DNA of 64,000 nt from Guyparkeria halophila. Lineage in GTDB: Bacteria > Pseudomonadota > Gammaproteobacteria > Halothiobacillales > Halothiobacillaceae. Position 1 is the first letter of the stretch. Each line of letters starts with the position of its first letter. The notes beneath the pieces are model-generated. The model did no database searches and had not been told where the DNA came from. It worked only from the letters and a program-made list of their open reading frames with translations. Below, piece after piece: positions 1 to 64,000 of the stretch. Location: the NCBI RefSeq assembly GCF_034479635.1, contig NZ_CP140153.1:317501-381500 (forward strand), given 5' to 3'. Made by a program: the position numbers and the translations under genes.

Positions 1-1
1 G

Positions 2-127
2 GCGGAGAAGTGTGAACGCTGCTGGCACTTCCGCCCAGACGTGGGCACGCACGCTGCACACCCCACCCTCTGCGGGCGCTGCATCGAGAACATCGAGGGC
101 GACGGGGAAACCCGCCGGTTTGTCTGA
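2..127 (+). CDS. ileS: Isoleucyl-tRNA synthetase, C-terminal end (partial)
   Basis: Only the last 41 codons are in the window; the gene enters from the left edge. The tail contains KCERCWH, then LCGRCIEN, then GDGETRRFV and a TGA stop. This is the zinc-binding C-terminal module of bacterial IleRS, with two CxxC pairs that stabilise the domain contacting the tRNA. The enzyme charges tRNA-Ile in the cytosol. In most gammaproteobacteria the stop nearly touches the lspA start; here about 360 bp of palindromic repeats separate them. Confidence 0.93.
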
Positions 128-159
128 GCATTCCATGAGCACGCCTTCACCCAACAGCC

Positions 160-480
160 TCGTCGTAGGAGCGGCTTTAGCCGCGATGCGACGCCGTGGC
201 CCCTTTGGCGTTTCGCGCCTGAAGGCGCTCCTACGGTACGGGCACCGTGGATCGCGGAGTTGTACTCCGCGTCGGCGAGTGCAACTCGCCGGTCCAAAAG
301 CGGCGGATGTGGCAAAAATATCGCGCCTGAAGGCGCTCCTACGGTTATCGATGGATGAGGTGCGAGCTTGCCTTGCAAGCGAAACGCGCCGGGAGGGGCG
401 TGTCCGGTCCTCGGACTGCTGCCACGCTCTAACGGGCACGGCGGCTGACGCCGCCTTCGCGAGCGAGGCTCGCTCCCACG
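160..480. repeat. Cluster of REP-like palindromic elements between ileS and lspA
   Basis: This 363-bp gap has no credible gene. It holds a GTAGGAGCGGCTTTAGCCGCG unit at 165-185, the inverted, related unit CGCGCCTGAAGGCGCTCCTAC at 214-234 and a second copy of the latter at 322-342. Short perfect hairpins are GCGGAGT-tgt-ACTCCGC at 254-270 and GGCGAGT-gca-ACTCGCC at 274-290. Further palindromes lie near 363-382, 441-455 and 459-478 (GCGAGCGAGGCTCGCTCCCA). The GTAGGAGCGG/CGCTCCTAC pattern is the hallmark of REP sequences in pseudomonads and related gammaproteobacteria. They may act as mRNA-stabilising or attenuating hairpins inside the ileS-lspA transcript. Confidence 0.8.
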
Positions 481-490
481 GGGCCATGTC

Positions 491-988
491 ATGAGCATCG
501 ACAAGGCGAACCTGCGCTGGCTGTGGCTGTCTCTTGGGGTGCTGGTCGGCGACCAGCTGACCAAGTGGGCGGCGCTTGTGGGGCTGACATACGCGCGTCC
601 GGTGGAGGTCCTGCCGTTTTTCGATCTCACCCTGCTGTACAACACCGGGGCGGCGTTTTCGTTTCTCGCCGACCACGATGGCTGGCAGCGCTGGTTCTTC
701 GTCTTTCTGGCGGTGGTGATCACCGTGGCGCTGCTCGCCTGGCTGGCCTTCGTCGCCATCCGCGACGGGCGCATCAAGGCGGGCATCACGTTGTTGATCG
801 GCGGGGCGCTGGGCAATGTCATCGACCGGGTGCTCTACGGTCACGTGGTCGACTTCCTCGATTTCCACGTCGCCGGCTGGCACTGGCCGGCCTTCAATAT
901 CGCCGATGCGGCCATTACCATCGGCGTGGCACTGATCATCTGGGCCGAGCTGCGGCCTGCCGACCGAGAGACTGCATCCGATGAGTGA
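491..988 (+). CDS. lspA: Lipoprotein signal peptidase (signal peptidase II)
   Basis: A 165-aa inner-membrane aspartic protease that removes signal peptides from diacylglyceryl-modified prolipoproteins. Four hydrophobic segments are visible, near residues 10-30, 60-90, 95-115 and 135-157. The catalytic aspartates lie in the GGALGNVIDRV motif (about residues 104-114) and in VVDFLDF (about 119-125). Length matches the family. It overlaps fkpB by 8 bp, so the two are translationally coupled. The start at 491 leaves only repeat DNA upstream and no strong Shine-Dalgarno sequence; the hairpins before it may influence its expression. Confidence 0.95.
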   Translation: MSIDKANLRWLWLSLGVLVGDQLTKWAALVGLTYARPVEVLPFFDLTLLYNTGAAFSFLADHDGWQRWFFVFLAVVITVALLAWLAFVAIRDGRIKAGITLLIGGALGNVIDRVLYGHVVDFLDFHVAGWHWPAFNIADAAITIGVALIIWAELRPADRETASDE

Positions 989-1481
989 CGCCGACACGTC
1001 CAATCTGCCGACCATCGGCAAGGACTCCGAGGTGACGATCCACTACGAGATTCGGTTGCCGGACGACCGGGTGGTGGATAGCAGCTTCGATGACGAGCCA
1101 CTGACCGTCACGCTGGGGAGCGGGGCCTTCGAGCCGCGCCTCGAGGAGGCGCTGGTGGGCCTGCCGCTGGGCGAGTACACCCGCATCCTGCTCACCCCGC
1201 AGTACGCCTTCGGTCAGCCGGACGCGAGCAACGTCCATACCATGCCGCGCGGCCGGTTCCCGGAAGACATGAACCTCGAGCCCCAGCTGGTGGTCGAGTT
1301 CGACCTGCCCAACGGCGAGTCGGTGCCGGGCACCGTCACGGCCCTCACCGAGGATGCCGTGACGGTGGATTTCAATCACCCGCTCGCCGGGCAGAACATC
1401 CAGTTGATCGTCAAGGTGCTGGCCATCGACGGCACGCCGGCACCGGCCGACTCACCCGCCCTGCAGGGGGATGCGCCATGA
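981..1481 (+). CDS. fkpB: FKBP-type peptidyl-prolyl isomerase (SlpA/FkpB type)
   Basis: A 166-aa cytosolic proline isomerase/chaperone of the SlyD-SlpA class. The FKBP fold starts at [19 protein letters not shown] (residues 18-36). An insert-in-flap region follows [17 protein letters not shown], as expected for SlyD-like proteins. It lacks the His-rich SlyD tail and instead ends in a short Pro/Ala-rich tail. The start overlaps the lspA stop and its stop overlaps the ispH start by 4 bp. The ileS-lspA-fkpB-ispH order is conserved in gammaproteobacteria, which supports the name over slyD. Confidence 0.92.
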
Positions 1482-2416
1482 AGATCCAGCTCGCCAATCC
1501 GCGCGGTTTCTGCGCCGGCGTCGACCGGGCGGTGGAAATCGTCGACCGGGCGCTCGATTCCTTCGGCGCGCCCATCTACGTGCGCCACGAGATCGTCCAT
1601 AACCGCTACATCGTCGACAACCTGCGCGACAAGGGGGCGATCTTCATCGAGGACCTGGCCGACGTGCCCGACGGCGCTACCCTGATCTTCTCCGCCCACG
1701 GCGTCTCGAAGGCCATCCAGGATACCGCCGCCGAGCGCGGCCTGACCGTGTTCGATGCGACCTGCCCGCTGGTGACCAAGGTCCACATGGAGGTCGCCCG
1801 CCACGCCCGGGCGGGGCGCGACGTGGTGCTGATCGGTCACGAGGGGCATCCCGAGGTCGAGGGCACCATGGGGCACTTCGATCCGGCATTCGGTGGGCAG
1901 ATCCACCTGGTCGAGAAGATCGCGGATGTGGAGCATTTGCAGGTCGACAACCCCAAGGGGTTGGCCTGGGCGACCCAGACCACGCTATCGGTCGACGAGA
2001 CCCGTGCGATCATCGGCGCACTGCAGGCGCGCTTTTCCCAGATCGAGGGGCCGCGCAAGGACGACATCTGCTACGCCACGCAGAACCGTCAGGACGCCGT
2101 GCGCGAGCTGGCCGAAAGCTGCGACATGGTGCTGGTGGTGGGCTCGAAGACCAGCTCGAACTCCAATCGCCTGCGTGAGCTGGCCGAGCAGTCCGGCACG
2201 CCCGCGCACCTGATCGACGCGGCGGCCGACATCGACCCGGCCTGGTTCGACGATTGCAGCCGGGTGGGCGTGACCGCCGGGGCATCGGCCCCCGAGATCC
2301 TTGTCCAGCAGGTGCTCGAGCGCCTCAAGCTCGAGTGCAAGGCCACGCTTGAAGAGCGCGAGCCCGCGGTGGTCGAGAACATGGTCTTCCCCATTCCCGT
2401 CGAGCTGCGCAAGTAG
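1478..2416 (+). CDS. ispH: 4-hydroxy-3-methylbut-2-enyl diphosphate reductase
   Basis: A 312-aa iron-sulfur enzyme for the last step of the MEP isoprenoid pathway, giving IPP and DMAPP. The three cluster cysteines are in [13 protein letters not shown] (Cys12), [12 protein letters not shown] (about Cys96) and [12 protein letters not shown] (about Cys197). The SSNSNRL motif and the conserved His/Glu residues of the substrate pocket are also present. The length is typical. It is the last gene of the operon and is followed 31 bp later by a terminator-like hairpin. Confidence 0.96.
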
Positions 2417-2447
2417 GCCCAGGGAACTCGGCGCCACGTGTTGAGAT

Positions 2448-2477
2448 CGGCCTGTCGTCCCGCGGCAGGCCGTTTTG
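2448..2477 (+). terminator. Rho-independent terminator after ispH
   Basis: A CGGCCTG stem, an 11-nt loop and CAGGCCG are followed by TTTTGCG. The hairpin ends 18 bp before the stop of the converging DUF3817 pseudogene, so it may serve both strands. Confidence 0.7.
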
Positions 2478-2494
2478 CGTTACACGCGCCTCGC

Positions 2495-3076
2495 TCAGGC
2501 CTCAGCCTGCAGGCGGCGACGCACCAGCCGGTGCGACACCAGTCCCCCGAAGGGGATCAGCGCCGCGATCGCGACCACCGCCCCGTGGTGGAGCGGCAGC
2601 AGACGGCGCGTGAGCGTGATGGCCAGCACGGCCATCGTCCACAGGAAAAGCACCCCGTGCACCGGCCCCACGGCGCTGACGGCCTCCGGCATGTCGGCTA
2701 GGGAAGGTCTGCACGAATCCGATGCCACTCTGGCTTGGCGAGTCGTTCGTGATCAAGGCGCGATGTCGCCGGCGTGCGGGTGGCCCCGTCAAGACATCGC
2801 AACGCGGAACACGGGCGACTCGCCAAGCCCCGCCGGGCGCGCCTTGAGCCGGGCATCTGCTGCGTTGTCGTCCTTGGAAAGAGAATGACTCTTCCGCGGC
2901 GGACGAACGCCTTGCGCCTGCCCGGCTCAAGGCACGCAGAGCGGTATCGGATTCGTGCAGACCTTCCCTGGATACTTCAGCGGCATGGCGATCACGACCA
3001 GGGCGATCAACGAGCCGCCCTCGAGCAGCGTCATCCAGCCGAGGTGGCGGAGCGCGGGGTTGGTCTGGTTGGTCAT
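2495..3076 (-). pseudogene. DUF3817-type membrane protein gene interrupted by a MITE
   Basis: The 5' part (3076 down to 2972) encodes 35 residues, ending with AMPLKY. The 3' part (2701 down to 2495) encodes 68 residues beginning LADMPEAV and including GPVHGVLFLW and LIPFGGLVSHR. Together they match the small three-helix DUF3817 membrane family. The 266-bp element at 2702-2967 sits between them and brings a stop 14 codons past the junction. Removing the element and one copy of the 4-bp target duplication restores an uninterrupted 103-codon frame. The 77-aa open frame that starts inside the MITE is therefore only the 3' fragment. The gene lies 53 bp downstream of the ArsR-type regulator and was probably co-transcribed with it. 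Confidence 0.87.
2702..2967. mobile_element. 266-bp MITE, IS5-like ends, inserted in the DUF3817 gene
   Basis: The outermost 22 bp at each end (2702-2723 and 2946-2967) are perfect inverted repeats starting GGAAGGTCTGCACG. Flanking 4-mers CTAG (2698-2701) and CTGG (2968-2971) look like a slightly decayed CTAR target duplication, as made by IS5-group transposases. There is no transposase frame. The interior contains a long imperfect hairpin around GCCTTGAGCCGGGC (from 2841) and GCCCGGCTCAAGGC (to 2936). A related element lies at 31895-32071. Confidence 0.86.
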
Positions 3077-3129
3077 GCGGGGTTTCTTGTTGATTTGAAG
3101 GCGGCCCAGGTTATCTCAAAACGGGCCGG

Positions 3130-3495
3130 CTAGCCTCGTGACGGTCGGCCGACCATCGCCTGCAGGCGGCCGAGATCCTCGACGAAGGTGTCGCCGCTCG
3201 CGTTCCCCTCGAAGGTCGCCTTCAACACGGCACGGGCCCAGGCGGGCAGATCCTCGGCGGCCCGGTAAAACACCCAGGTGCCATCGCGCCGCACGTCAGT
3301 GATCCCGGCATCGCGCAGGTGGGCCAGATGCCTGGAGATCTTCGGCTGGCTCAATGCCAGTGCCTCGGTCAGCTCACAGACACACAACTCACCTTCTCGC
3401 AGCAGCAGCATCAGGCAGCGCAGGCGGGTGGTGTCGCCAAGGGCGCGAAAAAGGGCCTCGGGTGGCATGGCAGTCTCTCTGTTCTCAAATGTCAT
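3130..3495 (-). CDS. ArsR/SmtB-family transcriptional repressor
   Basis: A 121-aa winged-helix regulator. The core reads ALGDTTRLRCLMLLL, then ELCVCELTEALALSQPKISRHLAHLRDAGI, then VRRDGTWVFYR. The ELCVCEL segment is the alpha-3N-type metal-thiolate motif of ArsR and CadC-like sensors, so As(III) or a soft metal is a plausible ligand. Translation may instead start at the internal Met ten codons in (3468), which follows an AGAGAGA stretch. It precedes the MITE-disrupted DUF3817 gene. The upstream DNA (3496-3530) is AT-rich and includes GATAATGATTAAT, a possible operator. Confidence 0.88.
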   Translation of the reverse strand: MTFENRETAMPPEALFRALGDTTRLRCLMLLLREGELCVCELTEALALSQPKISRHLAHLRDAGITDVRRDGTWVFYRAAEDLPAWARAVLKATFEGNASGDTFVEDLGRLQAMVGRPSRG

Positions 3496-3558
3496 CGAAA
3501 GCGATAATGATTAATTTTGCTCATTGTAACGCCGGCTCAGTGTTGCGTTGCATTCAGG

Positions 3559-3587
3559 TCGGCAGGGCGTCGGTGATTGCCTACAAT
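3559..3587 (+). promoter_or_regulatory. Sigma-70-type promoter for the CsbD gene
   Basis: TCGGCA (3559-3564), a 17-bp spacer and TACAAT (3582-3587) lie 31 bp before the CsbD start codon. The -10 is one base from consensus; the -35 matches at four of six positions. Confidence 0.55.
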
Positions 3588-3618
3588 GAAGAGGGCAAAA
3601 CCGCACAGGAGTTCCGTA

Positions 3619-3852
3619 ATGAAGTGGGATCACATCGCAGGCAACTGGCGCTCGTTCATCGGGCATGCCGAGGAATACTGGGGCAAGATCACGGGCGATG
3701 AGTTCGCGGTGCTCGAGGGCAAGAAGGACGAACTGATCGGCAAGATCCAGGCCCGCTACGGCGTCAGCGAGCAACAGGCGCGCGATCAGGTCCAGGAGTT
3801 TCAGAAGCGGATGAAGGAGGAGTTGGGCCCCGGCGGTCTGCCCAAGAAGTAA
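3619..3852 (+). CDS. CsbD-family stress-related small protein (YjbJ-like)
   Basis: A 77-aa hydrophilic protein beginning MKWDHIAGNWRSFIGHAEEYWGKIT. This is the CsbD/YjbJ signature, normally K(W/G)xxxGxxKxxxGxxxGKxTGDE. These proteins are abundant under general stress; their molecular role is unknown. The start at 3619 is chosen because AGGAGTTCCGTA sits just upstream and the homology begins there. It is a single-gene unit, with a promoter at 3559-3587 and a terminator right after it. Confidence 0.9.
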   Translation: MKWDHIAGNWRSFIGHAEEYWGKITGDEFAVLEGKKDELIGKIQARYGVSEQQARDQVQEFQKRMKEELGPGGLPKK

Positions 3853-3892
3853 CGCGCGGGCCTTGGCTGGCCTGTTTGATCGCCACGCATAA

Positions 3893-3921
3893 AAAACGCC
3901 CCGCAGTGCGGGGCGTTTGTG
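3893..3921. terminator. Bidirectional terminator between the CsbD gene and glnA
   Basis: AAAACGCCCCGCA-g-TGCGGGGCGTTTG is a near-perfect hairpin with A-tract and T-tract on either side, suited to stop both converging transcripts. Confidence 0.88.
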
Positions 3922-3960
3922 TTTCTGGGGCCGGGCAGCCGCCCGGCCGGCTACCGGCGC

Positions 3961-5376
3961 TTACACGCTGTAGTACATGTCGAACTCGACCGGGTGCGTG
4001 GTCATCCGCAGCAGCTGGACTTCCTCGCCCTTGAGCTCGATGTAGGCGTCGATCAGGTCGTCGGAAAAGACGTCGCCACGGGTCAGGAACTCGCGGTCCT
4101 CGTCGAGTGCCTTGAGCGCCTCGTCCAGGGAGAAGGCCACCTCGGGGATGTTCTTCTCTTCTTCCGGCGGCAGGTCGTAGAGGTTCTTGCTTGCCGCTTC
4201 ACCCGGGTGGATCTTGTTCTGGATGCCGTCGATGCCGGCCATCAGCATCGCCGCGAACGCGAGGTACGGGTTGGCGGTGGAATCCGGGAAGCGCAGCTCG
4301 ACGCGACGCGCCTTCGGGTTGGAGACGAACGGGATCCGGATGGACGCCGAGCGGTTGCGGCTGGAGTAGGCCAGCTTGACCGGTGCCTCGAAGCCCGGGA
4401 CCAGGCGCTTGTAGCTGTTGGTCGACGGGTTGCAGAAGGCGTTCAGGGCGCGGGCGTGCTTGATGATGCCGCCGATGTAGTAGAGCGCCATCTCGGAGAG
4501 GCCCGCGTAGCCGTCACCGGAGAACAGGTTCTTGCCGTCCCGGGTCATCGACTGGTGGACGTGCATGCCGGAACCGTTGTCACCGACGATCGGCTTGGGC
4601 ATGAAGGTGGCGGTCTTGCCGTAGGCGTGCGCGACGTTGTGGATCACGTACTTGAGGTCCTGGACCTCATCGGCCTTCTTCACCAGCGTGTTGAACGCGA
4701 CACCGATCTCGCACTGGCCGGCGGTGGCGACTTCGTGGTGATGGACTTCGACGTTCTGGCCCATTTCCTCGAGCACCAGGCACATCGCCTGACGGATGTC
4801 GTGCAGGGAGTCGACCGGCGGGACCGGGAAGTAGCCGCCCTTGACGCCCGGACGGTGACCCATGTTGCCGTCCTCGTAGACGCGCTCGGCGTTCCAGGCG
4901 GCTTCCTTAGAGTCGATCTTGACGAACGAGCCGGACATGTCCGAGCCCCAGCGCACGTCGTCGAGGATGAAGAATTCGTTTTCCGGGCCGAACAGCGCGG
5001 CGTCGGCCAGGCCGGAGGACTGGATGTAGGCCTCGGCGCGACGAGCGACCGAACGCGGGTCACGGTTGTAGCCCTGCATGGTGTCCGGCTCGATGATGTC
5101 GCAAACGACGATCAGGGTCGGTTCTTCGGAGAACGGATCGATGTTGGCGGATTCCGGGTCCGGCATCAGGATCATGTCCGAGGCGTTGATGCCCTTCCAG
5201 CCGGCGATCGACGAGCCGTCGAACATCACGCCGTCCTCGAAGGTTTCCTCGTCGATGTGGCCGGCCGGGTAGGTGACGTGCTGCTGCTTGCCCAGCGTGT
5301 CGGTGAAGCGGAAGTCGACGAACTTGACGCCGTTTTCTTCCATCATGGTCATGACTTTATTGGTCGCGTTGGACAT
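3961..5376 (-). CDS. glnA: Glutamine synthetase, type I
   Basis: A 471-aa GSI-beta enzyme making glutamine from glutamate, ammonia and ATP; it assembles as a dodecamer. Visible motifs include [11 protein letters not shown] (about residues 50-60), the [12 protein letters not shown] active-site loop, [18 protein letters not shown] (ATP site), NRSASIRIP, and the adenylylation loop [10 protein letters not shown] with the target Tyr near residue 397. The start at 5376 (MSNATNKVM) has GGAGGATTAC immediately before it, so the longer open frame back to 5433 is not used. The adenylylation Tyr, the upstream sigma-54 promoter and the NtrC-like sites indicate classical nitrogen control. Confidence 0.97.
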
Positions 5377-5476
5377 GTAATCCTCCGGTGAACGATGTAT
5401 CTCGAATGCGGCGGGCGTGAGATCGCGCGGCATGCTGCCGACATGATCCGCTGATGCCCGACTTGGTGCAAGAAAA

Positions 5477-5490
5477 GCAGAAACCGTGCC
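5477..5490 (-). promoter_or_regulatory. Sigma-54 (RpoN) promoter of glnA
   Basis: On the minus strand GGCACGGTTTCTGC carries the invariant GG and GC dinucleotides ten bases apart, within an AGGCACG-N4-CTGCT context close to the consensus TGGCACG-N4-TTGCW. It lies about 100 bp upstream of the glnA start codon. Confidence 0.78.
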
Positions 5491-5666
5491 TGTTTGTTGC
5501 TAACCAGTTGCTGCTTGGGCGGGCGGCCAAGATGGGCGATTGTCGGATGACCCGAGTGTGCCTAAGTGACTGTAATCACGCGGGGCATGTCGGAGCCGGC
5601 GGGTAAGGTGGCCGCCTTCATATCGGGGATCGTCACGGCTGCCGCGCTGGCTGCGCGACTCCATAC

Positions 5667-5712
5667 GCACCAAAATGATGCGCATGGCTTCCCTTTAGCA
5701 CCATATTGGGTC
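5667..5712. promoter_or_regulatory. Paired NtrC-like enhancer sites for glnA
   Basis: GCACCAAAATGATGC (5667-5681) and GCACCATATTGGGTC (5698-5712) resemble the NtrC palindrome GCACCA-N3-TGGTGC, with one and two mismatches. Their centres are 31 bp apart, about three helical turns, and lie about 190-220 bp upstream of the sigma-54 promoter, a usual enhancer arrangement. The second site runs into the stop codon of the upstream gene. The other bases of 5377-5710 show no gene. Confidence 0.7.
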
Positions 5713-6034
5713 AACAGCGCGGCGATTGGGCGGCCGGCAGGCTGTCGAGCACCGGGATGGGGTGATGCGCTGCCAACGGGTAGTAGGGGCAATCCACCGC
5801 CAGACAGGCCATGCCGTGCCGGCATTCCTGGGCACAGGCGAGCAGCGCCAGTTGTCGGCACAGTGCGGCCTGGCCCGCCGGCCGGCGGTCGAACAGATCG
5901 GCGATCGACAGCTTGCCTTCGGCGATGAAGCGGTCGAGATCGGCGTAGCGAAATCGGGCGATCTCCCGGTCCCCTTCGGGCGAGGTGACCACGATCTGGT
6001 CGACCTCTTCCCCACAGTGGTGCAACAGCTGCAT
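5711..6034 (-). CDS. Small Cys-rich protein of unknown function
   Basis: A 107-aa protein I do not recognise. The N-terminal half looks like a small beta-rich domain (VDQIVVTSPEGDREIARFRY), followed by a helix (DLDRFIAEGKLSIADLF). The C-terminal third holds Cys59, 67, 71, 77 and 82, spaced C-x7-C-x3-C-x5-C-x4-C; two more cysteines are near the ends (7, 107). This could bind zinc or an iron-sulfur cluster, but the spacing matches no family I can name. A good ribosome site, GGGAGGTCGCC, precedes the ATG at 6034. It points towards glnA but is separated from it by the enhancer region. A Fur-like palindrome lies 69 bp upstream. Confidence 0.72.
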   Translation of the reverse strand: MQLLHHCGEEVDQIVVTSPEGDREIARFRYADLDRFIAEGKLSIADLFDRRPAGQAALCRQLALLACAQECRHGMACLAVDCPYYPLAAHHPIPVLDSLPAAQSPRC

Positions 6035-6102
6035 GGCGACCTCCCGGCTGGCTTGCGTGGACCGGGCGCGCTCCGTTAACGGCGGGCGCCCGCAATGGCT
6101 AC

Positions 6103-6119
6103 GGAATGATAACGATTCC
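6103..6119. promoter_or_regulatory. Fur-like palindrome upstream of the Cys-rich gene
   Basis: GGAATGATAACGATTCC is an imperfect palindrome that shares AATGATAA and ATT with the Fur consensus; about 11 of 19 positions agree. It could be an operator for iron or zinc control of the gene starting at 6034. The match is only moderate. Confidence 0.35.
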
Positions 6120-6400
6120 GGTTTGCGACAACAAGCGCGAGGCGGGTGATTGCGTCAGTACATGCCCCGAGGAAACCCCGTACGAATGCCCCGCGCCGCC
6201 GATGGGCGCCTGGTAACCCGTTCCGGGGCGCGAAATGCGATCGCGGGTTTGCCCGCAGGCTGCAAAATCGCCCCTCGGCGGGCCCGAGTGACACAGATGG
6301 GCCCGACCTGAGGCGCGGCGCCTCGATCGCGAACAGACGCCCGGGCCAGAGGCGCTATCGAATCGCACAGACGTTGCTTGCGACGTTGGCCGAGATGCCG
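6120..6400. other. Non-coding gap between the Cys-rich gene and the SDR
   Basis: No convincing gene is visible; open frames here lack ribosome sites and recognisable sequence. The stretch GAGGCGCTATCGAATCGCA (from 6350) resembles the right end of the MITE at 31895-32071 and may be a decayed relic. Confidence 0.4.
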
Positions 6401-7099
6401 TTACCAGGGAATGGTCGTGCCATCGATGTCGATGAACCGCCCGCGGTCGGCCTCGGTCAGGTCGGCCATGTTGCGACGCAGTCCCTCGGCACTCTGGGCG
6501 GTGGTGATTTCGGCGTTGGGGCCGCCCATGTCGGTCAGCACCCAGCCCGGGTGCAGGGCCACCACGTTGATGCCGCGGGCCTCGAGGTCGATCGAGGCGC
6601 TCTTGATCACCGCGTTGACCGCCGCCTTGCTCGAGCGGTAGATGTAGCCGCCGCCCGAGCCGTTGTCGCCCATCGAGCCGACCTTGCTCGAGAGGATGCC
6701 GATCTTCTTTTCTTCGCTGCGGGCTATCTGCTCGGCGAAGGCCTGCATGATCAGCATCGGCGCGATGCTGTTGATGCGGAAGACCTCCAGCCACGCCTCG
6801 ACGTCGTGGACGTTGCCGAAGGCCACGCCGCGCGGGCCGTAGACGCCGGCGTTGTTGATCAGCCAGTCGATCGACTCCTCGGCGAGTTGGTCGGACAGCG
6901 CCCGGATGGCCTCGGCATCGGCCACGTCCAGGGCATGCAACTGCAGGGTGTCCGGGTGGGCGAAGGTCAGCGCCTTGAGTTCGGCCGATTCCTCCGGGTC
7001 ACGCGCCGTGGCATGCACCCGCCAGCCGTCCTCGAGCAGCTGGCGGGTCAGTTCCAGGCCGATGCCTCGATTGGTGCCGGTGATCAGGGCGGTCTTCAT
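6401..7099 (-). CDS. Short-chain dehydrogenase/reductase
   Basis: A 232-aa Rossmann-fold oxidoreductase. The nucleotide-binding motif is TGTNRGIG (residues 8-15), the NNAG motif is at about 82-85, and the catalytic Ser (ILSSKVGSM) and YRSSK (about 151-155) follow. The overall pattern resembles the CsgA/C-factor-like SDR group; the substrate cannot be told from sequence. The GAGGAGATTTCCCG ribosome site supports the ATG at 7099. It sits 37 bp after the preceding minus-strand gene and could be read through from the zinc operon, but no functional link is evident. Confidence 0.9.
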   Translation of the reverse strand: MKTALITGTNRGIGLELTRQLLEDGWRVHATARDPEESAELKALTFAHPDTLQLHALDVADAEAIRALSDQLAEESIDWLINNAGVYGPRGVAFGNVHDVEAWLEVFRINSIAPMLIMQAFAEQIARSEEKKIGILSSKVGSMGDNGSGGGYIYRSSKAAVNAVIKSASIDLEARGINVVALHPGWVLTDMGGPNAEITTAQSAEGLRRNMADLTEADRGRFIDIDGTTIPW

Positions 7100-7136
7100 C
7101 GGGAAATCTCCTCTCGGTTGTCGGGGTCTGCGATGT

Positions 7137-7910
7137 TCATTCGGCCAGCCGGAACACCAGCTGGCCCTCCTCGACCTGGACGGTCTCCACCCCCTCGGCC
7201 AGCGCCTGCCAGAAGCCCGGCTCGCCGCCGAATTCCGCGACCAGGTCGACGCCCTTGAGCCCGCCGATCCAGCTGTTCGGCAGCGGCACGCCCCACAGGC
7301 TCACGCCCGTGACGATGACGGCCAGCCTCGAGCCGTCCAGTGTTGGGACCTGTAGTACCTCGGCGCCCGCATACAGGCGCAGCGTCTGCCCGCCCATGAA
7401 CGGGAAGTCCGGCGGCAGCGGCACCAGCAGCTTGACGCTGACCAGGTCCTCGGACAGGTCGATCGCCAGGCGGCGGGCCATCTCCGGGTCGCGGGCGATG
7501 ATGGCGTTGAGCTCGCGTTCGTCGAACTGCACCTCGCGCGGGGCGTCCTTCTCGCGGTAGGCCTCGGGTTTCAGCCGACCTTGGTCATCGAACTCTTCCG
7601 GGCTGGCGGCAAAACGGTCATTACCGTACGGCGGCGCCGGACGGTCGGTTTGAACGCCGATGGCGGTGAGCTTGGCGTCGAGCGCTTGTTGCTCGTCGGC
7701 GCTGAGTTCCACCGGCTCGAACTGGTCCGGGAAGAGGAAATAGCGGACGGCCAGTGCCCCGAGCGCCAGGGTGACGACCATCGTGACGATGATGATCAGG
7801 CTCACGCCCAGGCAACCGATGCCGCGGCGGGGCGTCTCGGCGCGCGGGGTGGTTTCGTCGGTTGACGAAGGGGGGGTGGAGGGATTCTGGTTCTGGTTTT
7901 CGTCTGTCAC
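7137..7910 (-). CDS. Membrane-anchored protein of unknown function
   Basis: A 257-aa protein starting at GTG 7910, with CAGGAGGAA upstream. The N-terminus is a Ser/Thr/Pro-rich cytosolic stretch (1-30), then one transmembrane helix (about 33-58, IGCLGVSLIIIVTMVVTLALG). The rest is a soluble, mostly periplasmic domain. That domain has an ELNAIIARDPEMARRLAIDLSED segment and a beta-rich half with GVSLWGVPLPNSWIGGLKGVDL, which recalls lipid- or chaperone-like tubular folds, though I cannot assign a family. It follows the ABC permease by 61 bp and may belong to the zinc operon. Confidence 0.75.
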   Translation of the reverse strand: MTDENQNQNPSTPPSSTDETTPRAETPRRGIGCLGVSLIIIVTMVVTLALGALAVRYFLFPDQFEPVELSADEQQALDAKLTAIGVQTDRPAPPYGNDRFAASPEEFDDQGRLKPEAYREKDAPREVQFDERELNAIIARDPEMARRLAIDLSEDLVSVKLLVPLPPDFPFMGGQTLRLYAGAEVLQVPTLDGSRLAVIVTGVSLWGVPLPNSWIGGLKGVDLVAEFGGEPGFWQALAEGVETVQVEEGQLVFRLAE

Positions 7911-7971
7911 CGGCGGCGTTCCTCCTGGGTTGCCGCTCGGGAACCCGCCCCGGCGGCCAAGCCTTAGGAGG

Positions 7972-8745
7972 TTAGCACGCGCGGCGGGCGAGCAGCCGGG
8001 TCGCGGTGGTCAGCACCAGCAGGATGGCGACCAGCATTGGTGCGAACGGTTGGTCGAGCGCCAGCGCGGCCGTGAAGGCAATCAGGTAGCCGAGCACACC
8101 CAGCCCGATGGTCCAGGCGACGGCCCGCCGCCAGTGGCCCGCGACGTGGAACCCCGCCCAGGCGGGCAGGAAGACCAGGGCGAAGGTGGCCATCAGGCCA
8201 ATCGAGAGGGTGCCGGCCGCCAGTGCCGCGGCAATCACCGTGTCGATCAGCAGGCCGGCGCGTCGCCGCTGGGTGCGCTCGGCCCCCGAGGTGGGTGGCA
8301 ACAGGCGCAGCGCCAGTTCATGGCGCTCGATCCGGCCGCGCAGCCCTAGCACGATGGCGGTCAGCACCAACGCGGCGACGAGTTCGACCACCCCGGTGAA
8401 GTAGAGCTGCCCTTCGACCAGCTGGCGGGCCAGGGTCTCGCCCATGGGGGAATTGGCCGCTACCAGCAGCACGAGGGCCCAGCCGGCGAGAATCAACCAG
8501 GCGTAGGCCGAATGACCCGAGGCAGGCAAGTGGCGACCGAGCATCCCCGCGATGGCCAGCCCCACGGCCCCGGCCAGCGCCGGCAGGGCCAGTGCCAGGG
8601 CGAGGACCGCCCCGGCCCCGGCTAGGTGGGCAACGGCAAGCGCGGCGAGCCATTCGTCGCGCAGCCGCAGCCAGAGCCCGGTCAGGGGCAACAGCACGGC
8701 GAGCGCCAGGCCGGTCAGGAAGGGCAGGGTGAACAGTTCGGTCAT
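7972..8745 (-). CDS. Zinc/manganese-type ABC transporter permease
   Basis: A 257-aa ABC-3 family permease, ZnuB-like, with about eight hydrophobic segments. The C-terminal half includes the family's cytosolic coupling region near GLLIDTVIAAALAAGTLSIGLMATFALVFLPAWAG. Its start lies 1 bp after the ATPase stop, so the two are coupled. Together with the ATPase and binding protein it forms an importer that moves a divalent metal across the inner membrane. The Zur box at the head of the operon indicates zinc. Confidence 0.88.
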   Translation of the reverse strand: MTELFTLPFLTGLALAVLLPLTGLWLRLRDEWLAALAVAHLAGAGAVLALALALPALAGAVGLAIAGMLGRHLPASGHSAYAWLILAGWALVLLVAANSPMGETLARQLVEGQLYFTGVVELVAALVLTAIVLGLRGRIERHELALRLLPPTSGAERTQRRRAGLLIDTVIAAALAAGTLSIGLMATFALVFLPAWAGFHVAGHWRRAVAWTIGLGVLGYLIAFTAALALDQPFAPMLVAILLVLTTATRLLARRAC

Positions 8746-8746
8746 C

Positions 8747-9310
8747 TCAGGCGGGCCTCATCTCGACCTGACGGGGCACGCGGGAGACCAGGTCCGCGTC
8801 ATGGCTGACGATCAGCAGGCAGCGATCGGGAGGGCGGTGGTCGAGGAGTTCGAACAGCGTCCGACGGCCGCGGCGGTCGAGGTTGTTGCTGGGCTCGTCG
8901 AGCAGGACGAGGTCTGCCGGGGCGGTCAGTCCGGCCCAGACACGCAGTAACTGGCGTTGGCCGCCCGAAAGCTGGTCGAGGCGCCGTGGCAGCCAGCCTG
9001 ACAGTGGTGCCGGCGGTCGCGGGTCGGCCTCGGCCAGGGCCAGAAAGTCGTGGCCGTTGACGGGCAGGTCCCGGTCGGGGCGGGCGATCTGCTCGACCAG
9101 CCGAATGCGGCTCCCGGCCGGGAGGCGGCATTCGCCCGACAGAAGCGGCGCGCGGCCGGTGATCGCCGCGAGCAGGGTGGACTTGCCCACGCCGTTGGGC
9201 CCGGTCAGTGCCAGGGCTTCGCCGTCGTCCAGTGCGAGGCTCACCGGCCCGATGCGCGGTGAACGCCTGCCGGGCGGTGCCGTGACCAGATCGATCAGCT
9301 CGAGTCGCAT
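8747..9310 (-). CDS. Zinc-type ABC transporter ATP-binding protein
   Basis: A compact 187-aa ATPase (ZnuC proteins are usually 230-250 aa). Walker A is GPNGVGKST (about residues 38-46), the signature is LSGGQRQ, Walker B is ADLVLLDEPSNNLD, and the switch His is in IVSHDAD. The ATG at 9308-9310 overlaps the stop of the binding-protein gene in the form TGATG. It lacks the C-terminal His-rich extension seen in some ZnuC. It powers the permease at 7972-8745. Confidence 0.9.
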   Translation of the reverse strand: MRLELIDLVTAPPGRRSPRIGPVSLALDDGEALALTGPNGVGKSTLLAAITGRAPLLSGECRLPAGSRIRLVEQIARPDRDLPVNGHDFLALAEADPRPPAPLSGWLPRRLDQLSGGQRQLLRVWAGLTAPADLVLLDEPSNNLDRRGRRTLFELLDHRPPDRCLLIVSHDADLVSRVPRQVEMRPA

Positions 9311-10188
9311 CAGGTCGAGGGCCGGGCCAGTGCGGCCACCCAGGCGTCGATCAGCTCGATCCAGGCATCGAGGGTCGGTGCGTCGGGCTCGGTGTAGAGC
9401 TGTTCCACCGGCCAGTCGAGCTGGTTGGCGAGCTTGGCCGGACCGCGCTCGGAATAGTAGGGGGCGTGGATGATCACCCCGTCCGTACCGGCCAGGGAAT
9501 CGGCGAGCCCGCCGATGTGGCGCGCGGTCGGCGGCACGCCCGGGGTGGGCTCGAGGTAGCCCAGCGTGGGCAGATCGAGCCAGTCCATGAGATAGCGGGT
9601 GTCCGCGTGGTGGAACACCGCGCCGGGCGCCTTCTCCACGCGTGCCTGCCACTGGGGCATCCGGTTCTCGATGCGCGTGATCGCGGTCGCGGCGTTCTCA
9701 CGATAGGCCGACGCGCCGGCCGGGTCGATGTCGGCCAGCCGTTCGGCCAGCGCCGGCAGCACGGCCCGCATGGCGCGTGGGTCGAGGTTGAAGTGCGGAT
9801 TGCCCGAGGCGTGCACATGCCCGGCCCCGGTTTCGCCCACGTCGAGCAGATCGACATGTTCGGCGGCCTCGAAGTGTCCCGGTTGGCCAGGTTGGATGTC
9901 GCGGTTGGCGGATCGCTTGACCGCGACCGGCAGCCAGCCGGCCTCCAGTTGCGCGCCCACCGAGACCACCAGATCGGCCCGACGCAGGTCGCGCATCATC
10001 GAGGGTTTTGCCTGCAGGAAGTGCGCGTCGCGATCCGGCGGGGCGAGCACCGTCAGCGCGATGCGCTCGCCGCCCACGGCGGAGGCCAGCGCCCCCATGC
10101 TGTTGGTAGTGGCTACGATGCGCAGGTCCGCGGCCTGGAGTGTGACTGGCGACAGAAGCGCCAGCGTGATCAGCAATCGTTTCAGCAT
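9310..10188 (-). CDS. Periplasmic metal-binding protein of the zinc ABC importer (ZnuA-like)
   Basis: A 292-aa cluster A-I binding protein with a signal peptide (MLKRLLITLALLSPVTLQAA). Metal ligands can be placed by motif: His in DRDAHFLQAKPSM (about 57), His in GNPHFNLDP (about 134) and His in VFHHADTRYLMDWL (about 192). A GHVHASG stretch before the second ligand substitutes for the long His-rich loop of classic ZnuA. The chosen ATG at 10188 gives a clean signal peptide; the open frame runs further upstream only because it reads through the next gene. It captures zinc in the periplasm. Confidence 0.9.
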   Translation of the reverse strand: MLKRLLITLALLSPVTLQAADLRIVATTNSMGALASAVGGERIALTVLAPPDRDAHFLQAKPSMMRDLRRADLVVSVGAQLEAGWLPVAVKRSANRDIQPGQPGHFEAAEHVDLLDVGETGAGHVHASGNPHFNLDPRAMRAVLPALAERLADIDPAGASAYRENAATAITRIENRMPQWQARVEKAPGAVFHHADTRYLMDWLDLPTLGYLEPTPGVPPTARHIGGLADSLAGTDGVIIHAPYYSERGPAKLANQLDWPVEQLYTEPDAPTLDAWIELIDAWVAALARPST

Positions 10189-10199
10189 TGTTCGAGTCC

Positions 10200-11477
10200 T
10201 CAGAAGCTGTGTGCGCCGTGCGCGCCCAGGCTCATCTGGTATTGCAGGTAGAACTGGGTGTAATCCTCGCGGTGGTCGTCGAAGGCGCCGCTGACCTGGG
10301 CGACCTGGGCGCGGATACGGCTGGTCTCGCTCAAGTGCCAGGTGGCCGCGGCGGTCCACCGTTCGCTCTCGTCGTAGTCGGCATTGACGGCCGGACGCGG
10401 ACCGCGCTTTTCGTTGGTAAATCCGACGGCATCGTAGCGCAAGCCGACGTCCCAGCGCGGCGCGATGCCGTAGGTGGCCTGGACATAGAGGCCGTCCTCG
10501 GTGAAATCGCGTGCCTCGCCGATCACGCCGGGGTTGCCCTCGTGGTGGGCGACCTCGAGGTTCTTCTCGACCCACAGGTATTCGGCCGAGACGCGCCAGT
10601 CGCCCTTCCCGTAGCCCTGACCGGAATCGTACTTGTACACGGCATCCAGGCCCCAGAGGCGCGCGTCGCCGTCGAGGGCGTGCTCGTCCGGTTCGTCGTG
10701 GTGGTGCATTTCCTGGTGGCTGCGGAAGAAGGCTGCCGAGGCACCCAGCTGCAGGGCATGGTCGTGGCCGAGATCGGGTGACCACTTGGCGAAGGCGGTC
10801 CACAGGCGCGGGGCCTTGTCGCGTTCCGGCAAATGCTCGCCGTGTTCGGCCTCGGTGCCCAGCCGCTCGTTGTTGTCGCCCTGGAAGGCCTCGATGCCGA
10901 ACAGGGTGTAGTGGTCCCAGGCCGGCAGCCAGGTCAGCTGCAGGCCGGTATCCGACAAACCATGAGTGCCCAGGAGGGTGCGGTAGGCGAGGTTCTGGTC
11001 GACGAAATCCCAGCTATGCGGGTGCTTTTCGTTGGTGTAACCGATACCCGAATAGAACTTACCGGCCTTGATTCGAAGCCCGCCCGGCAAGCCGGTGCTG
11101 GCGACATAGGCCTCTTCCAGCTCCACGTCGCCCTCGTCGGAGATGGCGACATTCAGTCGGGCGTCGAAGAGCGCGTCGATACCGCCGCTGAGCACCACCT
11201 CGGTGTGGCGCAGGTTGAAACCCTGTTCCAGGCCATGCTCATGGCCTTCGTGCTCGTGCTCGTCATCATGGCCATGCGCGGCGAAGATGCCGGCGGTCTC
11301 GCCGAGCATTGCATCACCGCTGCCGTCGAGGCTGTCATCGTAGTAGACGCCGTCGAGGATGACGGAAAGCTGCGGGTTCATGGGCAGGGACGGCTCCTCC
11401 GCCATGGTCGGTGCGACCCCCAGCAGGGCGGCGGCGCCGAGGAGAGTGGAGACGGGGAGTCGTTTGTGATTCTTCAT
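10200..11477 (-). CDS. His-rich outer-membrane beta-barrel protein of the zinc operon
   Basis: A 425-aa protein with a signal peptide (MKNHKRLPVSTLLGAAALLG, cleavage after PTMA). The body is alternating amphipathic strands ending in Phe, as in outer-membrane barrels. A His/Glu/Asp-rich loop (HGHDDEHEHEGHEHG, about residues 68-82) and a second cluster (MHHHDEPDEHALDGD, about 250-264) could bind metal outside the cell. There is no TonB plug, so it looks porin-like, although similar proteins are sometimes labelled zinc-regulated receptors. The start at 11477 is preferred because GAGAAAG precedes it. It lies between the receptor and the ABC genes, 11 bp before the binding-protein gene. Confidence 0.82.
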   Translation of the reverse strand: MKNHKRLPVSTLLGAAALLGVAPTMAEEPSLPMNPQLSVILDGVYYDDSLDGSGDAMLGETAGIFAAHGHDDEHEHEGHEHGLEQGFNLRHTEVVLSGGIDALFDARLNVAISDEGDVELEEAYVASTGLPGGLRIKAGKFYSGIGYTNEKHPHSWDFVDQNLAYRTLLGTHGLSDTGLQLTWLPAWDHYTLFGIEAFQGDNNERLGTEAEHGEHLPERDKAPRLWTAFAKWSPDLGHDHALQLGASAAFFRSHQEMHHHDEPDEHALDGDARLWGLDAVYKYDSGQGYGKGDWRVSAEYLWVEKNLEVAHHEGNPGVIGEARDFTEDGLYVQATYGIAPRWDVGLRYDAVGFTNEKRGPRPAVNADYDESERWTAAATWHLSETSRIRAQVAQVSGAFDDHREDYTQFYLQYQMSLGAHGAHSF

Positions 11478-11555
11478 TTTCTTTCTCGTTAAGGTGCGTG
11501 AGTGGTTGGTTTGAACAGTTTGGCTCTGGCTGCGCAAGTCGTGCCCTGGGGGCGG

Positions 11556-13613
11556 TCAGAAAGCGAGGTCGGCCCGTAGTCGTACGTTTCGACCCATGCC
11601 CAGTGCGTAGCCCTTGTAGGTATCCAGGAAGTCGCGGTAGGTCTCGTCGAGGAGGTTGTCGACTTGCAGTGTCAGGCGGAGCTCGGTCTTGCGCTGAAAG
11701 GGAACACTTACGCCCGCGCCCAGCGACACCAGCGTGTAATCGTCGGTCGAGGCCGTGCCGAAGGAGTTGTTGTCGAACTGGGCGAAAGGCTCGTAGGGGC
11801 CTGCGGCATCCTTCTCGAAGTGGTGGCTCACGCCCAGGCGGACGTGCCAGTCGCGGAAGGTCTCGCCCCCGCCATGATCGAATGCGAGACCGGCGCGCAG
11901 GCTGTCGGCCGGCATCAGCGGCAGGTCCCCGCCGTCGTCGAGTTCGCCGCGGACCGCATCGAAGCCGCCGTCGAGCGTCCAGTGTCGGGCAAATTGCCAT
12001 TGGCCGGCTAGCTCGATGCCTTGCAGCTTGGCGTCGTCCTGGCGTGCCGCGTAGACAGGCAGGGGGCCTTGCGTCGTGCCGGTGTTCGCAAGATAGATGT
12101 AGTCATTAATGCGGTTCTGATACACCGTGGCCGACCATTCGACTTGTTCGCCTTGCCATGTCACGCCAAGGTCCGCATTCAGCGACGTCTCTTCCGTCAG
12201 AGACGGGTCGCCCTGCTGTACGGCGGCAACCCCGCCATGGACGCCGTCGGCGAACAGCTCGAAGATCGACGGGGCGCGGAAGCCCCGGCCGAGGTTGGCC
12301 TTGACCGTCCAGCGGTCGTCGATCGCCCAGGCAAGGCCGGCCGAGCCGGTGGCGACGGTGTAGTCGCGTTCGCGGGTGTCGATCGAGTCGAAGGCGGCGG
12401 AGCGCTCGGCGGACTGAGTGATCTGGTCGACACGCGCGCCAAGTTGGAGCGTGACGGGACCCATGTCACGTTGCTCGAAGGCATAGATGGCCCATTCCTC
12501 GCGCTCCGCGTCCGGGGTCAGGCCGCCTGAGCGCAGATCCTGATCGACGTCGGCGCGTTCGACGCCCACCTCGCCGCGCCAGCCGGCCCATTCCGGATGC
12601 TCCACGCCGAGACGCACCGTACGCCGGTCCCGCCGGATATCCAGATCGGGTCCTTGCGCGTCGAGCGCGTCGTAATCGCCACCCGTCAGTGCCTGGCGGA
12701 CGTTCTCCTGCCAGTGGATCCGGGACTTGAGCAGCCAGTCGCCCGCCAGCGCGTATTCGCCCCTGATGGCCCAATCTCGGTTTTCGAGGTTCTGGCCCAC
12801 CGGGTTGCCGTCGGGCAGCAAGAAGTTTTGCTGGCTGCGCCAGTCGGTGTAACTGACTTCCACCTCCCCCTGCTCCCCGGTGTAGCCGAAGGCGATGCGG
12901 CCATTGCGGTTCTCGTAGTCGGTATGGTCGAGTCGACCGGTGAACTTGGGATCGCCAGCCTGGCCGGTTTCGGCGAAGCTCGACGCACTGGGGGTTTCCA
13001 TGTCGCCGGCATCACGCCAGTTGCCCGTGATTGCGAGACCGAATCCACCTTTTGCCGCGCGGATTTCCCCACCCAGGAGCTTTTCATCGTTGTTGCTGGC
13101 AAAGCCGGAGGTGAGCCGCCCCGAAACGTCGGAACCTCCCGGTGCGACCGGGAGCTCCGGCGAGATCATGTTGACCACCCCGCCCAAGGCGTCGGAGCCG
13201 TACAGGACACTCATCGGCCCGCGTACGACTTCAATGCGATCGGCGAGTAGCGGGTCGACATTGGCCGGGTGGCGCACGCCGTATTGCTGGTAATCCTGTG
13301 CGACGCCGTCGTTGAGCACCCGGATGCGATTGCCGGAGAGCCCGCGGATCACGGGATTGCCGATCTGGCCACCCGTGGCGATGGTCGCGACACCGGGGAT
13401 GTCGTCAAGCGTCGCGCCGAGTGAAAGTGACTCTGCCTGGCGTTTTTCGTCACCGCCGAGTACATCGACAGATGACGGGGCATCCTCGGCCTCGGTGGCG
13501 AACGGCGTGGCAGTAATGGTGATCATGCCCAGGCGATCAGTGGCGAGAACGGCGGGGCTGTGGGTGCCGAGCAGGCTGCTGATCAGGATGGCAAGCTTGG
13601 TGCGGCGTGACAT
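11556..13613 (-). CDS. TonB-dependent outer-membrane receptor, probable zinc receptor (ZnuD-like)
   Basis: A 685-aa receptor with a signal peptide (first 24 residues, ending VLA). A TonB-box-like GMITITATPF follows, then the plug (VDVLGGDEKRQAESLSLGATLDDIPGV, VIRGLSGNRIRVLNDGVAQDYQQYG, IEVVRGPMSVLYGSDALGGVVNM) and a 22-strand barrel ending in LRADLAF. It is the first gene behind the Zur box and is followed by the other zinc-uptake genes, so zinc is the likely substrate by context. Energy would come from TonB, such as the protein at 44756-45550. Confidence 0.9.
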   Translation of the reverse strand: MSRRTKLAILISSLLGTHSPAVLATDRLGMITITATPFATEAEDAPSSVDVLGGDEKRQAESLSLGATLDDIPGVATIATGGQIGNPVIRGLSGNRIRVLNDGVAQDYQQYGVRHPANVDPLLADRIEVVRGPMSVLYGSDALGGVVNMISPELPVAPGGSDVSGRLTSGFASNNDEKLLGGEIRAAKGGFGLAITGNWRDAGDMETPSASSFAETGQAGDPKFTGRLDHTDYENRNGRIAFGYTGEQGEVEVSYTDWRSQQNFLLPDGNPVGQNLENRDWAIRGEYALAGDWLLKSRIHWQENVRQALTGGDYDALDAQGPDLDIRRDRRTVRLGVEHPEWAGWRGEVGVERADVDQDLRSGGLTPDAEREEWAIYAFEQRDMGPVTLQLGARVDQITQSAERSAAFDSIDTRERDYTVATGSAGLAWAIDDRWTVKANLGRGFRAPSIFELFADGVHGGVAAVQQGDPSLTEETSLNADLGVTWQGEQVEWSATVYQNRINDYIYLANTGTTQGPLPVYAARQDDAKLQGIELAGQWQFARHWTLDGGFDAVRGELDDGGDLPLMPADSLRAGLAFDHGGGETFRDWHVRLGVSHHFEKDAAGPYEPFAQFDNNSFGTASTDDYTLVSLGAGVSVPFQRKTELRLTLQVDNLLDETYRDFLDTYKGYALGMGRNVRLRADLAF

Positions 13614-13675
13614 AAAGGCTCCTGTTGAGTCGTGTCTCGTGAGGGGACAAGGCCCGTGAGGTGTCGTGGCTTATT

Positions 13676-13698
13676 GGAACGTTATAATATAACACTCC
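13676..13698. promoter_or_regulatory. Zur operator of the zinc-uptake operon
   Basis: GTTATAATATAAC at 13681-13693 is identical to the core of the enterobacterial Zur palindrome, flanked by GGAAC and ACTCC. It lies 63 bp upstream of the receptor gene and overlaps the likely -10 region of its promoter; TTGACG upstream on the minus strand could be the -35. It also lies 88 bp before the divergent chemoreceptor gene, so both could be affected. Confidence 0.88.
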
Positions 13699-13785
13699 GT
13701 CAAGTGGTTGCCACCCTGGGCTGTCATGGGCCTGCAACCTGAATCCGATACGTTGCCCATCTTTTTTGCAGAGAGACGAGTGACG

Positions 13786-15420
13786 ATGGCGCGTTTGAAC
13801 TGGGGGATTACGCAACGACTGTGGCTGGGTTTCGGTGCTTTGCTGGCCCTGCTGATCACGATCGCTGCGGTTTCGGTGATCCAGTCACGAGACCTCTCTC
13901 ATGTGGTTCAGCGCCTGAGCGTCGAGGTGGTCGAGCGGGTCCAGCTTTCCCAGACGCTGGTCAGCGAGGTGGAGACCTTCCAGACCGCGCAGAAGAGCGG
14001 CCTGCTGGCCCGCGCCACTCTGCGCATCCCGCAGTCGAGGGACTATTTCGATCGCGCCGAACAGGCGGCGGCACGGATCGAGGAGCAGATGGCCGCGATG
14101 GATGCGGGCTTGAGCGATCGCGAACGAGGCCTGATCGACTCGTTCCGTAAGCCCTGGCAGCAATATCTCGAGGTGCACAAGGTCGTGCGCGAGAAGGCCT
14201 CGCAGGGCCAGATCGAGCCGGCCCTGGGCTTGCTGGAAAACGAGGGGGCGCCGCGACTGGACGAGGCCCGAGCCGCGCTCGCCCGCCTGACCGACTTCCT
14301 GCGCGAGGACCTGGCTGCCCAGCGTCAGTCGGTCGCCGAGCGCATGCAGCGCGACCAGCTGATCCTGATCGGCATCGTCGTCCTTTCCCTGCTGATCGGC
14401 GGTCTCCTCGCCCTGACGACGGCACGTTATCTGCGCGGTAGTCTCGACCGCGTGCTGAACGTGGCCGCGCGGGTGGTCGACGGCGATCTCACCGCGCGCA
14501 CGGGCCTGACGCGCGATGACGAAATCAGTGCCATGGGTCAGGCGCTCGACGGCACCTGTCGCCAGTTCGAGGAGGTCGTCGGCCAGGTGTCCGGTGTGGC
14601 CCGCTCGATGAAGGAGCGCTCGTCGTCCCTGAGTCAGGCGGGCGAGCGGGTGGTTGACGGCATGCACCGGCAGGAAACGGCGACCGAGCGGGCCAATGAC
14701 CTGATGGGCCGCAATCTCGCCGAGGTCGAGGGAGTGGTGGGGCATTCCGACCGCGCGGCACGCTACGCCGAGGAGGTGGATCGGCTTTCCAGCGGCGGCC
14801 TGCAACGGGTGGAGGCCACGTTGACGGCCTTGAAGGAGCTGACCGACCGCCTCAACCAGGCCGGCGCGATCATCCATCAGCTCGACGAACACGGTGGCGA
14901 GATCGGCTCGGTGGTCGACATGATCCGCACGGTCAGCGAGCAGACCAACCTGCTGGCACTCAATGCTGCCATCGAGGCGGCTCGGGCGGGCGAGCACGGT
15001 CGCGGTTTCGCCGTGGTCGCCGACGAGGTGCGTACCCTGTCGATGCGCACCCGCGAGTCGACCGATCGCATCGCCGAGATGATCGGGGCGCTGAAGACCA
15101 CCATGCATCAGGCCGCCGAGTTGATGGCCGATTCCGGCGAATATGCCGCCCGCACCCTGCAGGAGGCCGAGCAGGCCGGCGGGCAGCTCAAGGAGATCGA
15201 CCAGGCGGTCAGCAAGATCCGCGACATGAACGGCCGGATCGCGGCCGCGGCACAGTCGCAACGCGGCGAGGCGCAGGAACTGGGATCGGCCCTGCAGGAG
15301 ATCGCCGTGCTCGCCGGCGAGGCGATCGAGATCAGTCGCGAGAACGAGCGCATGGGGAGCGCCATGCGCGAGCAGTCCGACGATCTGGGTGCGCTGGTGG
15401 GGCGCTTCCGTCTCTCCTGA
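13786..15420 (+). CDS. Methyl-accepting chemotaxis protein
   Basis: A 544-aa chemoreceptor. TM1 is at about residues 11-32, followed by a four-helix-bundle periplasmic sensor (about 33-186), TM2 (about 188-210), HAMP (about 211-265) and the coiled-coil signalling domain. Its hairpin tip reads [34 protein letters not shown]. The start at 13786 (MARLNW) has GAGACGAG just upstream; the open frame extends to 13708 without a better site. It is divergent from the Zur-controlled operon. The ligand is unknown. Confidence 0.92.
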   Translation: MARLNWGITQRLWLGFGALLALLITIAAVSVIQSRDLSHVVQRLSVEVVERVQLSQTLVSEVETFQTAQKSGLLARATLRIPQSRDYFDRAEQAAARIEEQMAAMDAGLSDRERGLIDSFRKPWQQYLEVHKVVREKASQGQIEPALGLLENEGAPRLDEARAALARLTDFLREDLAAQRQSVAERMQRDQLILIGIVVLSLLIGGLLALTTARYLRGSLDRVLNVAARVVDGDLTARTGLTRDDEISAMGQALDGTCRQFEEVVGQVSGVARSMKERSSSLSQAGERVVDGMHRQETATERANDLMGRNLAEVEGVVGHSDRAARYAEEVDRLSSGGLQRVEATLTALKELTDRLNQAGAIIHQLDEHGGEIGSVVDMIRTVSEQTNLLALNAAIEAARAGEHGRGFAVVADEVRTLSMRTRESTDRIAEMIGALKTTMHQAAELMADSGEYAARTLQEAEQAGGQLKEIDQAVSKIRDMNGRIAAAAQSQRGEAQELGSALQEIAVLAGEAIEISRENERMGSAMREQSDDLGALVGRFRLS

Positions 15421-15478
15421 CCCCTTTTGATCCAGCGGGCGATCCTGCGGACCGCCTGACGACGGCATGCGAATGCAA

Positions 15479-15518
15479 GAAGGCCGCGCGACCGGTTTCC
15501 GGTCAGCGCGGCCTTCCT
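15479..15518. terminator. Terminator shared by the chemoreceptor and gpmI
   Basis: AAGGCCGCGC, a loop containing ACCGG-TTT-CCGGT, then GCGCGGCCTT. The stem is strong and lies between two converging genes. Confidence 0.85.
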
Positions 15519-15541
15519 TTGTTCGGTGTTGGCCTGGTGGC

Positions 15542-17077
15542 TCAGCTGCTGGGCTTGTCCAGCAGCAGCGAGCGCTTCATCTTCTTCGGCAGCGGCAGGC
15601 CCATCAGCTCGAGCACGGTCGCGGCGATATTGGCAATGCCGCCGCCGGTACGCAGGCGCACCGGGGTCTGGTCGATGACGATGCAGGGCACCGGGTAGGT
15701 GGTGTGCTGGGTGTGCGGGTCGCCGGTGACCGGATCGACCATCTCGTCGCAGTTGCCGTGGTCGGCGGTGAGGATGATCGAGTAGCCTTGTTCGCTGGCG
15801 GCATCGACCAGCCGGCCGACCTCCAGGTCGACCGTTTCCATGGCCTTGATCACCGAGTCACGCACGGCGGTGTGGCCGACCATGTCGCCATTGGCGAAGT
15901 TGACCAGCACGAAGCCGTATTGATCGGCGCGGACCGCGTCGATGGCGGCATCCGCCACCTCGCGCGCGCTCATTTCTGGCTGCAGGTCGTAGGTGGCCAC
16001 CTTCGGTGACGGCACCATCACCCGGTCCTCGCCGGCGAAGGTTTCTTCCTTGCCACCGTTGAAGAAGAACGTCACGTGGGCGTACTTCTCGGTCTCGGCA
16101 CAGTGGAACTGCTTGATACCGGCCTGGCTGATCGCCTCGGCGAGCACGTTCTTGGGCCGTTCGGGCGGGAAGCCGATCGGCGAGAGAAAGCGCGGGTCGT
16201 ATTCGGTCAGGCAGGTGACCACGATCGGCTGGTAGTCGCCGCGATCGAAACCGGAAAACTCGGCCTGACCCAGCGCTTCGGTCAGCTGACGCGGCCGGTC
16301 GTTACGGAAGTTGAAGAAGATCATCGAGTCATCGGCGGTCAGCGGCTCGAAGCCATCGAGCACCGCCGGCCGGATGAACTCGTCGTGTTGTTCAGCCGCG
16401 TAGGAGGCGGCCAACGCCTCGCGCGCATCGGCAAAGCGCGGGCCGTCGCCCCGGACGATGGCGTTGAAGGCCTCCTCGGTGCGCTCCCAGCGCTGGTCCC
16501 GGTCCATCGCGTAGTAGCGGCCGCTGATGGTGGCGATCGCCCCGTTGGCGTCCTTGAGCTTGGGTTCGATCTGGTCGAGGTAGGTCAGGGCCGACTTCGG
16601 CGCCGTGTCGCGGCCGTCGGTAATCATGTGGATCAGCGGGCGGGCGCCGATCTTCTTCGCCATCTTGATCAGCGCCAGCAGGTGGCGGACGTGGCTGTGC
16701 ACGCCGCCATCGGAAACCAGGCCGATCAGGTGGATCGGGCGGTCGGCATCGGCGGCCTTCTGCATCGCCTGGTTGATGGCGGCATTCTCGTAGAAGCTGC
16801 CGTCCTTGATCGCATCATCGATGCGCACCAGATCCTGGCGGTTGATCGCGCCGCAGCCCAGGGTCAGGTGACCCACTTCGGAGTTGCCCATCTGGCCGTC
16901 AGGCAGGCCGCAGGCCCGCCCGGATGCCTCGATCACCGTGTGCGGGTGGTGGGCGTACAACTCGTCGAGCCTGGGCGTGTCGGCCAGGCTCACGGCGTTG
17001 TGCTTGCGGCTCGGGTTGACGCCGACGCCGTCCATGATCACAAGCAGGACGGGGCGTCGCGGGGCGATATTGGACAT
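15542..17077 (-). CDS. gpmI: 2,3-bisphosphoglycerate-independent phosphoglycerate mutase
   Basis: A 511-aa two-manganese enzyme of the alkaline phosphatase superfamily that interconverts 3- and 2-phosphoglycerate in glycolysis and gluconeogenesis. The metal-site motif LLVIMDGVGVNP is at the N-terminus. The phosphoserine nucleophile is in GQMGNSEVGHLTLG (about Ser64). HVTFFFNGGKEE, VLVNFANGDMVGHT and ILTADHGNCDEM carry the other metal ligands. Length and order are typical. It lies downstream of tatC, separated by a hairpin at about 17186. Confidence 0.96.
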   Translation of the reverse strand: MSNIAPRRPVLLVIMDGVGVNPSRKHNAVSLADTPRLDELYAHHPHTVIEASGRACGLPDGQMGNSEVGHLTLGCGAINRQDLVRIDDAIKDGSFYENAAINQAMQKAADADRPIHLIGLVSDGGVHSHVRHLLALIKMAKKIGARPLIHMITDGRDTAPKSALTYLDQIEPKLKDANGAIATISGRYYAMDRDQRWERTEEAFNAIVRGDGPRFADAREALAASYAAEQHDEFIRPAVLDGFEPLTADDSMIFFNFRNDRPRQLTEALGQAEFSGFDRGDYQPIVVTCLTEYDPRFLSPIGFPPERPKNVLAEAISQAGIKQFHCAETEKYAHVTFFFNGGKEETFAGEDRVMVPSPKVATYDLQPEMSAREVADAAIDAVRADQYGFVLVNFANGDMVGHTAVRDSVIKAMETVDLEVGRLVDAASEQGYSIILTADHGNCDEMVDPVTGDPHTQHTTYPVPCIVIDQTPVRLRTGGGIANIAATVLELMGLPLPKKMKRSLLLDKPSS

Positions 17078-17184
17078 GGGCTTGCGTTCCTTTTCGTGTT
17101 TCGGTTGGAGTCACCGGAACGAATCGGGTGGCGCGTGCCGTCATCCGCCCGGCGGGGGCAGCGAGCCATCCGTTTCATTCTGGG

Positions 17185-17207
17185 TCGGGCGGGCGAGAGG
17201 CCCGCCC
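17185..17207 (-). terminator. Terminator-like hairpin after tatC
   Basis: CGGGCGGGC-gaga-GGCCCGCCCG is a strong GC stem downstream of tatC and upstream of gpmI. No long T-tract is present, so it may only attenuate. Confidence 0.5.
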
Positions 17208-17228
17208 GGTCGACGAGGTCGACCGGTA

Positions 17229-18377
17229 TCAGCGCCGGTCGTGGCGTTCGTCGTCGTTTGCGTCGGGCGTTTCGTCTCGACGGGTATCCGAGTCCTTTTG
17301 CCCGCGTTCGGATTCGGACGCGCTGGGCGCCTCGTCATCCTGGGCCACGTTCCGGGACTCGCTCTGAGACTCGTGGCGGCGCGCCTCGGCCTCGATTGCC
17401 TCGAGTGATTGCTGCTCGCGCTCGATCTCCTCGAAGGCGCGATCAAAGTCGAAATCGTCGTCCTTCTCGGTTTCAAAGGCCCGGCCGGTGCCGGTGCCGC
17501 TGGCGGCCGCGCTGCCGCTGCCCGTGCCGCGGCTCGGGCCGCCGGCGGGTGAGTCGCCGCCCGTGCCGCCGCCTGGCGGGGTGCCGTCGGGCTCGGGCTC
17601 GTCGTCGGTAGGCAGCACGGGGCCGCCCTGGCGCTTGAGCAGGACGCGGCCGATGACGATCCCCAGTTCGTAGAGGAACCAGACCGGGATCGCCATCATG
17701 AACTGCGAGAGGATGTCGGGCGGGGTGAAGATCGCGCCGAGGATAAACGCGACCAGGATCGCGTAGCGGCGCTTTTCCGCCAGTTGATCGGGCGTGACCA
17801 CGCCGATCAGGATCAACAGCACGGTCGCCACCGGCACTTCGAAGACGAAGCCGAAGGCGAAGAACATCGTGATGACGAAGCTCAGGTACTCGTTGATGTC
17901 GGGTGCGAAGCTGACCTCTGCCGGTCCGGTGCCGGAGAGAAAGCCGAAGACGACCGGGAAGACCGCAAAGTAGGCGAAGGCCGCGCCCAGGTAGAACAGG
18001 ACGGTGCTGGAGAACACCAGCGGGATCACCATCTTGCGCTCATGCTGGTACAGGCCCGGGGCGATGAAGGCCCAGAGCTGGTAGAGCAGGAACGGGATCG
18101 CCACGAACAGGGCCGTGAAGCCGGCCAGCTTGAGCGGGATGAAGAAGGTCGAAGCGACCTGCACCGCGATCATGGTGGCGCCTTCGGGCAGGAACTGCGA
18201 CAGCGGTTCCGAGAGAATGCGGAACAGGTCGTTGCGGAACGGGAACAGCGCCAGGAACAGGACGAAGACCACGGCCACCGACTTGATCAGCCGGTTGCGC
18301 AGTTCGACCAGGTGCGAGACGAAACCCGCCAGACCGGAGGGTTCGTCAGTTGTCGCGTCCGCGTTCCGTTGGCTCAT
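17229..18377 (-). CDS. tatC: Twin-arginine translocase subunit TatC with long acidic C-terminal extension
   Basis: A 382-aa protein; ordinary TatC has about 240-260 residues. The six-helix core covers residues 1 to about 250. It has the conserved HLVELRNRLIKSV start, AFIAPGLYQHERK and FEVPVATVLLILIGVVTP. TatC binds twin-arginine signal peptides and forms the translocase with TatA and TatB. After the last helix (FLYELGIVIGRVLLKRQGG) about 130 residues follow: first Gly/Pro/Ser-rich, then highly charged with coiled-coil potential (DFDRAFEEIEREQQSLEAIEAEARR). The start at 18377 overlaps tatB by 32 bp. Confidence 0.95.
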   Translation of the reverse strand: MSQRNADATTDEPSGLAGFVSHLVELRNRLIKSVAVVFVLFLALFPFRNDLFRILSEPLSQFLPEGATMIAVQVASTFFIPLKLAGFTALFVAIPFLLYQLWAFIAPGLYQHERKMVIPLVFSSTVLFYLGAAFAYFAVFPVVFGFLSGTGPAEVSFAPDINEYLSFVITMFFAFGFVFEVPVATVLLILIGVVTPDQLAEKRRYAILVAFILGAIFTPPDILSQFMMAIPVWFLYELGIVIGRVLLKRQGGPVLPTDDEPEPDGTPPGGGTGGDSPAGGPSRGTGSGSAAASGTGTGRAFETEKDDDFDFDRAFEEIEREQQSLEAIEAEARRHESQSESRNVAQDDEAPSASESERGQKDSDTRRDETPDANDDERHDRR

Positions 18378-18906
18378 CTTGGTCTTTTGCCGTCGATTCC
18401 TGGGTCGTGGCCGGCTCGGCCGGGGCATCGGCCTCGGCCGATTCGAATGGGCGACGGAAGGTCTCGCCGGTTTCCGATTCCAGCCGGCTCAGCTCGTCCT
18501 CGAAGTCGTCTTCCTCGCCCGGGGCGCGGCCGCTTTCATCCAGGGCCGCCAGCCGCCTGGCCGAGTCCTGACGAGCCTTTTCGCCGGCTGCCGAGTCGCG
18601 CATGGTCTGTTCGGCGTCCGACAGGGCACCCTTGACGCTCTTCTCGGTGCCCGAGAGGTCGTCGCGAGTCTCTTCGACCATCGCTCGCAACTTGCTGATC
18701 TCGGATTCCTGCGAGTTCAGCAGCTGCTTCATGTCCTGCATGTTGAACTCGCTGTCCATCTCGGCCTTGGCGTTGGCGACGAACTTGCGGACCTTGTAGG
18801 TCCACTCGCCCGCCTTGCGCGCCACGCCGGGCAGCCGCTCGGGGCCGATGACCACCAGGGCCACGACCAGCACGAGAGACACTTCCCAGAAGCTGAAACC
18901 GAACAC
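18346..18906 (-). CDS. tatB: Sec-independent translocase subunit TatB
   Basis: A 186-aa single-pass protein. The N-terminal membrane helix MFGFSFWEVSLVLVVALVVIGPERLPGVARKAGEW contains the conserved Glu and the GPERLP hinge of TatB. An amphipathic helix and a long, charged, mostly disordered tail follow. It pairs with TatC as the signal-peptide receptor. It lies between tatA (27 bp upstream) and tatC (overlapping). Confidence 0.95.
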   Translation of the reverse strand: MFGFSFWEVSLVLVVALVVIGPERLPGVARKAGEWTYKVRKFVANAKAEMDSEFNMQDMKQLLNSQESEISKLRAMVEETRDDLSGTEKSVKGALSDAEQTMRDSAAGEKARQDSARRLAALDESGRAPGEEDDFEDELSRLESETGETFRRPFESAEADAPAEPATTQESTAKDQDEPTERGRDN

Positions 18907-18932
18907 GGATCAATACCGACGCGCGCTTGGGA

Positions 18933-19223
18933 TCAGCTGTCCTTGCGCTCGGTCGACTTCTCGGCGGCCTTTTCCTTGCCCGCCTCGATGGTCTCGCTCT
19001 CGATCACCCGGTTGGCGTTGGGCTGCTCGCCCTCCTTGTGCTCCAGGTTTTCGCTGCGCTTCTGCTCTTCCTCGTCCTTTTCCGACTCGTCCTTCACGGC
19101 GGATTTGAAGCCCTTGATCGCGCTACCGAGATCGGTGCCGAGGTTCTTCAGACGCTTGGTGCCGAACAGAAGCAGCACGATGGCGAGAATGATCAGCCAG
19201 TGCCAGATGCTAAAAGTACCCAT
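18933..19223 (-). CDS. tatA: Sec-independent translocase subunit TatA
   Basis: A 96-aa protein that forms the oligomeric pore. It begins [29 protein letters not shown], with the membrane helix, the FG hinge and the amphipathic helix [15 protein letters not shown]. The tail is a charged Glu/Lys-rich stretch. It starts 26 bp after hisE, so the tat genes are probably also read from the his operon. Confidence 0.95.
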
Positions 19224-19249
19224 GATCGCGATCTCCTACTGATGTCCTG

Positions 19250-19591
19250 TCAATCTTGTGCGCGCCGTGCCTTTTCTTCAAGGCCCGACAGTCCGAATCG
19301 GCGTTCGAGCTCGTCGAGCACGTCCGCCGGGGTTAGGTTGGCATCGGCCAGCAGTACCAGGCTGTGGAACCACAGGTCGGCCATCTCGTTGATCAATTCG
19401 TCGCGATCGTCGCCTACCGCGGCAAGCGCGACCTCGACCCCTTCCTCGCCCACCTTCTGGGCGATCTTCGCTCGTCCCTTCTGGTACAGGCTGGCGACAT
19501 AGGAGCTGCCCGCCTCCGCGCCCTTGCGTTGTTCGAGCAGGGCCGCGAGTTGTTCCAGCACCTCGGTCGAGCGGTGGTCAGCCGTTGCCAT
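19250..19591 (-). CDS. hisE: Phosphoribosyl-ATP pyrophosphatase
   Basis: A 113-aa all-alpha NTP-pyrophosphatase catalysing the second step of histidine synthesis (PR-ATP to PR-AMP). The family core is visible as [17 protein letters not shown] and [18 protein letters not shown], carrying the Glu/Asp metal ligands. Unlike enterobacteria, where HisI and HisE are fused, here they are separate genes overlapping by 14 bp. Confidence 0.95.
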
Positions 19592-20006
19592 AGATCGCTC
19601 TCGGGGATTTCTTCACCTCGTCGGTCGCTTGCCAGCGGCCGCCCTCGAGACGGCGGTAGAAGCAGGACTCGCGGCCGGTGTGGCAGGCGATCCCGCCGTG
19701 CTGTTCGATCGCCAGCAACAGCACGTCGCCGTCGCAGTCGAGCCGGATCTCGCGCACCGTTTGTGTGTGGCCGCTCTGCTCGCCCTTGTGCCAGAGTTTC
19801 TGGCGCGAGCGCGAGAAGTACACCGCCTCGCCCAGCTCGACGGTCTTCTCGACCGCCTCGCGGTTCATCCACGCGAACATCAGCACCCGGCCGGTCGCGG
19901 CGTCCTGCGCGATGGCCGGCACCAAGCCCTGCTCGTCGAAGGCGATCGTCTCGATCCAGTCGCGCGACTCGCGGAATGCCGGGGGTGTTGCCTGAGATTC
20001 GGTCAC
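19578..20006 (-). CDS. hisI: Phosphoribosyl-AMP cyclohydrolase
   Basis: A 142-aa zinc- and magnesium-dependent enzyme opening the adenine ring of PR-AMP. Signature stretches are [33 protein letters not shown], the metal site DCDGDVLLL and the zinc site [11 protein letters not shown]. It overlaps hisE. A 98-bp gap separates it from hisF and shows no obvious terminator. Confidence 0.95.
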
Positions 20007-20104
20007 TGTTGGTGTCGTCGTTCAGCGGTGGGCGGGCCGGGGGCCGGCGCCGGAGTATATCAGGGATGGCGAAAAAACCGTCAGAGCCGACGGCTCAATC
20101 CTGG

Positions 20105-20878
20105 TCAGTCGCGAACCTCGATGCCGGCCTCGGCCATGACGGCCTTGGCCTCGGCGATACTGTGGGTGCCGAAGTGAAAGATACTCGCGGCAAGCACGGC
20201 ATCGGCGTGACCTTCGGTGATGCCCTCGACCAGGTGCTCGAGGTTGCCGACGCCGCCGGAGGCGATCACCGGGATCGGTACGGTATCGCTGATCGCGCGG
20301 GTCAGCGCCAGGTCGAAGCCCTGCTGCATGCCGTCGCGGTCCATGCTGGTGACCAACAGTTCACCGGCGCCCAGCTCGGCCATGTACCTGGCCCAGCGGA
20401 TCGCGTCCAGGCCGGTCGGCTTGCGCCCGCCGTGGGTGAAGATTTCCCACCGCGGCGGCTCGTCCTCGCCGGAGACGCGCCGGGCGTCGATGGCTACCAC
20501 GATGCACTGCGAGCCCACCGCGTCGGCCATTTCCTTGATCCGCTCGGGATGGCGCACCGCGGCGGTATTGATCGAGACCTTGTCGGCGCCGGCGTGCAGC
20601 AGGCGACGCACGTCGGCCAGCGTGCGGATGCCGCCGCCGACGGTCAGCGGGATGAACACCTCGGCGGCGACCGCCTCGACCACGTGCTGCATGGTCTCGC
20701 GGCCCTCGTGGGAGGCGGAGATGTCGAGGAAGGTCAGTTCGTCCGCGCCGGCCTGGTTGTAGCGGCGCGCCGCCTCGACCGGGTCACCGGCATCGCGCAG
20801 GCCTTCGAACTGCACTCCCTTGACCACGCGGCCTTCCGCCACGTCCAGGCAGGGAATGATGCGCTTGGCGAGGCCCAT
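20105..20878 (-). CDS. hisF: Imidazole glycerol phosphate synthase, cyclase subunit
   Basis: A 257-aa TIM barrel that, with HisH, converts PRFAR to imidazole glycerol phosphate and AICAR. The start [20 protein letters not shown] carries the catalytic Asp11, and the second catalytic Asp is in [27 protein letters not shown] and [24 protein letters not shown] are phosphate-binding loops. It begins 3 bp after hisA. Confidence 0.97.
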
Positions 20879-20881
20879 GGC

Positions 20882-21637
20882 TTACTCGGAGAACGGCGGG
20901 ATGCCCGCGCGATCGTCGATGCGCTTCTGCGCTTCCCGCAGGTCGATGCTGCCTTCGTAGAGGGCCCGGCCGATGATCGCACCGGAGACGCCGTCATCGG
21001 CGGCATCGATCAGCAGGTCGATGTCGCTCATGTCGGTCACGCCGCCCGAGGCAATGATGGGGATGCGTACCGACTTGGCCAGATCGCGGGTGGCCTCGAT
21101 GTTGGCGCCCTGCATCATGCCGTCGCGCGAGATGTCGGTGAACACGATCGCGGCCACACCATCCTGCTCGAAGCGCTGAGCCATGTCGTGGATGTCGTGG
21201 TGGGACAGCTTCGACCAGCCGTCGATGGCCACCTTGCCGTCCCGGGCGTCCAGGCCAATGATGATGTGCCCGGGAAAGGCCAGGCAGACATCCTCGACGA
21301 AGTGCGGCTCGGAGACGGCCTTGGTGCCGATGATCACGTAGTCCACACCCAGTTCGAGGTACTGCTCGATGGTCGCCTCGTCGCGGATGCCGCCGCCGAC
21401 CTGGATCGGCAGGTCCGGGTAAGCCTCGCAGATGGCCTTGATGACCTCGCGGTTCTTGGGGCTGCCGGCAAAGGCGCCGTCGAGGTCAACCAGGTGCAGG
21501 CGACGTGCGCCGGCCTCCACCCAGCGACCGGCCACGGCGACCGGGTCGTCGGAAAAGACGGTGTCATCCTCCATGCGTCCCTGGCGCAGGCGTACGCATT
21601 TGCCTTCCTTCAGATCGATGGCGGGGATCAAGAGCAT
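20882..21637 (-). CDS. hisA: ProFAR isomerase (HisA)
   Basis: A 251-aa TIM-barrel isomerase opening the ribose of ProFAR to PRFAR. The N-terminus [20 protein letters not shown] has catalytic Asp8; [17 protein letters not shown] carries the second Asp. [11 protein letters not shown] and [12 protein letters not shown] are phosphate loops. It lies between hisH and hisF in the standard order. Confidence 0.97.
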
Positions 21638-21681
21638 TGGTCTGGCGTCCTCGATGTGCGCTTGGTTCGGAATGGGCAGAC

Positions 21682-22314
21682 TTAGGGTCTCGCGCCTTTC
21701 CAGCGGGTGAAATTGGCCAGCAGCTTGAGGCCGTCTTCGGCACTCTTCTCCGGGTGGGCCTGGATGGCGAAAACGTAATCGTCGGCCAGCGCGGCGCAGT
21801 AGGTCAGGCCGTAGTCGGCGGTCGCCACCGTATGCGCCGGGTTGCTCGGCTCACAGTAGTAGCTGTGCACGAAGTAGAAGCGGGCGTCCTGGCGGATGCC
21901 GTCAAGCAACGGATGATCCTGTGTCTGATGCAGCTGGTTCCAGCCCATCTGCGGCACCTTGAGCGCCTCGTCTTCGGGGCGAAAGCGCCTGACCTGTCCC
22001 GGGAACCAACCCATCAGGTCGACGCCCTCGTTTTCCTCGGAGCGGTCGAGCAGCACCTGCATGCCCATGCAGATGCCGAGAAACGGTCGGGTCCGCGCCG
22101 CCTCGCGCAGGGCCTCGGGCAGGTTGCGTTCACGCAGCTTGGCCATGCACTGGGCCGCGGCACCCTGGCCAGGGAAAACTACCTTCTCGGACTCAAGGAT
22201 CGCCTCGGGGGCATCGGTCAGCACCACGTGGGCGCCGTCCGGGGCGACGTGCTCGATGGCCTTGACCACCGAGCGCAGGTTGCCCATGCCGTAGTCGACG
22301 ACGGCGATCTGCAT
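21682..22314 (-). CDS. hisH: Imidazole glycerol phosphate synthase, glutaminase subunit
   Basis: A 210-aa class-I glutamine amidotransferase supplying ammonia to HisF. The nucleophile is in [17 protein letters not shown] (about Cys81), and the other triad members are in [16 protein letters not shown] (His and Glu). [17 protein letters not shown] is the typical N-terminus. Its start overlaps the hisB stop by one base. Confidence 0.97.
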
Positions 22315-22907
22315 TACAACGAACCCTTGGTCGACGGAACGACGTCTGCCTGGCGTTCATCGGCGCTCAATGCCATGCGCAGTGCCCGGCCGAAGGCCTT
22401 GAACATGGTCTCGGCTTGGTGGTGCGCGTTGCGCCCGCGCAGGTTGTCGACATGAAGCGTGGCGTTGGCGTGGTTGACGAAGCCGCGGAAGAATTCCTCG
22501 ACCAGCTCGGTCTCGAAGCGGCCGATCAGCGCGCGGGTGAAGTCGCAGTGGAACTCCAGTCCCGGGCGTCCAGAGAGATCGATCACCACCCGCGAGAGGG
22601 CTTCGTCCAGCGGCACGTAGGCGTGGCCGTAACGGTAAATGCCGCGCTTGTCGCCGACCGCCTGAGCCACCGCCTGGCCGAGCACGATGCCACAGTCCTC
22701 GACCGTGTGGTGGTCGTCGATCTCGGTGTCGCCGTCGCAGGTCAGCGTGATGTCGATCAGCCCGTGGCGGGCGATCTGGTCGAGCATGTGTTCGAAGAAC
22801 GGGACGCCGGTCTCCAGGCGGGCCTTGCCCTCGCCGTCGAGGTTGATCTCGAGGGAGATGCGGGTCTCGTTGGTCTCGCGGCGGATCTGCGCGGTGCGTG
22901 CGGCCAT
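22314..22907 (-). CDS. hisB: Imidazoleglycerol-phosphate dehydratase
   Basis: A 197-aa manganese enzyme, monofunctional (no N-terminal phosphatase domain as in E. coli). Metal motifs are [42 protein letters not shown]. The start at 22907 ([17 protein letters not shown]) matches the family; the open frame reaches back to 22976 but would include the region just after the promoter. It is the first gene of a hisBHAFIE-tatABC transcript. Confidence 0.95.
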
Positions 22908-22967
22908 GTTGGGTTCGCGTCTCGGGCGGTTGAGATTGGGTTTAACGGGAAGCGTTCCCGAACTGGG

Positions 22968-22996
22968 AGCATACAATGCCCGCCGCGGCGCGTCAG
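22968..22996 (-). promoter_or_regulatory. Sigma-70-type promoter of the his-tat operon
   Basis: On the minus strand CTGACG (22991-22996), a 17-bp spacer and TATGCT (22968-22973, preceded by TTG) lie about 60 bp upstream of hisB. No leader peptide with a His run is visible. Confidence 0.6.
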
Positions 22997-23050
22997 CCTC
23001 TGGGCGGAAAACGACTGGGGTCGTTGGTTTTCAGTCCGCTCCCGACGGGG

Positions 23051-23079
23051 TTGACCGCGCGTCGATTTTACCGTTAAAT
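23051..23079 (+). promoter_or_regulatory. Promoter of tRNA-Phe
   Basis: TTGACC, a 17-bp spacer and TTAAAT are followed by a GC-rich discriminator, as in stringently controlled stable-RNA promoters. The tRNA begins 66 bp after the -10. Confidence 0.7.
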
Positions 23080-23145
23080 GCGCAGCCTCGTCGCCCGGCG
23101 ACGGCGCCTGATGCGCTCCGGCCGCCGGGAAAGACAGGCCGACAT

Positions 23146-23221
23146 GGCCAGATAGCTCAGTTGGTAGAGCAGGGGATTGAAAATCCCCGTGTCGGGGGTT
23201 CGATTCCCTCTCTGGCCACCA
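23146..23221 (+). tRNA. tRNA-Phe (GAA)
   Basis: A 76-nt gene with acceptor stem GGCCAGA/TCTGGCC, D-arm GCTCAGTTGGTAGAGC, anticodon stem-loop GGGGATTGAAAATCCCC (anticodon GAA) and T-arm GGGGGTTCGATTCCCTC. The CCA end is encoded. Confidence 0.98.
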
Positions 23222-23230
23222 CGATTCCCG

Positions 23231-23264
23231 AAACCCCCGATCCCCCGGATCGGGGGTTTTTCGT
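23231..23264 (+). terminator. Terminator after tRNA-Phe
   Basis: AACCCCCGATCC-ccc-GGATCGGGGGTT followed by TTTCG. It separates the tRNA transcript from dinB. Confidence 0.9.
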
Positions 23265-23310
23265 TTCGAGACGGCGTTATGCTGTTCGTTCGTCGTGCCG
23301 GAGGCTTTGC

Positions 23311-24390
23311 GTGCGCAAGATCATTCATGTCGACATGGACGCCTTCTATGCCTCGGTCGAGCAGCGTGATCGGCCCGAGTTGCGCGGCCGGCCCGTGGTG
23401 GTCGGTGGCGATCCGGCCGGGCGCGGCGTCGTTGCGGCGGCGAGCTACGAGGCACGGCGGTTCGGTATTCATTCGGCGATGCCGGCCGCCCGCGCTGCCC
23501 GCGCCTGCCCCGATTTGGTTTTCCTGCGCCCCCGATTCGATGTCTATCGCGCGGTTTCCCGCCAGATCCATGCGGTGTTTCGCCGCTACACCGATTGGAT
23601 CGAGCCGCTGTCCCTGGACGAGGCGTATCTCGATGTGACCGACAGCCCGACCTGTCGCGGTTCGGCGACCCTGATGGCCGGCGAGATCAAGGCGGCGATC
23701 CGCGAGACCACCGGGCTGATCGCCTCGGCGGGCGTGTCCTACAACAAGTTTCTCGCCAAGCTCGCCTCGGACGTGGACAAGCCCGATGGCCTTTACCTGA
23801 TCGACCCCGAGGCCGCACCGGCATTCATCGAAACGCTGCCAGTGGGCGATTTCCACGGTGTCGGTCCGGCGACCGAGCGGCGCATGAAGGCGCACGGCAT
23901 TTACACCGGCGGCGATCTGCGACGACACGAACTCCACGAGCTGGTCGAGTGGTTCGGCAAGGCGGGGCGGCATTACTATCAGATCGCTCGCGGTATCGAC
24001 GAACGCCCGGTTCAGAGCCGGCGCGAGCGCAAGTCGCTCGGTCACGAGACCACCTACGCGAGCGATCTGAACGACCGCGTCGAGGTCGAGGCGGCCCTGC
24101 CCCCGCTGGTCGAGCGGGTCGCACGCGATCTGGCGGGGCGCGAGCTTGTCGCCCGCACGGTCACGCTGAAGGTGAAGTACGCGGATTTCACCCAGATCAC
24201 CCGCCGGCGGACCTTCACGCGGCCGTTGTCGTCGGCGGGGGAGTTGCTGGGCGCGTTGCCGGGGCTGCTCGATGACACCGAGGCCGGTCGCCGGCCGATT
24301 CGGCTGCTGGGTGTGACCTGTTCGGGGCTCGAGGCCCGAAAGAGTCTGCCGTTGGGCGAGCTCGATCTCGGTTGGTCACCGGCGGGCTGA
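23311..24390 (+). CDS. dinB: DNA polymerase IV
   Basis: A 359-aa Y-family translesion polymerase. The GTG start at 23311 follows CCGGAGGCTTTGC and begins RKIIHVDMDAFYASVEQRD, which contains the first catalytic Asp and the steric-gate FY. SLDEAYLDVT carries the catalytic Asp-Glu pair; GVSYNKFLAKLASD and the helix-hairpin-helix GVGPATERRMKAHGI follow. The little-finger domain is present, but the C-terminus (LDLGWSPAG) lacks a clear beta-clamp QLxLF motif. I see no LexA box in front. The long open frame back to 22687 reads through the tRNA and is not real. Confidence 0.94.
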   Translation: MRKIIHVDMDAFYASVEQRDRPELRGRPVVVGGDPAGRGVVAAASYEARRFGIHSAMPAARAARACPDLVFLRPRFDVYRAVSRQIHAVFRRYTDWIEPLSLDEAYLDVTDSPTCRGSATLMAGEIKAAIRETTGLIASAGVSYNKFLAKLASDVDKPDGLYLIDPEAAPAFIETLPVGDFHGVGPATERRMKAHGIYTGGDLRRHELHELVEWFGKAGRHYYQIARGIDERPVQSRRERKSLGHETTYASDLNDRVEVEAALPPLVERVARDLAGRELVARTVTLKVKYADFTQITRRRTFTRPLSSAGELLGALPGLLDDTEAGRRPIRLLGVTCSGLEARKSLPLGELDLGWSPAG

Positions 24391-24442
24391 TCGGGGTGGT
24401 AGCGTCTACAGTCTCTTCCGGTCACTCAACCCGGATTATCCG

Positions 24443-25189
24443 ATGACATTTGAAGTCAGCCTGCTGACCGTCTTTATCGCCGCCTTGATCACGGCGCTGA
24501 CCACCGGGCTGGGCGCGATTCCGCTCGCCTTCGCTCGGCACGTGAACGAGCGCTGGCTGGCGGTGGGCGCCGCCCTGGCCGCCGGCCTGATGCTGGCGGC
24601 CAGCCACAGCCTGGTCGCCGAGGGCAGCGCGATCGGTTCCTGGCGCGTGTTGCTGGGGATGGCATCGGGCCTGGTCCTGGTCGTGCTCGCCGATCGCTGG
24701 CTCGATCGACATGACACCCCGGATGTCAGTGATCTGCACGGGGCGGATGCCAAAAAGGCCCTGATGATCGTCGGGGTGATGACCATCCATTCCTTCGCCG
24801 AAGGGGTGGGCGTCGGGGTCTCGTATGGCGGCGGCGAGGACCTGGGCCTGTTCATCACGGCGGCGATTGCCGTGCACAACATTCCGGAAGGGCTGGCCAT
24901 CGCCCTGGTGCTGGTGCCGCGCGGCGTGCCGGTCTGGCAGGCCGCCGGCTGGGCGATCTTCTCCAGCCTGCCCCAGCCTCTGATGGCGATCCCCGCCTAC
25001 CTGTTCGTCACCGCCTTCGAGCCCTTTCTGCCGATGGGGCTGGGTCTGGCCGCCGGGGCGATGATCTGGATGGTGTTCGCCGAGTTGTTGCCCGATGCCA
25101 ATCGCGGGCTGACGGCCTCTTCCGTGGGCACGGTGGTGGTGCTGTCGTTCATGGCGATGTTCGCCTTTCAACTGGCGATCGCCCACTGA
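24443..25189 (+). CDS. ZIP-family divalent metal transporter
   Basis: A 248-aa inner-membrane carrier with about eight helices. Helix 4 has HSFAEGVGVGVSYGGG and helix 5 HNIPEGLAIALVLVPRG, the paired metal-site motifs of the ZIP family (GufA/ZupT type). Likely substrates are zinc or other divalent cations; direction cannot be decided from sequence. No Zur box is visible in front. It starts 52 bp after dinB. Confidence 0.92.
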   Translation: MTFEVSLLTVFIAALITALTTGLGAIPLAFARHVNERWLAVGAALAAGLMLAASHSLVAEGSAIGSWRVLLGMASGLVLVVLADRWLDRHDTPDVSDLHGADAKKALMIVGVMTIHSFAEGVGVGVSYGGGEDLGLFITAAIAVHNIPEGLAIALVLVPRGVPVWQAAGWAIFSSLPQPLMAIPAYLFVTAFEPFLPMGLGLAAGAMIWMVFAELLPDANRGLTASSVGTVVVLSFMAMFAFQLAIAH

Positions 25190-25327
25190 GTGGTTGAGCC
25201 GACCGTCAGGCTGCCAAAGGGGCGTTTCATCAGTGCGTGCGGATGCGCGAATATGCGAATCCGGGGATATTTTTTCCTTCGAAATCAGTCACTCGGCGTG
25301 CTATTTTGTAATTGAATTTCCGCAATT

Positions 25328-25350
25328 TCAGGGGCATGCTTGTCCCCTGA
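25328..25350 (+). promoter_or_regulatory. Leader hairpin upstream of the Sel1-repeat gene
   Basis: TCAGGGG, a 9-nt loop and CCCCTGA form a perfect 7-bp stem 27 bp before the start codon. The preceding 25255-25330 is markedly AT-rich and likely contains the promoter. Function unknown. Confidence 0.45.
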
Positions 25351-25376
25351 ATCGGAGCAGAGCGAGGGCAGGGATC

Positions 25377-26135
25377 ATGAAACGCATCAATACATTTGGC
25401 GCCGGCCGCGTGGCGCGGGCGCTGGCATTCTCGCTGGCAGCCGGCGGGTTGGCCCTGTCGGTGTCGGCGCAGGCGGCCGACCTGCCGGCGGCGGTGGCGC
25501 AGGATCTCTACGAAAACGGCGGTGTCGAGCACTGGCTGCCCAAGGCCGAGAAGGGCGACATCTTCGCCCAGTACGTCCTGGGCCACATGTACTGCAACGG
25601 CAAGATGGTCGAGAAGAACTACGAGCTCGGCCTGCGCTGGTACCGGGCGGCGGCCGATGCCGGTTTCGCCCCCAGCCAGCTGGCGGTCGGAACCATGTAC
25701 TTCCAGGGCCAGGGTGTCGACCGGGACCGTGCCAAGGCACTCGACTGGTTTGCCCGGGCTGCCGAGGAAGGTTACGCGCGAGCCCAGAGCAACCTGGCTG
25801 CGCTCTACTTGGGCGAAGAGGGCGTCGAGCCGAACTACGAAAAGGCCTTGCACTGGTATGGCGAAGCGGCGGCCCAGGGACACACCGTGGCCCGTTACAA
25901 CCTCGGCATGATGTACGCCCACGGGCTGGGTCTGGATGAGCCCGACTACGTCGCGGCCTACGGCCTGCTCAGCCCGCTGGTGGAGAACGGTCACCGGGCG
26001 GCAGACGAGTTGATGAAATCGTTCCTCGGCGAAATGGATGACGAGGAGTTGGTCGCCGCGCGTGAGCTGTCGAAGGAGTTGCGGGCGCAGGACCGGATGT
26101 TGGTTGCCCTTGATCAACGGGCGGCCAGCCGCTGA
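25377..26135 (+). CDS. Secreted Sel1-repeat (TPR-like) protein
   Basis: A 252-aa protein with a signal peptide (about residues 1-35, ending SAQAA). Four or five Sel1-type repeats follow, e.g. AQYVLGHMYCNGKMVEKNYELGLRWYRAAADAG, APSQLAVGTMYFQGQGVDRDRAKALDWFARAAEEG and ARYNLGMMYAHGLGLDEPDYVAAYGLL. These solenoids mediate protein contacts in the periplasm or envelope; the partner is unknown. The start at 25377 follows GAGGGCAGGG. It is a single-gene unit ending at a terminator. Confidence 0.9.
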   Translation: MKRINTFGAGRVARALAFSLAAGGLALSVSAQAADLPAAVAQDLYENGGVEHWLPKAEKGDIFAQYVLGHMYCNGKMVEKNYELGLRWYRAAADAGFAPSQLAVGTMYFQGQGVDRDRAKALDWFARAAEEGYARAQSNLAALYLGEEGVEPNYEKALHWYGEAAAQGHTVARYNLGMMYAHGLGLDEPDYVAAYGLLSPLVENGHRAADELMKSFLGEMDDEELVAARELSKELRAQDRMLVALDQRAASR

Positions 26136-26169
26136 GCATCCCGCCAACCGACGGGTAAAGAGCTTGATT

Positions 26170-26195
26170 GAACGGCGCCTTCGGGCGCCGTTTTC
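26170..26195 (+). terminator. Terminator after the Sel1-repeat gene
   Basis: ACGGCGCC-ttcg-GGCGCCGT followed by TTTCGTTT: a tight tetraloop hairpin. Confidence 0.9.
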
Positions 26196-26230
26196 GTTTG
26201 CACCGACGGGATTCCGTGGTGCCGGCTGAT

Positions 26231-27673
26231 TCAGAGCAGGGGCGAGGTCAGCCGGGCGAGGTTCTGCGCCAGGACGCGGCCGCGGCCGCGTTCGTCCCAT
26301 TGCTCGCGGCTGAGCCGCGGGCAGGCGCGTCGGTAGGTCTCGATCTGGTCGGCCAATCGGGCGGCCGTTTCGCTGGAGTAGCACAGCAGGCCCAGTTCGG
26401 CGTTGATCAGTGAGGAGCGCACGTCGAGATTGGCGCTGCCGACCAGGGAGAGCCGGCCGTCGCAGAGGGTGATCTTGCTGTGCAGCAGGCGGGTGGGATG
26501 ACGCCGGATGTTCACCCCGGCCTCGAGCAGCTCGTCGAAATAGGATTCCTGCGCCAGTTGTACCAGCGGGTGATCGAGCGATTCGGGCAGGATCAGCTCG
26601 CAATGCACCCCTCGGCGGGCGGCGGCCTTGAGTGCATCGAGGGTCGACTCGTCGGGGACGAAATACGGCGTGACGATCTCGACCCGCTCGGTGGCGGCAT
26701 GCAACAGGCCCAGTAGCAGTCGCTGCAGCAGTGGCTCGGGGTATTCGGGGCCACTGGGCAGGCCGACGCAAGATTCGTGTCCGGCGGTGACCGGTGCCGG
26801 GAAATAGCGCTCGGTGTCCAGCAGCAGGCCCGTTTCCAGGTACCAGTCGCCGGCGAAGATGGCCTGCAGCTCCAGCACCACCGGCCCCTCGATGCGCAGC
26901 ATCAGATCCTCGTAGGACTGCCCGCGGCCGAATTCCGGGCGCACCAGGTTCATTGAACCGGCGTAACCCACCTGCCCGTCGATCACCACCAGCTTGCGGT
27001 GGTTGCGCAGGTCGAAGCGGGCCGACTTGCGTGGCAGTTTCGAGCGCGGGAACGCCCGGCCGACCGCGATGCCGCGGCGGGCGAGTCGCCGCAGATGCCG
27101 CATGTTTTCCTTGGAGCCGAAGTCGTCGACGATCAGCCGGACCGTCACGCCCCGCGCCGCCGCGCGTTGCATGGCATCGAACACCGGGCGGGTGGCCCGG
27201 TCGATCGCGGCGATGTAGAAGGTCAGGTGGACATGGTCCTGTGCCGCATCGATCTCGCGTACCAGCTCGGCGGCGAAGGCGTCCATCGAATCGATCAGGC
27301 CGATGCGGTTGCCGTCGAACAGCGGGAACTGGCGCCAGCGACGCACCATCTGATCGACCGCAGCAAACCGCGCCGGCAGGTTGCCGCTGCCCTGAGGTTC
27401 CGCTCGGGCGAGCCGGTCGGTGATCGGGCGCAGGATGTGCGTCAGATGGGCGATCTTCTCGGCGCGATCGCGGGAAATCCGTGGGCGGCCCACCAGCAGA
27501 TACATCACCAGTCCGACGATCGGCAGGAAAAAGAGCAGCAGCAGCCAGGCCGTTGCGGCGGCGGGTGGTCGGCGCAACGGCACGATGAACAGGGCGGCCA
27601 GCCGGATCGTCCACTCGATCAGGACGTAGAGTTGCGCTACGGGTGAGTCGAGCAGCGAGCCGAGCGCGTTCAT
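26231..27673 (-). CDS. cls: Cardiolipin synthase
   Basis: A 480-aa phospholipase-D-superfamily enzyme joining phosphatidylglycerol molecules into cardiolipin. Two N-terminal membrane helices (about 15-35 and 40-62) are followed by two HKD motifs: NHRKLVVIDGQVGYAGSMN (about 218-236) and LHSKITLCDGRLSLVGSAN (about 395-413). Length and arrangement fit ClsA-type enzymes. Its start overlaps the stop of the upstream SDR gene by one base, so the two are coupled. Confidence 0.93.
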   Translation of the reverse strand: MNALGSLLDSPVAQLYVLIEWTIRLAALFIVPLRRPPAAATAWLLLLFFLPIVGLVMYLLVGRPRISRDRAEKIAHLTHILRPITDRLARAEPQGSGNLPARFAAVDQMVRRWRQFPLFDGNRIGLIDSMDAFAAELVREIDAAQDHVHLTFYIAAIDRATRPVFDAMQRAAARGVTVRLIVDDFGSKENMRHLRRLARRGIAVGRAFPRSKLPRKSARFDLRNHRKLVVIDGQVGYAGSMNLVRPEFGRGQSYEDLMLRIEGPVVLELQAIFAGDWYLETGLLLDTERYFPAPVTAGHESCVGLPSGPEYPEPLLQRLLLGLLHAATERVEIVTPYFVPDESTLDALKAAARRGVHCELILPESLDHPLVQLAQESYFDELLEAGVNIRRHPTRLLHSKITLCDGRLSLVGSANLDVRSSLINAELGLLCYSSETAARLADQIETYRRACPRLSREQWDERGRGRVLAQNLARLTSPLL

Positions 27674-28533
27674 CAGCGCTTGCCGCCACCCGAGGCGCGC
27701 ATCAGCACCCGATCCATGGCCCTTGTCGTCAACAGGCGCTTGAGCACGGCGAACAGGTAGGTCGGCACGGTCACCGGATAACGCGCCTTCGGCCGGCGCG
27801 ATTCGATCGCGTGGATCACGCGGCGGACCACGGCCTCGGGCGGCAGGGTGAACGGCGCGGCCGGCCCGGGGGTCTTCAGGCGTTCCAGCTGACGTTCGTA
27901 GGCCTCGTGGTGCACCGAGTGTTGCCAGTCGATATTCGCCTCGAAGGCCCGCTGGGCATTGGCGCGGAAACGCGAGGTAATGGGGCCGGGCTCGATCAGC
28001 GCGACATCGATGCCGCTGCCGGCCAGTTCCAGGCGCAGGGTGTCGCTGATGCCCTCGAGCGCGAACTTCGAGGCCACATACGCGCCGCGAAACGCCAGGG
28101 CGCTGACCCCCAGCACGGAGCTGTTCTGCACGATGCGGCCAAACCCGGCCGCCCGCATCGACGGGATGACCTGGTTGGTCAGTTCCACCGTGCCGAGCAG
28201 GTTGGTCTCGAGTTGCGCACGCAGGGTGTCGCGGCTCAAGTCCTCGACGGCGCCCGGCTGACCGTAGGCGCCGTTGTTGAACAGCGCCTCGATCGGACCG
28301 CCGGCCGCCTCGACCGCCGCCGCCAGCCCCGCGTGGATCGATGCCGTGTCATCCAGGTCCAGGTGGACGGCCGGGATGTGGGGATGCGGCCAGTTGGCCA
28401 GATCGGCCGGGTTGCGCAGGCTGGCGACCACGTGGTGCCCTCGCTCGGCGAGCCTCTCGGCGGCGCGTCGCCCGATCCCGGACGAACAGCCGGTGATCAG
28501 GACACGACGGGGGTGAGTGGCGAGGTTGGACAC
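27673..28533 (-). CDS. Short-chain dehydrogenase/reductase
   Basis: A 286-aa SDR. The cofactor motif is TGCSSGIG (about residues 14-21), NNGAYG replaces NNAG, and the catalytic residues are in QNSSVLGVSA and YVASK (about 158-162). The long C-terminal region (LKTPGPAAPFTLPPEAVVRRVIHAIESRRPKARYPV) is typical of classical SDRs acting on hydrophobic substrates. It is translationally coupled to cls, hinting at lipid-related activity, but this is inference. Confidence 0.9.
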   Translation of the reverse strand: MSNLATHPRRVLITGCSSGIGRRAAERLAERGHHVVASLRNPADLANWPHPHIPAVHLDLDDTASIHAGLAAAVEAAGGPIEALFNNGAYGQPGAVEDLSRDTLRAQLETNLLGTVELTNQVIPSMRAAGFGRIVQNSSVLGVSALAFRGAYVASKFALEGISDTLRLELAGSGIDVALIEPGPITSRFRANAQRAFEANIDWQHSVHHEAYERQLERLKTPGPAAPFTLPPEAVVRRVIHAIESRRPKARYPVTVPTYLFAVLKRLLTTRAMDRVLMRASGGGKR

Positions 28534-28563
28534 GAGGCGGCTCCTTGGAATCAGGTCGGGCGA

Positions 28564-28591
28564 TTGCGCCTGAGTTCACAGCACTTATACT
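28564..28591 (+). promoter_or_regulatory. Sigma-70-type promoter of the Bax-inhibitor-like gene
   Basis: TTGCGC (28564-28569), a 16-bp spacer and TATACT (28586-28591), about 50 bp before the start codon in a divergent intergenic region. Confidence 0.6.
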
Positions 28592-28641
28592 CCGGGATCA
28601 ACTTCCGAATCACATGAATACCAGAGACGAGGTGAGGTTGC

Positions 28642-29310
28642 ATGGCATTCGAGAATCAGGCCACCGTTCAGACGGGGGTCTCCCAGCTCGAGACCTACAA
28701 GGTCATTCGCAACACCTACATGATGCTGTCGCTGACGCTGCTGTTCTCGGCGCTGATGGCGACGGTATCCCTGCTGGCCGGCGTGCCGGGCTGGACCTCG
28801 CTGCTCACCCTGGGTGGCGCGCTGGCGCTGGTGTGGTTCGTCCTGCCGCGTACCGCGCATTCGGCCGCCGGGCTGGGGGTGGTCTTCGCCATCACCGGCC
28901 TGCTGGGTTTCGGGCTGGGCCCGATGCTGAGCCACTACCTCGCCTTGCCCAACGGCGGGCAGATCGTGATGACCGCGCTGGGCGGCACCGGTGCGATCTT
29001 CCTGGGCCTGTCGGGGTATGCGCTGGTCTCGCGCCGTGACTTCTCCTTCATGGGCGGTTTTCTGGTGGTCGGCCTGGTCGTGGTGCTCGCCGCCATGCTG
29101 GGTAACATCTTCCTCGAGATCCCGGCGCTGTCCATGGCGATCTCCGCGGCGGTCGTGCTCCTGATGAGCGGCTTTATCCTCTACGACACCGGTCGGATGG
29201 TGAACGGTGGCGAGGACAACTACCTGCTGTTGACCGTCAGTCTGTACCTGAACATCTTCAACCTGTTCGTGCACCTGCTCAGCCTGCTGGGGATGAACCA
29301 GAACGACTGA
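28642..29310 (+). CDS. Bax inhibitor-1/YccA-family membrane protein
   Basis: A 222-aa protein with seven hydrophobic helices. The family's C-terminal signature is seen in GFILYDTGRMVNGGEDNYLLLTVSLYLNIFNLFVHLLSLLG. Bacterial YccA interacts with the FtsH protease and related proteins can leak calcium; which applies here is unknown. A GAGGTGAGG ribosome site precedes the ATG. Two hairpins follow the stop. Confidence 0.92.
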   Translation: MAFENQATVQTGVSQLETYKVIRNTYMMLSLTLLFSALMATVSLLAGVPGWTSLLTLGGALALVWFVLPRTAHSAAGLGVVFAITGLLGFGLGPMLSHYLALPNGGQIVMTALGGTGAIFLGLSGYALVSRRDFSFMGGFLVVGLVVVLAAMLGNIFLEIPALSMAISAAVVLLMSGFILYDTGRMVNGGEDNYLLLTVSLYLNIFNLFVHLLSLLGMNQND

Positions 29311-29328
29311 CGCGAGGGGCGCTTGCCC

Positions 29329-29402
29329 GACCCGGCTTGCCAGGCCGGGTCATGTGCTTTGGTCAGCAGACCGGACCCCTTGCCTCGCGCAAGGGGTCTT
29401 CT
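29329..29402 (+). terminator. Tandem hairpins after the Bax-inhibitor-like gene
   Basis: GACCCGGCttgccagGCCGGGTC (29329-29351) and GACCCCTTGcctcgCGCAAGGGGTC (29373-29397) with a short T-rich tail TTCTTG. The second is the better terminator. Confidence 0.75.
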
Positions 29403-29457
29403 TGTATGTGATCACCTGAATGTGGGCCCATTTGCCTGGGCCGAAGGGAGTGACGTG

Positions 29458-29646
29458 ATGGATCTCTGGATGAAGATCGGCATGGCCGTCCTGCTGGGCG
29501 CGGTGCTGCTGTTCCTGTTGCCGCGGATCAAGCCGATGATGGCGGCCAGCCGCAAGGGCTCGCGCGAGGAGTGGCTGGGAGTGGCATTGATCCTGCTTGC
29601 CGTGGCCGGGTTCGTGGCGTTCCTGATGAGCGTCGTCGGTAACTGA
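29458..29646 (+). CDS. Small two-helix membrane protein of unknown function
   Basis: A 62-aa protein starting MDLWMKIGMAVLLGAVLLFLLPRIKP, with a ribosome site GAAGGGAG. A first helix (about 6-22), a basic/Ser loop (KPMMAASRKGSREEW) and a second helix (about 41-60) make a hairpin in the inner membrane. I do not recognise a named family. It stands between the Bax-inhibitor-like gene's terminator and the sigma-28 promoter of the next chemoreceptor. Confidence 0.75.
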   Translation: MDLWMKIGMAVLLGAVLLFLLPRIKPMMAASRKGSREEWLGVALILLAVAGFVAFLMSVVGN

Positions 29647-29698
29647 CGGGATGTTGGCGTTGGTCAGCGAATGTCTGCGCGAAAAACAGGCGCGGGCA

Positions 29699-29725
29699 TC
29701 AAGTTTTTGTCCCGCGGGTCGATAA
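29699..29725 (+). promoter_or_regulatory. Sigma-28 (FliA)-type promoter of the chemoreceptor gene
   Basis: TCAAGTTT, an 11-bp spacer and GTCGATAA match the consensus TAAAGTTT-N11-GCCGATAA with one change in each half and exact spacing. It lies 70 bp before the start codon. Confidence 0.78.
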
Positions 29726-29795
29726 CAACGTTTACCCACAAGAATCGCGCGGGAATCAGCCCGTCCTGATATAGGAATGAGGGCAGGAGGAGCAG

Positions 29796-31805
29796 ATGCA
29801 AGGTTGGTTGAGTCGTTTCAGTTTGTCGCAGAAGAACCTGCTCGGGTTCGCGTTGATACTGGCCCTGATGGTCGCCATAGCCGTGCTCACCATGGTGAAC
29901 ATGAACAAGGTGGCCCACGAGGTCGAGGAAGTGGTCGAGCGCGGTCAGCCCGCGGCCTTTGCCGCCGACACGATCCGCATCCAGGTCGAGCGGGGGGTCG
30001 GTGCGCTGGGTTTCTACCTGCAGAGCCAGCGTGACGAGGATCTCGCCCGCTTCCGTGATGCCCTGGAAAAGGTTGAGGCGGCGCGGGCCGAACTGGCGCG
30101 CTACCGCGACAACGCGGGCGGCAAGCTCGACGAGCAACTCGACCGATTTACCGCGACGGCCGAGAAGATCATCGCCATTTCCGGCGACGAGGCGGCCAAC
30201 AACCCGGGCATGCAGTACGCCAACGTCCATGCCAACCCGCTGCAACGCGAGATATCGGGCCTGCTCGGCCAGCTGCTCAACGCCGAGGAAAACGCCGATG
30301 CCAGTCGCTACTCCCGCCGCCGACTGGTGATGGATCTGGCGCGCCTGCAGGCGGATTGGGGCAACGTGGTCGCCGGCTTGCGCGGCTTCATTTCCTTCCG
30401 CTCTCCGGCCCTGCGCGAGAACTTCAACCTCTACGCCAACCAGGCCCTCGAGCGCTCCCAGAAGATCGCCGACGAGTACGACTACCTGCTCACCTTCGAG
30501 CAGCTTGATTCCGTCGAGCAGCTCAACGAGAAGTTGCCGCAGTTCATCGAGGCGGCCAACCGCGCCTTTGACATCCATGCCTCCGAGAAGTGGCGCATGG
30601 ACGCCTATCTGGTGCGGACCGAATTGACGCCGGTGTTCAAGGAGATCGAGGAGAGTGTCGAGTCGATTGTCCAGCGCGAGCGTGGCGAGATCGCGGAGCG
30701 TTCCAAGAGCCTGATGGCGGCACTGGAGTCGACCAGCAACTGGCAGATCGGCTCGGTGGTCGCGGGGATGTTCGTGGTCGGCCTGCTGGCCTGGCTGTCG
30801 GTGTTGACCATCTCCCGGCCGTTGCAGCACATCGCCAACCGGATGCGCGACATCGCCGAAGGCGACGGTGATCTGACCCAGCGGCTGCCGGCCGAGGGCA
30901 ACGACGAGATCGCCCAGGTGGGCGCGGCCTTCAACACCTTCGCCGACACCGCCCAGAACCTGGTGCGCGAGGTGGCTCGCTCGTCGTCGGCCATGTCCGA
31001 TGCCTCGGAAAGCCTCGAGCGTGCCTCGCGGCGCGGTCGTGAAGGCGCCAAGCGCGAAGAGGCGGCGATCGATTCGCTGATGACCGGCATGGGCCAGACC
31101 CTGGAGGCGGCCGAAGAGGTCGCCCGCGGCGCCGAGGAGGCCAGCTCGGCCGTGCAGCAGGCCAATCGCCAGCTCCATGACGGTCTGGGTCAGGTCAACG
31201 GCAGTGCCCGCAACGCCGAGGAACTCGATGAGGTGCTGACCCGTGCCGAGGGCATCGTGGCCAATCTCTCCGAGCAGTCGCAGTCGATCGGCAAGGTGCT
31301 GGATGTCATCGGCTCGATCGCCGAGCAGACCAACCTGCTGGCGCTGAATGCGGCCATCGAGGCGGCGCGTGCCGGCGAGCAGGGTCGCGGCTTCGCCGTG
31401 GTCGCCGAGGAGGTGCGCTCGCTGGCCAACCGCACCCAGGATTCGACCCGTGAAATCACCGACATCATCGCCCGGCTGCGCGAAGGGGCCGGCGAGGCGG
31501 TCGACGCAATGACCTCCGGGCGCGAGGTGAGCAACAAGAGCCTCGAGGCCGTCACCCAGGCCGACCGCATGCTCAACGAGATCGCCTCGGCCTTCGAGCG
31601 GCTCGAGGACATGAGCACGCGCATCGCCGCGGCCGCCGAGGAGCAGACCGCGGTGTCCGGCGAGATGAAGACCAGCATCGAGCACATGAGCGAGACCACC
31701 AGCGAAAACGCTCAGGCCGCTCAGGAAACCGCCGAGGCCGGCGAATCGGTGGCGCGCTATGCGCACGAGCTGTCGCGCCAGGTGAGCAAGTTCAACACGG
31801 GTTGA
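29796..31805 (+). CDS. Methyl-accepting chemotaxis protein
   Basis: A 669-aa chemoreceptor. TM1 is about residues 15-35, then a large, helical periplasmic sensor (about 36-308), TM2 (about 312-335), HAMP ([30 protein letters not shown]), and the signalling domain with the tip [48 protein letters not shown] is a strong ribosome site. The sigma-28-type promoter places it in the flagellar/chemotaxis regulon. The ligand is unknown. Confidence 0.94.
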
Positions 31806-31829
31806 CCCGACCCGTGCCTGAGAGCCATC

Positions 31830-31862
31830 CATCGCCCGGGGCTTCCCGGGCGATGTCGTTTC
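31830..31862 (+). terminator. Terminator after the chemoreceptor gene
   Basis: CATCGCCCGGG-gctt-CCCGGGCGATG followed by TCGTTTC. Strong stem, weak T-tail. Confidence 0.75.
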
Positions 31863-31894
31863 TGGATGGTTGTTCCGGCGAGGGCTTGGTCCAG

Positions 31895-32071
31895 GGAAAC
31901 TCTGCGCGATTCGATGGCATCTCTGGCAAGCCCCGTCCGGGCGGGGCGCCAAGGCCCCATCTGCGGCGTTGCAGCCCTTGAGAAGGGCGGCGGCCCTTCA
32001 CGGCGGACTGCGCCTTGCATCTGGACCCTTGGCGATCCCGCAGAGACGCTATCGAACCGTGCAGAGTTTCC
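31895..32071. mobile_element. 177-bp MITE related to the one at 2702-2967
   Basis: The ends, beginning GGAAACTCTGC, are inverted repeats matching at 23 of 27 positions. Flanking CCAG (31891-31894) and CTAG (32072-32075) look like a decayed 4-bp CTAR target duplication. The interior shares a CATCTGC-GCGTTG stretch and a GCGGAC-GCCTTGC stretch with the first element, so both belong to one family. No coding capacity. It fills most of the 332-bp gap before the DUF3429 gene. Confidence 0.82.
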
Positions 32072-32137
32072 CTAGAATGATGGCAGGTTCATCGCGCCGA
32101 CCGGCGTAAGCACGGCCCCGGGGCAAAGGAGATCGGA

Positions 32138-32614
32138 ATGCGTACCACCGCCTACCTGCTCGCGCTCGGCTTGCTGATCCCGTTCTGGGCCCTGGCGGCC
32201 CTGGCGTGGCTGGGCACGCCGGCCTGGTCGGCCCATGCACTCGATGCCTTGTCCGCCTACGCGGCGGTGATGCTGGGCTTTCTGGGCGCGATCCACTGGG
32301 GCGTGGTACTGGCGACCACGCCCGCCGAGCGCGCGTTGCTGGTCGGTGATGCGCGTCATCGCCTGGCCTGGGGGGCGTTGCTGGTGCTGGTGGCCTGGGT
32401 GGCGGCGATGCTGCCCTGGGCGGTGCTCTCGCTCTCGCTGTTGTTCCTGCTGCTGATCGTTTCCTGGCAGATCGACCGCCACTGGCTCGACAGCCTGCCG
32501 GTGGGGTGGTCGTACCAGCGGTTGCGGCAATTGTTCACGCTGCTCGCCGCCCTGGCGTTGCTGGCGGCGATTGCCTCGTGGCTGCGGCCATTGCTTCCCG
32601 TGGCGGGCGCATGA
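32138..32614 (+). CDS. DUF3429-domain membrane protein
   Basis: A 158-aa inner-membrane protein with about five helices. It contains SAYAAVMLGFLGAIHWG, the family's conserved helix with the IHWG motif. Function unknown. A CAAAGGAGATCGGA ribosome site precedes the ATG. The stop overlaps the next start (ATGA), so it is coupled to the DUF502 gene. Confidence 0.88.
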   Translation: MRTTAYLLALGLLIPFWALAALAWLGTPAWSAHALDALSAYAAVMLGFLGAIHWGVVLATTPAERALLVGDARHRLAWGALLVLVAWVAAMLPWAVLSLSLLFLLLIVSWQIDRHWLDSLPVGWSYQRLRQLFTLLAALALLAAIASWLRPLLPVAGA

Positions 32615-33345
32615 GCGAGCAGCCGCAGCCGCCGGACGAGGAGGGCAAGCCCGGCAAGGGCGGGCGCTTTCTCACCCTGCGCCGCTGGCTGATCGCCGGC
32701 ATTCTGGTCTGGGCGCCGCTGGCGGTCACCTTCTGGGTGGTCAACGCCCTGATCTCGTTCATGGACAAGAGCATCGTCCTGCTGCCGCCGTCGTATCGCC
32801 CGGAAGCGGTGCTTGGGTTCGAGCTGCCGGGGATGGGGGCGTTCTTCGCCGTGGTGATCGTGCTGCTGACCGGTGCCCTGGTGGCCAATATCCTCGGTCG
32901 CAGCCTGATTCACGCCTGGGAACGGCTGCTCAACCGTATTCCGCTGGTGCGCAGCATCTACTCGGCGGTCAAACAGGTGATCGAGACCTTTGTCTCGCAG
33001 GACTCGCGCTCGTTTCGCGAGGTGGTGCTGGTCGAATACCCGCGCCGCAACGCCTGGTCGATCGCGTTCGTCTCGGGTGAGCCGATCGGCGAGGTGCAGG
33101 ACCGCATCGAGGAACATTTGGTGACGCTGTTCGTGCCCACCGCGCCCAACCCCACCTCGGGGTTCGTGATCATGGTGCCGCGCTCGGAGTTGGTCGAATT
33201 GAACATGACAGTCGAGGAAGGCTTTCGCATGGTGGTGTCGCTGGGCGTGGTCCTTCCGCCGCGTCGCGATGCCGATGGGCGTGTGCTCGATACCGCGCCG
33301 CCCGAGCCGTACCTTGGTCGGGCGGATTCACGCGACGAGGGTTGA
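32611..33345 (+). CDS. DUF502-family membrane protein
   Basis: A 244-aa protein with two N-terminal helices (about 26-50 and 67-92) and a soluble domain. [13 protein letters not shown] and [38 protein letters not shown] are family signatures. The function is unknown. It is frequently found just before aspS, as here. The start at 32611 overlaps the DUF3429 stop. Confidence 0.9.
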
Positions 33346-33360
33346 GCCCGCCGGTCGCGC

Positions 33361-33389
33361 TCGAAAAATCCCGCGGCTGGCGCTACCAT
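33361..33389 (+). promoter_or_regulatory. Sigma-70-type promoter of aspS
   Basis: TCGAAA, a 17-bp spacer and TACCAT. Transcription would begin near 33396, only a few bases before the first candidate start codon, which favours one of the later ATGs of aspS. Confidence 0.55.
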
Positions 33390-33416
33390 AGCGGGCTTTT
33401 CACCATGACGGATTTG

Positions 33417-35231
33417 ATGACGATGCCGATGCGGACACATACCTGCGGACAAGTCGACCAGGCGCTGCTCGACCAGGAAATCGAGCTGGTCGGGTGGGTC
33501 AACCGGCGCCGTGACCACGGTGGCGTGATCTTCGTCGACCTGCGCGACCGGGATGGCCTGGTGCAGGTGGTGTTCGATCCGGACGACCCCGAGATGTTCG
33601 GTGTTGCCGAAACGCTGCGCAACGAGTTCGTCATCCAGGTGCGTGGCCGGGTGCGTAATCGCCCCGAGGGCACCGAGAACCCCAATATCCGCTCGGGCCA
33701 GATCGAGGTGCTTGGCCTCGCCCTGACCGTGCTCAACCGCGCCGAGCCGCTGCCGTTCCAGCTCGACGACGAGCGCGTCTCCGAGGACGTGCGCCTGCGC
33801 TACCGCTATCTCGACCTGCGTCGCCCGGAAATGCTCGATCGCCTGCGCCTGCGTCACCGGGTGACCAGCGCCATGCGCCGCTACCTTGACGATGCCGGCT
33901 TCATCGACGTCGAGACGCCGGTGCTCACCAAGGCCACCCCGGAGGGGGCGCGCGACTACCTGGTGCCCTCGCGTACCCACCCGGGCGAGTTCTTTGCCCT
34001 GCCGCAGTCGCCGCAGCTGTTCAAGCAATTGCTGATGGTCTCGGGGCTCGAGCGTTACTACCAGATCGTCAAGTGCTTCCGCGACGAGGACCTGCGCGCG
34101 GACCGTCAGCCGGAGTTCACCCAGCTCGACCTGGAGATGAGCTTCGCCGACGAGGAGACGGTCATGAACCTGATCGAGGAGATGATGCGTCATCTCTTCA
34201 TCGAGGCGGTCGAGGTTGCGCTGCCCGATCCGCTGCCGCGCCTGACCTGGGCCGATGCCATGCGTCGCTTCGGCTCCGACAAGCCTGACCTGCGTATCCC
34301 GCTGGAACTGGTCGACGTGGCCGATCTGGTCAAGGACGTCGACTTCAAGGTCTTCTCCGGTCCGGCCAACGACCCGCGTGGTCGCGTCGCCGCGTTGCAT
34401 GTCCCGCAAGGCGGCAAGATGCCGCGCAGCCAGATCGACGACTACACCAAGTACGTCTCGATCTTTGGCGCCAAGGGCCTGGCCTACGTCAAGGTCAACG
34501 ACGCGGCCGCCGGTCGCGAGGGCCTGCAGTCGCCGATCCTCAAGTTCCTCACCGACGAGGCGATCGCCGGCATCATGGAGCGCACCGGCGCGGCCGACGG
34601 CGACCTGATCTTCTTCGGCGCCGACAAGACCAAGATCGTCAACGAGGCGTTGGGCGCCCTGCGCGTGCGTCTCGGTCACGATCTCGACCTGGTCGAACAC
34701 GGTTACAAGGCGCTGTGGGTGGTCGACTTCCCGATGTTCGAGTACGACGAGAAGGACGGCCGCAACTACGCCTTGCACCACCCGTTCACCGCGCCCCACC
34801 CGGATGATGTCGACCAGCTCGAATCCGATCCGGAGAACGTGCGCTCGCGCGCCTACGACTTCGTGCTCAACGGCTACGAGCTGGGCGGCGGCTCGGTGCG
34901 TATCCACGACCCGGCCCTGCAGCAGCGGGTGTTCGCGCAGCTCGGCATCGACGAGGCCGAGGCGCAGGACAAGTTCGGTTTCCTGCTCGACGCGCTCAAG
35001 TACGGCGCGCCGCCGATGGCCGGGGTGGCCTTCGGCCTGGATCGGATCGCGATGCTGATGAGCGGCGCGACCTCGATCCGCGACGTGATCGCCTTCCCGA
35101 AGACCCAGTCGGCGGCCTGTCTGCTCACCGATGCCCCGAGCGAGGTCGACCCGGCCGCCCTGCGTGATCTGTCGATTCGCTTGCGTCTGCCGCCCAAGGA
35201 AAGCAAGGAAAACCAGGACGACAAGGGCTGA
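33417..35231 (+). CDS. aspS: Aspartyl-tRNA synthetase
   Basis: A class IIb synthetase of about 604 aa. The OB-fold anticodon-binding domain begins [40 protein letters not shown]. Motif 2 is in [30 protein letters not shown] and motif 3 in [20 protein letters not shown] insertion domain lies between motifs 2 and 3, as in bacterial enzymes. Four in-frame ATGs (33405, 33417, 33423, 33429) are possible. I use 33417, which has ACGGA in front; the homology itself starts at 33429. Without an experiment, discriminating versus non-discriminating type is open. Confidence 0.95.
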
Positions 35232-35248
35232 GTCCCTCGCTTGCAAAC

Positions 35249-35287
35249 GGCGGTGTCGTCCATACTCATGGGTGACATCGCCTTTTT
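35249..35287 (+). terminator. Terminator between aspS and nadA
   Basis: GGCGGTGTC, a 16-nt loop and GACATCGCC followed by TTTTTCG. Confidence 0.72.
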
Positions 35288-35335
35288 CGTTGGCCGCCGG
35301 CTTCGACCGGTGAGCCGCCCTTCCCGGGAGGCCGT

Positions 35336-36442
35336 ATGACCGCGAATGCCCAATCCGATCGCGCCGCGCGCGAGATCCCCGTCGCTCTTGAGCCCGAGAT
35401 CGCCCGCATCGCGCTGGCCTCCAAGCCGGCGGCCCCGGTGACCGCCGAGGAGCGTGAGGCCCTGCGTGCCGAGATCAAGGAGCTGCTGGCCGAGCAGAAC
35501 GCCGTGCTGGTGGTGCATTACTACGTCGACGAGGACCTGCAGATCCTGGCGGACGAAACCGGCGGCCGGGTGTCCGATTCGCTCGACATGGCCGCCTTTG
35601 GTGCCGAGCACGAGGCGCAGACGCTGGTGGTCTGCGGGGTGCGCTTCATGGGCGAGACCGCCAAGATCCTCAGCCCGGAAAAGCGCGTGCTGATGCCCGA
35701 GTTGCACGCCGAGTGCTCGCTGGATCTGGGCTGCCCGCCCGAGGAATTCACCGCGTTCTGTGACGCGCATCCGGACCGCACGGTGGTGGTCTACGCCAAC
35801 ACCTCGGCCGAGGTGAAGGCGCGCGCCGACTGGGTGGTCACCAGCTCGAACGCCCTCGAGATCGTCACGCACCTCAAGGAGCGCGGCGAGAAGATCCTCT
35901 GGGCCCCGGACAAGCACCTGGGGCGCTATATTCGCGACCAGACCGGCGCGGACATGCTGCTCTGGGAAGGTTCCTGCGTGGTCCACGACGAGTTCCGCGC
36001 CGACGCGCTCGCCGAGCTCAAGGAAAAGCACCCCGGGGCGGCCATCCTGGTGCACCCGGAATCGCCCGAGGCGGTGGTCGAGATGGCCGACCGGGTCGGC
36101 TCGACCTCGCAGCTGATCAAGGCGGCCACCGAGCTGCCCAACGAGACCCTGATCGTGGCGACCGACCGCGGCATCTTCCACAAGATGGCCGAGGCTGCAC
36201 CGGGCAAGACCCTGATCGAGGCGCCCACCGGCGGTCGCTCGGCGACCTGCGTTTCCTGTGCCCACTGCCCGTGGATGGCGATGAACGGCCTGGTCAGCGT
36301 GCGCGATGCCCTCAAGCACCCCGAAGGTCACGAGATCACCGTCGACCCGGCGATCCGCGTCAAGGCGGTCGAGTCGATCCAGCGCATGCTCGACTTCTCC
36401 CGGCAAAAGGGCCTCGTCACGCGGGGGAACAACGACGCCTGA
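35336..36442 (+). CDS. nadA: Quinolinate synthase
   Basis: A 368-aa [4Fe-4S] enzyme condensing iminoaspartate and dihydroxyacetone phosphate into quinolinate for NAD synthesis. [21 protein letters not shown] opens the first domain. The cluster cysteines lie in [22 protein letters not shown] and [16 protein letters not shown] (the CxxCxxC-like stretch). The substrate residues YAN, TSSNA and HPES are present. It begins behind a terminator and so has its own promoter. Confidence 0.96.
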
Positions 36443-36464
36443 CGCCGGCTTCCTCGCTGCCCGG

Positions 36465-36492
36465 AAAGGCCCGTCCCGCGACGGGCCTTTTG
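36465..36492 (+). terminator. Terminator after nadA
   Basis: AAAGGCCCGT-cccgcg-ACGGGCCTTTT. Confidence 0.88.
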
Positions 36493-36537
36493 CGTCTCAG
36501 GGATGCCTTTTCTTATGCATTCCTTCGTATCTGGTTG

Positions 36538-36614
36538 TTTTCTTAAGAAAATGGTTGCGAATATTCGCAACTGCTTTGATTTGTAATTGTGCTCGTCGAA
36601 TAAAAATTTTCGAC
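36538..36614. promoter_or_regulatory. AT-rich promoter region with three palindromes upstream of the DsrE-like gene
   Basis: In 77 bp lie TTTTCTTAAGAAAA (36538-36551, perfect), GTTGCGAATATTCGCAAC (36554-36571, perfect 18 bp) and GTCGAA-N8-TTCGAC (36595-36614). The local base composition is far lower in GC than the rest of the window. Such dyads are typical of operators for dimeric regulators; the regulator is not identifiable. Confidence 0.55.
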
Positions 36615-36679
36615 TTCCACGCTCAGGTATTCGGGGCGTACGGTGAGTTCACTGGTTTTGGACACGAAGGAGGAAAACC

Positions 36680-37123
36680 ATGAAAAAACTGTTCACCATG
36701 CTCGCCCTGATCATCGCCGCGCCGCTGGCCCTGCAGGCCAATAGCGCCATGGCGGAGACCGAGAAGACCAAGCAGGTGGTCTATCACTTCAACAAGGCCG
36801 ACATGAACACCATCAAGGCCGGGCTGCGTAATGCGACCAACCACGTCAACTCTCCTTCCGGTCCCGAGACCGAGATCGAGGTCGTGGTGCACGGTGGCGG
36901 CATTGCCATGATGACCGGGGCCAAGAAGGACCCGCAGCTCGCCGCGGCCATCGACAATCTCAAGGCCAATGGCGTCGAGTTCAAGGTCTGCGCGAACACT
37001 CTTCGAGGGCGTGACCTGGAAGTAAGCGATCTGTACTACACCGACGAGTCGGATATCGTCGCGTCGGGCGTGGCTTATCTGGCCGACCAGCAGATGAAAG
37101 GCTGGGCCTATATCCATCCGTAA
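36680..37123 (+). CDS. Periplasmic DsrE/DsrF-like protein
   Basis: A 147-aa protein with a signal peptide (MKKLFTMLALIIAAPLALQA, cleavage near AMA). The mature part is a DsrE/DsrF-like fold: IEVVVHGGGIAMMTGAKKDPQLAAAIDNLKANGVEFKVCANTL. The single Cys in FKVCANTL matches the position of the reactive Cys in many relatives. Cytosolic DsrE proteins relay sulfur; exported single-Cys forms occur in sulfur oxidisers and other bacteria with unknown roles. A GAAGGAGGAAAACC ribosome site is unusually strong, suggesting high expression. Confidence 0.86.
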   Translation: MKKLFTMLALIIAAPLALQANSAMAETEKTKQVVYHFNKADMNTIKAGLRNATNHVNSPSGPETEIEVVVHGGGIAMMTGAKKDPQLAAAIDNLKANGVEFKVCANTLRGRDLEVSDLYYTDESDIVASGVAYLADQQMKGWAYIHP

Positions 37124-37179
37124 GCCGTTCGTTACGTCCGTCGCGCCGGCCGTGGCGCGACGGGCAACCGACCATTGCA

Positions 37180-37207
37180 GCAGCCCGGGTTAGCCCCGGG
37201 TTTTTTT
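37180..37207 (+). terminator. Terminator after the DsrE-like gene
   Basis: AGCCCGGG-ttag-CCCCGGGT followed by TTTTTTT. The best T-tract in the window. Confidence 0.9.
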
Positions 37208-37377
37208 GTGGTTGGTCGTTCGCGACGGGGGTGTGTGATCCGTTACCTACGAGTCGTGCTGAACGTGGTAGGTCGGGTCTGTGTTCTCGCCGAAAGGCTC
37301 CGATGTCGCCCATGGGGGATTCGTCCACCGGGGCGAATAGCGTCTATCATGCGGGCTGGTTCCCAACGAGCGGCTTG

Positions 37378-39249
37378 ATGCACGACACGATTCTTCTTTC
37401 CCTGACCGCCATCGTGGTGCTGGGCATCGCCGCCCAGTGGCTCGCTTGGCGAGTGAAGGTGCCGGCGATCCTGTTCCTTTTGCTGATCGGTATCACGCTC
37501 GGACCAGCCTTTGACCTGCTCAACCCCGACGAGTTGTTCGGTGACCTGCTGTTCCCGATCGTGTCGTTGGCCGTCGGCGTGATCCTGTTCGAGGGCAGCC
37601 TGACCCTGCGGTTTCGGGAAATACAGGGCGTCTCCTCCACCATCGTCCGCATGGTCTCGCTGGGGGCGGTGATTTCCTGGGGGGTGGCGGCCACCGCGGC
37701 GCACTGGTTTGTCGGGCTGGGCTGGCCGATCGCCTTCCTGTTCGGCGCGCTGGTGGTGGTGACGGGGCCGACGGTGATCGCGCCGCTGCTGCGCATCGTT
37801 CGTCCCAGCCCGCGGGTCAGCAAGATCCTGCGTTGGGAGGCGATCATCATTGATCCGATCGGTGCCTTGCTCGCCGTGCTCGTCTACGAATTCATCGTTA
37901 CCCAGTCGCAGACTGGGGCGGCGGGCCTCGGTGGGGTGGTGCTGCCGTTCCTGGAGCTGGTCGGGCTGGGCATCGTGCTGGGTGTCGCGGGTGGCTGGCT
38001 GCTCGGCCAGTTGCTGGCGCGTCATGCCCTGCCGGACTACCTGATCAACGTGACCGTGCTGGCCGCCGTGTTGGCTGTCTTCACCGCCTCCAACGTGCTC
38101 GCCGAGGAATCCGGGTTGCTGGCGGTGACCGTGATGGGCATCTGGCTGGCCAACATGCGCGGCGTGCCGCTCGACGACATCCTGCATTTCAAGGAAACCC
38201 TGAGCATCCTGTTCATCTCCGGGTTGTTCATCCTGCTGGCGGCCCGCATCGATCCGGCCACCCTGAGTCAGGTGGGCTTCGGGGCGTTGCTGGTGCTCGC
38301 CGCGATCGTGTTCGTCGCCCAGCCGCTGAAGGTCTGGTTGTCGGCGATCGGCAGCGGGTTGAATTGGCGCGAGAAGACCATGATCGCCTGGATCGGGCCG
38401 CGCGGTATCGTCGCCGCGGCCGTCTCGGGCCTGTTTGCGCTCAAGCTGGTCGAACAGGGACTCGAGGGCGCCGAGGTGATCGTGCCGCTGACCTTCATCA
38501 TTATCGTCGGCACCGTGGTGCTGGCCTCGCTGACCGCCCGTCCGCTGGCAAGGGCCCTGGATATCGCGCTGCCCGAGGATCACGGTGTGCTGATCGTTGG
38601 CGCCAATCGCGTCACGCGCGAGATCGCCAAGGTGCTGAAAAAACATGGCTTTCGCGTGGTGATGGCCGATGGCAACTACAGCGAGATCCGCCAGGCGCGC
38701 ATGGACGGGCTGGAGACCTATTACGGCAACCCCGTCTCCGAGGCGGCCGACCGCAAGCTGGACCTGGTCGGTATCGGCCAGATGTTCGCCATGTCGGCGC
38801 AGTCGGAAGTCAACAATCTCGCGGCGGTGCGCTATCGCCACGAGTTCGGTCAGTCGAACGTCTTCGTGCTGCAGACCCCGCAGGAGGTGGCCGGGTCGGA
38901 CAACCAGCGGATCACCACCCAGTTCAATGCCCGCGGCCTGTTCCGCGAGGACGTGTCGTTGGGACACCTGTTTCGCCTGGTGGAGGCCGGTGCCGAGCTG
39001 TTCAGCACCCGCCTGACCGAGAACTTCGGCTACAGCGAATACCTCGCCCATTACGAGGGGCGCGGTGAGTTGCTGTTCGGCATCACGCCCAACGGCAACC
39101 TGCGGCCCCTGAGTGACGAACTCAGCCAGCGGCCGGGGCCGGGCTGGGTCCTGATCGGGCTGTACGAGCCATCCGCCGACGCCGATCGGCCTGCTCCTCG
39201 CGAAGGGGCGGCTGCGCCGTCTGGTGGTGGGGAGCGTCTGCCGGGTTGA
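37378..39249 (+). CDS. CPA-family monovalent cation/proton antiporter with TrkA-N domain
   Basis: A 623-aa protein. Residues 1 to about 400 form 12 or more helices of a Na+/K+:H+ exchanger, with IIDPIGALLAVLVYEF (conserved Asp pair region), GPTVIAPLLR and MIAWIGPRGIVAAAVSG. A cytosolic Rossmann-like TrkA-N domain follows (HGVLIVGANRVTREIAKVLKKHGFRVVMADGN), which senses nucleotides in K+ transport proteins. The C-terminal 20 residues are Pro/Gly-rich. The start at 37378 (MHDTILLSL) begins the first helix; no strong ribosome site is present. It probably controls cytosolic pH or K+. Confidence 0.91.
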   Translation: MHDTILLSLTAIVVLGIAAQWLAWRVKVPAILFLLLIGITLGPAFDLLNPDELFGDLLFPIVSLAVGVILFEGSLTLRFREIQGVSSTIVRMVSLGAVISWGVAATAAHWFVGLGWPIAFLFGALVVVTGPTVIAPLLRIVRPSPRVSKILRWEAIIIDPIGALLAVLVYEFIVTQSQTGAAGLGGVVLPFLELVGLGIVLGVAGGWLLGQLLARHALPDYLINVTVLAAVLAVFTASNVLAEESGLLAVTVMGIWLANMRGVPLDDILHFKETLSILFISGLFILLAARIDPATLSQVGFGALLVLAAIVFVAQPLKVWLSAIGSGLNWREKTMIAWIGPRGIVAAAVSGLFALKLVEQGLEGAEVIVPLTFIIIVGTVVLASLTARPLARALDIALPEDHGVLIVGANRVTREIAKVLKKHGFRVVMADGNYSEIRQARMDGLETYYGNPVSEAADRKLDLVGIGQMFAMSAQSEVNNLAAVRYRHEFGQSNVFVLQTPQEVAGSDNQRITTQFNARGLFREDVSLGHLFRLVEAGAELFSTRLTENFGYSEYLAHYEGRGELLFGITPNGNLRPLSDELSQRPGPGWVLIGLYEPSADADRPAPREGAAAPSGGGERLPG

Positions 39250-39374
39250 TGTCAGCGGTTCTTTGCCTCCGGTCACGCCATCCTTGGGAGCGGATTTGTT
39301 GCCTGTGATCAATGGGATGGCTGATCCGGTGACCGGGGGGATGAAATTTTTTCGTCATCCGCGCCCCCAGGGGG

Positions 39375-39402
39375 TTGCGTCACGAATCCGGGTTTGTATA
39401 AT
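39375..39402 (+). promoter_or_regulatory. Promoter of the tRNA Gly-Val-Asp cluster
   Basis: TTGCGT, a 16-bp spacer and a perfect TATAAT, followed by a GC-rich discriminator. The first tRNA starts 46 bp downstream of the -10. Confidence 0.75.
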
Positions 39403-39447
39403 GCGCGCTCTAGCAAACGCGGTCGAGCGATCGGTCGCGAGAGATGC

Positions 39448-39523
39448 GCGGGAATAGCTCAGCTGGTAGAGCACAACCTTGCCAAGGTTGGGGTCGCCGG
39501 TTCGAATCCGGTTTCCCGCTCCA
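39448..39523 (+). tRNA. tRNA-Gly (GCC)
   Basis: Acceptor GCGGGAA/TTCCCGC, anticodon loop CTTGCCAAG with GCC, T-arm CGCCGGTTCGAATCCGG, encoded CCA. 76 nt. Confidence 0.98.
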
Positions 39524-39525
39524 TC

Positions 39526-39601
39526 GGGTGGTTAGCTCAGTTGGTAGAGCGGAGCCCTTACAAGGCTTAGGTCGGGAGTTCGAGCCTCTCACCACCCACC
39601 A
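39526..39601 (+). tRNA. tRNA-Val (TAC)
   Basis: Acceptor GGGTGGT/ACCACCC, anticodon stem-loop GAGCC-CTTACAA-GGCTT with TAC, T-arm around GGAGTTCGAGCCTC, encoded CCA. Only two bases separate it from tRNA-Gly. Confidence 0.97.
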
Positions 39602-39613
39602 TCATCTCTATAA

Positions 39614-39690
39614 GCAGCGGTAGTTCAGTTGGTTAGAATACCGGCCTGTCACGCCGGGGGTCGCGGGTTCGAGTCCCGTCCGCTGCGCCA
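39614..39690 (+). tRNA. tRNA-Asp (GTC)
   Basis: Acceptor GCAGCGG/CCGCTGC, anticodon region GGCCTGTCACGCC with GTC, T-arm CGCGGGTTCGAGTCCCG, encoded CCA. Third gene of the cluster. Confidence 0.98.
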
Positions 39691-39697
39691 CATCCCG

Positions 39698-39727
39698 AAA
39701 GGCCCGCCTTCCATGGCGGGCCTTTCT
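39698..39727. terminator. Terminator after the tRNA cluster
   Basis: AAAGGCCCGCC-ttccat-GGCGGGCCTTT followed by CTTCG. It may also act for the converging gene. Confidence 0.88.
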
Positions 39728-39789
39728 TCGTCTGGACCCGGGCAATCGTTGCCCGGAGCCTGTCCCCTCGTGCTGCTCGTGATCGTCGG

Positions 39790-40548
39790 CTATCGACGCT
39801 GACCCCGGAGGGGTTGCAGCCATTGCCATGCCTGCGCCTGGGCGCGGCGCAGTGGCGCGCTTTCCTGGGTGAGCCGCCGCAGGCCGTTCTCCAGATCGCC
39901 GGGCTGCCAGGCCTCCCGCCGGTAGGTCATCACGGTGTTGAGTTTGTCCGGCACGTGGGCGACCAGGGCGTCCGGGTGGAAATGGGCCGAGAGTTGCCGA
40001 TGGGCCTCGACCACCGCCGGCATGTGATTGCGCCACAGGTTGAGGCAGATGATGCCGCCGGGGGCGATCGCCGCGTTAAGGCGGGCGACCGTTTCATCCG
40101 GCAGGCGGATCATGCCGTCCTGGTCGAACAGGTCGATCAGCACGACATCCAGGGGCGCCGTCGGCTCCCAGTCCGGCGAGCTGACGTCGGCAAACCGCAG
40201 GTCCAGCCGGGGGTGGTCGAGGTCCAGCCCGAAGTGACGTGCGGCAATGGGACCGAGGGCGGGGCGCAGATCGACGGCGTGGATGCTAGACTCGGTATGT
40301 TCGAGAAGAAACTTCGCCAGGACGCCGCCCCCAAACCCCAGCAGCCCGATACGGGCGGGGTGCGGATGCAGCGCCAGCGGCAGCATCATGGCCCGGTAGT
40401 AGGCGAAGCAGAGTTGCTCCGGCTGCTCCGGGCGCCACGCCGACTGCGCGGTGGGATTGCCGAACTGGAGCGCGACCTCGCCGCCCTGCTCGATCACCTC
40501 GATGGGGCCGTGGGCGTCGTTCATTCGTTCGAGCACCTGGGGCTTCAT
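39790..40548 (-). CDS. Spermidine synthase-like methyltransferase-fold protein
   Basis: A 252-aa Rossmann-fold protein of the spermidine synthase/fused-MFS group. The nucleotide-binding GLLGFGGGVLAKFLLEH (about residues 68-84) and the IHAVDLRPALGPIAARHFGLD acidic loop are followed by LDVVLIDLFDQDGM. It lacks the complete polyamine-site motifs of genuine SpeE, so the substrate is uncertain. The start at 40548 (MKPQVLERM) fits the homology. It is divergent from the secreted unknown at 40672. Confidence 0.8.
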   Translation of the reverse strand: MKPQVLERMNDAHGPIEVIEQGGEVALQFGNPTAQSAWRPEQPEQLCFAYYRAMMLPLALHPHPARIGLLGFGGGVLAKFLLEHTESSIHAVDLRPALGPIAARHFGLDLDHPRLDLRFADVSSPDWEPTAPLDVVLIDLFDQDGMIRLPDETVARLNAAIAPGGIICLNLWRNHMPAVVEAHRQLSAHFHPDALVAHVPDKLNTVMTYRREAWQPGDLENGLRRLTQESAPLRRAQAQAWQWLQPLRGQRR

Positions 40549-40605
40549 GCGGTGGTCTCTTGATTCGTTGCGGGGTGAACGCGGCGAGAGGCCGCTGGTC
40601 TCTCG

Positions 40606-40629
40606 GTGACCCAAAGCGTGACCCAAGGC
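40606..40629. repeat. 12-bp tandem direct repeat in a divergent promoter region
   Basis: GTGACCCAAAGC is followed directly by GTGACCCAAGGC (one difference). It lies in the 123-bp gap between two divergent genes and could be a double binding site for an activator. Confidence 0.5.
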
Positions 40630-40671
40630 GGCCTGGCGTGCTTGGAAAACAGGTATTTCGAGGTAACGATA

Positions 40672-41700
40672 ATGTGGATCTCCCTTTCAGCGGGGCGGAC
40701 GATTGGCATGGGCGTGCCCGCCATTATCGGTGAGTGGCTGCGTGAGCGAATCACCCAACCGGTCACCCGGCGTATGGCGCGTGTGACCGGCCTCACCGCC
40801 GGGGGTGTGGCGCTGCTGCTCTTCGCCGGCTTGGCATCTGCCGCGAGTTTCGAGGTGGGCGAGAAGGTGTTCGTGCCCATGTTCGAACCCAATCCTGAGC
40901 TCGACGGGTACGCCGAGGGCTTTGTGGAGCAGGTGCATGATGATGGCACCCTGACCCTGCGGATCAACAAGGTCCAGACCGGCAAGGGCAAGACGCTGAG
41001 CGGCACCTGCCACCCCTCGGGTGGCACCCCCCTTTCCGGGGCGGCAATCGTCTCCGACGACCCCGAGAACCTGGTGGTCGAGCAGCGTCTCCCGGCCGAT
41101 GAGGTGATGACCTATCGGCGTGGCAGCCAGCTCTATCTCAAGCGTGAGAACCTGAGTATCGCCTATCTCAAGTACCTCGGCAGCGGCATGGGCATGACGC
41201 CGGACCGGTTCGACGTGGCCATCCGTCGCGCCGAGGAGGTAGGCCTGCCGCGCATGGTGGCGGCGATGGAGGTCGGCAAGATGCAGGTCGAATCGACCCA
41301 GGGCCGGGGATTTCCGGTGCCGGCATCGCGCGCCCTGCAAAAGGCGGCGCCGATGCTCGACGAGGTCGCGGCAAAGCTCGAGGCCTATCCCGAGTCGGTC
41401 GAGAGGGCCGCGCGCATGCTGGGCGGCACCACGCCCGAGCACCGGGATGACCCGTTGGCGGCGGTGATCGTGCGCCTGCACGAGCTCCTCGACGAGCAGC
41501 TGGGCGAGCTTGCACAGCAGAGCGGTGATCCGCGCGAGGTGTCCGGATTCAGTGTCGACGAGTTGCTGGCCATCTACACCGGCTGGTTCCGGGTGATCAC
41601 CGCCAATGACACCCAGCCGTTTCAGAATGCCGGGGTCGACTTCTACCGCGAGCGGGCCGCCAAGGCGCTGGGCAATGGCGAGTGGCCGGCACTCATGTAA
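40672..41700 (+). CDS. Exported or membrane-tethered protein of unknown function
   Basis: A 342-aa protein I cannot assign. The ATG at 40672 is preferred for its GAGGTAACGATA ribosome site. This gives an unusually long N-terminal region before the hydrophobic segment VTGLTAGGVALLLFAGLASA (about residues 38-57). A start at 40774 would give a standard signal peptide. The mature part begins with a small beta domain (FEVGEKVFVPMFEPNPELDGYAEGFVEQV, SH3-like in pattern). A helical C-terminal domain follows (PDRFDVAIRRAEEVGLPRMVAAMEVGKMQVE; IVRLHELLDEQLGELAQQ). One cysteine only. No operon partner; a terminator follows. Confidence 0.75.
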   Translation: MWISLSAGRTIGMGVPAIIGEWLRERITQPVTRRMARVTGLTAGGVALLLFAGLASAASFEVGEKVFVPMFEPNPELDGYAEGFVEQVHDDGTLTLRINKVQTGKGKTLSGTCHPSGGTPLSGAAIVSDDPENLVVEQRLPADEVMTYRRGSQLYLKRENLSIAYLKYLGSGMGMTPDRFDVAIRRAEEVGLPRMVAAMEVGKMQVESTQGRGFPVPASRALQKAAPMLDEVAAKLEAYPESVERAARMLGGTTPEHRDDPLAAVIVRLHELLDEQLGELAQQSGDPREVSGFSVDELLAIYTGWFRVITANDTQPFQNAGVDFYRERAAKALGNGEWPALM

Positions 41701-41723
41701 GCGGGCTGCCCGTCGAGTCACAA

Positions 41724-41757
41724 AAACGCCCGGGCCATGTTGGTCCGGGCGTCTTTC
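41724..41757. terminator. Terminator after the secreted unknown and DUF1244 gene
   Basis: AAACGCCCGGGCC-atgt-TGGTCCGGGCGTCTTTCG with an A-tract before and T-rich end after; it lies between converging genes. Confidence 0.82.
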
Positions 41758-41769
41758 GTTGGGTCCGCC

Positions 41770-42021
41770 TTATTTCTGGTAGCGGGCCTTCCACTCCTCG
41801 TAGGGCATGCCGTAGACGTGTTCGCGCGCCTCGGCATCCGCCAGGTCGATGCCTTGTTTCTCGGCCTCCTCGCGCAGCCAGCGAGACAGGCAGTTGCGGC
41901 AGAAGCCGGCCAGGTTCATCAGGTCGATGTTCTGCACGTCGGTGCGTTCCTGCAGATGGGCCACCAGCCGGCGGAAGGCGGCGGCCTCGAGCTGATCACG
42001 GTTGCTGGAGTCGATGGCCAT
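41770..42021 (-). CDS. DUF1244-family protein
   Basis: An 83-aa small protein. The core RTDVQNIDLMNLAGFCRNCLSRWLREEA with the FCRNCLSxW motif defines the family, and MPYEEWKARYQ ends it. The two nearby cysteines suggest metal or redox chemistry, but the role is unknown. GCGAGGGAACC is the ribosome site. A 70-bp gap separates it from the BolA-like gene upstream. Confidence 0.88.
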   Translation of the reverse strand: MAIDSSNRDQLEAAAFRRLVAHLQERTDVQNIDLMNLAGFCRNCLSRWLREEAEKQGIDLADAEAREHVYGMPYEEWKARYQK

Positions 42022-42091
42022 GAGGTTCCCTCGCGTAACGGTTCAATTCACTGGGGGCGACTCACGTCGAATGGCGCAAGTCGGGATCGAA

Positions 42092-42316
42092 TCAGCTGTC
42101 GGGCGTGCGCGTGTCGTAGGTGACGGCATGCAGCTCGCCCGAATCAAGCGACGGCTTGAGAATGCGATTGAGGATCTGGTGCTGCTGCAGCAGGGATTTG
42201 CCGACAAAGGCGCTGCTGGTCACGGCGATGCGGAAATTGCAGCCTTCACCGTCCGGACGTACGCGGGCGTCGGGCAGTTCGGCCTGGATCAGCTCGATGA
42301 TCTCGTTGTCGGTCAT
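42092..42316 (-). CDS. BolA/IbaG-family protein
   Basis: A 74-aa protein with the small BolA fold: IIELIQAELPDARVRPDGEGCNFRIAVTSSAFVGKSLLQQHQILNRIL. BolA proteins work with monothiol glutaredoxins in iron-sulfur cluster trafficking. The Cys in GEGCNF occupies the position of the ligand His/Cys in the loop of the IbaG subgroup. CGGAGGACTT lies 11 bases before the ATG at 42316. It starts 26 bp after rnd. Confidence 0.85.
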   Translation of the reverse strand: MTDNEIIELIQAELPDARVRPDGEGCNFRIAVTSSAFVGKSLLQQHQILNRILKPSLDSGELHAVTYDTRTPDS

Positions 42317-42342
42317 CTGCGGAAAGTCCTCCGGGTCGTGGT

Positions 42343-43491
42343 TCAGTCGGGTGCCTGCAGGATTGGGGCGAGCAGTTGGGCGCGCCAGCCCTGCGTGAGC
42401 CTTGATGGCCGATCCGGATTGGCCAGCTGTTGTCTGAGTTCGGCGCTGGTGGCCAGCCGCGAAGGGCTGATGGCCTGCTCCTCGGCGAGGGCGACCAGCT
42501 TCGACTGCCGGGATTTTACCAGTTCGCGCTGCGCTGGCGGCATCGCCGGCGGACGCGACAGCCGCGGCCAGTCGGCGCAATCGCCACCCAGGGCGGCGGC
42601 AATCTCCTGTCCTAACTTGTCTTGGGCGCTCGAGTCCCGGCCAAACGGGGATCGCGCACGAGCGATCTGGTCGGTGATCGCCGCCGCGCTCGGCGCTTGC
42701 TCGGCCTTGGCGGCCTGCCGCGCGATGGCGTGGGCCAAGTCCAGCATGGCCTGATCGCCCCATACCCAGCGGCGTGGCCGGTCCTGTTCGCGCGCCAGTC
42801 GTTCCCGCCAGGCCGCAAGGACCTGCAGCACCGCCAGGCCGGCCCGGTTAAGGGTCTGGACGCCGCGGATCTTTTGCCAGCGCTGCTCGTCGGAGGGGGT
42901 GAAGCGGGCCGGGTCGCATTGCCGTGCCATTTCTTCGGTCATCCAGTCGCGGCGCCCGGTCTCGTCCAGCCGTTGTTCGAGTCGCGGGTAGAGGGCGTGG
43001 AGCTGGGCGACGTCCTGCACGGCGTAGTTCAGCTGTGTCTCACTCAGGGGGCGGGCGAGCCAGTCGCTGCGTGTCTCGCCCTTGTCCAGGCGGGTGCCGA
43101 GCAGGGCCTCGGTGAGGGCGGCGTAACTCAATTGGCCGCCGATGCCGAGCAGTTCGGCGGCGACCTGGGTGTCGAACACCTGCGGCGGCAGTCGCCCGGC
43201 GGCCGTGAGGATCAGATCGAGGTCCTGGTCGCCGGCGTGCAGGACCACCGGTGTGTCACGCACGACCAACTCATGCCAGAAAGGGGTGAGGTCAAGCCCG
43301 GCGATCGGGTCGACCAGCCAGACGGTATCGGTGGTGGCGATCTGCAGCAGGGCGAGCTGGGGAAAGTAGGTGCGCTCGCGGACGAACTCGGTGTCCAGCG
43401 GCAGGTAGTGGGCCATGTTCATGGCCTCGATCAGCGCGGCGAGCTCCTCGGGGCGGGTGACGAAACGGACCTGGGGGTGCTCGTGGTTCAT
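42343..43491 (-). CDS. rnd: Ribonuclease D
   Basis: A 382-aa DEDDy 3'-5' exoribonuclease that trims tRNA and other stable RNA. ExoI is LPLDTEFVRERTYFP (Asp-Glu, about residues 32-34), ExoII is HAGDQDLDLIL, and ExoIII is LNYAVQDVAQLHALY, with the catalytic Tyr and Asp. An HRDC domain (QTLNRAGLAVLQVLAAWRERLAREQDRPRRWVWGDQAML) follows. Length matches E. coli RNase D. Confidence 0.94.
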   Translation of the reverse strand: MNHEHPQVRFVTRPEELAALIEAMNMAHYLPLDTEFVRERTYFPQLALLQIATTDTVWLVDPIAGLDLTPFWHELVVRDTPVVLHAGDQDLDLILTAAGRLPPQVFDTQVAAELLGIGGQLSYAALTEALLGTRLDKGETRSDWLARPLSETQLNYAVQDVAQLHALYPRLEQRLDETGRRDWMTEEMARQCDPARFTPSDEQRWQKIRGVQTLNRAGLAVLQVLAAWRERLAREQDRPRRWVWGDQAMLDLAHAIARQAAKAEQAPSAAAITDQIARARSPFGRDSSAQDKLGQEIAAALGGDCADWPRLSRPPAMPPAQRELVKSRQSKLVALAEEQAISPSRLATSAELRQQLANPDRPSRLTQGWRAQLLAPILQAPD

Positions 43492-43534
43492 GCGCCCGTC
43501 GACGTGGTCTGGCGGCGGGATTGAAGCACGCCGG

Positions 43535-44128
43535 TTATTCGGCCGGCTCGACGATGTCCGCCGACTCGATCCGCACGGTCTCGCGGGGCACGTCCTGACG
43601 GAACGGACCCGCTGCGCCGGTCGGGATGGCGGCGATCGCCTCGACGGTGTCCAGCCCCTCGATCACGCGGCCGAACACGGCGTAGCCGGGCTTGCCAGTC
43701 GCGCGGTCGAGGAAGTCGTTGTCGGCGAGATTGATGAAGAACTGCGAAGTGGCCGAATCCGGGTCGTTGGTGCGCGCCATCGACAGCGTGCCGCGCCGAT
43801 TCTTCAGGCCGTTGTCGGCCTCGTTCTCGATCGGTGCCCGAGTGGCCTTGCGTTCGAAGTCGGCGGTATAGCCGCCAACCTGGACGACGAAGCCCGGGAT
43901 CACGCGGTGGAAGATGGTGTCCGCATAGAAGCCGTCACGGACATAGGCGAGGAAGTTGTCGACCGTGGCCGGGGCCTGTTCGTCGAACAGCTCGACGAGG
44001 ATGGCCCCGTGGCTGGTATTCAGCCGCACCTGGGTGTCGGCGGCTGCCGGCAGGGCGGCGAGTGCCAGCGCGGCGGCCAAGGCGATGGCCAGGGCGGTGG
44101 CCGCGAGACGGCGGCCGGCATCAATCAT
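43535..44128 (-). CDS. Periplasmic cyclophilin-type peptidyl-prolyl isomerase
   Basis: A 197-aa PpiA-like protein with a signal peptide (MIDAGRRLAATALAIALAAALALAALPAAA). The cyclophilin core includes TIFHRVIPGFVVQVGGY, LSMARTNDPDSATSQFFINLADNDFLD and YAVFGRVIEGLDTVEAI. It folds proteins at proline bonds in the periplasm. The catalytic Arg (FHRV) and the SQFFIN segment are intact. The ATG at 44128 overlaps the dksA stop by a few bases; a GTG four codons upstream (44140) is an alternative. Confidence 0.92.
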   Translation of the reverse strand: MIDAGRRLAATALAIALAAALALAALPAAADTQVRLNTSHGAILVELFDEQAPATVDNFLAYVRDGFYADTIFHRVIPGFVVQVGGYTADFERKATRAPIENEADNGLKNRRGTLSMARTNDPDSATSQFFINLADNDFLDRATGKPGYAVFGRVIEGLDTVEAIAAIPTGAAGPFRQDVPRETVRIESADIVEPAE

Positions 44129-44537
44129 CGCGCTGGACACGCTCGAGGCGTTCGTGGCGCTCCTGGGCCTCGATCGTCAGGGTGGCGATCGGGCGGGCCT
44201 CCAGGCGCTTGAGGCCGATTTCGTCACCGGTCTCCTCGCAGAAGCCGTAATCGCCATCGTTGATGCGCTTGAGCGCCTTGTCGATCTTGTTGATCAGCTT
44301 GCGATAGCGATCGCGGGTGCGCAGCTCGAGCGCGGCGTCGGATTCCAGCGTGGCGCGGTCGTTGATGTCCGGCTCCTGCCAGTTTTCTTCGCGCAGGTGA
44401 TTGATGGTCGAGTCCGACTCGGTCATCAACTGGTCGCGCCAGGTCAGGAGCTTTTGCCGGAAATACTCCAGCTGCATCGGGTTCATGTATTCCTCGTCTT
44501 CCGAGGGCTTGTAACCTTCCGGGAGTTCAACTGCCAT
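44121..44537 (-). CDS. dksA: DksA-family RNA polymerase regulator lacking three of four zinc cysteines
   Basis: A 138-aa secondary-channel regulator that works with ppGpp in the stringent response. The coiled-coil tip DxxDxA is present in PDINDRATLE (Asp57, Asp60, Ala62). The C4 zinc-finger positions (100, 103, 121, 124) hold Cys, Thr, Thr and Ala; only Cys100 remains, although the surrounding EIGLKRLEARP is conserved. This is the pattern of zinc-independent DksA paralogues such as P. aeruginosa DksA2. Whether a four-Cys DksA exists elsewhere is unknown. No Zur box is visible upstream. The next gene is a cyclophilin, with overlapping ends. Confidence 0.93.
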   Translation of the reverse strand: MAVELPEGYKPSEDEEYMNPMQLEYFRQKLLTWRDQLMTESDSTINHLREENWQEPDINDRATLESDAALELRTRDRYRKLINKIDKALKRINDGDYGFCEETGDEIGLKRLEARPIATLTIEAQERHERLERVQRDD

Positions 44538-44755
44538 GTTTATCCACCACTTCTGCCCGAGCAGACGCTGAAATTGAATGTGAAAGCGCCGAATGACGAC
44601 TCGCGGGACGGGTCCTTTCAGGGGGAACCCGGAATATTGTGCGATCTCGCGGATCGCGCCGCTGCCAGCCTCGTCCTCCGGTCCATGGCCGAGAACGGGC
44701 GACGGGCAAGTATAGGGGCGGTGCCCGGTGAGCGCAACGCCCGCCGGATGGCGAA
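44538..44755. other. Intergenic region between tonB and dksA
   Basis: 218 bp containing the dksA leader. I see no gene, no Zur-like palindrome and no clear promoter beyond AT-rich patches near 44572-44585 and 44628-44640. Confidence 0.4.
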
Positions 44756-45550
44756 TCAAGGGCTTGTCGCCTCGTCGAGCAGGCGTCGGTCGCTGGTGAA
44801 CACCCAGGTGCGGGTTATCACCAGCCGGTCGTGCCGGGCGGCCAGTTCGTCGGGGAACGTCGGGTAGGGGGCGGCCGCCTGCAGGAGGTTGCGGGCGGCG
44901 TTGTCGAGGATCGGGTTGCCGGACGACCGGCGAATGGCGAGGTTGAGTACGTGACCTCCCTTGCCGATAGTCACCTCGAGGATCACCTGCCCCGAGAGGT
45001 TCTGCTGCACCAGGGCGTCGGGGTAATGTTGATTGCCGTATGCCTCGACCTGGCGCTTCCAGCGTGCGAGATAGCGTCCGGCCGGTCCGCCTTGCGTGCG
45101 GCTGGTGGCGTAACCGGTGCGCAGGGCGGCATTGACCTGCTCGTAGAGTTGGTCGATCTGGTCCTGGGTGGAGAGGTGGCGCGGCGTGTCGCTCGCCGCC
45201 CAGGCGCCTTCCTGCTGCGGGCCCTGTCCGTCCTCCTTGAGGGTATCGGTCGGACTGTCCGGACCACGCTGTCCGGCGAGCATCGGGTCGGCCGGCAACT
45301 CCCGGTTGAGGGTGTCGGTTTCACGACCGGCATCGACGTTGCGTTCGGCCTGGGGGGCGTCAAGGGTGATCTCGATGACCGGGCGCTGTTCCACTTCGGG
45401 GCGGGTGATTTCGAGCAGTAGCAGGCCCACGTGGGCCAGCACGGCAAGCCCGATCGCGATCGGCAAAACCCAAGACGAGCCCAGCGCGGGCGTCGCGGCA
45501 AGCCCGTCGGGGCGGCGGTGGCGTTCTCGTGTCGTTCCCTTGGTTGGCAT
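44756..45550 (-). CDS. tonB: TonB-family energy transducer
   Basis: A 264-aa protein with one N-terminal helix (about residues 27-46) and a periplasmic linker rich in Gln, Asp and Pro. The TonB C-terminal domain is YPDALVQQNLSGQVILEVTIGKGGHVLNLAIRRSSGNPILDNAARNLLQAAAPYPTFP. The linker is not a classic Pro-Lys/Pro-Glu run. It transmits proton-motive force to receptors such as those at 11556 and 60727, though other TonB proteins may exist in the genome. No exbBD lies nearby. The neighbouring gshB/apbE context is common. Confidence 0.9.
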   Translation of the reverse strand: MPTKGTTRERHRRPDGLAATPALGSSWVLPIAIGLAVLAHVGLLLLEITRPEVEQRPVIEITLDAPQAERNVDAGRETDTLNRELPADPMLAGQRGPDSPTDTLKEDGQGPQQEGAWAASDTPRHLSTQDQIDQLYEQVNAALRTGYATSRTQGGPAGRYLARWKRQVEAYGNQHYPDALVQQNLSGQVILEVTIGKGGHVLNLAIRRSSGNPILDNAARNLLQAAAPYPTFPDELAARHDRLVITRTWVFTSDRRLLDEATSP

Positions 45551-45576
45551 CCCTGCGCTTCCCGGGTGGTTCGGTG

Positions 45577-46641
45577 TTAGGGCGTGTGCCAGTCGATCGC
45601 GCGCCCCGCGGGCGTGGTCGACATGGCCGACTGCATGCCGGCATCACGCCACGGCCTGCCATTCTCGGTTACCAGCAGGATGCCGTCGAGCCCCAGATGC
45701 CGGGCAAATTGCTCGGCCTCCGCGGGTGAGAGCAGCATCAGCGCGGTGGCGGCCCCATCGGCGATTACGGGGTCGCGGCCCAGCACCGTGGTGCCGCTGT
45801 TGTGGCGCGTTGGACGGGCGGTCAGCGGATCGATGATGTGGCCGAAGCGCTTGCCCCGATAGCGCAGGCGACGCTCGTAGCTGCCCGAACTGCACAGGGC
45901 ATGTGGCCCCGACACGCGCACGCCGCCGAGTGTCTCACGGCCGCGCGGATCGCCCCTGGGGTCACGAATGCCCAGCTGCCAGTCCCGCCGGCCGGCCTGG
46001 CCCAGGGTGTAGAGATCGCCGCCGGAGTCGAGCAGGCAATCGGTGATCCCGGCGGTTTTGAGGGCATCGAGCACCTGTTCGGCGGCGAAGCCCTCGGCCA
46101 GGGCGTTGAAGTCGAACTGGACCCTCGGGTTGGTGGTGATCACGCGTTCATCGTCGATCCGCACGTCGTCGAGCGAGGGCGCATCGGCCAGCCAGGCGTC
46201 CAGCACGGACTCGGCGGGTGGCGTGATCGGCGTGTCGCCGGCGTCCCGATGAAAGCCCCACAGGGCGATCAGCCCGCCGATGCTGGGGTCGAAGCGTCCA
46301 TGGCTGGCCTCGAACAGGGGGCGGGCGGCCCGGATCAGCGCGCGTACCTCGGCGCTGGCAGCAGCCTCGCCGTGTTCGGCCAGCTGGCGGTTGAGGCGGG
46401 TCAGTTCGCTGTCGCGCCAGGGGTGCAGGCGACGGTAGAGCGGCTCGACGATGCCCTGGGCGGCATTAACGGCGGCATTGACCTGCTCGGTGGGGGTGTC
46501 GGCGAAGCGCAGGGTCCAGACCTGGCCGAAGACCGTAAAGCCCGCCTGGGTGAAGGTCGGTTCGCCGGCGCAGCCGGGCAGGCTTGCCAGCGGCAGGCCG
46601 GCCAGCCCGCCGAGCAGCGCGCGCCGGCGCCGGTCGATCAT
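45577..46641 (-). CDS. apbE: FAD:protein FMN transferase
   Basis: A 354-aa lipoprotein that attaches FMN to Thr residues of proteins such as NqrB/NqrC and RnfG. The N-terminus ends in the lipobox-like LPGC (Cys24). Family motifs are FDPSIGGLIALWGFHRD, VQFDFNALAEGFAAEQVLDAL, LLDSGGDLYTLG, and the metal/FAD end region HIIDPLTARPTRHNSGTTVLGRDPVIADGAATAL. The start overlaps the gshB stop. Confidence 0.92.
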   Translation of the reverse strand: MIDRRRRALLGGLAGLPLASLPGCAGEPTFTQAGFTVFGQVWTLRFADTPTEQVNAAVNAAQGIVEPLYRRLHPWRDSELTRLNRQLAEHGEAAASAEVRALIRAARPLFEASHGRFDPSIGGLIALWGFHRDAGDTPITPPAESVLDAWLADAPSLDDVRIDDERVITTNPRVQFDFNALAEGFAAEQVLDALKTAGITDCLLDSGGDLYTLGQAGRRDWQLGIRDPRGDPRGRETLGGVRVSGPHALCSSGSYERRLRYRGKRFGHIIDPLTARPTRHNSGTTVLGRDPVIADGAATALMLLSPAEAEQFARHLGLDGILLVTENGRPWRDAGMQSAMSTTPAGRAIDWHTP

Positions 46642-47582
46642 CGTCCGATTCGGTTGGCGAGCCGGTCGAGCATCCGTCCGGTCACGTCCTGCCCGGTGGC
46701 CGCGCTGATCTCGCGGGCGCAGGTGGGGCTGGTGACGTTGACCTCGGTCAGCCAGTCGCCGATCACGTCCAGGCCGACGAACCAGTAGCCGCGTTCGGCC
46801 AGCCACGGGCCGACGGTCGCGGCGATCTCGCGGTCGCGTTCGCGTAGCGGCACCACCTCGCCGCGGCCGCCGGCGGCCAGATTGGCGCGGAAGCTCTTCT
46901 CGCCCGGCACCCGCAGCAGGGCATGGTCGACCGGCTCGCCGTCGATCAGCAGCACGCGGCGGTCGCCGGTGCGTATCTCGGGCAGGTAGCGCTGCGCCAT
47001 CACCAGCTCGGTCTGATCGCGGGTCATCACCTCGAGGATCACCTGGGTGTTCTCGTCGTCCGCGTGGATCTTGAATATCGAACTGCCGCCCATGGCATCG
47101 AGCGGCTTGACCACGATCTCGCCCTGCTGGGCGATAAAGGCCTTGAACTGGTCGATCGAGCGGCTGACCAGGGTTGGCGGGCAAAGGGCGGGGAAATGCT
47201 GCGCGAGCAGTTTTTCGTTGGCCGCCCGGACGGCGTCCGGACGGTTGGCGACCACGACGCCAGCCTGTTCGGCCAGTGACAGCAGGCCGGTGATGTAGTG
47301 GTAGTCCAGGTCGATCGGCGGGTCCTGGCGTTGCAGGATGATGTCGAAGTCGGTCAACGCATGGACGGCGCGCTCGCCCAGCGTGTAGAAATCCGTGTCG
47401 CGATCGACCACCGTGATTGGGACGGCCTGCGCTTGTGGCATGCCGTCGGCGAAGAACAGCCAGTCCGGCTCGATGTACCAGCAGTCCCAGTCGCGGGTCT
47501 GGGCGCTCAGGAGGAAGGCGAACGAGGTGTCCTTCCAGGGCTTGATCCGTTCGATCGGATCCATGACGACGGCGATGCGCAT
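46638..47582 (-). CDS. gshB: Glutathione synthetase
   Basis: A 314-aa ATP-grasp ligase adding glycine to gamma-glutamylcysteine. The N-terminal IAVVMDPIERIKPWKDTSFAFLLSAQ is diagnostic. KPLDAMGGSSIFKI and LAAGGRGEVVPL form the nucleotide- and substrate-binding loops; DVIGDWLTEVNVTSPTCAREI carries the metal ligands. It lies 25 bp downstream of gshA, giving a two-gene glutathione pathway. Confidence 0.96.
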   Translation of the reverse strand: MRIAVVMDPIERIKPWKDTSFAFLLSAQTRDWDCWYIEPDWLFFADGMPQAQAVPITVVDRDTDFYTLGERAVHALTDFDIILQRQDPPIDLDYHYITGLLSLAEQAGVVVANRPDAVRAANEKLLAQHFPALCPPTLVSRSIDQFKAFIAQQGEIVVKPLDAMGGSSIFKIHADDENTQVILEVMTRDQTELVMAQRYLPEIRTGDRRVLLIDGEPVDHALLRVPGEKSFRANLAAGGRGEVVPLRERDREIAATVGPWLAERGYWFVGLDVIGDWLTEVNVTSPTCAREISAATGQDVTGRMLDRLANRIGR

Positions 47583-47607
47583 GGGGCGGCTCCGGTTGCG
47601 GTTCGGA

Positions 47608-48975
47608 TCAGTCGGCGGCCGGGCCGTTGCCCGGGCCGTTGCCTGGGCCGTCGCTCGCGCCGCCGATCAGATCGCCCTGCTCGCGCGCGGCGGCGAGCAG
47701 CGCCAGCCGGGCGACCACGCCGTAGCAGTACAGCCGGTTCTGGTCGCTGTCGGGCGAGGCATCCGGGGCCGGCGTGACGCAGGACTGGGTGAAGGGCAGC
47801 GGCACGAATTCCGCGCCGGGGGAGTTGAGGTTCTCGCTCTGTCCCTTCTTGGTGTGGACCCGATAGAAGCCGCCGACCACGTGGCGGTCGATCATGTAGA
47901 GCACCGGCTCGGCGACGTGTCCGCTCGAACCCAGCCGCTCGAAGCTGTAGATGCCCTCCTGGATCAGGACGCGGTTGATGTTGCGGCCGTCCTTGGAGGC
48001 CGCCATGCGCGTGCGCTGCTTGCGGTTGAGCCCGGTCACGTCGTCCGTCGACTGGGCCATCATCACACCCATGCCGTAGGTGCCTGCATCCGCCTTGATC
48101 ACGACGAAGGGTTTTTCCTTGATCTCGAGTTCGTCGTACTTCTTCTGGATGGCGGCGAGCATCTCGCTGACCTTTTCCTGCAGGCAGCTCTCGCCCTCGC
48201 GCTTCATGAAGTCGATCTGGCCGCAGTCGAGGATCATCGGCGCGAGGTGCCACGGATCCAGATCGATCAGGCCGGCCAGTTCATTGGCCAGTGCCTGGTA
48301 ATGACTGAAATGGTTGAACTTGGAGCGGTGCCACCAACCGAGCGCCGTGGGGGGGACCACGGTCTGTTCGATGTCCTCGAGAATCTCTTCGCGCCCACCG
48401 GACAGGTCGTTGTTGAGCACGATGGTGCAGGGCGAGAAGCCGTCCACCTCGATCCGGCGACCTTCGCGGTGGATCGGGTGCTGGGTCAAGGTGCGGCCGG
48501 AGGGCAGATCGAAGTGTGCCGGCTCGTCCAGCGCATCAAGCGAGCCGATGCGCGTCTCGAAGCCGGCCAGCTCGAACAGCTCGGCCATGGTGGCCAGCGA
48601 TTCGAGGTAGAACTGGTTGCGCGTGTGGCGTTCCGGGATGATCAGCATGCCGCGCGCGTCGGGGCAGGCGTGCTCAACCGCCGACTGGATCGCCTGCACC
48701 ACCAGCGGGTCGAAGCTGTGGTTGAGGTTGTTGAAGCCGGCCGGGAACAGGTTGGTGTCGACCGGGCCGAGCTTGTATCCGGCGTTGCGCAGGTCGACCG
48801 AGGCGTAGAACGGGGCCGGCGTCTTGCGCCACTGCTCGCGGAACCAGGTCTCGATCTGACGGCGGTTCTCGATGATGTGCGATTCGATCATCAGCAGCGG
48901 GCCGCAGTAGCTCGCTTCGAGTTCGGGGGTCGAGTCCTGGGTGTCCAGTTGCAGGGCGGAATGGTTGTTTGTCAT
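47608..48975 (-). CDS. gshA: Glutamate-cysteine ligase, A. ferrooxidans type
   Basis: A 455-aa protein. It resembles the gshA family named after Acidithiobacillus ferrooxidans, not the enterobacterial type. Recognisable parts are CGPLLMIESHIIENRRQIETWFREQW, PVDTNLFPAGFNNLN, ILDCGQIDFMKREGE, VIKADAGTYGMGVM and VGGFYRVHTKKG. It makes gamma-glutamylcysteine, the first step of glutathione synthesis, which gshB completes. The start at 48975 (MTNNHSAL) is where the homology begins; the open frame runs to 49104. The tail ends in a short GPGNGPGNGP repeat. Confidence 0.88.
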   Translation of the reverse strand: MTNNHSALQLDTQDSTPELEASYCGPLLMIESHIIENRRQIETWFREQWRKTPAPFYASVDLRNAGYKLGPVDTNLFPAGFNNLNHSFDPLVVQAIQSAVEHACPDARGMLIIPERHTRNQFYLESLATMAELFELAGFETRIGSLDALDEPAHFDLPSGRTLTQHPIHREGRRIEVDGFSPCTIVLNNDLSGGREEILEDIEQTVVPPTALGWWHRSKFNHFSHYQALANELAGLIDLDPWHLAPMILDCGQIDFMKREGESCLQEKVSEMLAAIQKKYDELEIKEKPFVVIKADAGTYGMGVMMAQSTDDVTGLNRKQRTRMAASKDGRNINRVLIQEGIYSFERLGSSGHVAEPVLYMIDRHVVGGFYRVHTKKGQSENLNSPGAEFVPLPFTQSCVTPAPDASPDSDQNRLYCYGVVARLALLAAAREQGDLIGGASDGPGNGPGNGPAAD

Positions 48976-49097
48976 CGACTTGTCGTCACGGTATTCGCAG
49001 GGGTGGGGTGCGGGCCGGTACGTGGCCGCGCTTTCGTGCCCACAGTGTAAACGATGGCTGGCGCGCTTGTTCCTTCGCCGGGTAGCCGTCAAGGCGT

Positions 49098-49126
49098 TTG
49101 CCAAAGGCCGGCGCGTTGGTTACATT
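49098..49126 (+). promoter_or_regulatory. Sigma-70-type promoter of the pil-chp operon
   Basis: TTGCCA, a 17-bp spacer and TACATT, 45 bp before the pilG start. Confidence 0.65.
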
Positions 49127-49170
49127 CGGCCGACGCAAGGCAAGAATCGGCCAGCAGCAAGGACGAAGAC

Positions 49171-49602
49171 ATGGAAGCGACAGAGAATCACGCCGGCCTC
49201 GACGGCTTGAGGGTCATGGTGGTCGACGATAGCAAGACCATCCGACGGACAGCAGACAGCATCCTCAGCAAGGCGGGCTGCGAAGTGGAAAGCGCGATCG
49301 ACGGATTCGACGCCCTGGCCCGCATCGGCGCGTTCGATCCGGACGTGGTCATCATCGACATCCTCATGCCGCGTCTCGACGGCTACCAGACCACGGCGCT
49401 GATCAAGAACAACGATCGCTTCGGCGAGACGCCCATCATCCTGCTGTCCAGCAAGGACAGCATCTTCGACAAGGCGCGTGGCCGCATTGTCGGTGCCTCC
49501 GATTATCTCACCAAGCCCTTCAATAGCGACGAGATTCTCGCCGCGGTCGAGCGTTTCGCGGAAGGTCGCCCCGTGGCCGACGAAGGCGCGATGGCGGACT
49601 GA
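49171..49602 (+). CDS. pilG: Twitching motility response regulator PilG
   Basis: A 143-aa single-domain receiver. RVMVVDDSKTIRRTADSILSKAGC has the acidic pair, VVIIDILMPRLDGYQ the phosphoacceptor Asp, and LLSSKDSIFDKARGRIVGASDYLTKPFN the Thr/Ser and Lys. PilG couples the chemosensory system to pilus extension. The start at 49171 follows AAGGACGAAGAC; the frame's longer 5' end is not homologous. It is the first gene of pilG-pilH-pilI-pilJ-chpA-chpC. Confidence 0.95.
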   Translation: MEATENHAGLDGLRVMVVDDSKTIRRTADSILSKAGCEVESAIDGFDALARIGAFDPDVVIIDILMPRLDGYQTTALIKNNDRFGETPIILLSSKDSIFDKARGRIVGASDYLTKPFNSDEILAAVERFAEGRPVADEGAMAD

Positions 49603-49681
49603 GAATGGCGTGGCAAGCGGGGTCCGATTCCGGACGCCGACAGCATCGTATTGAACCGGATTTTTCTAGAGGAACAGGGTA

Positions 49682-50044
49682 GTGGCTCACATCGTTGTCA
49701 TTGATGACTCGCCGACCGAGGTGTACGTGCTCCAGCAGATTCTCGAGCGTCACGGACACCAGGTTTCCGTCGCCAACAGTGGCGAAGAGGGCACCGAACT
49801 GGTGCGCCAGGTTCGCCCCGACGCGGTGCTCATGGACGTGGTGATGCCGGGCATGAACGGCTTTCAAGCCACCCGCACCCTCAACAAGGACAGCGAGACG
49901 AGCGCGATCCCGGTGATTATCGTCACCACCAAGGACCAGCAGACCGATCGCATCTGGGGCATGCGCCAGGGCGCCAAGGAGTACCTGGTCAAGCCGGTCA
50001 AGGAAGCCGACCTGATCGCCGTGCTCAAGAGCGTGCTCGGCTGA
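49682..50044 (+). CDS. pilH: Twitching motility response regulator PilH
   Basis: A 120-aa single-domain receiver starting with GTG behind GAGGAACAGGGTA. HIVVIDDSPTEVYVLQQILERHGHQV, ALMDVVMPGMNGFQATR-type phosphoacceptor (MDVVMPG) and VTTKDQQTDRIWGMRQGAKEYLVKPV are complete. PilH acts with PilG, favouring pilus retraction. It ends 4 bp before pilI. Confidence 0.95.
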   Translation: MAHIVVIDDSPTEVYVLQQILERHGHQVSVANSGEEGTELVRQVRPDAVLMDVVMPGMNGFQATRTLNKDSETSAIPVIIVTTKDQQTDRIWGMRQGAKEYLVKPVKEADLIAVLKSVLG

Positions 50045-50048
50045 CGTC

Positions 50049-50597
50049 ATGCAGCGCACAGAGGACGTGTTCGACTATCTCGGCTGGATTAACCGGCAGG
50101 TCGATGAGCATGCCGTCGGCCTGCCGAGCAGCGACGACCATGTCAGGACCTGGCAGGGCATCCTGTTTGCCGTCGACGGTCGGCGGATGCTCGTCGCCTT
50201 GGATGAGGTGCGGGCAATCGTCGCCCCGCCCCGCATGGTGACGCTCCCTGGTGCGCGTCCCTGGGTGTCTGGTCTGGCCAATCTGCGCGGCGAGTTGACC
50301 GGGGTCTTCGATCTGGCCCGTTTCTGGTTTGATGTCACCACCCCGGTGTCCCGCCACAGCGTGGTCTTTCTCGCCAAGCATGCCCAGGCCTCGTCGGCCT
50401 TCCTGGTGGAGCGTTCCTACGGAATCCGCCAGGTTGCCTACGGCGACGAGCGCCCCTTGAGCGATTCCGAACACCACCGCGAGCTTGCTTCCCTGCCGGG
50501 CTTCCACCAGGAAGTGCGACTCAACGAGGAGTGGCTGCCGGTGCTCGAGTTCCGGTCGCTGCTGGAACACGACCAGTTTCTCAATGCCGTCGCATGA
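50049..50597 (+). CDS. pilI: CheW-like adaptor PilI
   Basis: A 182-aa protein with one CheW domain (about residues 35-165): GILFAVDGRRMLVALDEVRAIVAPPRMVTLPGARPWVSGLANLRGELTGVFDLARF. It links the receptor PilJ with the kinase ChpA. The N-terminal 30 residues precede the domain. Confidence 0.92.
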   Translation: MQRTEDVFDYLGWINRQVDEHAVGLPSSDDHVRTWQGILFAVDGRRMLVALDEVRAIVAPPRMVTLPGARPWVSGLANLRGELTGVFDLARFWFDVTTPVSRHSVVFLAKHAQASSAFLVERSYGIRQVAYGDERPLSDSEHHRELASLPGFHQEVRLNEEWLPVLEFRSLLEHDQFLNAVA

Positions 50598-50670
50598 CGT
50601 CGGCTTCGGGCGGATGCCCGGATATAACTAGACAATGACGATGAATTCCATTCAGGAGTAAGTGGCAACT

Positions 50671-52761
50671 ATGAGTCTTGGCGCACGGATGGGCGGCATC
50701 AGCCGTAAGATACTGATCCTCGTGGTTCTGGCGGTTCTGGCCCTGGTCGCGACCGTGGTCGTGTTCATTTTCGCGGCCCAACGCGAGCAGGAATTCCTCG
50801 ACCGTCGCCTTGCCGGCGCCGAATTGGAGCGCTCCTCGCAGGAGATCACCATTGAGGTGTTGCGCGCCATCCGCGGCAACCCCGGGGCCTTCGACCGGGT
50901 CCAGTCGATCCGAGCCGAGTTCACCGACAGCCTCGCGGCCCTCAAGGGCAACGACCCCGAGCGCCCGCAACTGGCGGTGCCCGGCAACCGCCAGGACCTG
51001 CTTGGCACGGTCGACAACCAGTGGAGCGCCTACAACGACTCATTGAGCAAGGTGCTCGAGGGCCGCGAGGCCATCCTCAGCGTCGGCGAGCAGTCGGCGC
51101 AGATCGAGGAGATCCTGCCGGACCTGACCGCGGCCTCGGACGAGGTCGTGCAGACGCTGGTTGCCAACGAAGCGCCCAGTCACCTCATCTATCTCGGCAC
51201 CCGCCAGCTGATGTTCATCGAGCGCATCGGCACTACGCTCGACGAGATCACCGGCGGCGGCGAGCAGGCGGTCAACGCCTCGGAACGCTTCGGCCGCGAC
51301 GTGGCCCTGTTCGGTGGCGTGCTCAATGGCCTGTTGAACGGTAACCGCATGGCGCCGCGCGTCAACAACACCGAGGTCCGTGACGGGCTGCGCGAGGTGG
51401 GCGTGCTGTTCGCCACGGTCAACCAACTGGTGTCCGCGGTCCTCGAGCAGGCGCCGCAACTGCTCGCCGCCAACCAGGCTGCACGTGAGATCGACCGCAT
51501 GTCGGGCGATTTCACCGGCAGCACCTCGGAGCTGGCCCGCACGCTGGCCGCCGACCAGAACCAGGCCTCGCAGTTCCTCTACCTCGGCTACGCCAGCGGC
51601 GCGATCGGCCTGCTGCTGCTCGTCTGGCTGGGCGTGACCCTGGTGCAGGAATCCCGTCGGGCGCTGAACGAGACCGCGGCGGCCAACCAGCGCAACCAGG
51701 CGGCGATCCTGCGTCTGCTCGACGAGATGATGACACTCGCCGACGGTGATCTGACCGCGCACACCACCGTGACCGAGGACATCACCGGTGCGATCGCGGA
51801 CTCGGTCAACTACACCATCGACGCCCTGCGTGACCTGGTCGGGACCATCAACGACACCTCGGTGCGCGTCGCCGAGGCGGTACGCGCCTCGCAGGACAGC
51901 TCGCGGGCGCTTGCCAACAAGTCACGCGGCCAGGCCGAGCGAATTACCGAGATCTCCGATGCGATCGCGCAGATGTCCGACGAGATCGAGCGGGTTTCGG
52001 TCAGCGCGCAGGAGTCGGCGCAGATCGCGGAGTCCTCGGTGAACGTGGCCCACCGCGGGGGCGATGCGGTGCGCCAGACCATCAAGGGCATGAACCAGAC
52101 CCGCGAGCAGATCCAGGAAACCTCCAAGCGCCTCAAGCGTTTGGGCGAGTCCTCGCAGGAGATCGGTGACATCGTCGGCCTGATCACCGATATCGCCGAC
52201 CAGACCAACATCCTGGCCCTCAACGCGGCAATCCAGGCGGCGATGGCCGGTGAGGCCGGTCGCGGTTTTGCTGTGGTCGCCGACGAGGTTCAGCGACTGG
52301 CCGAGCGCGTCAGTGACGCGACGCGCCAGATCGAGCTGCTGGTCAACACCATCCAGACCGACACCTCCGAGGCCATGCTTGCCATGGAGCAGACCACCTC
52401 GAACGTCGTCGACGGCGCGACGCTCGCCGAGAACGCCGGCAAGGCGCTGTCCGAGATCGAAAGCGTCTCGCTGAAGCTCTCTCAACAGATCAACGACATC
52501 ACCTCGGTGGCCCAGAAGGAGGCCTCGGTGGCGACCGAGCTGCGTGAGGCGGTCAACCGGATTCGTCAGGACACGCAGCAGACGGCAGAAAACGCGACCC
52601 AGGCCGCCGACGAGATCGGTGAGCTGGGCTCGCTCTCGCAGGAGCTCAACCGCTCCGTGGCCGGTTTCACCATGCCCGAGCGGGACGAACCGACGGTCGC
52701 GATGCCGATCGAGGAGCGCTCGGCAGGGGAATGGGACGAACCGGCCGAAAAGCGGGCCTGA
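50671..52761 (+). CDS. pilJ: Twitching motility methyl-accepting protein PilJ
   Basis: A 696-aa chemoreceptor of the Pil-Chp system. TM1 is at about residues 11-35, the periplasmic region has two PilJ-type helical modules (about 40-305), TM2 is near 310-330, and a HAMP follows ([19 protein letters not shown]). The signalling tip reads [37 protein letters not shown], with the PilJ-specific AIQAAMAGE variation. AGGAG is 12 bases before the ATG at 50671; a GTG at 50662 is the alternative start. It senses surface contact or phospholipid-type signals in P. aeruginosa. Confidence 0.94.
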
Positions 52762-52855
52762 TCGCAGCAGCGTCCATGGCGCCCAACCCCGGAGACGGGC
52801 GCCTGTTCGTCGGAGATTCCAGCAGGCGGGAAGCCGAAAGGTGGTGTAACTGAAG

Positions 52856-55800
52856 ATGCGGACTGAAAGGAAAGTCGATGCGATCGTGTTCGACTGGCTC
52901 CGTGAGGGGTTGGAGGAGCGTCTCGCCGAGCTCTTGAGGGCACTGGAGCAGTTGTCCGAGGGCCAGAACGTGACCGAGCATGTCTTCGACGCCACCCAGG
53001 CGTTGCAGACCATCGACCGTGTCTTCTCCATGGTCGATATCCAGTTGGTGCGCGTGCTGGTGCGCACTCAGATGGCCGCCCTCGAGCCGCTCGAAGAGCC
53101 GTCCGACGACGAGACGGCCATTTCCGCGCAGATCGAGTCGGCAGCCCTGCTGCAGGCGCTGCTGGATCGCATGGCGGCCGGTGCGGAAATCGCGCCGGCA
53201 AGCCTGCTGCCGATGGTCAACCGCCTGCGAGGGACCCTCAAGCAACCCCCGCTTGAAGCCCGTGAGCTGGCCGCGCGCGCCTTCCTGTTGCAGGCCGAGC
53301 ACGAACTGGGCAAGCGCCCGCACCGCGAAAAAGGCGTGGACGAGGAAGCCGAGCTCCGGCCGCTGTTGCGCCGGATGGAGCGTGAAGTGCTCGCCGTCAT
53401 GCGGGACGACTGGTCCGTCCTGCCGGGGTTGCGGGATCTGTCCATGCAGATCATCGCCCACGAACCCAGTCGCAGCGCGATCATCGCCATTCGCGTGGTG
53501 GGTGAGTTGCTGCGTCTGACCGAATCTGACCCCGATCGTTACGCACCGGTGCTCAAGCGAGCGGTCGGGCGGGTCCTGCAGCTGTTCCGCTTGCAGCTTC
53601 AGGCGCGCAGCGAGTCGGTGATCAACCATGCCGGCCTGGACCTGGGCGCCTCGGTGTTGCTCTCCATGCTGGAGCGGGTCGACGATGACGAGCCGATCTG
53701 CCGCGATCGTGCCGGCGATTGGCGCCAGCAACTCGATCGCGCCGATGTGCCGGCGCGGTTCGTCGGTCTGGATGCCCAGGCACTCGAGGCGGTCCGGCAG
53801 GCGCTCGAGGAAGAGTTGCTTGCCACCCAGGACGTGCTCGACCTGTTCGTCCGCGGCAAGCGTGATGATCTCGAGCCGCTGGGTCGAATCCTGAACAAGT
53901 TCGAACAGATGAGCGGGGTGCTCGCCACGCTGGGCTACGCCGCGGCGGCCCAGGCGCTGGCAGACGGCCGCGAGCGCTTGCAGGCGGTTACGCGAGGTGC
54001 CGAGCTCCTCGATGACGAGATGCTCATGGATCTCGCCGGCACGGTCATGCTGGTCGAGCAGGTGATTGACGGCATCCCGCGCAGCATGGCCGACGGCGAC
54101 CGAGCCGAGGCCCTGCACGACCAGACCGTCGCCAGCTCGATCGGTGCGATCGCCAGTGCGGCGTTCGAATCCCTGAGCGAGGCTCGCGAGAAGATCAATG
54201 CCGGCCTCGCCGGGCAGGGTGATGGCGAAGCGCCGTCTGACGACCCGTTTGCCCAGGCGGCCGATCGGCTGACCGGCATCGGCGAAGTGCTTCGCCTGTC
54301 CGGCCGCGATGCCGCGACCCCGCTGGTCATGGCGTTGGCCCGCTGGAGTCGTGCACAGACCTTTGGTGAGCCGGTCGGCGATGAACATGCCCTGTCCGCC
54401 CTGAGCGAGATCTTCGCGGCGCTCGAGTTCTATCTCGAGAACCTGCGTGATTTCAGCAAGGAGATCGCCCGTTTCCTCGAGGCACCCAAGCGGCGAATCG
54501 ACGACCTCCTGGGCGATGCCGACGAGCGACAGGACGTCGCGGCATCGGCCGAGGGCGCTGCGAGCGAATCGCTATCCTCTGACGCGGAGGCGGCCGAGTC
54601 CGACTCGACAGCCGAGGAATTGCCCGCCGCACCGGTCGACGACAGTCTCGCCACTCCGGACGAATTGATCGCATTCTGGCAAGTCGAGGAGGAAGAGCTC
54701 GCCGCGGATGCGCCCGGTGCCGAACGCGAAGCGCCTGCCGCCGATGTCGAGCCGGTCGAGGCCGAAAACCCTGACCAAGCGAGTGGCGAGGATCTGGAAG
54801 ACGCACTCGACTTTGCGCTCGACGAGGGCGAGGAAGAGCAGCGTGTTGCGCCGTCGTCCTCGGACGATCTGCCCGACCTGCCCGGCGAGGTTGCGCAATA
54901 CCCGCAAGCCGCGGAAAGCCCGGCCGACCTCGATGCCCTGAGCCTCACGGCAGATGAACCGACGGCGGGGGACGAGACGGCGTCCCGACCCGAGACGTCC
55001 GAGGACGAGTCCGACGAGACGGCGCTGGGCTCTCTGCCACGGGACGAGTCGTCGACCACCACCGAGGCCGAAGGCGAGACACCGGTCGAATTGGACGAAG
55101 GTCCAAGTGTCGCATCGGAGGACCCCGAGGCGGCGCAAGCCGCGGATCAGCCGGGGGGCGATGTGGAGGCGCTGACGTTCCCCGAGGCAACAGAGGAAGA
55201 CTCGGCGGCCCTCGAGTCGGCCCTTGATTTCGGCCTGGCCGACGATCAGGACGAGTTGCGTGTCGATCAGCAACCGCCGGGGCAACGCGAGTCGGCTGAC
55301 GACGAGGGGCCGTCCGTCGACCTTCCCGATCAGCCGGTGGCCGCCCCCGAAGAGGCGGGCTTGTCCACCGACGAGCGGGCCCTCGCCGAGACCGAGACCG
55401 AAGGCGACCACGGTGAACCGTCGCCCAGCGACACCTCGGCCAGCAATACGGAGTCTGCTGACGACGAGACGGCAGCCCTGTCGTTCGGCGAGACGGAAGA
55501 GCCGTCGTCCCGGGAACTGGAATCGGCGCTCGATTTCGGGCTCGCCGACGACCAGGATGACCAGCGGACCGCTTCGGCGGCATCGGCCGATGACGAGATG
55601 GCGGTCGACCTTCCCGATCAGCCCGTTGAGGCCCCGGAACTGCCCGAGGCAGAAGCCGTCGACACGTCGGCGGACGAGCCCGAAGCGAGTCTGGACACCG
55701 AAGCCGTCATCGAGCCGGACGACGACCCGATGATGGCGGAGATGCGCGAGGTCTTCGCCGAGGAAATGGCCGAGACGGTGCCCGATATGGGTGAGGCGGC

Positions 55801-58800
55801 CGATGCCTGGCGCAACCGGGAGGATGTCGAGGCGCTGATCACCCTGCGCCGCGGTTTCCACACCATCAAGGGCAGTGGCCGGATGGTCGGGCTGGAGACC
55901 ATCGGCGAGTGGGCCTGGGCCTGGGAGCGACTGCTCAATCAGGTGATCGATGGCAAGCTCGACGGCGATGAGGCCACTCGACAGGGGGCGCTCGATGCCG
56001 TTGCCCTCATGCAGGCGGTACTGCCCGATCTCGAGGCCGGACAGGCCACTCCCGAGTCTCACTGGTCCGAATCGCGCCGGCTGGCCGAGCGTCTCGAATC
56101 CGGCGAGTCCATTGAGATGGACCGGTCGTCCGGTCAGGCCGTGGTCGACTCCCCGGCGGACGACGAGGCCACCGCCTCAGACGGGCCGGTCGAATCGGAC
56201 GAGGTGTCATCGGACGAGGAGTCGACTGAAGCCCAGGCGGCCACGCCGGTGATCGATGATCCGGTGCTGCGAGAGATCTTCGATCAGGAGATCGGCGGCT
56301 ACATCGACGAATTGCATCGCGAGATCAAGGCCGCGCGCGAACACGGCGTCGGTCTCGCCTGCGACAACGACCTGGTGCGTCTGCTGCATACCACGCTCGG
56401 CTCGGCGCGCACCGCCGGTGTGGACATCATTGCCTCCCTGGCTCGCTACCTGGAAGACTGGACCCGCGTACTTGCCGAGCATCAGGAGCGTCTGGGCGGT
56501 GAGGAGCTGGCCCTGTTCGCCGAGGGGGCCGATGCCATCGAGGCATTGCGTCGCTGGGCGGTCGACCCGAGTCTCGAGCAGCCCGATACCCGGGACCTGG
56601 AGCAGCGCCTGGATATCCAGTTGCAGCAGGTGCTGGCCGAGTATGGCGAGGTTGCCGAAAGCGCCGAGGCCCGCGATTCGCGCCAGGCAGAAGAGCCCGA
56701 ACCGCCGCTGACTGTCGAGGATTCCGGCGCCGAGTCCGACGACGTCACGTCGACTGACGACGTGGCCCATGGCGAAGAGGTTCCCGGCCCCTCGGCCGAT
56801 GAGTCATCGAGTGACGAGGTGTCCGACGAGGAGTTGCCGGTCGATGAAGCGGCCAGGGACGACCTCGAGACGGACGATGTCGAGACAGGTCAGGCCGAAG
56901 AGCTGCGAACCGAAGCGGATGATTCGTCCGACGCGTCGGGCGGTGACGACGAGGCGGTGGATGAATACGCCGACATCGAGCATCGTCCGGACGATGATCC
57001 GGCGGAGCAGGACGAGGACATCCTGCAGATCTTCCTCGACGAGGCCGACGAGCTGCTCGAGCAGGCCGATGCCTATCTGGCCCACTGGCGGGTCCACCCG
57101 CACGATCTCGAATCGATCCGCCTGCTGCACCGCAACCTGCACACCCTCAAGGGCGGTGCCCGCATGGCCGGCCTGCTCAACCTCGGGGACGTGGCACACC
57201 ATCTCGAGGGGCGCCTGGATTTGGCCCGGCGCGAGGAATCCACGGATAACGAGTCCCTGGTGGCGCTCGTCCAGCACAGTTACGACGTCATCGCCGGTCT
57301 GCTCGACCGGGTGCGCAGCCAGCAGCCGATCCCTCAGCAACGCGAGCTGATCGGTTGGATTCGCGATCCGGAGGGTGCGCGTCGGTTCGCCGAACGCAAC
57401 CAGGGCGCTGACGTGGCCCGTCCCGACGCGGCCGGCGGGCCGCATCGGGCATCGCCAGCGCCGGCCGAGGCCGCCGCCGAGCCGTCGCCGGGAGCGCCGG
57501 TGTCCTCGCCCACCGAATCCGCCGAGGCCGGTGGCGGCCTTGGGCAGGAGGGGGGTGCCGAGCGGCGCGACGAGCAGGTGCGTGTCGCCGCGGGCAGCAT
57601 CGATGCCATGGTCAATCAGATCGGCGAGTCGGTATTGCTGCAGTCGCGCATCGACCGGCAGGTCAACGGTTTCGAGCGCCAGCTGTTCGAGCTTCAGCAG
57701 ACCGTCACCCGCCTGCGCAGCCAGTTGCGCCGGCTGGAGATCGAGACCGAGACACAGATCAAGGCCGACCTGATGGAAGAGGCCGGGGTCACCGAAGAGC
57801 AGTTCGATCCGCTCGAATTCGATCGTTTCACGCAGGTGCAGGAACTGTCGCGCGGCATCATGGAGTCGCTCGGGGACGTCGCGAATATCGAGGAGAGCCT
57901 CAGTTCGCTCACCGAGCAGTCGCAACTGTTGTTGCTGCAGCAGTCCCGTCTGGGGCGGAAGATGCAGGACGGTGTGCTTGCCATGCGCCTGGTTCGTTTC
58001 AATGACGTCGCCGGGCGCCTGCGGCGCATCGTGCGTCAGGTCGGCGACGAGATGGGGCGTCAGGCCGAGCTGGTGATCGAGAACGGCGATGCCGAGGTCG
58101 ACCGGGTCACCCTGATGGCCATGCTGCCGTCGCTGGAGCACATGCTGCGCAACTCCATCGCCCACGGCATCGAGTCGCCCGAAGAGCGGCGCGCCGCCCA
58201 TAAGCCGCCGGTGGGTCGCCTGGCGCTCAATATCGACAGCGGGGGCGGCAATATCACCGTCAGCCTGCGTGATGATGGCCGCGGGCTTGACCTGGATGCC
58301 ATTCGTCGCAAGGCGATCGAGCGCAGCCTGATGCCGGCCGATATCGACATCAGTGACGAAGAGGCGCGTTCGCTGATCTTCCTGCCGGGCTTCTCCACCG
58401 CCGGAAACCTCTCCCAGGTGGCCGGCCGCGGGGTGGGAATGGACGTGGTCGCCAGCGCCACGCGTGAGCTCGGCGGCTTCGTCGACGTGGATTCCGAGCA
58501 GGGCCGCTATACCGAGATCCGGCTCAATCTGCCGCTGACCCAGGCGATGACCCGCGGCATCCTGATTGCCAGCGGTGACGATCGCTACGCCATTCCCTAC
58601 AAGGGCGTGGTCGCGGTTACGCGCATGACCGGCGTGGCGCTCGCCGAGCATTATCGCGAGGAAAAGCCACAGATCGAGCACGACGGCGAGCACTTCCCGT
58701 TGTATTACCTCGGCGAGCTGCTGTGGGGGCAGCCGCCGGCGGAAACCGCACAGGACGTGGCGGCGATACGCCCGATCATGCTCTTCAAGCTGGGCGAGCG

Positions 58801-59437
58801 GCGTTTCGCCCTGCACGTCGACCATCAGCTCGGTGGCATCCAGTTGTTCGTCAAGTCGATGGGGCCGCAGCTTGGACGCATCCCGGGGATGTCGGGGGCC
58901 ACGATCGCCGACGATGGCGACGTGATCCTCGTGCTGGAATTGTTCGAGCTGGTCCAGCAGTTCCAGCGGCGCGACTACCAGCGCCGTCTGGGGACGCAAG
59001 CGGCACTCAAGCCCGCCCGAGCCCGTCCGTCGGTGCTGGTGGTGGACGATTCACTCACCGTGCGCAAGGTCACGGCGCGCACGCTGGAACGCAACAACTA
59101 CGATGTCGTCCTGGCACGCGATGGGGTCGAGGCACTGGGTCTCCTGCAGGACAGCCTGCCCGATCTGGTGCTCACCGACATCGAGATGCCTCGCATGGAC
59201 GGCTTCGAGCTGTTGGGTGCGATCCGCAACGATCGATCGGCGGCCGACACGCCGGTGATCATGATCTCGTCACGGACCGGCCAGAAGCACCGCGCCCGTG
59301 CCGAGGCGTTGGGCGTTTCCGCCTACCTGGGCAAGCCCTACACGGAACTCGATCTGATCGACACCATCGCGCGCCTGCTGCCGGCAAGTGCGGTGAGCGG
59401 TGACGACGAAGGCCCGGGTGACGAGCATGCCCACTGA
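52856..59437 (+). CDS. chpA: Hybrid histidine kinase ChpA (PilL) of the Pil-Chp system
   Basis: A 2193-aa CheA-type kinase. Residues 1 to about 545 form a helical N-terminal region like that of ChpA/FimL. An acidic linker (about 545-955) contains three ALDFxL repeats. HPt domains have phosphoacceptor His at 1002 (FHTIKGSGRM), 1429 (LHTLKGGARM) and a degenerate one at 1178 (HTTLGSARTAG). Then come the dimerisation region (from about 1575), the HATPase (LRNSIAHGIESPEERR; GRGVGMDVVASATRELGG), a CheW domain and a C-terminal receiver with Asp2108 (VLTDIEMPRMDGF). P. aeruginosa ChpA (about 2470 aa) has more transfer domains; this one has fewer. It phosphorylates PilG and PilH. Confidence 0.93.
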   Translation: MRTERKVDAIVFDWLREGLEERLAELLRALEQLSEGQNVTEHVFDATQALQTIDRVFSMVDIQLVRVLVRTQMAALEPLEEPSDDETAISAQIESAALLQALLDRMAAGAEIAPASLLPMVNRLRGTLKQPPLEARELAARAFLLQAEHELGKRPHREKGVDEEAELRPLLRRMEREVLAVMRDDWSVLPGLRDLSMQIIAHEPSRSAIIAIRVVGELLRLTESDPDRYAPVLKRAVGRVLQLFRLQLQARSESVINHAGLDLGASVLLSMLERVDDDEPICRDRAGDWRQQLDRADVPARFVGLDAQALEAVRQALEEELLATQDVLDLFVRGKRDDLEPLGRILNKFEQMSGVLATLGYAAAAQALADGRERLQAVTRGAELLDDEMLMDLAGTVMLVEQVIDGIPRSMADGDRAEALHDQTVASSIGAIASAAFESLSEAREKINAGLAGQGDGEAPSDDPFAQAADRLTGIGEVLRLSGRDAATPLVMALARWSRAQTFGEPVGDEHALSALSEIFAALEFYLENLRDFSKEIARFLEAPKRRIDDLLGDADERQDVAASAEGAASESLSSDAEAAESDSTAEELPAAPVDDSLATPDELIAFWQVEEEELAADAPGAEREAPAADVEPVEAENPDQASGEDLEDALDFALDEGEEEQRVAPSSSDDLPDLPGEVAQYPQAAESPADLDALSLTADEPTAGDETASRPETSEDESDETALGSLPRDESSTTTEAEGETPVELDEGPSVASEDPEAAQAADQPGGDVEALTFPEATEEDSAALESALDFGLADDQDELRVDQQPPGQRESADDEGPSVDLPDQPVAAPEEAGLSTDERALAETETEGDHGEPSPSDTSASNTESADDETAALSFGETEEPSSRELESALDFGLADDQDDQRTASAASADDEMAVDLPDQPVEAPELPEAEAVDTSADEPEASLDTEAVIEPDDDPMMAEMREVFAEEMAETVPDMGEAADAWRNREDVEALITLRRGFHTIKGSGRMVGLETIGEWAWAWERLLNQVIDGKLDGDEATRQGALDAVALMQAVLPDLEAGQATPESHWSESRRLAERLESGESIEMDRSSGQAVVDSPADDEATASDGPVESDEVSSDEESTEAQAATPVIDDPVLREIFDQEIGGYIDELHREIKAAREHGVGLACDNDLVRLLHTTLGSARTAGVDIIASLARYLEDWTRVLAEHQERLGGEELALFAEGADAIEALRRWAVDPSLEQPDTRDLEQRLDIQLQQVLAEYGEVAESAEARDSRQAEEPEPPLTVEDSGAESDDVTSTDDVAHGEEVPGPSADESSSDEVSDEELPVDEAARDDLETDDVETGQAEELRTEADDSSDASGGDDEAVDEYADIEHRPDDDPAEQDEDILQIFLDEADELLEQADAYLAHWRVHPHDLESIRLLHRNLHTLKGGARMAGLLNLGDVAHHLEGRLDLARREESTDNESLVALVQHSYDVIAGLLDRVRSQQPIPQQRELIGWIRDPEGARRFAERNQGADVARPDAAGGPHRASPAPAEAAAEPSPGAPVSSPTESAEAGGGLGQEGGAERRDEQVRVAAGSIDAMVNQIGESVLLQSRIDRQVNGFERQLFELQQTVTRLRSQLRRLEIETETQIKADLMEEAGVTEEQFDPLEFDRFTQVQELSRGIMESLGDVANIEESLSSLTEQSQLLLLQQSRLGRKMQDGVLAMRLVRFNDVAGRLRRIVRQVGDEMGRQAELVIENGDAEVDRVTLMAMLPSLEHMLRNSIAHGIESPEERRAAHKPPVGRLALNIDSGGGNITVSLRDDGRGLDLDAIRRKAIERSLMPADIDISDEEARSLIFLPGFSTAGNLSQVAGRGVGMDVVASATRELGGFVDVDSEQGRYTEIRLNLPLTQAMTRGILIASGDDRYAIPYKGVVAVTRMTGVALAEHYREEKPQIEHDGEHFPLYYLGELLWGQPPAETAQDVAAIRPIMLFKLGERRFALHVDHQLGGIQLFVKSMGPQLGRIPGMSGATIADDGDVILVLELFELVQQFQRRDYQRRLGTQAALKPARARPSVLVVDDSLTVRKVTARTLERNNYDVVLARDGVEALGLLQDSLPDLVLTDIEMPRMDGFELLGAIRNDRSAADTPVIMISSRTGQKHRARAEALGVSAYLGKPYTELDLIDTIARLLPASAVSGDDEGPGDEHAH

Positions 59438-59453
59438 AGGACAGCAAGCAGCC

Positions 59454-59969
59454 ATGGCACAGCAAGATCAACCGCAAGCCGGCGAGGCCCCGATCCGCGC
59501 CGTGCGACTCCCCACGCAGCTGACCGACCTCGAGCTGCTGATCCCCTACGCGCTGATCGCCGAGATCACCGACGTTTCCCTGCCCGAGGGCAGCATTGGT
59601 CTGGGGCGAAACGAGGCGACCATCGTCAACTGGCGCGGCCAACGCGTGCCGTTGGTGAGCCTCGAGGCGATGAACGGGGAGGCCGTGCCCACCATCGGTC
59701 GGCGGGTGCGGTGCGCCATGCTCTATGGAACCGATCCCGAGCGGGCCCTGCCTTACTATGCCCTGCTCCTGTCAGGCGTGCCGCGCTCGGAGTCGGTCGA
59801 GCGTCGCCAGATCGAGACGGCGGGCCCGCAGGACAACCCGCTCTGGCAGGCCGTCGTTCGTCTCGATGGACGCCTGACGGCCATCCCGAATATCCGCGTG
59901 CTCGAGGAGCGAATCGATCAGATGCGCCTTGGCGAGGAAGAATCGCGAGAATCCCCCGCCATCGAGTAA
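59454..59969 (+). CDS. chpC: CheW-domain protein ChpC-like
   Basis: A 171-aa CheW-type adaptor: RLPTQLTDLELLIPYALIAEITDV, LGRNEATIVNWRGQRVPLVSLEAMNG and YYALLLSGVPRSESV. Its position directly after chpA matches ChpC, a second coupling protein linking other receptors to ChpA. The start at 59454 has AAGGACAGC upstream; 59427, inside the end of chpA, is also possible. It is the last gene of the operon. Confidence 0.88.
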   Translation: MAQQDQPQAGEAPIRAVRLPTQLTDLELLIPYALIAEITDVSLPEGSIGLGRNEATIVNWRGQRVPLVSLEAMNGEAVPTIGRRVRCAMLYGTDPERALPYYALLLSGVPRSESVERRQIETAGPQDNPLWQAVVRLDGRLTAIPNIRVLEERIDQMRLGEEESRESPAIE

Positions 59970-59998
59970 TCCCCGCCGCGACTCGTCTCAGGCATCGA

Positions 59999-60037
59999 CG
60001 AAAAAACCCGGCCACTGTGACGTGTGCCGGGTTTTTG
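59999..60037. terminator. Terminator between chpC and the btuM-like gene
   Basis: AAAAAACCCGGC, a 13-nt loop and GCCGGGTTTTT: A-tract and T-tract allow use from both sides. Confidence 0.92.
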
Positions 60038-60072
60038 TTGTGCCCCGTCGATTCCGGGGTGCCGGGGGGCGG

Positions 60073-60687
60073 CTAGCCGTGCCGTTGCGCCCGCACACCG
60101 TCGCGAACGAGGTTCGTGGCCGCCATGCCGGCCAGCGCGACCACGCTGTAAATTGCCGCACTGGTCACATAGCCAGACAGATAGGGCATCGTGCGCTGGG
60201 CGTATTCGAATGCCACCATGGCCTCGAATTGGCCGGAGAAGGCATAGAACGTGGCGTTCGAGATGCCGAATGCGACCACGCTGCCCGCGAGCAAGGCCAC
60301 GGCAATCCACGCCAGTCCCGTGAGCGTGCCTTCCGAACCGTGCGCCAATCGCTTGCCGGCCAATCGGCCCGCGCCCCAGAGGGCGGCGTAGGCGGCCAGC
60401 ACACCCGGGTACGCGGGAGAGAAGCAGCTGGCCATTGCCGCGCCATCCAGCCAGACACTGCCCAGGTCGATCGCGACGGCAAGCACCAGCAGCCCGCCCA
60501 GCACCCGTGCCTGACGAAACCACAACCCGGCCAGGAAGAACACCGCCCAGGAGGTGTCCGCCAGGTGCAGCGCCGAGCTGAAGTGGTGATAGCGCGTGGC
60601 GAGCATCGAGATCGCCATGACGGCGAGCGCCGCAAGGGCGACAACTCGGCTAGCCGGGAAGAGCCGTTCTTCAATGGGATGGGGCAT
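60073..60687 (-). CDS. btuM: BtuM-like cobalamin transporter, probable
   Basis: A 204-aa inner-membrane protein with six hydrophobic segments. RYHHFSSALHLADTSWAVFFLAGLW precedes a loop with Cys88 in AMASCFSPAYPG. In BtuM of Thiobacillus denitrificans an invariant Cys in this loop (Cys80) binds and decyanates vitamin B12. It starts 39 bp after btuB and shares the same cobalamin riboswitch. No BtuCDF genes lie nearby, consistent with BtuM replacing the ABC importer. The identification rests on topology, the Cys and context, not on a database match. Confidence 0.75.
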   Translation of the reverse strand: MPHPIEERLFPASRVVALAALAVMAISMLATRYHHFSSALHLADTSWAVFFLAGLWFRQARVLGGLLVLAVAIDLGSVWLDGAAMASCFSPAYPGVLAAYAALWGAGRLAGKRLAHGSEGTLTGLAWIAVALLAGSVVAFGISNATFYAFSGQFEAMVAFEYAQRTMPYLSGYVTSAAIYSVVALAGMAATNLVRDGVRAQRHG

Positions 60688-60726
60688 GGTCGGATGACGT
60701 CCTGAAAAGCCGGGGAAGGCGCTATG

Positions 60727-62577
60727 TTACCGGCCGTAGCGCAGGCTCACAAACACGCCACGTGGTGCCTGGTAAAAGCCGTCGACGACCTCGTAGTCAC
60801 GGTCGAACACGTTATCGACGCGCGCCTCGATGCGCCAGTCAGGCGCAACCCGATAACTCCCACGCAGGTCGGCCACGACGTAGCCTTGGTTGTCATTCTC
60901 CGAGCCGCTTCGCCCACGCAAGGTGGTGCCGAGCGAAAAGGCACCCAGCTGACGGTCCACCGTCAGGCGACCGCTCCAACGGGGCTGCTTCGGCAGCGGC
61001 TCGCCCGTGGCCTCGCTCTCCGTCGACAGGTAGGTGAGGCTCGTTCGAGCAGACCACTTGTCGGTGGTCCAGCCTGCGGCGAGTTCCGCGCCGCGAATGG
61101 TTGCCTCGCTGACGTTCTCCGGCACGTAGCTAGGCGGCGGGCTCGAGATCAGATCGTCAGCAGATGAGCGGAACGCCGTTGCCTCGATAGCCCATGGCCC
61201 GCGAGTCCAGGTGACGCCGGCCCGTGACGTGCGCGTGCGCTCCGGTTCCAGGTCCGGGTTTGCCGTCGCGAAGCACAGGCCGGGGACGATGCAGTACGGC
61301 GGATAATAGAGCAGGTTGAACGATGGCACGTTGAAGGAGGTGCCGTGGCCAGCGGTAAGCGTCCAGGCATCGTCGAGCCGGTAGGCGAGATCCAGCGAGC
61401 CGGTGTTGGCCGTGCCGAACTGCTCGTTGAAATCTCGCCGCAGTGCGGCCTGGACATCCAGCCGCTCGCCCAGCCGGGTGTTGATCTGAGCAAACAGTCC
61501 TCGGTTGCGCCGAGCGTCCTCAACGTAATCAGTCGTGCTGGAGAGCTTGTCGTCGGTCTGGTCCGCCCCGAGCGTCAGGGTGGTGGATGGCCCCAGGAAG
61601 AAGTCGTTTGCCAGCGAGAGCGTGTCGCGTTGCGTGTCAAAACGCGAGTCAAAATGCCGATCGCGGAAATAGTCCTGGTCGTCGATATGCCGCCCGGCCC
61701 GGGTGCGCAACTGCCAGAAGCCGATGCGGCCGGTGGAGGCTGACAGGCCGATGGTGCGCTGCTCGATTTCGCTATTGTTGGTCGGACCGTCGTACTCGAC
61801 CTCGGCGGACGCGGCCAGCACGTGGACACGCACATGGCCACCCTCGCCGAACCGGTATCCGGCCTGCAGTTGCAGCGAATCGCGTTGGTAGCCGTCGTTG
61901 TCCGGTTCGTCCGCGTAACAGGGCGGGGTATATGGGCCACCGTTCTCGCAGGCATCGAAGCCATCGGTTTCGCGGTGGGCCACACCCAGTGAATAGTCGA
62001 ATGCGCCCTGGCGAGCACCGATATGGGCATCGGCCTCGCGTTGACTGCGGGAGCCGGCGCCGATTCCACCGGACAGATGACTCCCGTCCTCAGTGCCCTC
62101 TCGGGTGAAGATCTGGATCACCCCCCCGCCGGCATCCGCTCCCCATTGACCGGAGCGCGGGCCGCGTACGATCTCGATCCGTTCGATCTGTTCTAGCGGA
62201 ATGTGCTCGAGATACGACTGACCGGCGGATACCGAGCCGATGCGTACGCCGTCGAGGAAAACCGCCGTCCGGTTGGCACTCTGTCCCCAGATCGACACGC
62301 TCGACAGCTTGCCGGGGCCGCCTTCATTACTGACGGTCAGGCCGGCGCGTCCGGCGAGCAGGTCCGTGATCGATCGCGCCTGGCTGCGCTCGATTTCCTC
62401 GCGCGTGATCACGGTCTCGGGCATCGCGGGGGCGATTGCCGGGGCCTCGCGGGCGGCGGTGATGTTGATCGGGCCCAGCCGGTCATTCGCTTGTAGCGGG
62501 GCGAGGGTAAGAAGGCAGGCCAGGCCGGCAAGCTTGGCGGTGAGCGACGACGGTCGCCGAGTATCAGGATGAGTCAT
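60727..62577 (-). CDS. btuB: Vitamin B12 TonB-dependent outer-membrane receptor
   Basis: A 616-aa receptor with a signal peptide (residues 1-30, ending QA). The TonB-box-like INITAAREAP is followed by the plug (PETVITREEIERSQARSITDLLAGRAGL, SVSIWGQSANRTAVFLDGVRIG, IEIVRGPRSGQWGADAGGGVIQIFTRE) and barrel, which ends RGVFVSLRYGR. Size and plug sequence resemble BtuB, and the riboswitch confirms cobalamin as the substrate. A CENGGPYTPPCY loop might form a disulfide. Confidence 0.94.
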   Translation of the reverse strand: MTHPDTRRPSSLTAKLAGLACLLTLAPLQANDRLGPINITAAREAPAIAPAMPETVITREEIERSQARSITDLLAGRAGLTVSNEGGPGKLSSVSIWGQSANRTAVFLDGVRIGSVSAGQSYLEHIPLEQIERIEIVRGPRSGQWGADAGGGVIQIFTREGTEDGSHLSGGIGAGSRSQREADAHIGARQGAFDYSLGVAHRETDGFDACENGGPYTPPCYADEPDNDGYQRDSLQLQAGYRFGEGGHVRVHVLAASAEVEYDGPTNNSEIEQRTIGLSASTGRIGFWQLRTRAGRHIDDQDYFRDRHFDSRFDTQRDTLSLANDFFLGPSTTLTLGADQTDDKLSSTTDYVEDARRNRGLFAQINTRLGERLDVQAALRRDFNEQFGTANTGSLDLAYRLDDAWTLTAGHGTSFNVPSFNLLYYPPYCIVPGLCFATANPDLEPERTRTSRAGVTWTRGPWAIEATAFRSSADDLISSPPPSYVPENVSEATIRGAELAAGWTTDKWSARTSLTYLSTESEATGEPLPKQPRWSGRLTVDRQLGAFSLGTTLRGRSGSENDNQGYVVADLRGSYRVAPDWRIEARVDNVFDRDYEVVDGFYQAPRGVFVSLRYGR

Positions 62578-62619
62578 GGAATCAGATTCACGTGACCGAC
62601 CAGCCCACCGCGGGTCGGG

Positions 62620-62830
62620 AATACCGATCAGAGGCCGGTCTCCGGGCTCGTGGTCTAGGGAACCTCGGAATGTTCCCTGTCGGCATCGCCTTCCCGGTCC
62701 GGCGGCTGCCGGTGGACCAGTGGCTAATGATGCCGACGTCACCACCTACCGTTGCGGGGGCAGCACGGGCCTTCGACCCGTTTCCCTGTTTCAGTGCCCG
62801 CCGCGTTCCGCGGGGACACCACCTCTGACG
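62620..62830 (-). promoter_or_regulatory. Cobalamin riboswitch (minus strand)
   Basis: On the minus strand the conserved elements appear in order: GGGAAACGGGTC, GGCCCGTGCTGCCCCCGCAA, GGTAGGTGGTGACG, TTAGCCACTGG, then the B12 box AGCCCGGAGACCGGCC (62631-62648). This is the cobalamin aptamer core. The 3' end lies about 45 bp before the btuB ATG, so it likely controls translation start or termination of btuB and the btuM-like gene. The remaining 62831-63000 holds the nudE leader, with TACAAT at 62951 as its -10. Confidence 0.93.
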
Positions 62831-63000
62831 TCGGGGCGCATTGTTTGCAATCCGTTGAACAAAGGCAAGGGAATGGCGTGAGCCATTTTCATGCTCGAGA
62901 TGAATGCCATCTCGGGCGGCGAGCCTGTCGGGCCAGGCGAGCTTGTCGGCTACAATGATGGACGAGCACGAAACCCTTTTTCACCGGATCAGGCCGTGAC

Positions 63001-63570
63001 ATGCCCTCGAACGCCCCTCCCACCATCCAGGCGACCCGCACATTGGCCGAAACCCGCCTGTTTCGCGTGGAGGGCGTGGATCTGTGCTTTGCCAATGGCA
63101 CCGAGGTGCAATTCGAACGCCTCAAGGGCAGCGCCAACGGTGCGGTGATCGTCGCGGCGGTCACCGATCGTGACGAGTTCGTGCTGATTCGCGAATACGC
63201 CTGCGGCACCGAGCGCTACGAACTGGGCCTTCCCAAGGGGCGGATCGATGCCGGCGAAACCCCGGTGGAGGCCGCCAATCGCGAACTGAGGGAAGAGGCC
63301 GGCTTCGCCGCCCGGCGCCTGACCCGGCTCAACGAAATGACCATGGCGCCCACCTATTCCGGCCAGCGCACGCAACTCGTGTTGGCCGAATCGCTTTACC
63401 CGGCCCGTCTGCCGGGCGACGAGCCCGAGCCACTGGAGGTCAGCTTCCTGCCGATGGCCGAGCTCGATGACTTCGCCGCCTCGGGCGATTGTTCCGAGGC
63501 AAGATCACTGGCCGCCATGTTCCTGGTGCGGGCGCACCGGCAGCAGCGGGAAAGGGAAGAGAGCGCATGA
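63001..63570 (+). CDS. nudE: ADP compounds hydrolase NudE
   Basis: A 189-aa Nudix hydrolase. The Nudix box is GRIDAGETPVEAANRELREEAGF (about residues 80-102). The N-terminal dimerisation region and FVLIREYACGTERYELGLPKG match NudE, which cleaves ADP-ribose, NADH and Ap3A. The cysQ start overlaps its stop by 4 bp, as in many gammaproteobacteria. Confidence 0.92.
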   Translation: MPSNAPPTIQATRTLAETRLFRVEGVDLCFANGTEVQFERLKGSANGAVIVAAVTDRDEFVLIREYACGTERYELGLPKGRIDAGETPVEAANRELREEAGFAARRLTRLNEMTMAPTYSGQRTQLVLAESLYPARLPGDEPEPLEVSFLPMAELDDFAASGDCSEARSLAAMFLVRAHRQQREREESA

Positions 63571-64000
63571 CGGATCGTGTACCCCCGACGGGCGAATCGC
63601 CAGTAGGCGAAATCCTTGGTGTCGATGCGGCACTGCTTGCCGAGGTGCGGGCCATTGCCGCCGAGGCCGGGCGGGCGATCATGGCGGTCTACCAGCAGGA
63701 CTTTGCCGTCGAGCGCAAGGCGGATGCCTCGCCGGTGACCGAGGCCGACCTGGTGGCCAATCAGCTGATCGCCGACCGTCTGGCCACCCTGGGTGACGGT
63801 TGGCCGATCATTACCGAAGAGGGACGGGCCCCGGCCTGGCGCGAGCGTTGCGCCTGGCCGCGTTACTGGCTGGTCGATCCGCTCGACGGCACCCGCGAGT
63901 TCGTCAAGCGCAACGGGGAATTCTCGGTCAATATCGCGCTGATCGATGGCGGTGTGCCGGTGCTGGGTGTCGTGCTCGCTCCTGCCGTCGATCTCGAGTA
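63567..64000 (+). CDS. cysQ: 3'(2'),5'-bisphosphate nucleotidase CysQ (partial)
   Basis: The first 144 codons are in the window; the gene runs off the right edge. It is an inositol-monophosphatase-fold phosphatase that removes the 3' phosphate from PAP. DASPVTEADLVANQLI, PIITEEG and the metal motif YWLVDPLDGTREFVKRNGEFSVNIALI are intact. The Asp-Gly-Thr-Arg-Glu-Phe stretch separates CysQ from SuhB. It is coupled to nudE. Confidence 0.94.
   Translation, partial: MTDRVPPTGESPVGEILGVDAALLAEVRAIAAEAGRAIMAVYQQDFAVERKADASPVTEADLVANQLIADRLATLGDGWPIITEEGRAPAWRERCAWPRYWLVDPLDGTREFVKRNGEFSVNIALIDGGVPVLGVVLAPAVDLE

Follow-up and report, generated by a model that had tools for sequence, protein, structure and literature searches.

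Background

An interrupted gene raises the question of what broke it, when it did so and whether the break matters, and this question is asked here of a DUF3817 gene of the sulfur-oxidising bacterium Guyparkeria halophila, lying in a window of 64,000 nucleotides, which is the whole stretch of DNA that was analysed. A preliminary description of the locus, made from the letters alone, had attributed the interruption to a MITE and had proposed a recent movement. We consider it likely that a MITE with IS5-group-like ends inserted in this gene with a 4-bp duplication, and that the gene is very probably non-functional as a result. A non-autonomous element would have entered a CTRG target inside the DUF3817 gene and duplicated 4 bp, its movement being presumably driven in trans by a transposase of IS5 type, either lost since or supplied from outside. 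The loss would have been tolerated, the gene being presumably dispensable, last in its operon and facing a convergent gene that we take to be ispH. The existence of uninterrupted alleles in relatives shows that the element has moved.

Results and discussion

The interrupted gene

The DUF3817 gene (2495-3076, minus strand) is split by a 266-bp element at 2702-2967 (Table 1). When the flanks are joined in silico by removing the element and one 4-bp flank, the frames on both sides match and 103 codons are open, with codon 35 (TAT, Tyr) followed by CTA GCC GAC ATG, exactly as the preliminary description had read them, and the joined product is a full DUF3817 protein (PF12823, E 6.6e-17, 62.5 bits for a Pfam cut-off of 27). 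Three hydrophobic stretches are seen in this product with a simple hydropathy window, which fits a membrane protein, and the break falls between the first and the second of them. The in-frame stop previously placed 14 codons past the junction was also recovered, the unjoined frame running 14 codons beyond Tyr35 and giving a product of 49 aa. The interrupted gene, ended after 49 codons, is very probably non-functional. Its 3' part lies in a 77-aa ORF (2495-2728) that still matches PF12823 (E 3.5e-9, 37.7 bits, cut-off 27) and may be translated from a GTG inside the element. The 4-bp duplication described earlier is present but imperfect, its two copies, CTAG and CTGG, agreeing at three of four bases; the mismatch may be a later change, but most members of the family have inexact duplications.

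Table 1. Features of the interrupted DUF3817 locus, with positions counted from the first letter of the window
Feature	Positions	Strand	Basis or remark
ispH, convergent neighbour (presumed name)	1478..2416	+	beside DUF3817 throughout genus members with the gene
DUF3817 3' part, within codon 37 to stop	2495..2697	-	PF12823 match, in-frame join
Flank CTAG, one copy of imperfect target duplication	2698..2701	.	
266-bp non-autonomous MITE-type element	2702..2967	.	own-genome matches, both ends in at least 27 copies
Left terminal inverted repeat	2702..2732	.	inverted-repeat search
Arm 1, internal inverted repeat 2732-2754 with 2807-2829	2732..2829	.	helices 2-5
Arm 2, internal inverted repeat 2830-2855 with 2919-2944	2830..2944	.	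helices 6-10
Truncated ORF, 49 aa (35 native codons and 14 from junction/element)	2927..3076	-	
Right terminal inverted repeat	2937..2967	.	inverted-repeat search
Flank CTGG, other copy of imperfect target duplication	2968..2971	.	
DUF3817 5' part, codons 1-35	2972..3076	-	relatives align here
arsR-family regulator, upstream of the broken DUF3817 gene	3130..3495	-	Pfam PF01022, E 2e-15

The locus in related genomes

DUF3817 was searched in 115 genomes, of which 29, including the own genome, gave a match. The preliminary description had advised looking for the uninterrupted gene in related genomes, and seven of the ten other Guyparkeria genomes carry it; it is lost in two, and in the remaining one (G009, 85% complete) the locus was not found, with neither DUF3817 nor ispH detected. 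The seven uninterrupted genes are open and free of stops, the matches extending at least from residue 7 to residue 99 of 103. At the target position they have CTGG (three genomes), TTGG (one) or ATGG (three) with no insert, directly after a Tyr codon, or a His codon in one of them. The opposite outcome envisaged beforehand, that close relatives would all carry the element at this site, does not occur: it is present in none of the seven congeners with DUF3817 and was not seen there in any other genome examined.

The immediate context of the gene is conserved in the genus, ispH adjoining DUF3817 in all seven congeners with the gene (ispH matches being 79-97% identical) and an ArsR match lying inside the fetched stretch in five of them; the stretch fetched from G001 stops at a contig end, and the DUF3817 gene of G004 has other neighbours. 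The two genomes that lost the gene, G005 and G006 (both 99% complete), have ispH and arsR as direct neighbours and no match to DUF3817. The gap between these two genes occupies L113 2416-2590 in G005 and L114 2434-2480 in G006. A 3' remnant of the gene was suspected in G005, with a match too weak to be claimed.

The ArsR-DUF3817 pairing looks like a trait of the genus, none of 21 loci from other genera having an ArsR or IspH match beside DUF3817 within the stretches fetched (up to about 1.5 kb per side). The question raised earlier, whether losing the partner of the ArsR regulator matters, looks minor in view of these loci and of the two congeners that keep arsR without DUF3817. In the open-access literature searched, five papers mention DUF3817, none of them in the title or abstract.

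Age and consequence of the insertion

Compared with five relatives, the joined halves of the window gene give dN/dS values of 0.09-0.16, the relatives giving 0.06-0.16 among themselves. Both halves appear to be still under ordinary purifying selection, with no decay visible over this short gene, and because dN/dS is unrelaxed in both, the insertion probably dates from late in the history of the species. Recent movement had previously been suggested on account of the near-identical ends of the element, an argument that does not hold. Of the 25 pairs formed by the ends of the window copy one is non-Watson-Crick, and no more than one such pair is present in 22 of 69 copies. Nine copies whose sites are shared between species, with 1 to 5 of these pairs, are matched about as well, so that end similarity is ruled out as a clock for dating the insertion.

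As far as gene content can indicate, the DUF3817 gene is dispensable, since it is interrupted here and gone in two congeners. No further gene is expected to suffer a polar effect, DUF3817 coming second after arsR and facing the convergent ispH.

Anatomy and distribution of the element

The window element has the features by which a MITE is recognised: it is short, bounded by terminal inverted repeats, repeated in multiple copies and associated at family level with a target duplication, and it has no transposase gene, for which its 266 bp are too small. Its ends are GGAANNTCTGCACGAAT. The inverted repeat that was found is 33 nt long and 94% complementary (2700-2732 with 2937-2969), taking in two flanking bases per side, and the last bases of arm 2 overlap the right end repeat. 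CTAG being self-complementary, the 4-bp flanks could be thought to belong to the inverted repeat; this was rejected because exact non-palindromic duplications (CAAG, TTAT, CTTG, CTGG) occur in the family.

In the genome of G. halophila both ends could be recognised, with up to 3 mismatches per end, in at least 27 copies, 18 of them measuring 265-269 bp and the 9 others 55 to 332 bp; the search of this genome gave at least 42 match rows, some of which are reverse matches of ends. These copy counts are lower bounds, part of the candidates having been scored, and the set of 85 elements used below excludes own-genome matches without two recognised ends (L013, L019, L027, L033, L038 to L041). Family matches are present in 10 of the 11 genus genomes, the best outside the own genome being 94% identical to the window copy, and none was obtained in G004 (64% complete). 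Weak matches were found in G021 and G103. In a sample of 369 genomes of the class, an exact end occurs in nine, of which G000, G001 and G172 alone exceed one per strand. The last, apparently a MAG and placed in another family of the class, has 14 exact ends on the forward and 10 on the reverse strand, and its 265-bp copy is predicted to form the same three stems as the family (-188.1 kcal/mol). Another copy of G172, of 338 bp (L177 1501-1838), runs opposite to the aligned copies and has one arm about 70 bp larger.

One short own-genome copy of 92 bp (L025 442-533, genome 1904991-1905082) occupies the site that holds a 266-bp copy in G002 (L131), and is for this reason most simply explained by an internal deletion in place. 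G010 has two adjacent copies of like orientation (L086 1229-1766), with TTAT on either side of each.

In 20 of 84 elements the same 4-mer stands on both sides, whereas 2000 shuffles gave on average 4.3 such elements and never more than 13. The 84 include two G010 elements entered twice, so that distinct elements number 82 and exact duplications among them 18; the shuffles were run on the 84 only. An exact 4-bp duplication is absent in the 64 other members. The commonest left flanks are CTAG (16), TTAG (8), TTAA (6) and TTAT (5) among the 84. At family level, these flanks point to an IS5-group-like target duplication of 4 bp and of CTAG/YTAR type.

The search for a mobiliser

Profile searches of the own genome found neither PF01609 nor PF05598. 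Among the 11 genus genomes, PF13546 and PF13586 were found in none, and PF01609, which we take to be an IS5-type transposase domain, only in G002, in an insertion sequence that is IS4-like by eye and whose ends are unrelated to those of the element, for which it was discarded as mobiliser. G172 has no PF01609 match. In G021, which belongs to another genus of the same family, the single PF01609 gene is preceded by CTAG and GGAACCTCTGATTGAAT, the latter being identical to the CC-type end of the element at 14 of 17 bases. Since the three transposase domains searched across the genus gave a single match, with unrelated ends, the mobiliser appears to be missing or of another type; the best reading would be that of an IS5-group MITE whose enzyme is now absent or came from outside.

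Candidate partners were also sought elsewhere. Long pairs of ends in L185 and L196, considered as an autonomous partner, contain no transposase-like ORF by eye and look like chance matches. A viral partner was rejected as well: in the best 80 of 94 viral-contig stretches with one end, one second end was found, 851 bp away, with three mismatches and unlike flanks. Searching phages and plasmids with the whole element returned partial matches only, none of the matches listed covering more than 18% of the query.

Plasmids of Cupriavidus (L181 3001-3162) and Diaphorobacter (L182 3001-3163) carry palindromic elements of 162-163 bp whose ends are GGACCCTCTGCACGAATCGATC and whose flanks are CTAA/CTAG and TTAA/TTGA; they lie near IS481 and IS66 transposase genes. 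Forty plasmid records are similar to this element, those of Cupriavidus and Diaphorobacter alone covering most of it, and it is perhaps a betaproteobacterial cousin of the family.

A predicted fold with paired changes

The predicted fold of the window copy reaches -184.5 kcal/mol for 266 nt (raw value), and the predicted family fold consists of three stems, namely an end stem, arm 1 and arm 2. It was followed in an alignment (A1) of 69 distinct full-length copies, retained from the 85 elements (71 full length, two duplicates dropped), in which standard pairs fill 96.6% of the cells. Changes on both sides affect 57 of 84 pairs and amount to 531 cells, against 131 in shuffles, which ignore relatedness, and 40-76 in slid versions, which keep relatedness but favour a structure drawn from the same alignment.

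The end stem and the arms differ in the manner in which these changes are distributed. Between copies at different sites with 7-9% divergence (139 comparisons, not independent), the end stem has 314 paired changes, 198 one-sided ones and 24 double changes without pairing; the paired and one-sided counts are 85 and 107 at 5-7% divergence, and 7 and 30 at 3-5%. At the same site in different species, one change is paired and nine are one-sided, over six comparisons that are few and share copies, two of them having been called same-site from flanks and not from blast. In the inner arms, the corresponding paired and one-sided counts are 68 and 624 between sites at 7-9%, and 7 and 26 in the six same-site comparisons. 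These counts, with few same-site cases among them, suggest that movement of a copy may renew or require the pairing of its ends; for the arms they lend this no support. Fast repair between the two ends after insertion is not favoured, same-site copies changing on one side.

Whether one strand is preferred was assessed with a strand-neutral count over 53 Watson-Crick pairs, which gave 63 G-T and 44 A-C cells. By region (covering 48 of the 53 pairs), G-T and A-C cells number 19 and 20 in the end stem, 36 and 13 in arm 1, and 4 and 9 in arm 2; counting the mismatches bridged within helices brings a further 123 G-T and 3 A-C cells, almost all of them from two pairs of arm 1 that are fixed as G-U. 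The absence of a G-T excess over A-C in the end stem and arm 2 speaks against selection on a one-strand RNA in these regions, such selection being conceivable at most in arm 1.

Conserved, weakly paired blocks are observed in both arms, AAGGCG and CAACGC in arm 1 (A1 columns 56-61 and 102-107), GCGTTG and CGCCTT in arm 2 (columns 171-176 and 223-228). The blocks of one arm are complementary to those of the other and could pair across the arms.

Alternative readings and significance

REPINs, thought to be moved by RAYT enzymes, offer a model for another reading of the paired changes, in which movement depends on the fold, above all on the two ends pairing in single-stranded or cruciform DNA, and is carried out by some enzyme outside the DDE transposases of IS5 type; paired changes would then accumulate as only copies with matching ends move. 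The excess of double changes over shuffles agrees with it, as do the end-stem changes that are often paired between sites at 7-9% and one-sided at the same site, the absence of a suitable transposase (PF01609, PF13546, PF13586) in the genus and the frequency of compensatory changes in REPINs (PMC3116915). We nevertheless hold it to be unlikely, for 4-bp duplications together with conserved ends are typical of DDE transposases, MITEPsy1 has an IS5-family relative (PMC3189936), the inner arms show no contrast between different and shared sites, the end stem at 3-5% divergence changes mostly on one side, and the same-site comparisons are few with shared copies. It is likewise improbable that this is a self-folding family in which mutual pairing of the ends, beyond their core sequence, would be required for movement, and which would have persisted across the genus, and in a MAG placed outside its family, with no resident IS5-type transposase found. 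The fold could also be kept by a function of the transcribed RNA, in processing, stability or termination, where the element lies within a transcript, and the energy of the window copy and the surplus of G-T over A-C cells in arm 1, bridged mismatches included, would accord with this; we find it distinctly unlikely, the end stem and arm 2 limiting any one-strand preference to arm 1 at most, and an Rfam search returning a single chance-level match (E 0.52).

The last alternative concerns the gene rather than the element, and supposes that its short products are functional, either as a 49-aa N-terminal peptide or as a 77-aa C-terminal ORF starting inside the element. Both halves retain open frames and low dN/dS, and the longer ORF passes the DUF3817 cut-off (37.7 against 27 bits), but a young insertion predicts low dN/dS equally, all seven congeners with the gene are without insert, no conserved short form was seen and the gene is gone in two other congeners, which leaves this possibility very remote. 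The insertion of an IS5-group-like MITE in a gene that very probably no longer works stays the reading we prefer.

A MITE breaking a dispensable gene is ordinary; a family that covaries and is apparently orphan is more interesting. Its full-length copies near 266 bp, its stems that stay paired as the sequence changes and the complete genomes available for the genus make it a natural case in which to ask whether folding affects how a MITE moves. Should pairing of the ends prove important, REPINs would be joined by an element that has terminal repeats and target duplications and that likewise needs structure.

Comparison with known elements

The closest element found in the open-access literature is MITEPsy1 of Pseudomonas syringae, which has GGAAGGTCTGAAAAAGCC as its left end, creates duplications of CTAG or YTAA and has been captured while transposing (PMC3189936). 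Its left end starts with GGAAGGTCTG, the ten leading bases being identical to those of the window element, and like the present family it is non-coding, occurs in several copies per genome and makes a 4-nt duplication of CTAG/YTAA type (PMC3189936). The right end, GTATCCTCTGAAAAAGCC, starting with GTATCCTCTG, is less like that of the window element, and the whole is 100 nt long, whereas the latter reaches 266 bp with two internal hairpin arms (PMC3189936). The genome of MITEPsy1 also has an IS5-family relative, ISPsy2 (PMC3189936); the searches of Guyparkeria found none.

Chunjie, a 235-bp MITE of Geobacter uraniireducens with 37 further copies of 178-235 bp and conserved ends, likewise has one copy that disrupts an operon, the likeness to the window element being one of description only (PMC10969869). 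QMITE1 and QMITE2 of Coxiella burnetii are likewise predicted to fold very stably (examples at -192.7 and -113.1 kcal/mol) and differ by their direct repeats of 2-4 bp and 7-9 bp (PMC5896051). Two long arms are also predicted in the CIR repeats of Caulobacter and Brucella, which however are about 110 bp long, have a linker between the arms and are listed in the review with no terminal inverted repeat and with an unknown duplication (PMC2229807). REPINs differ in their association with RAYT tyrosine transposases and in having REP sequences at their borders, with no 4-bp duplication described in the portion of the source drawn upon; like the family of G. halophila, they are mobile palindromes in which compensatory changes across the hairpin are common (PMC3116915).
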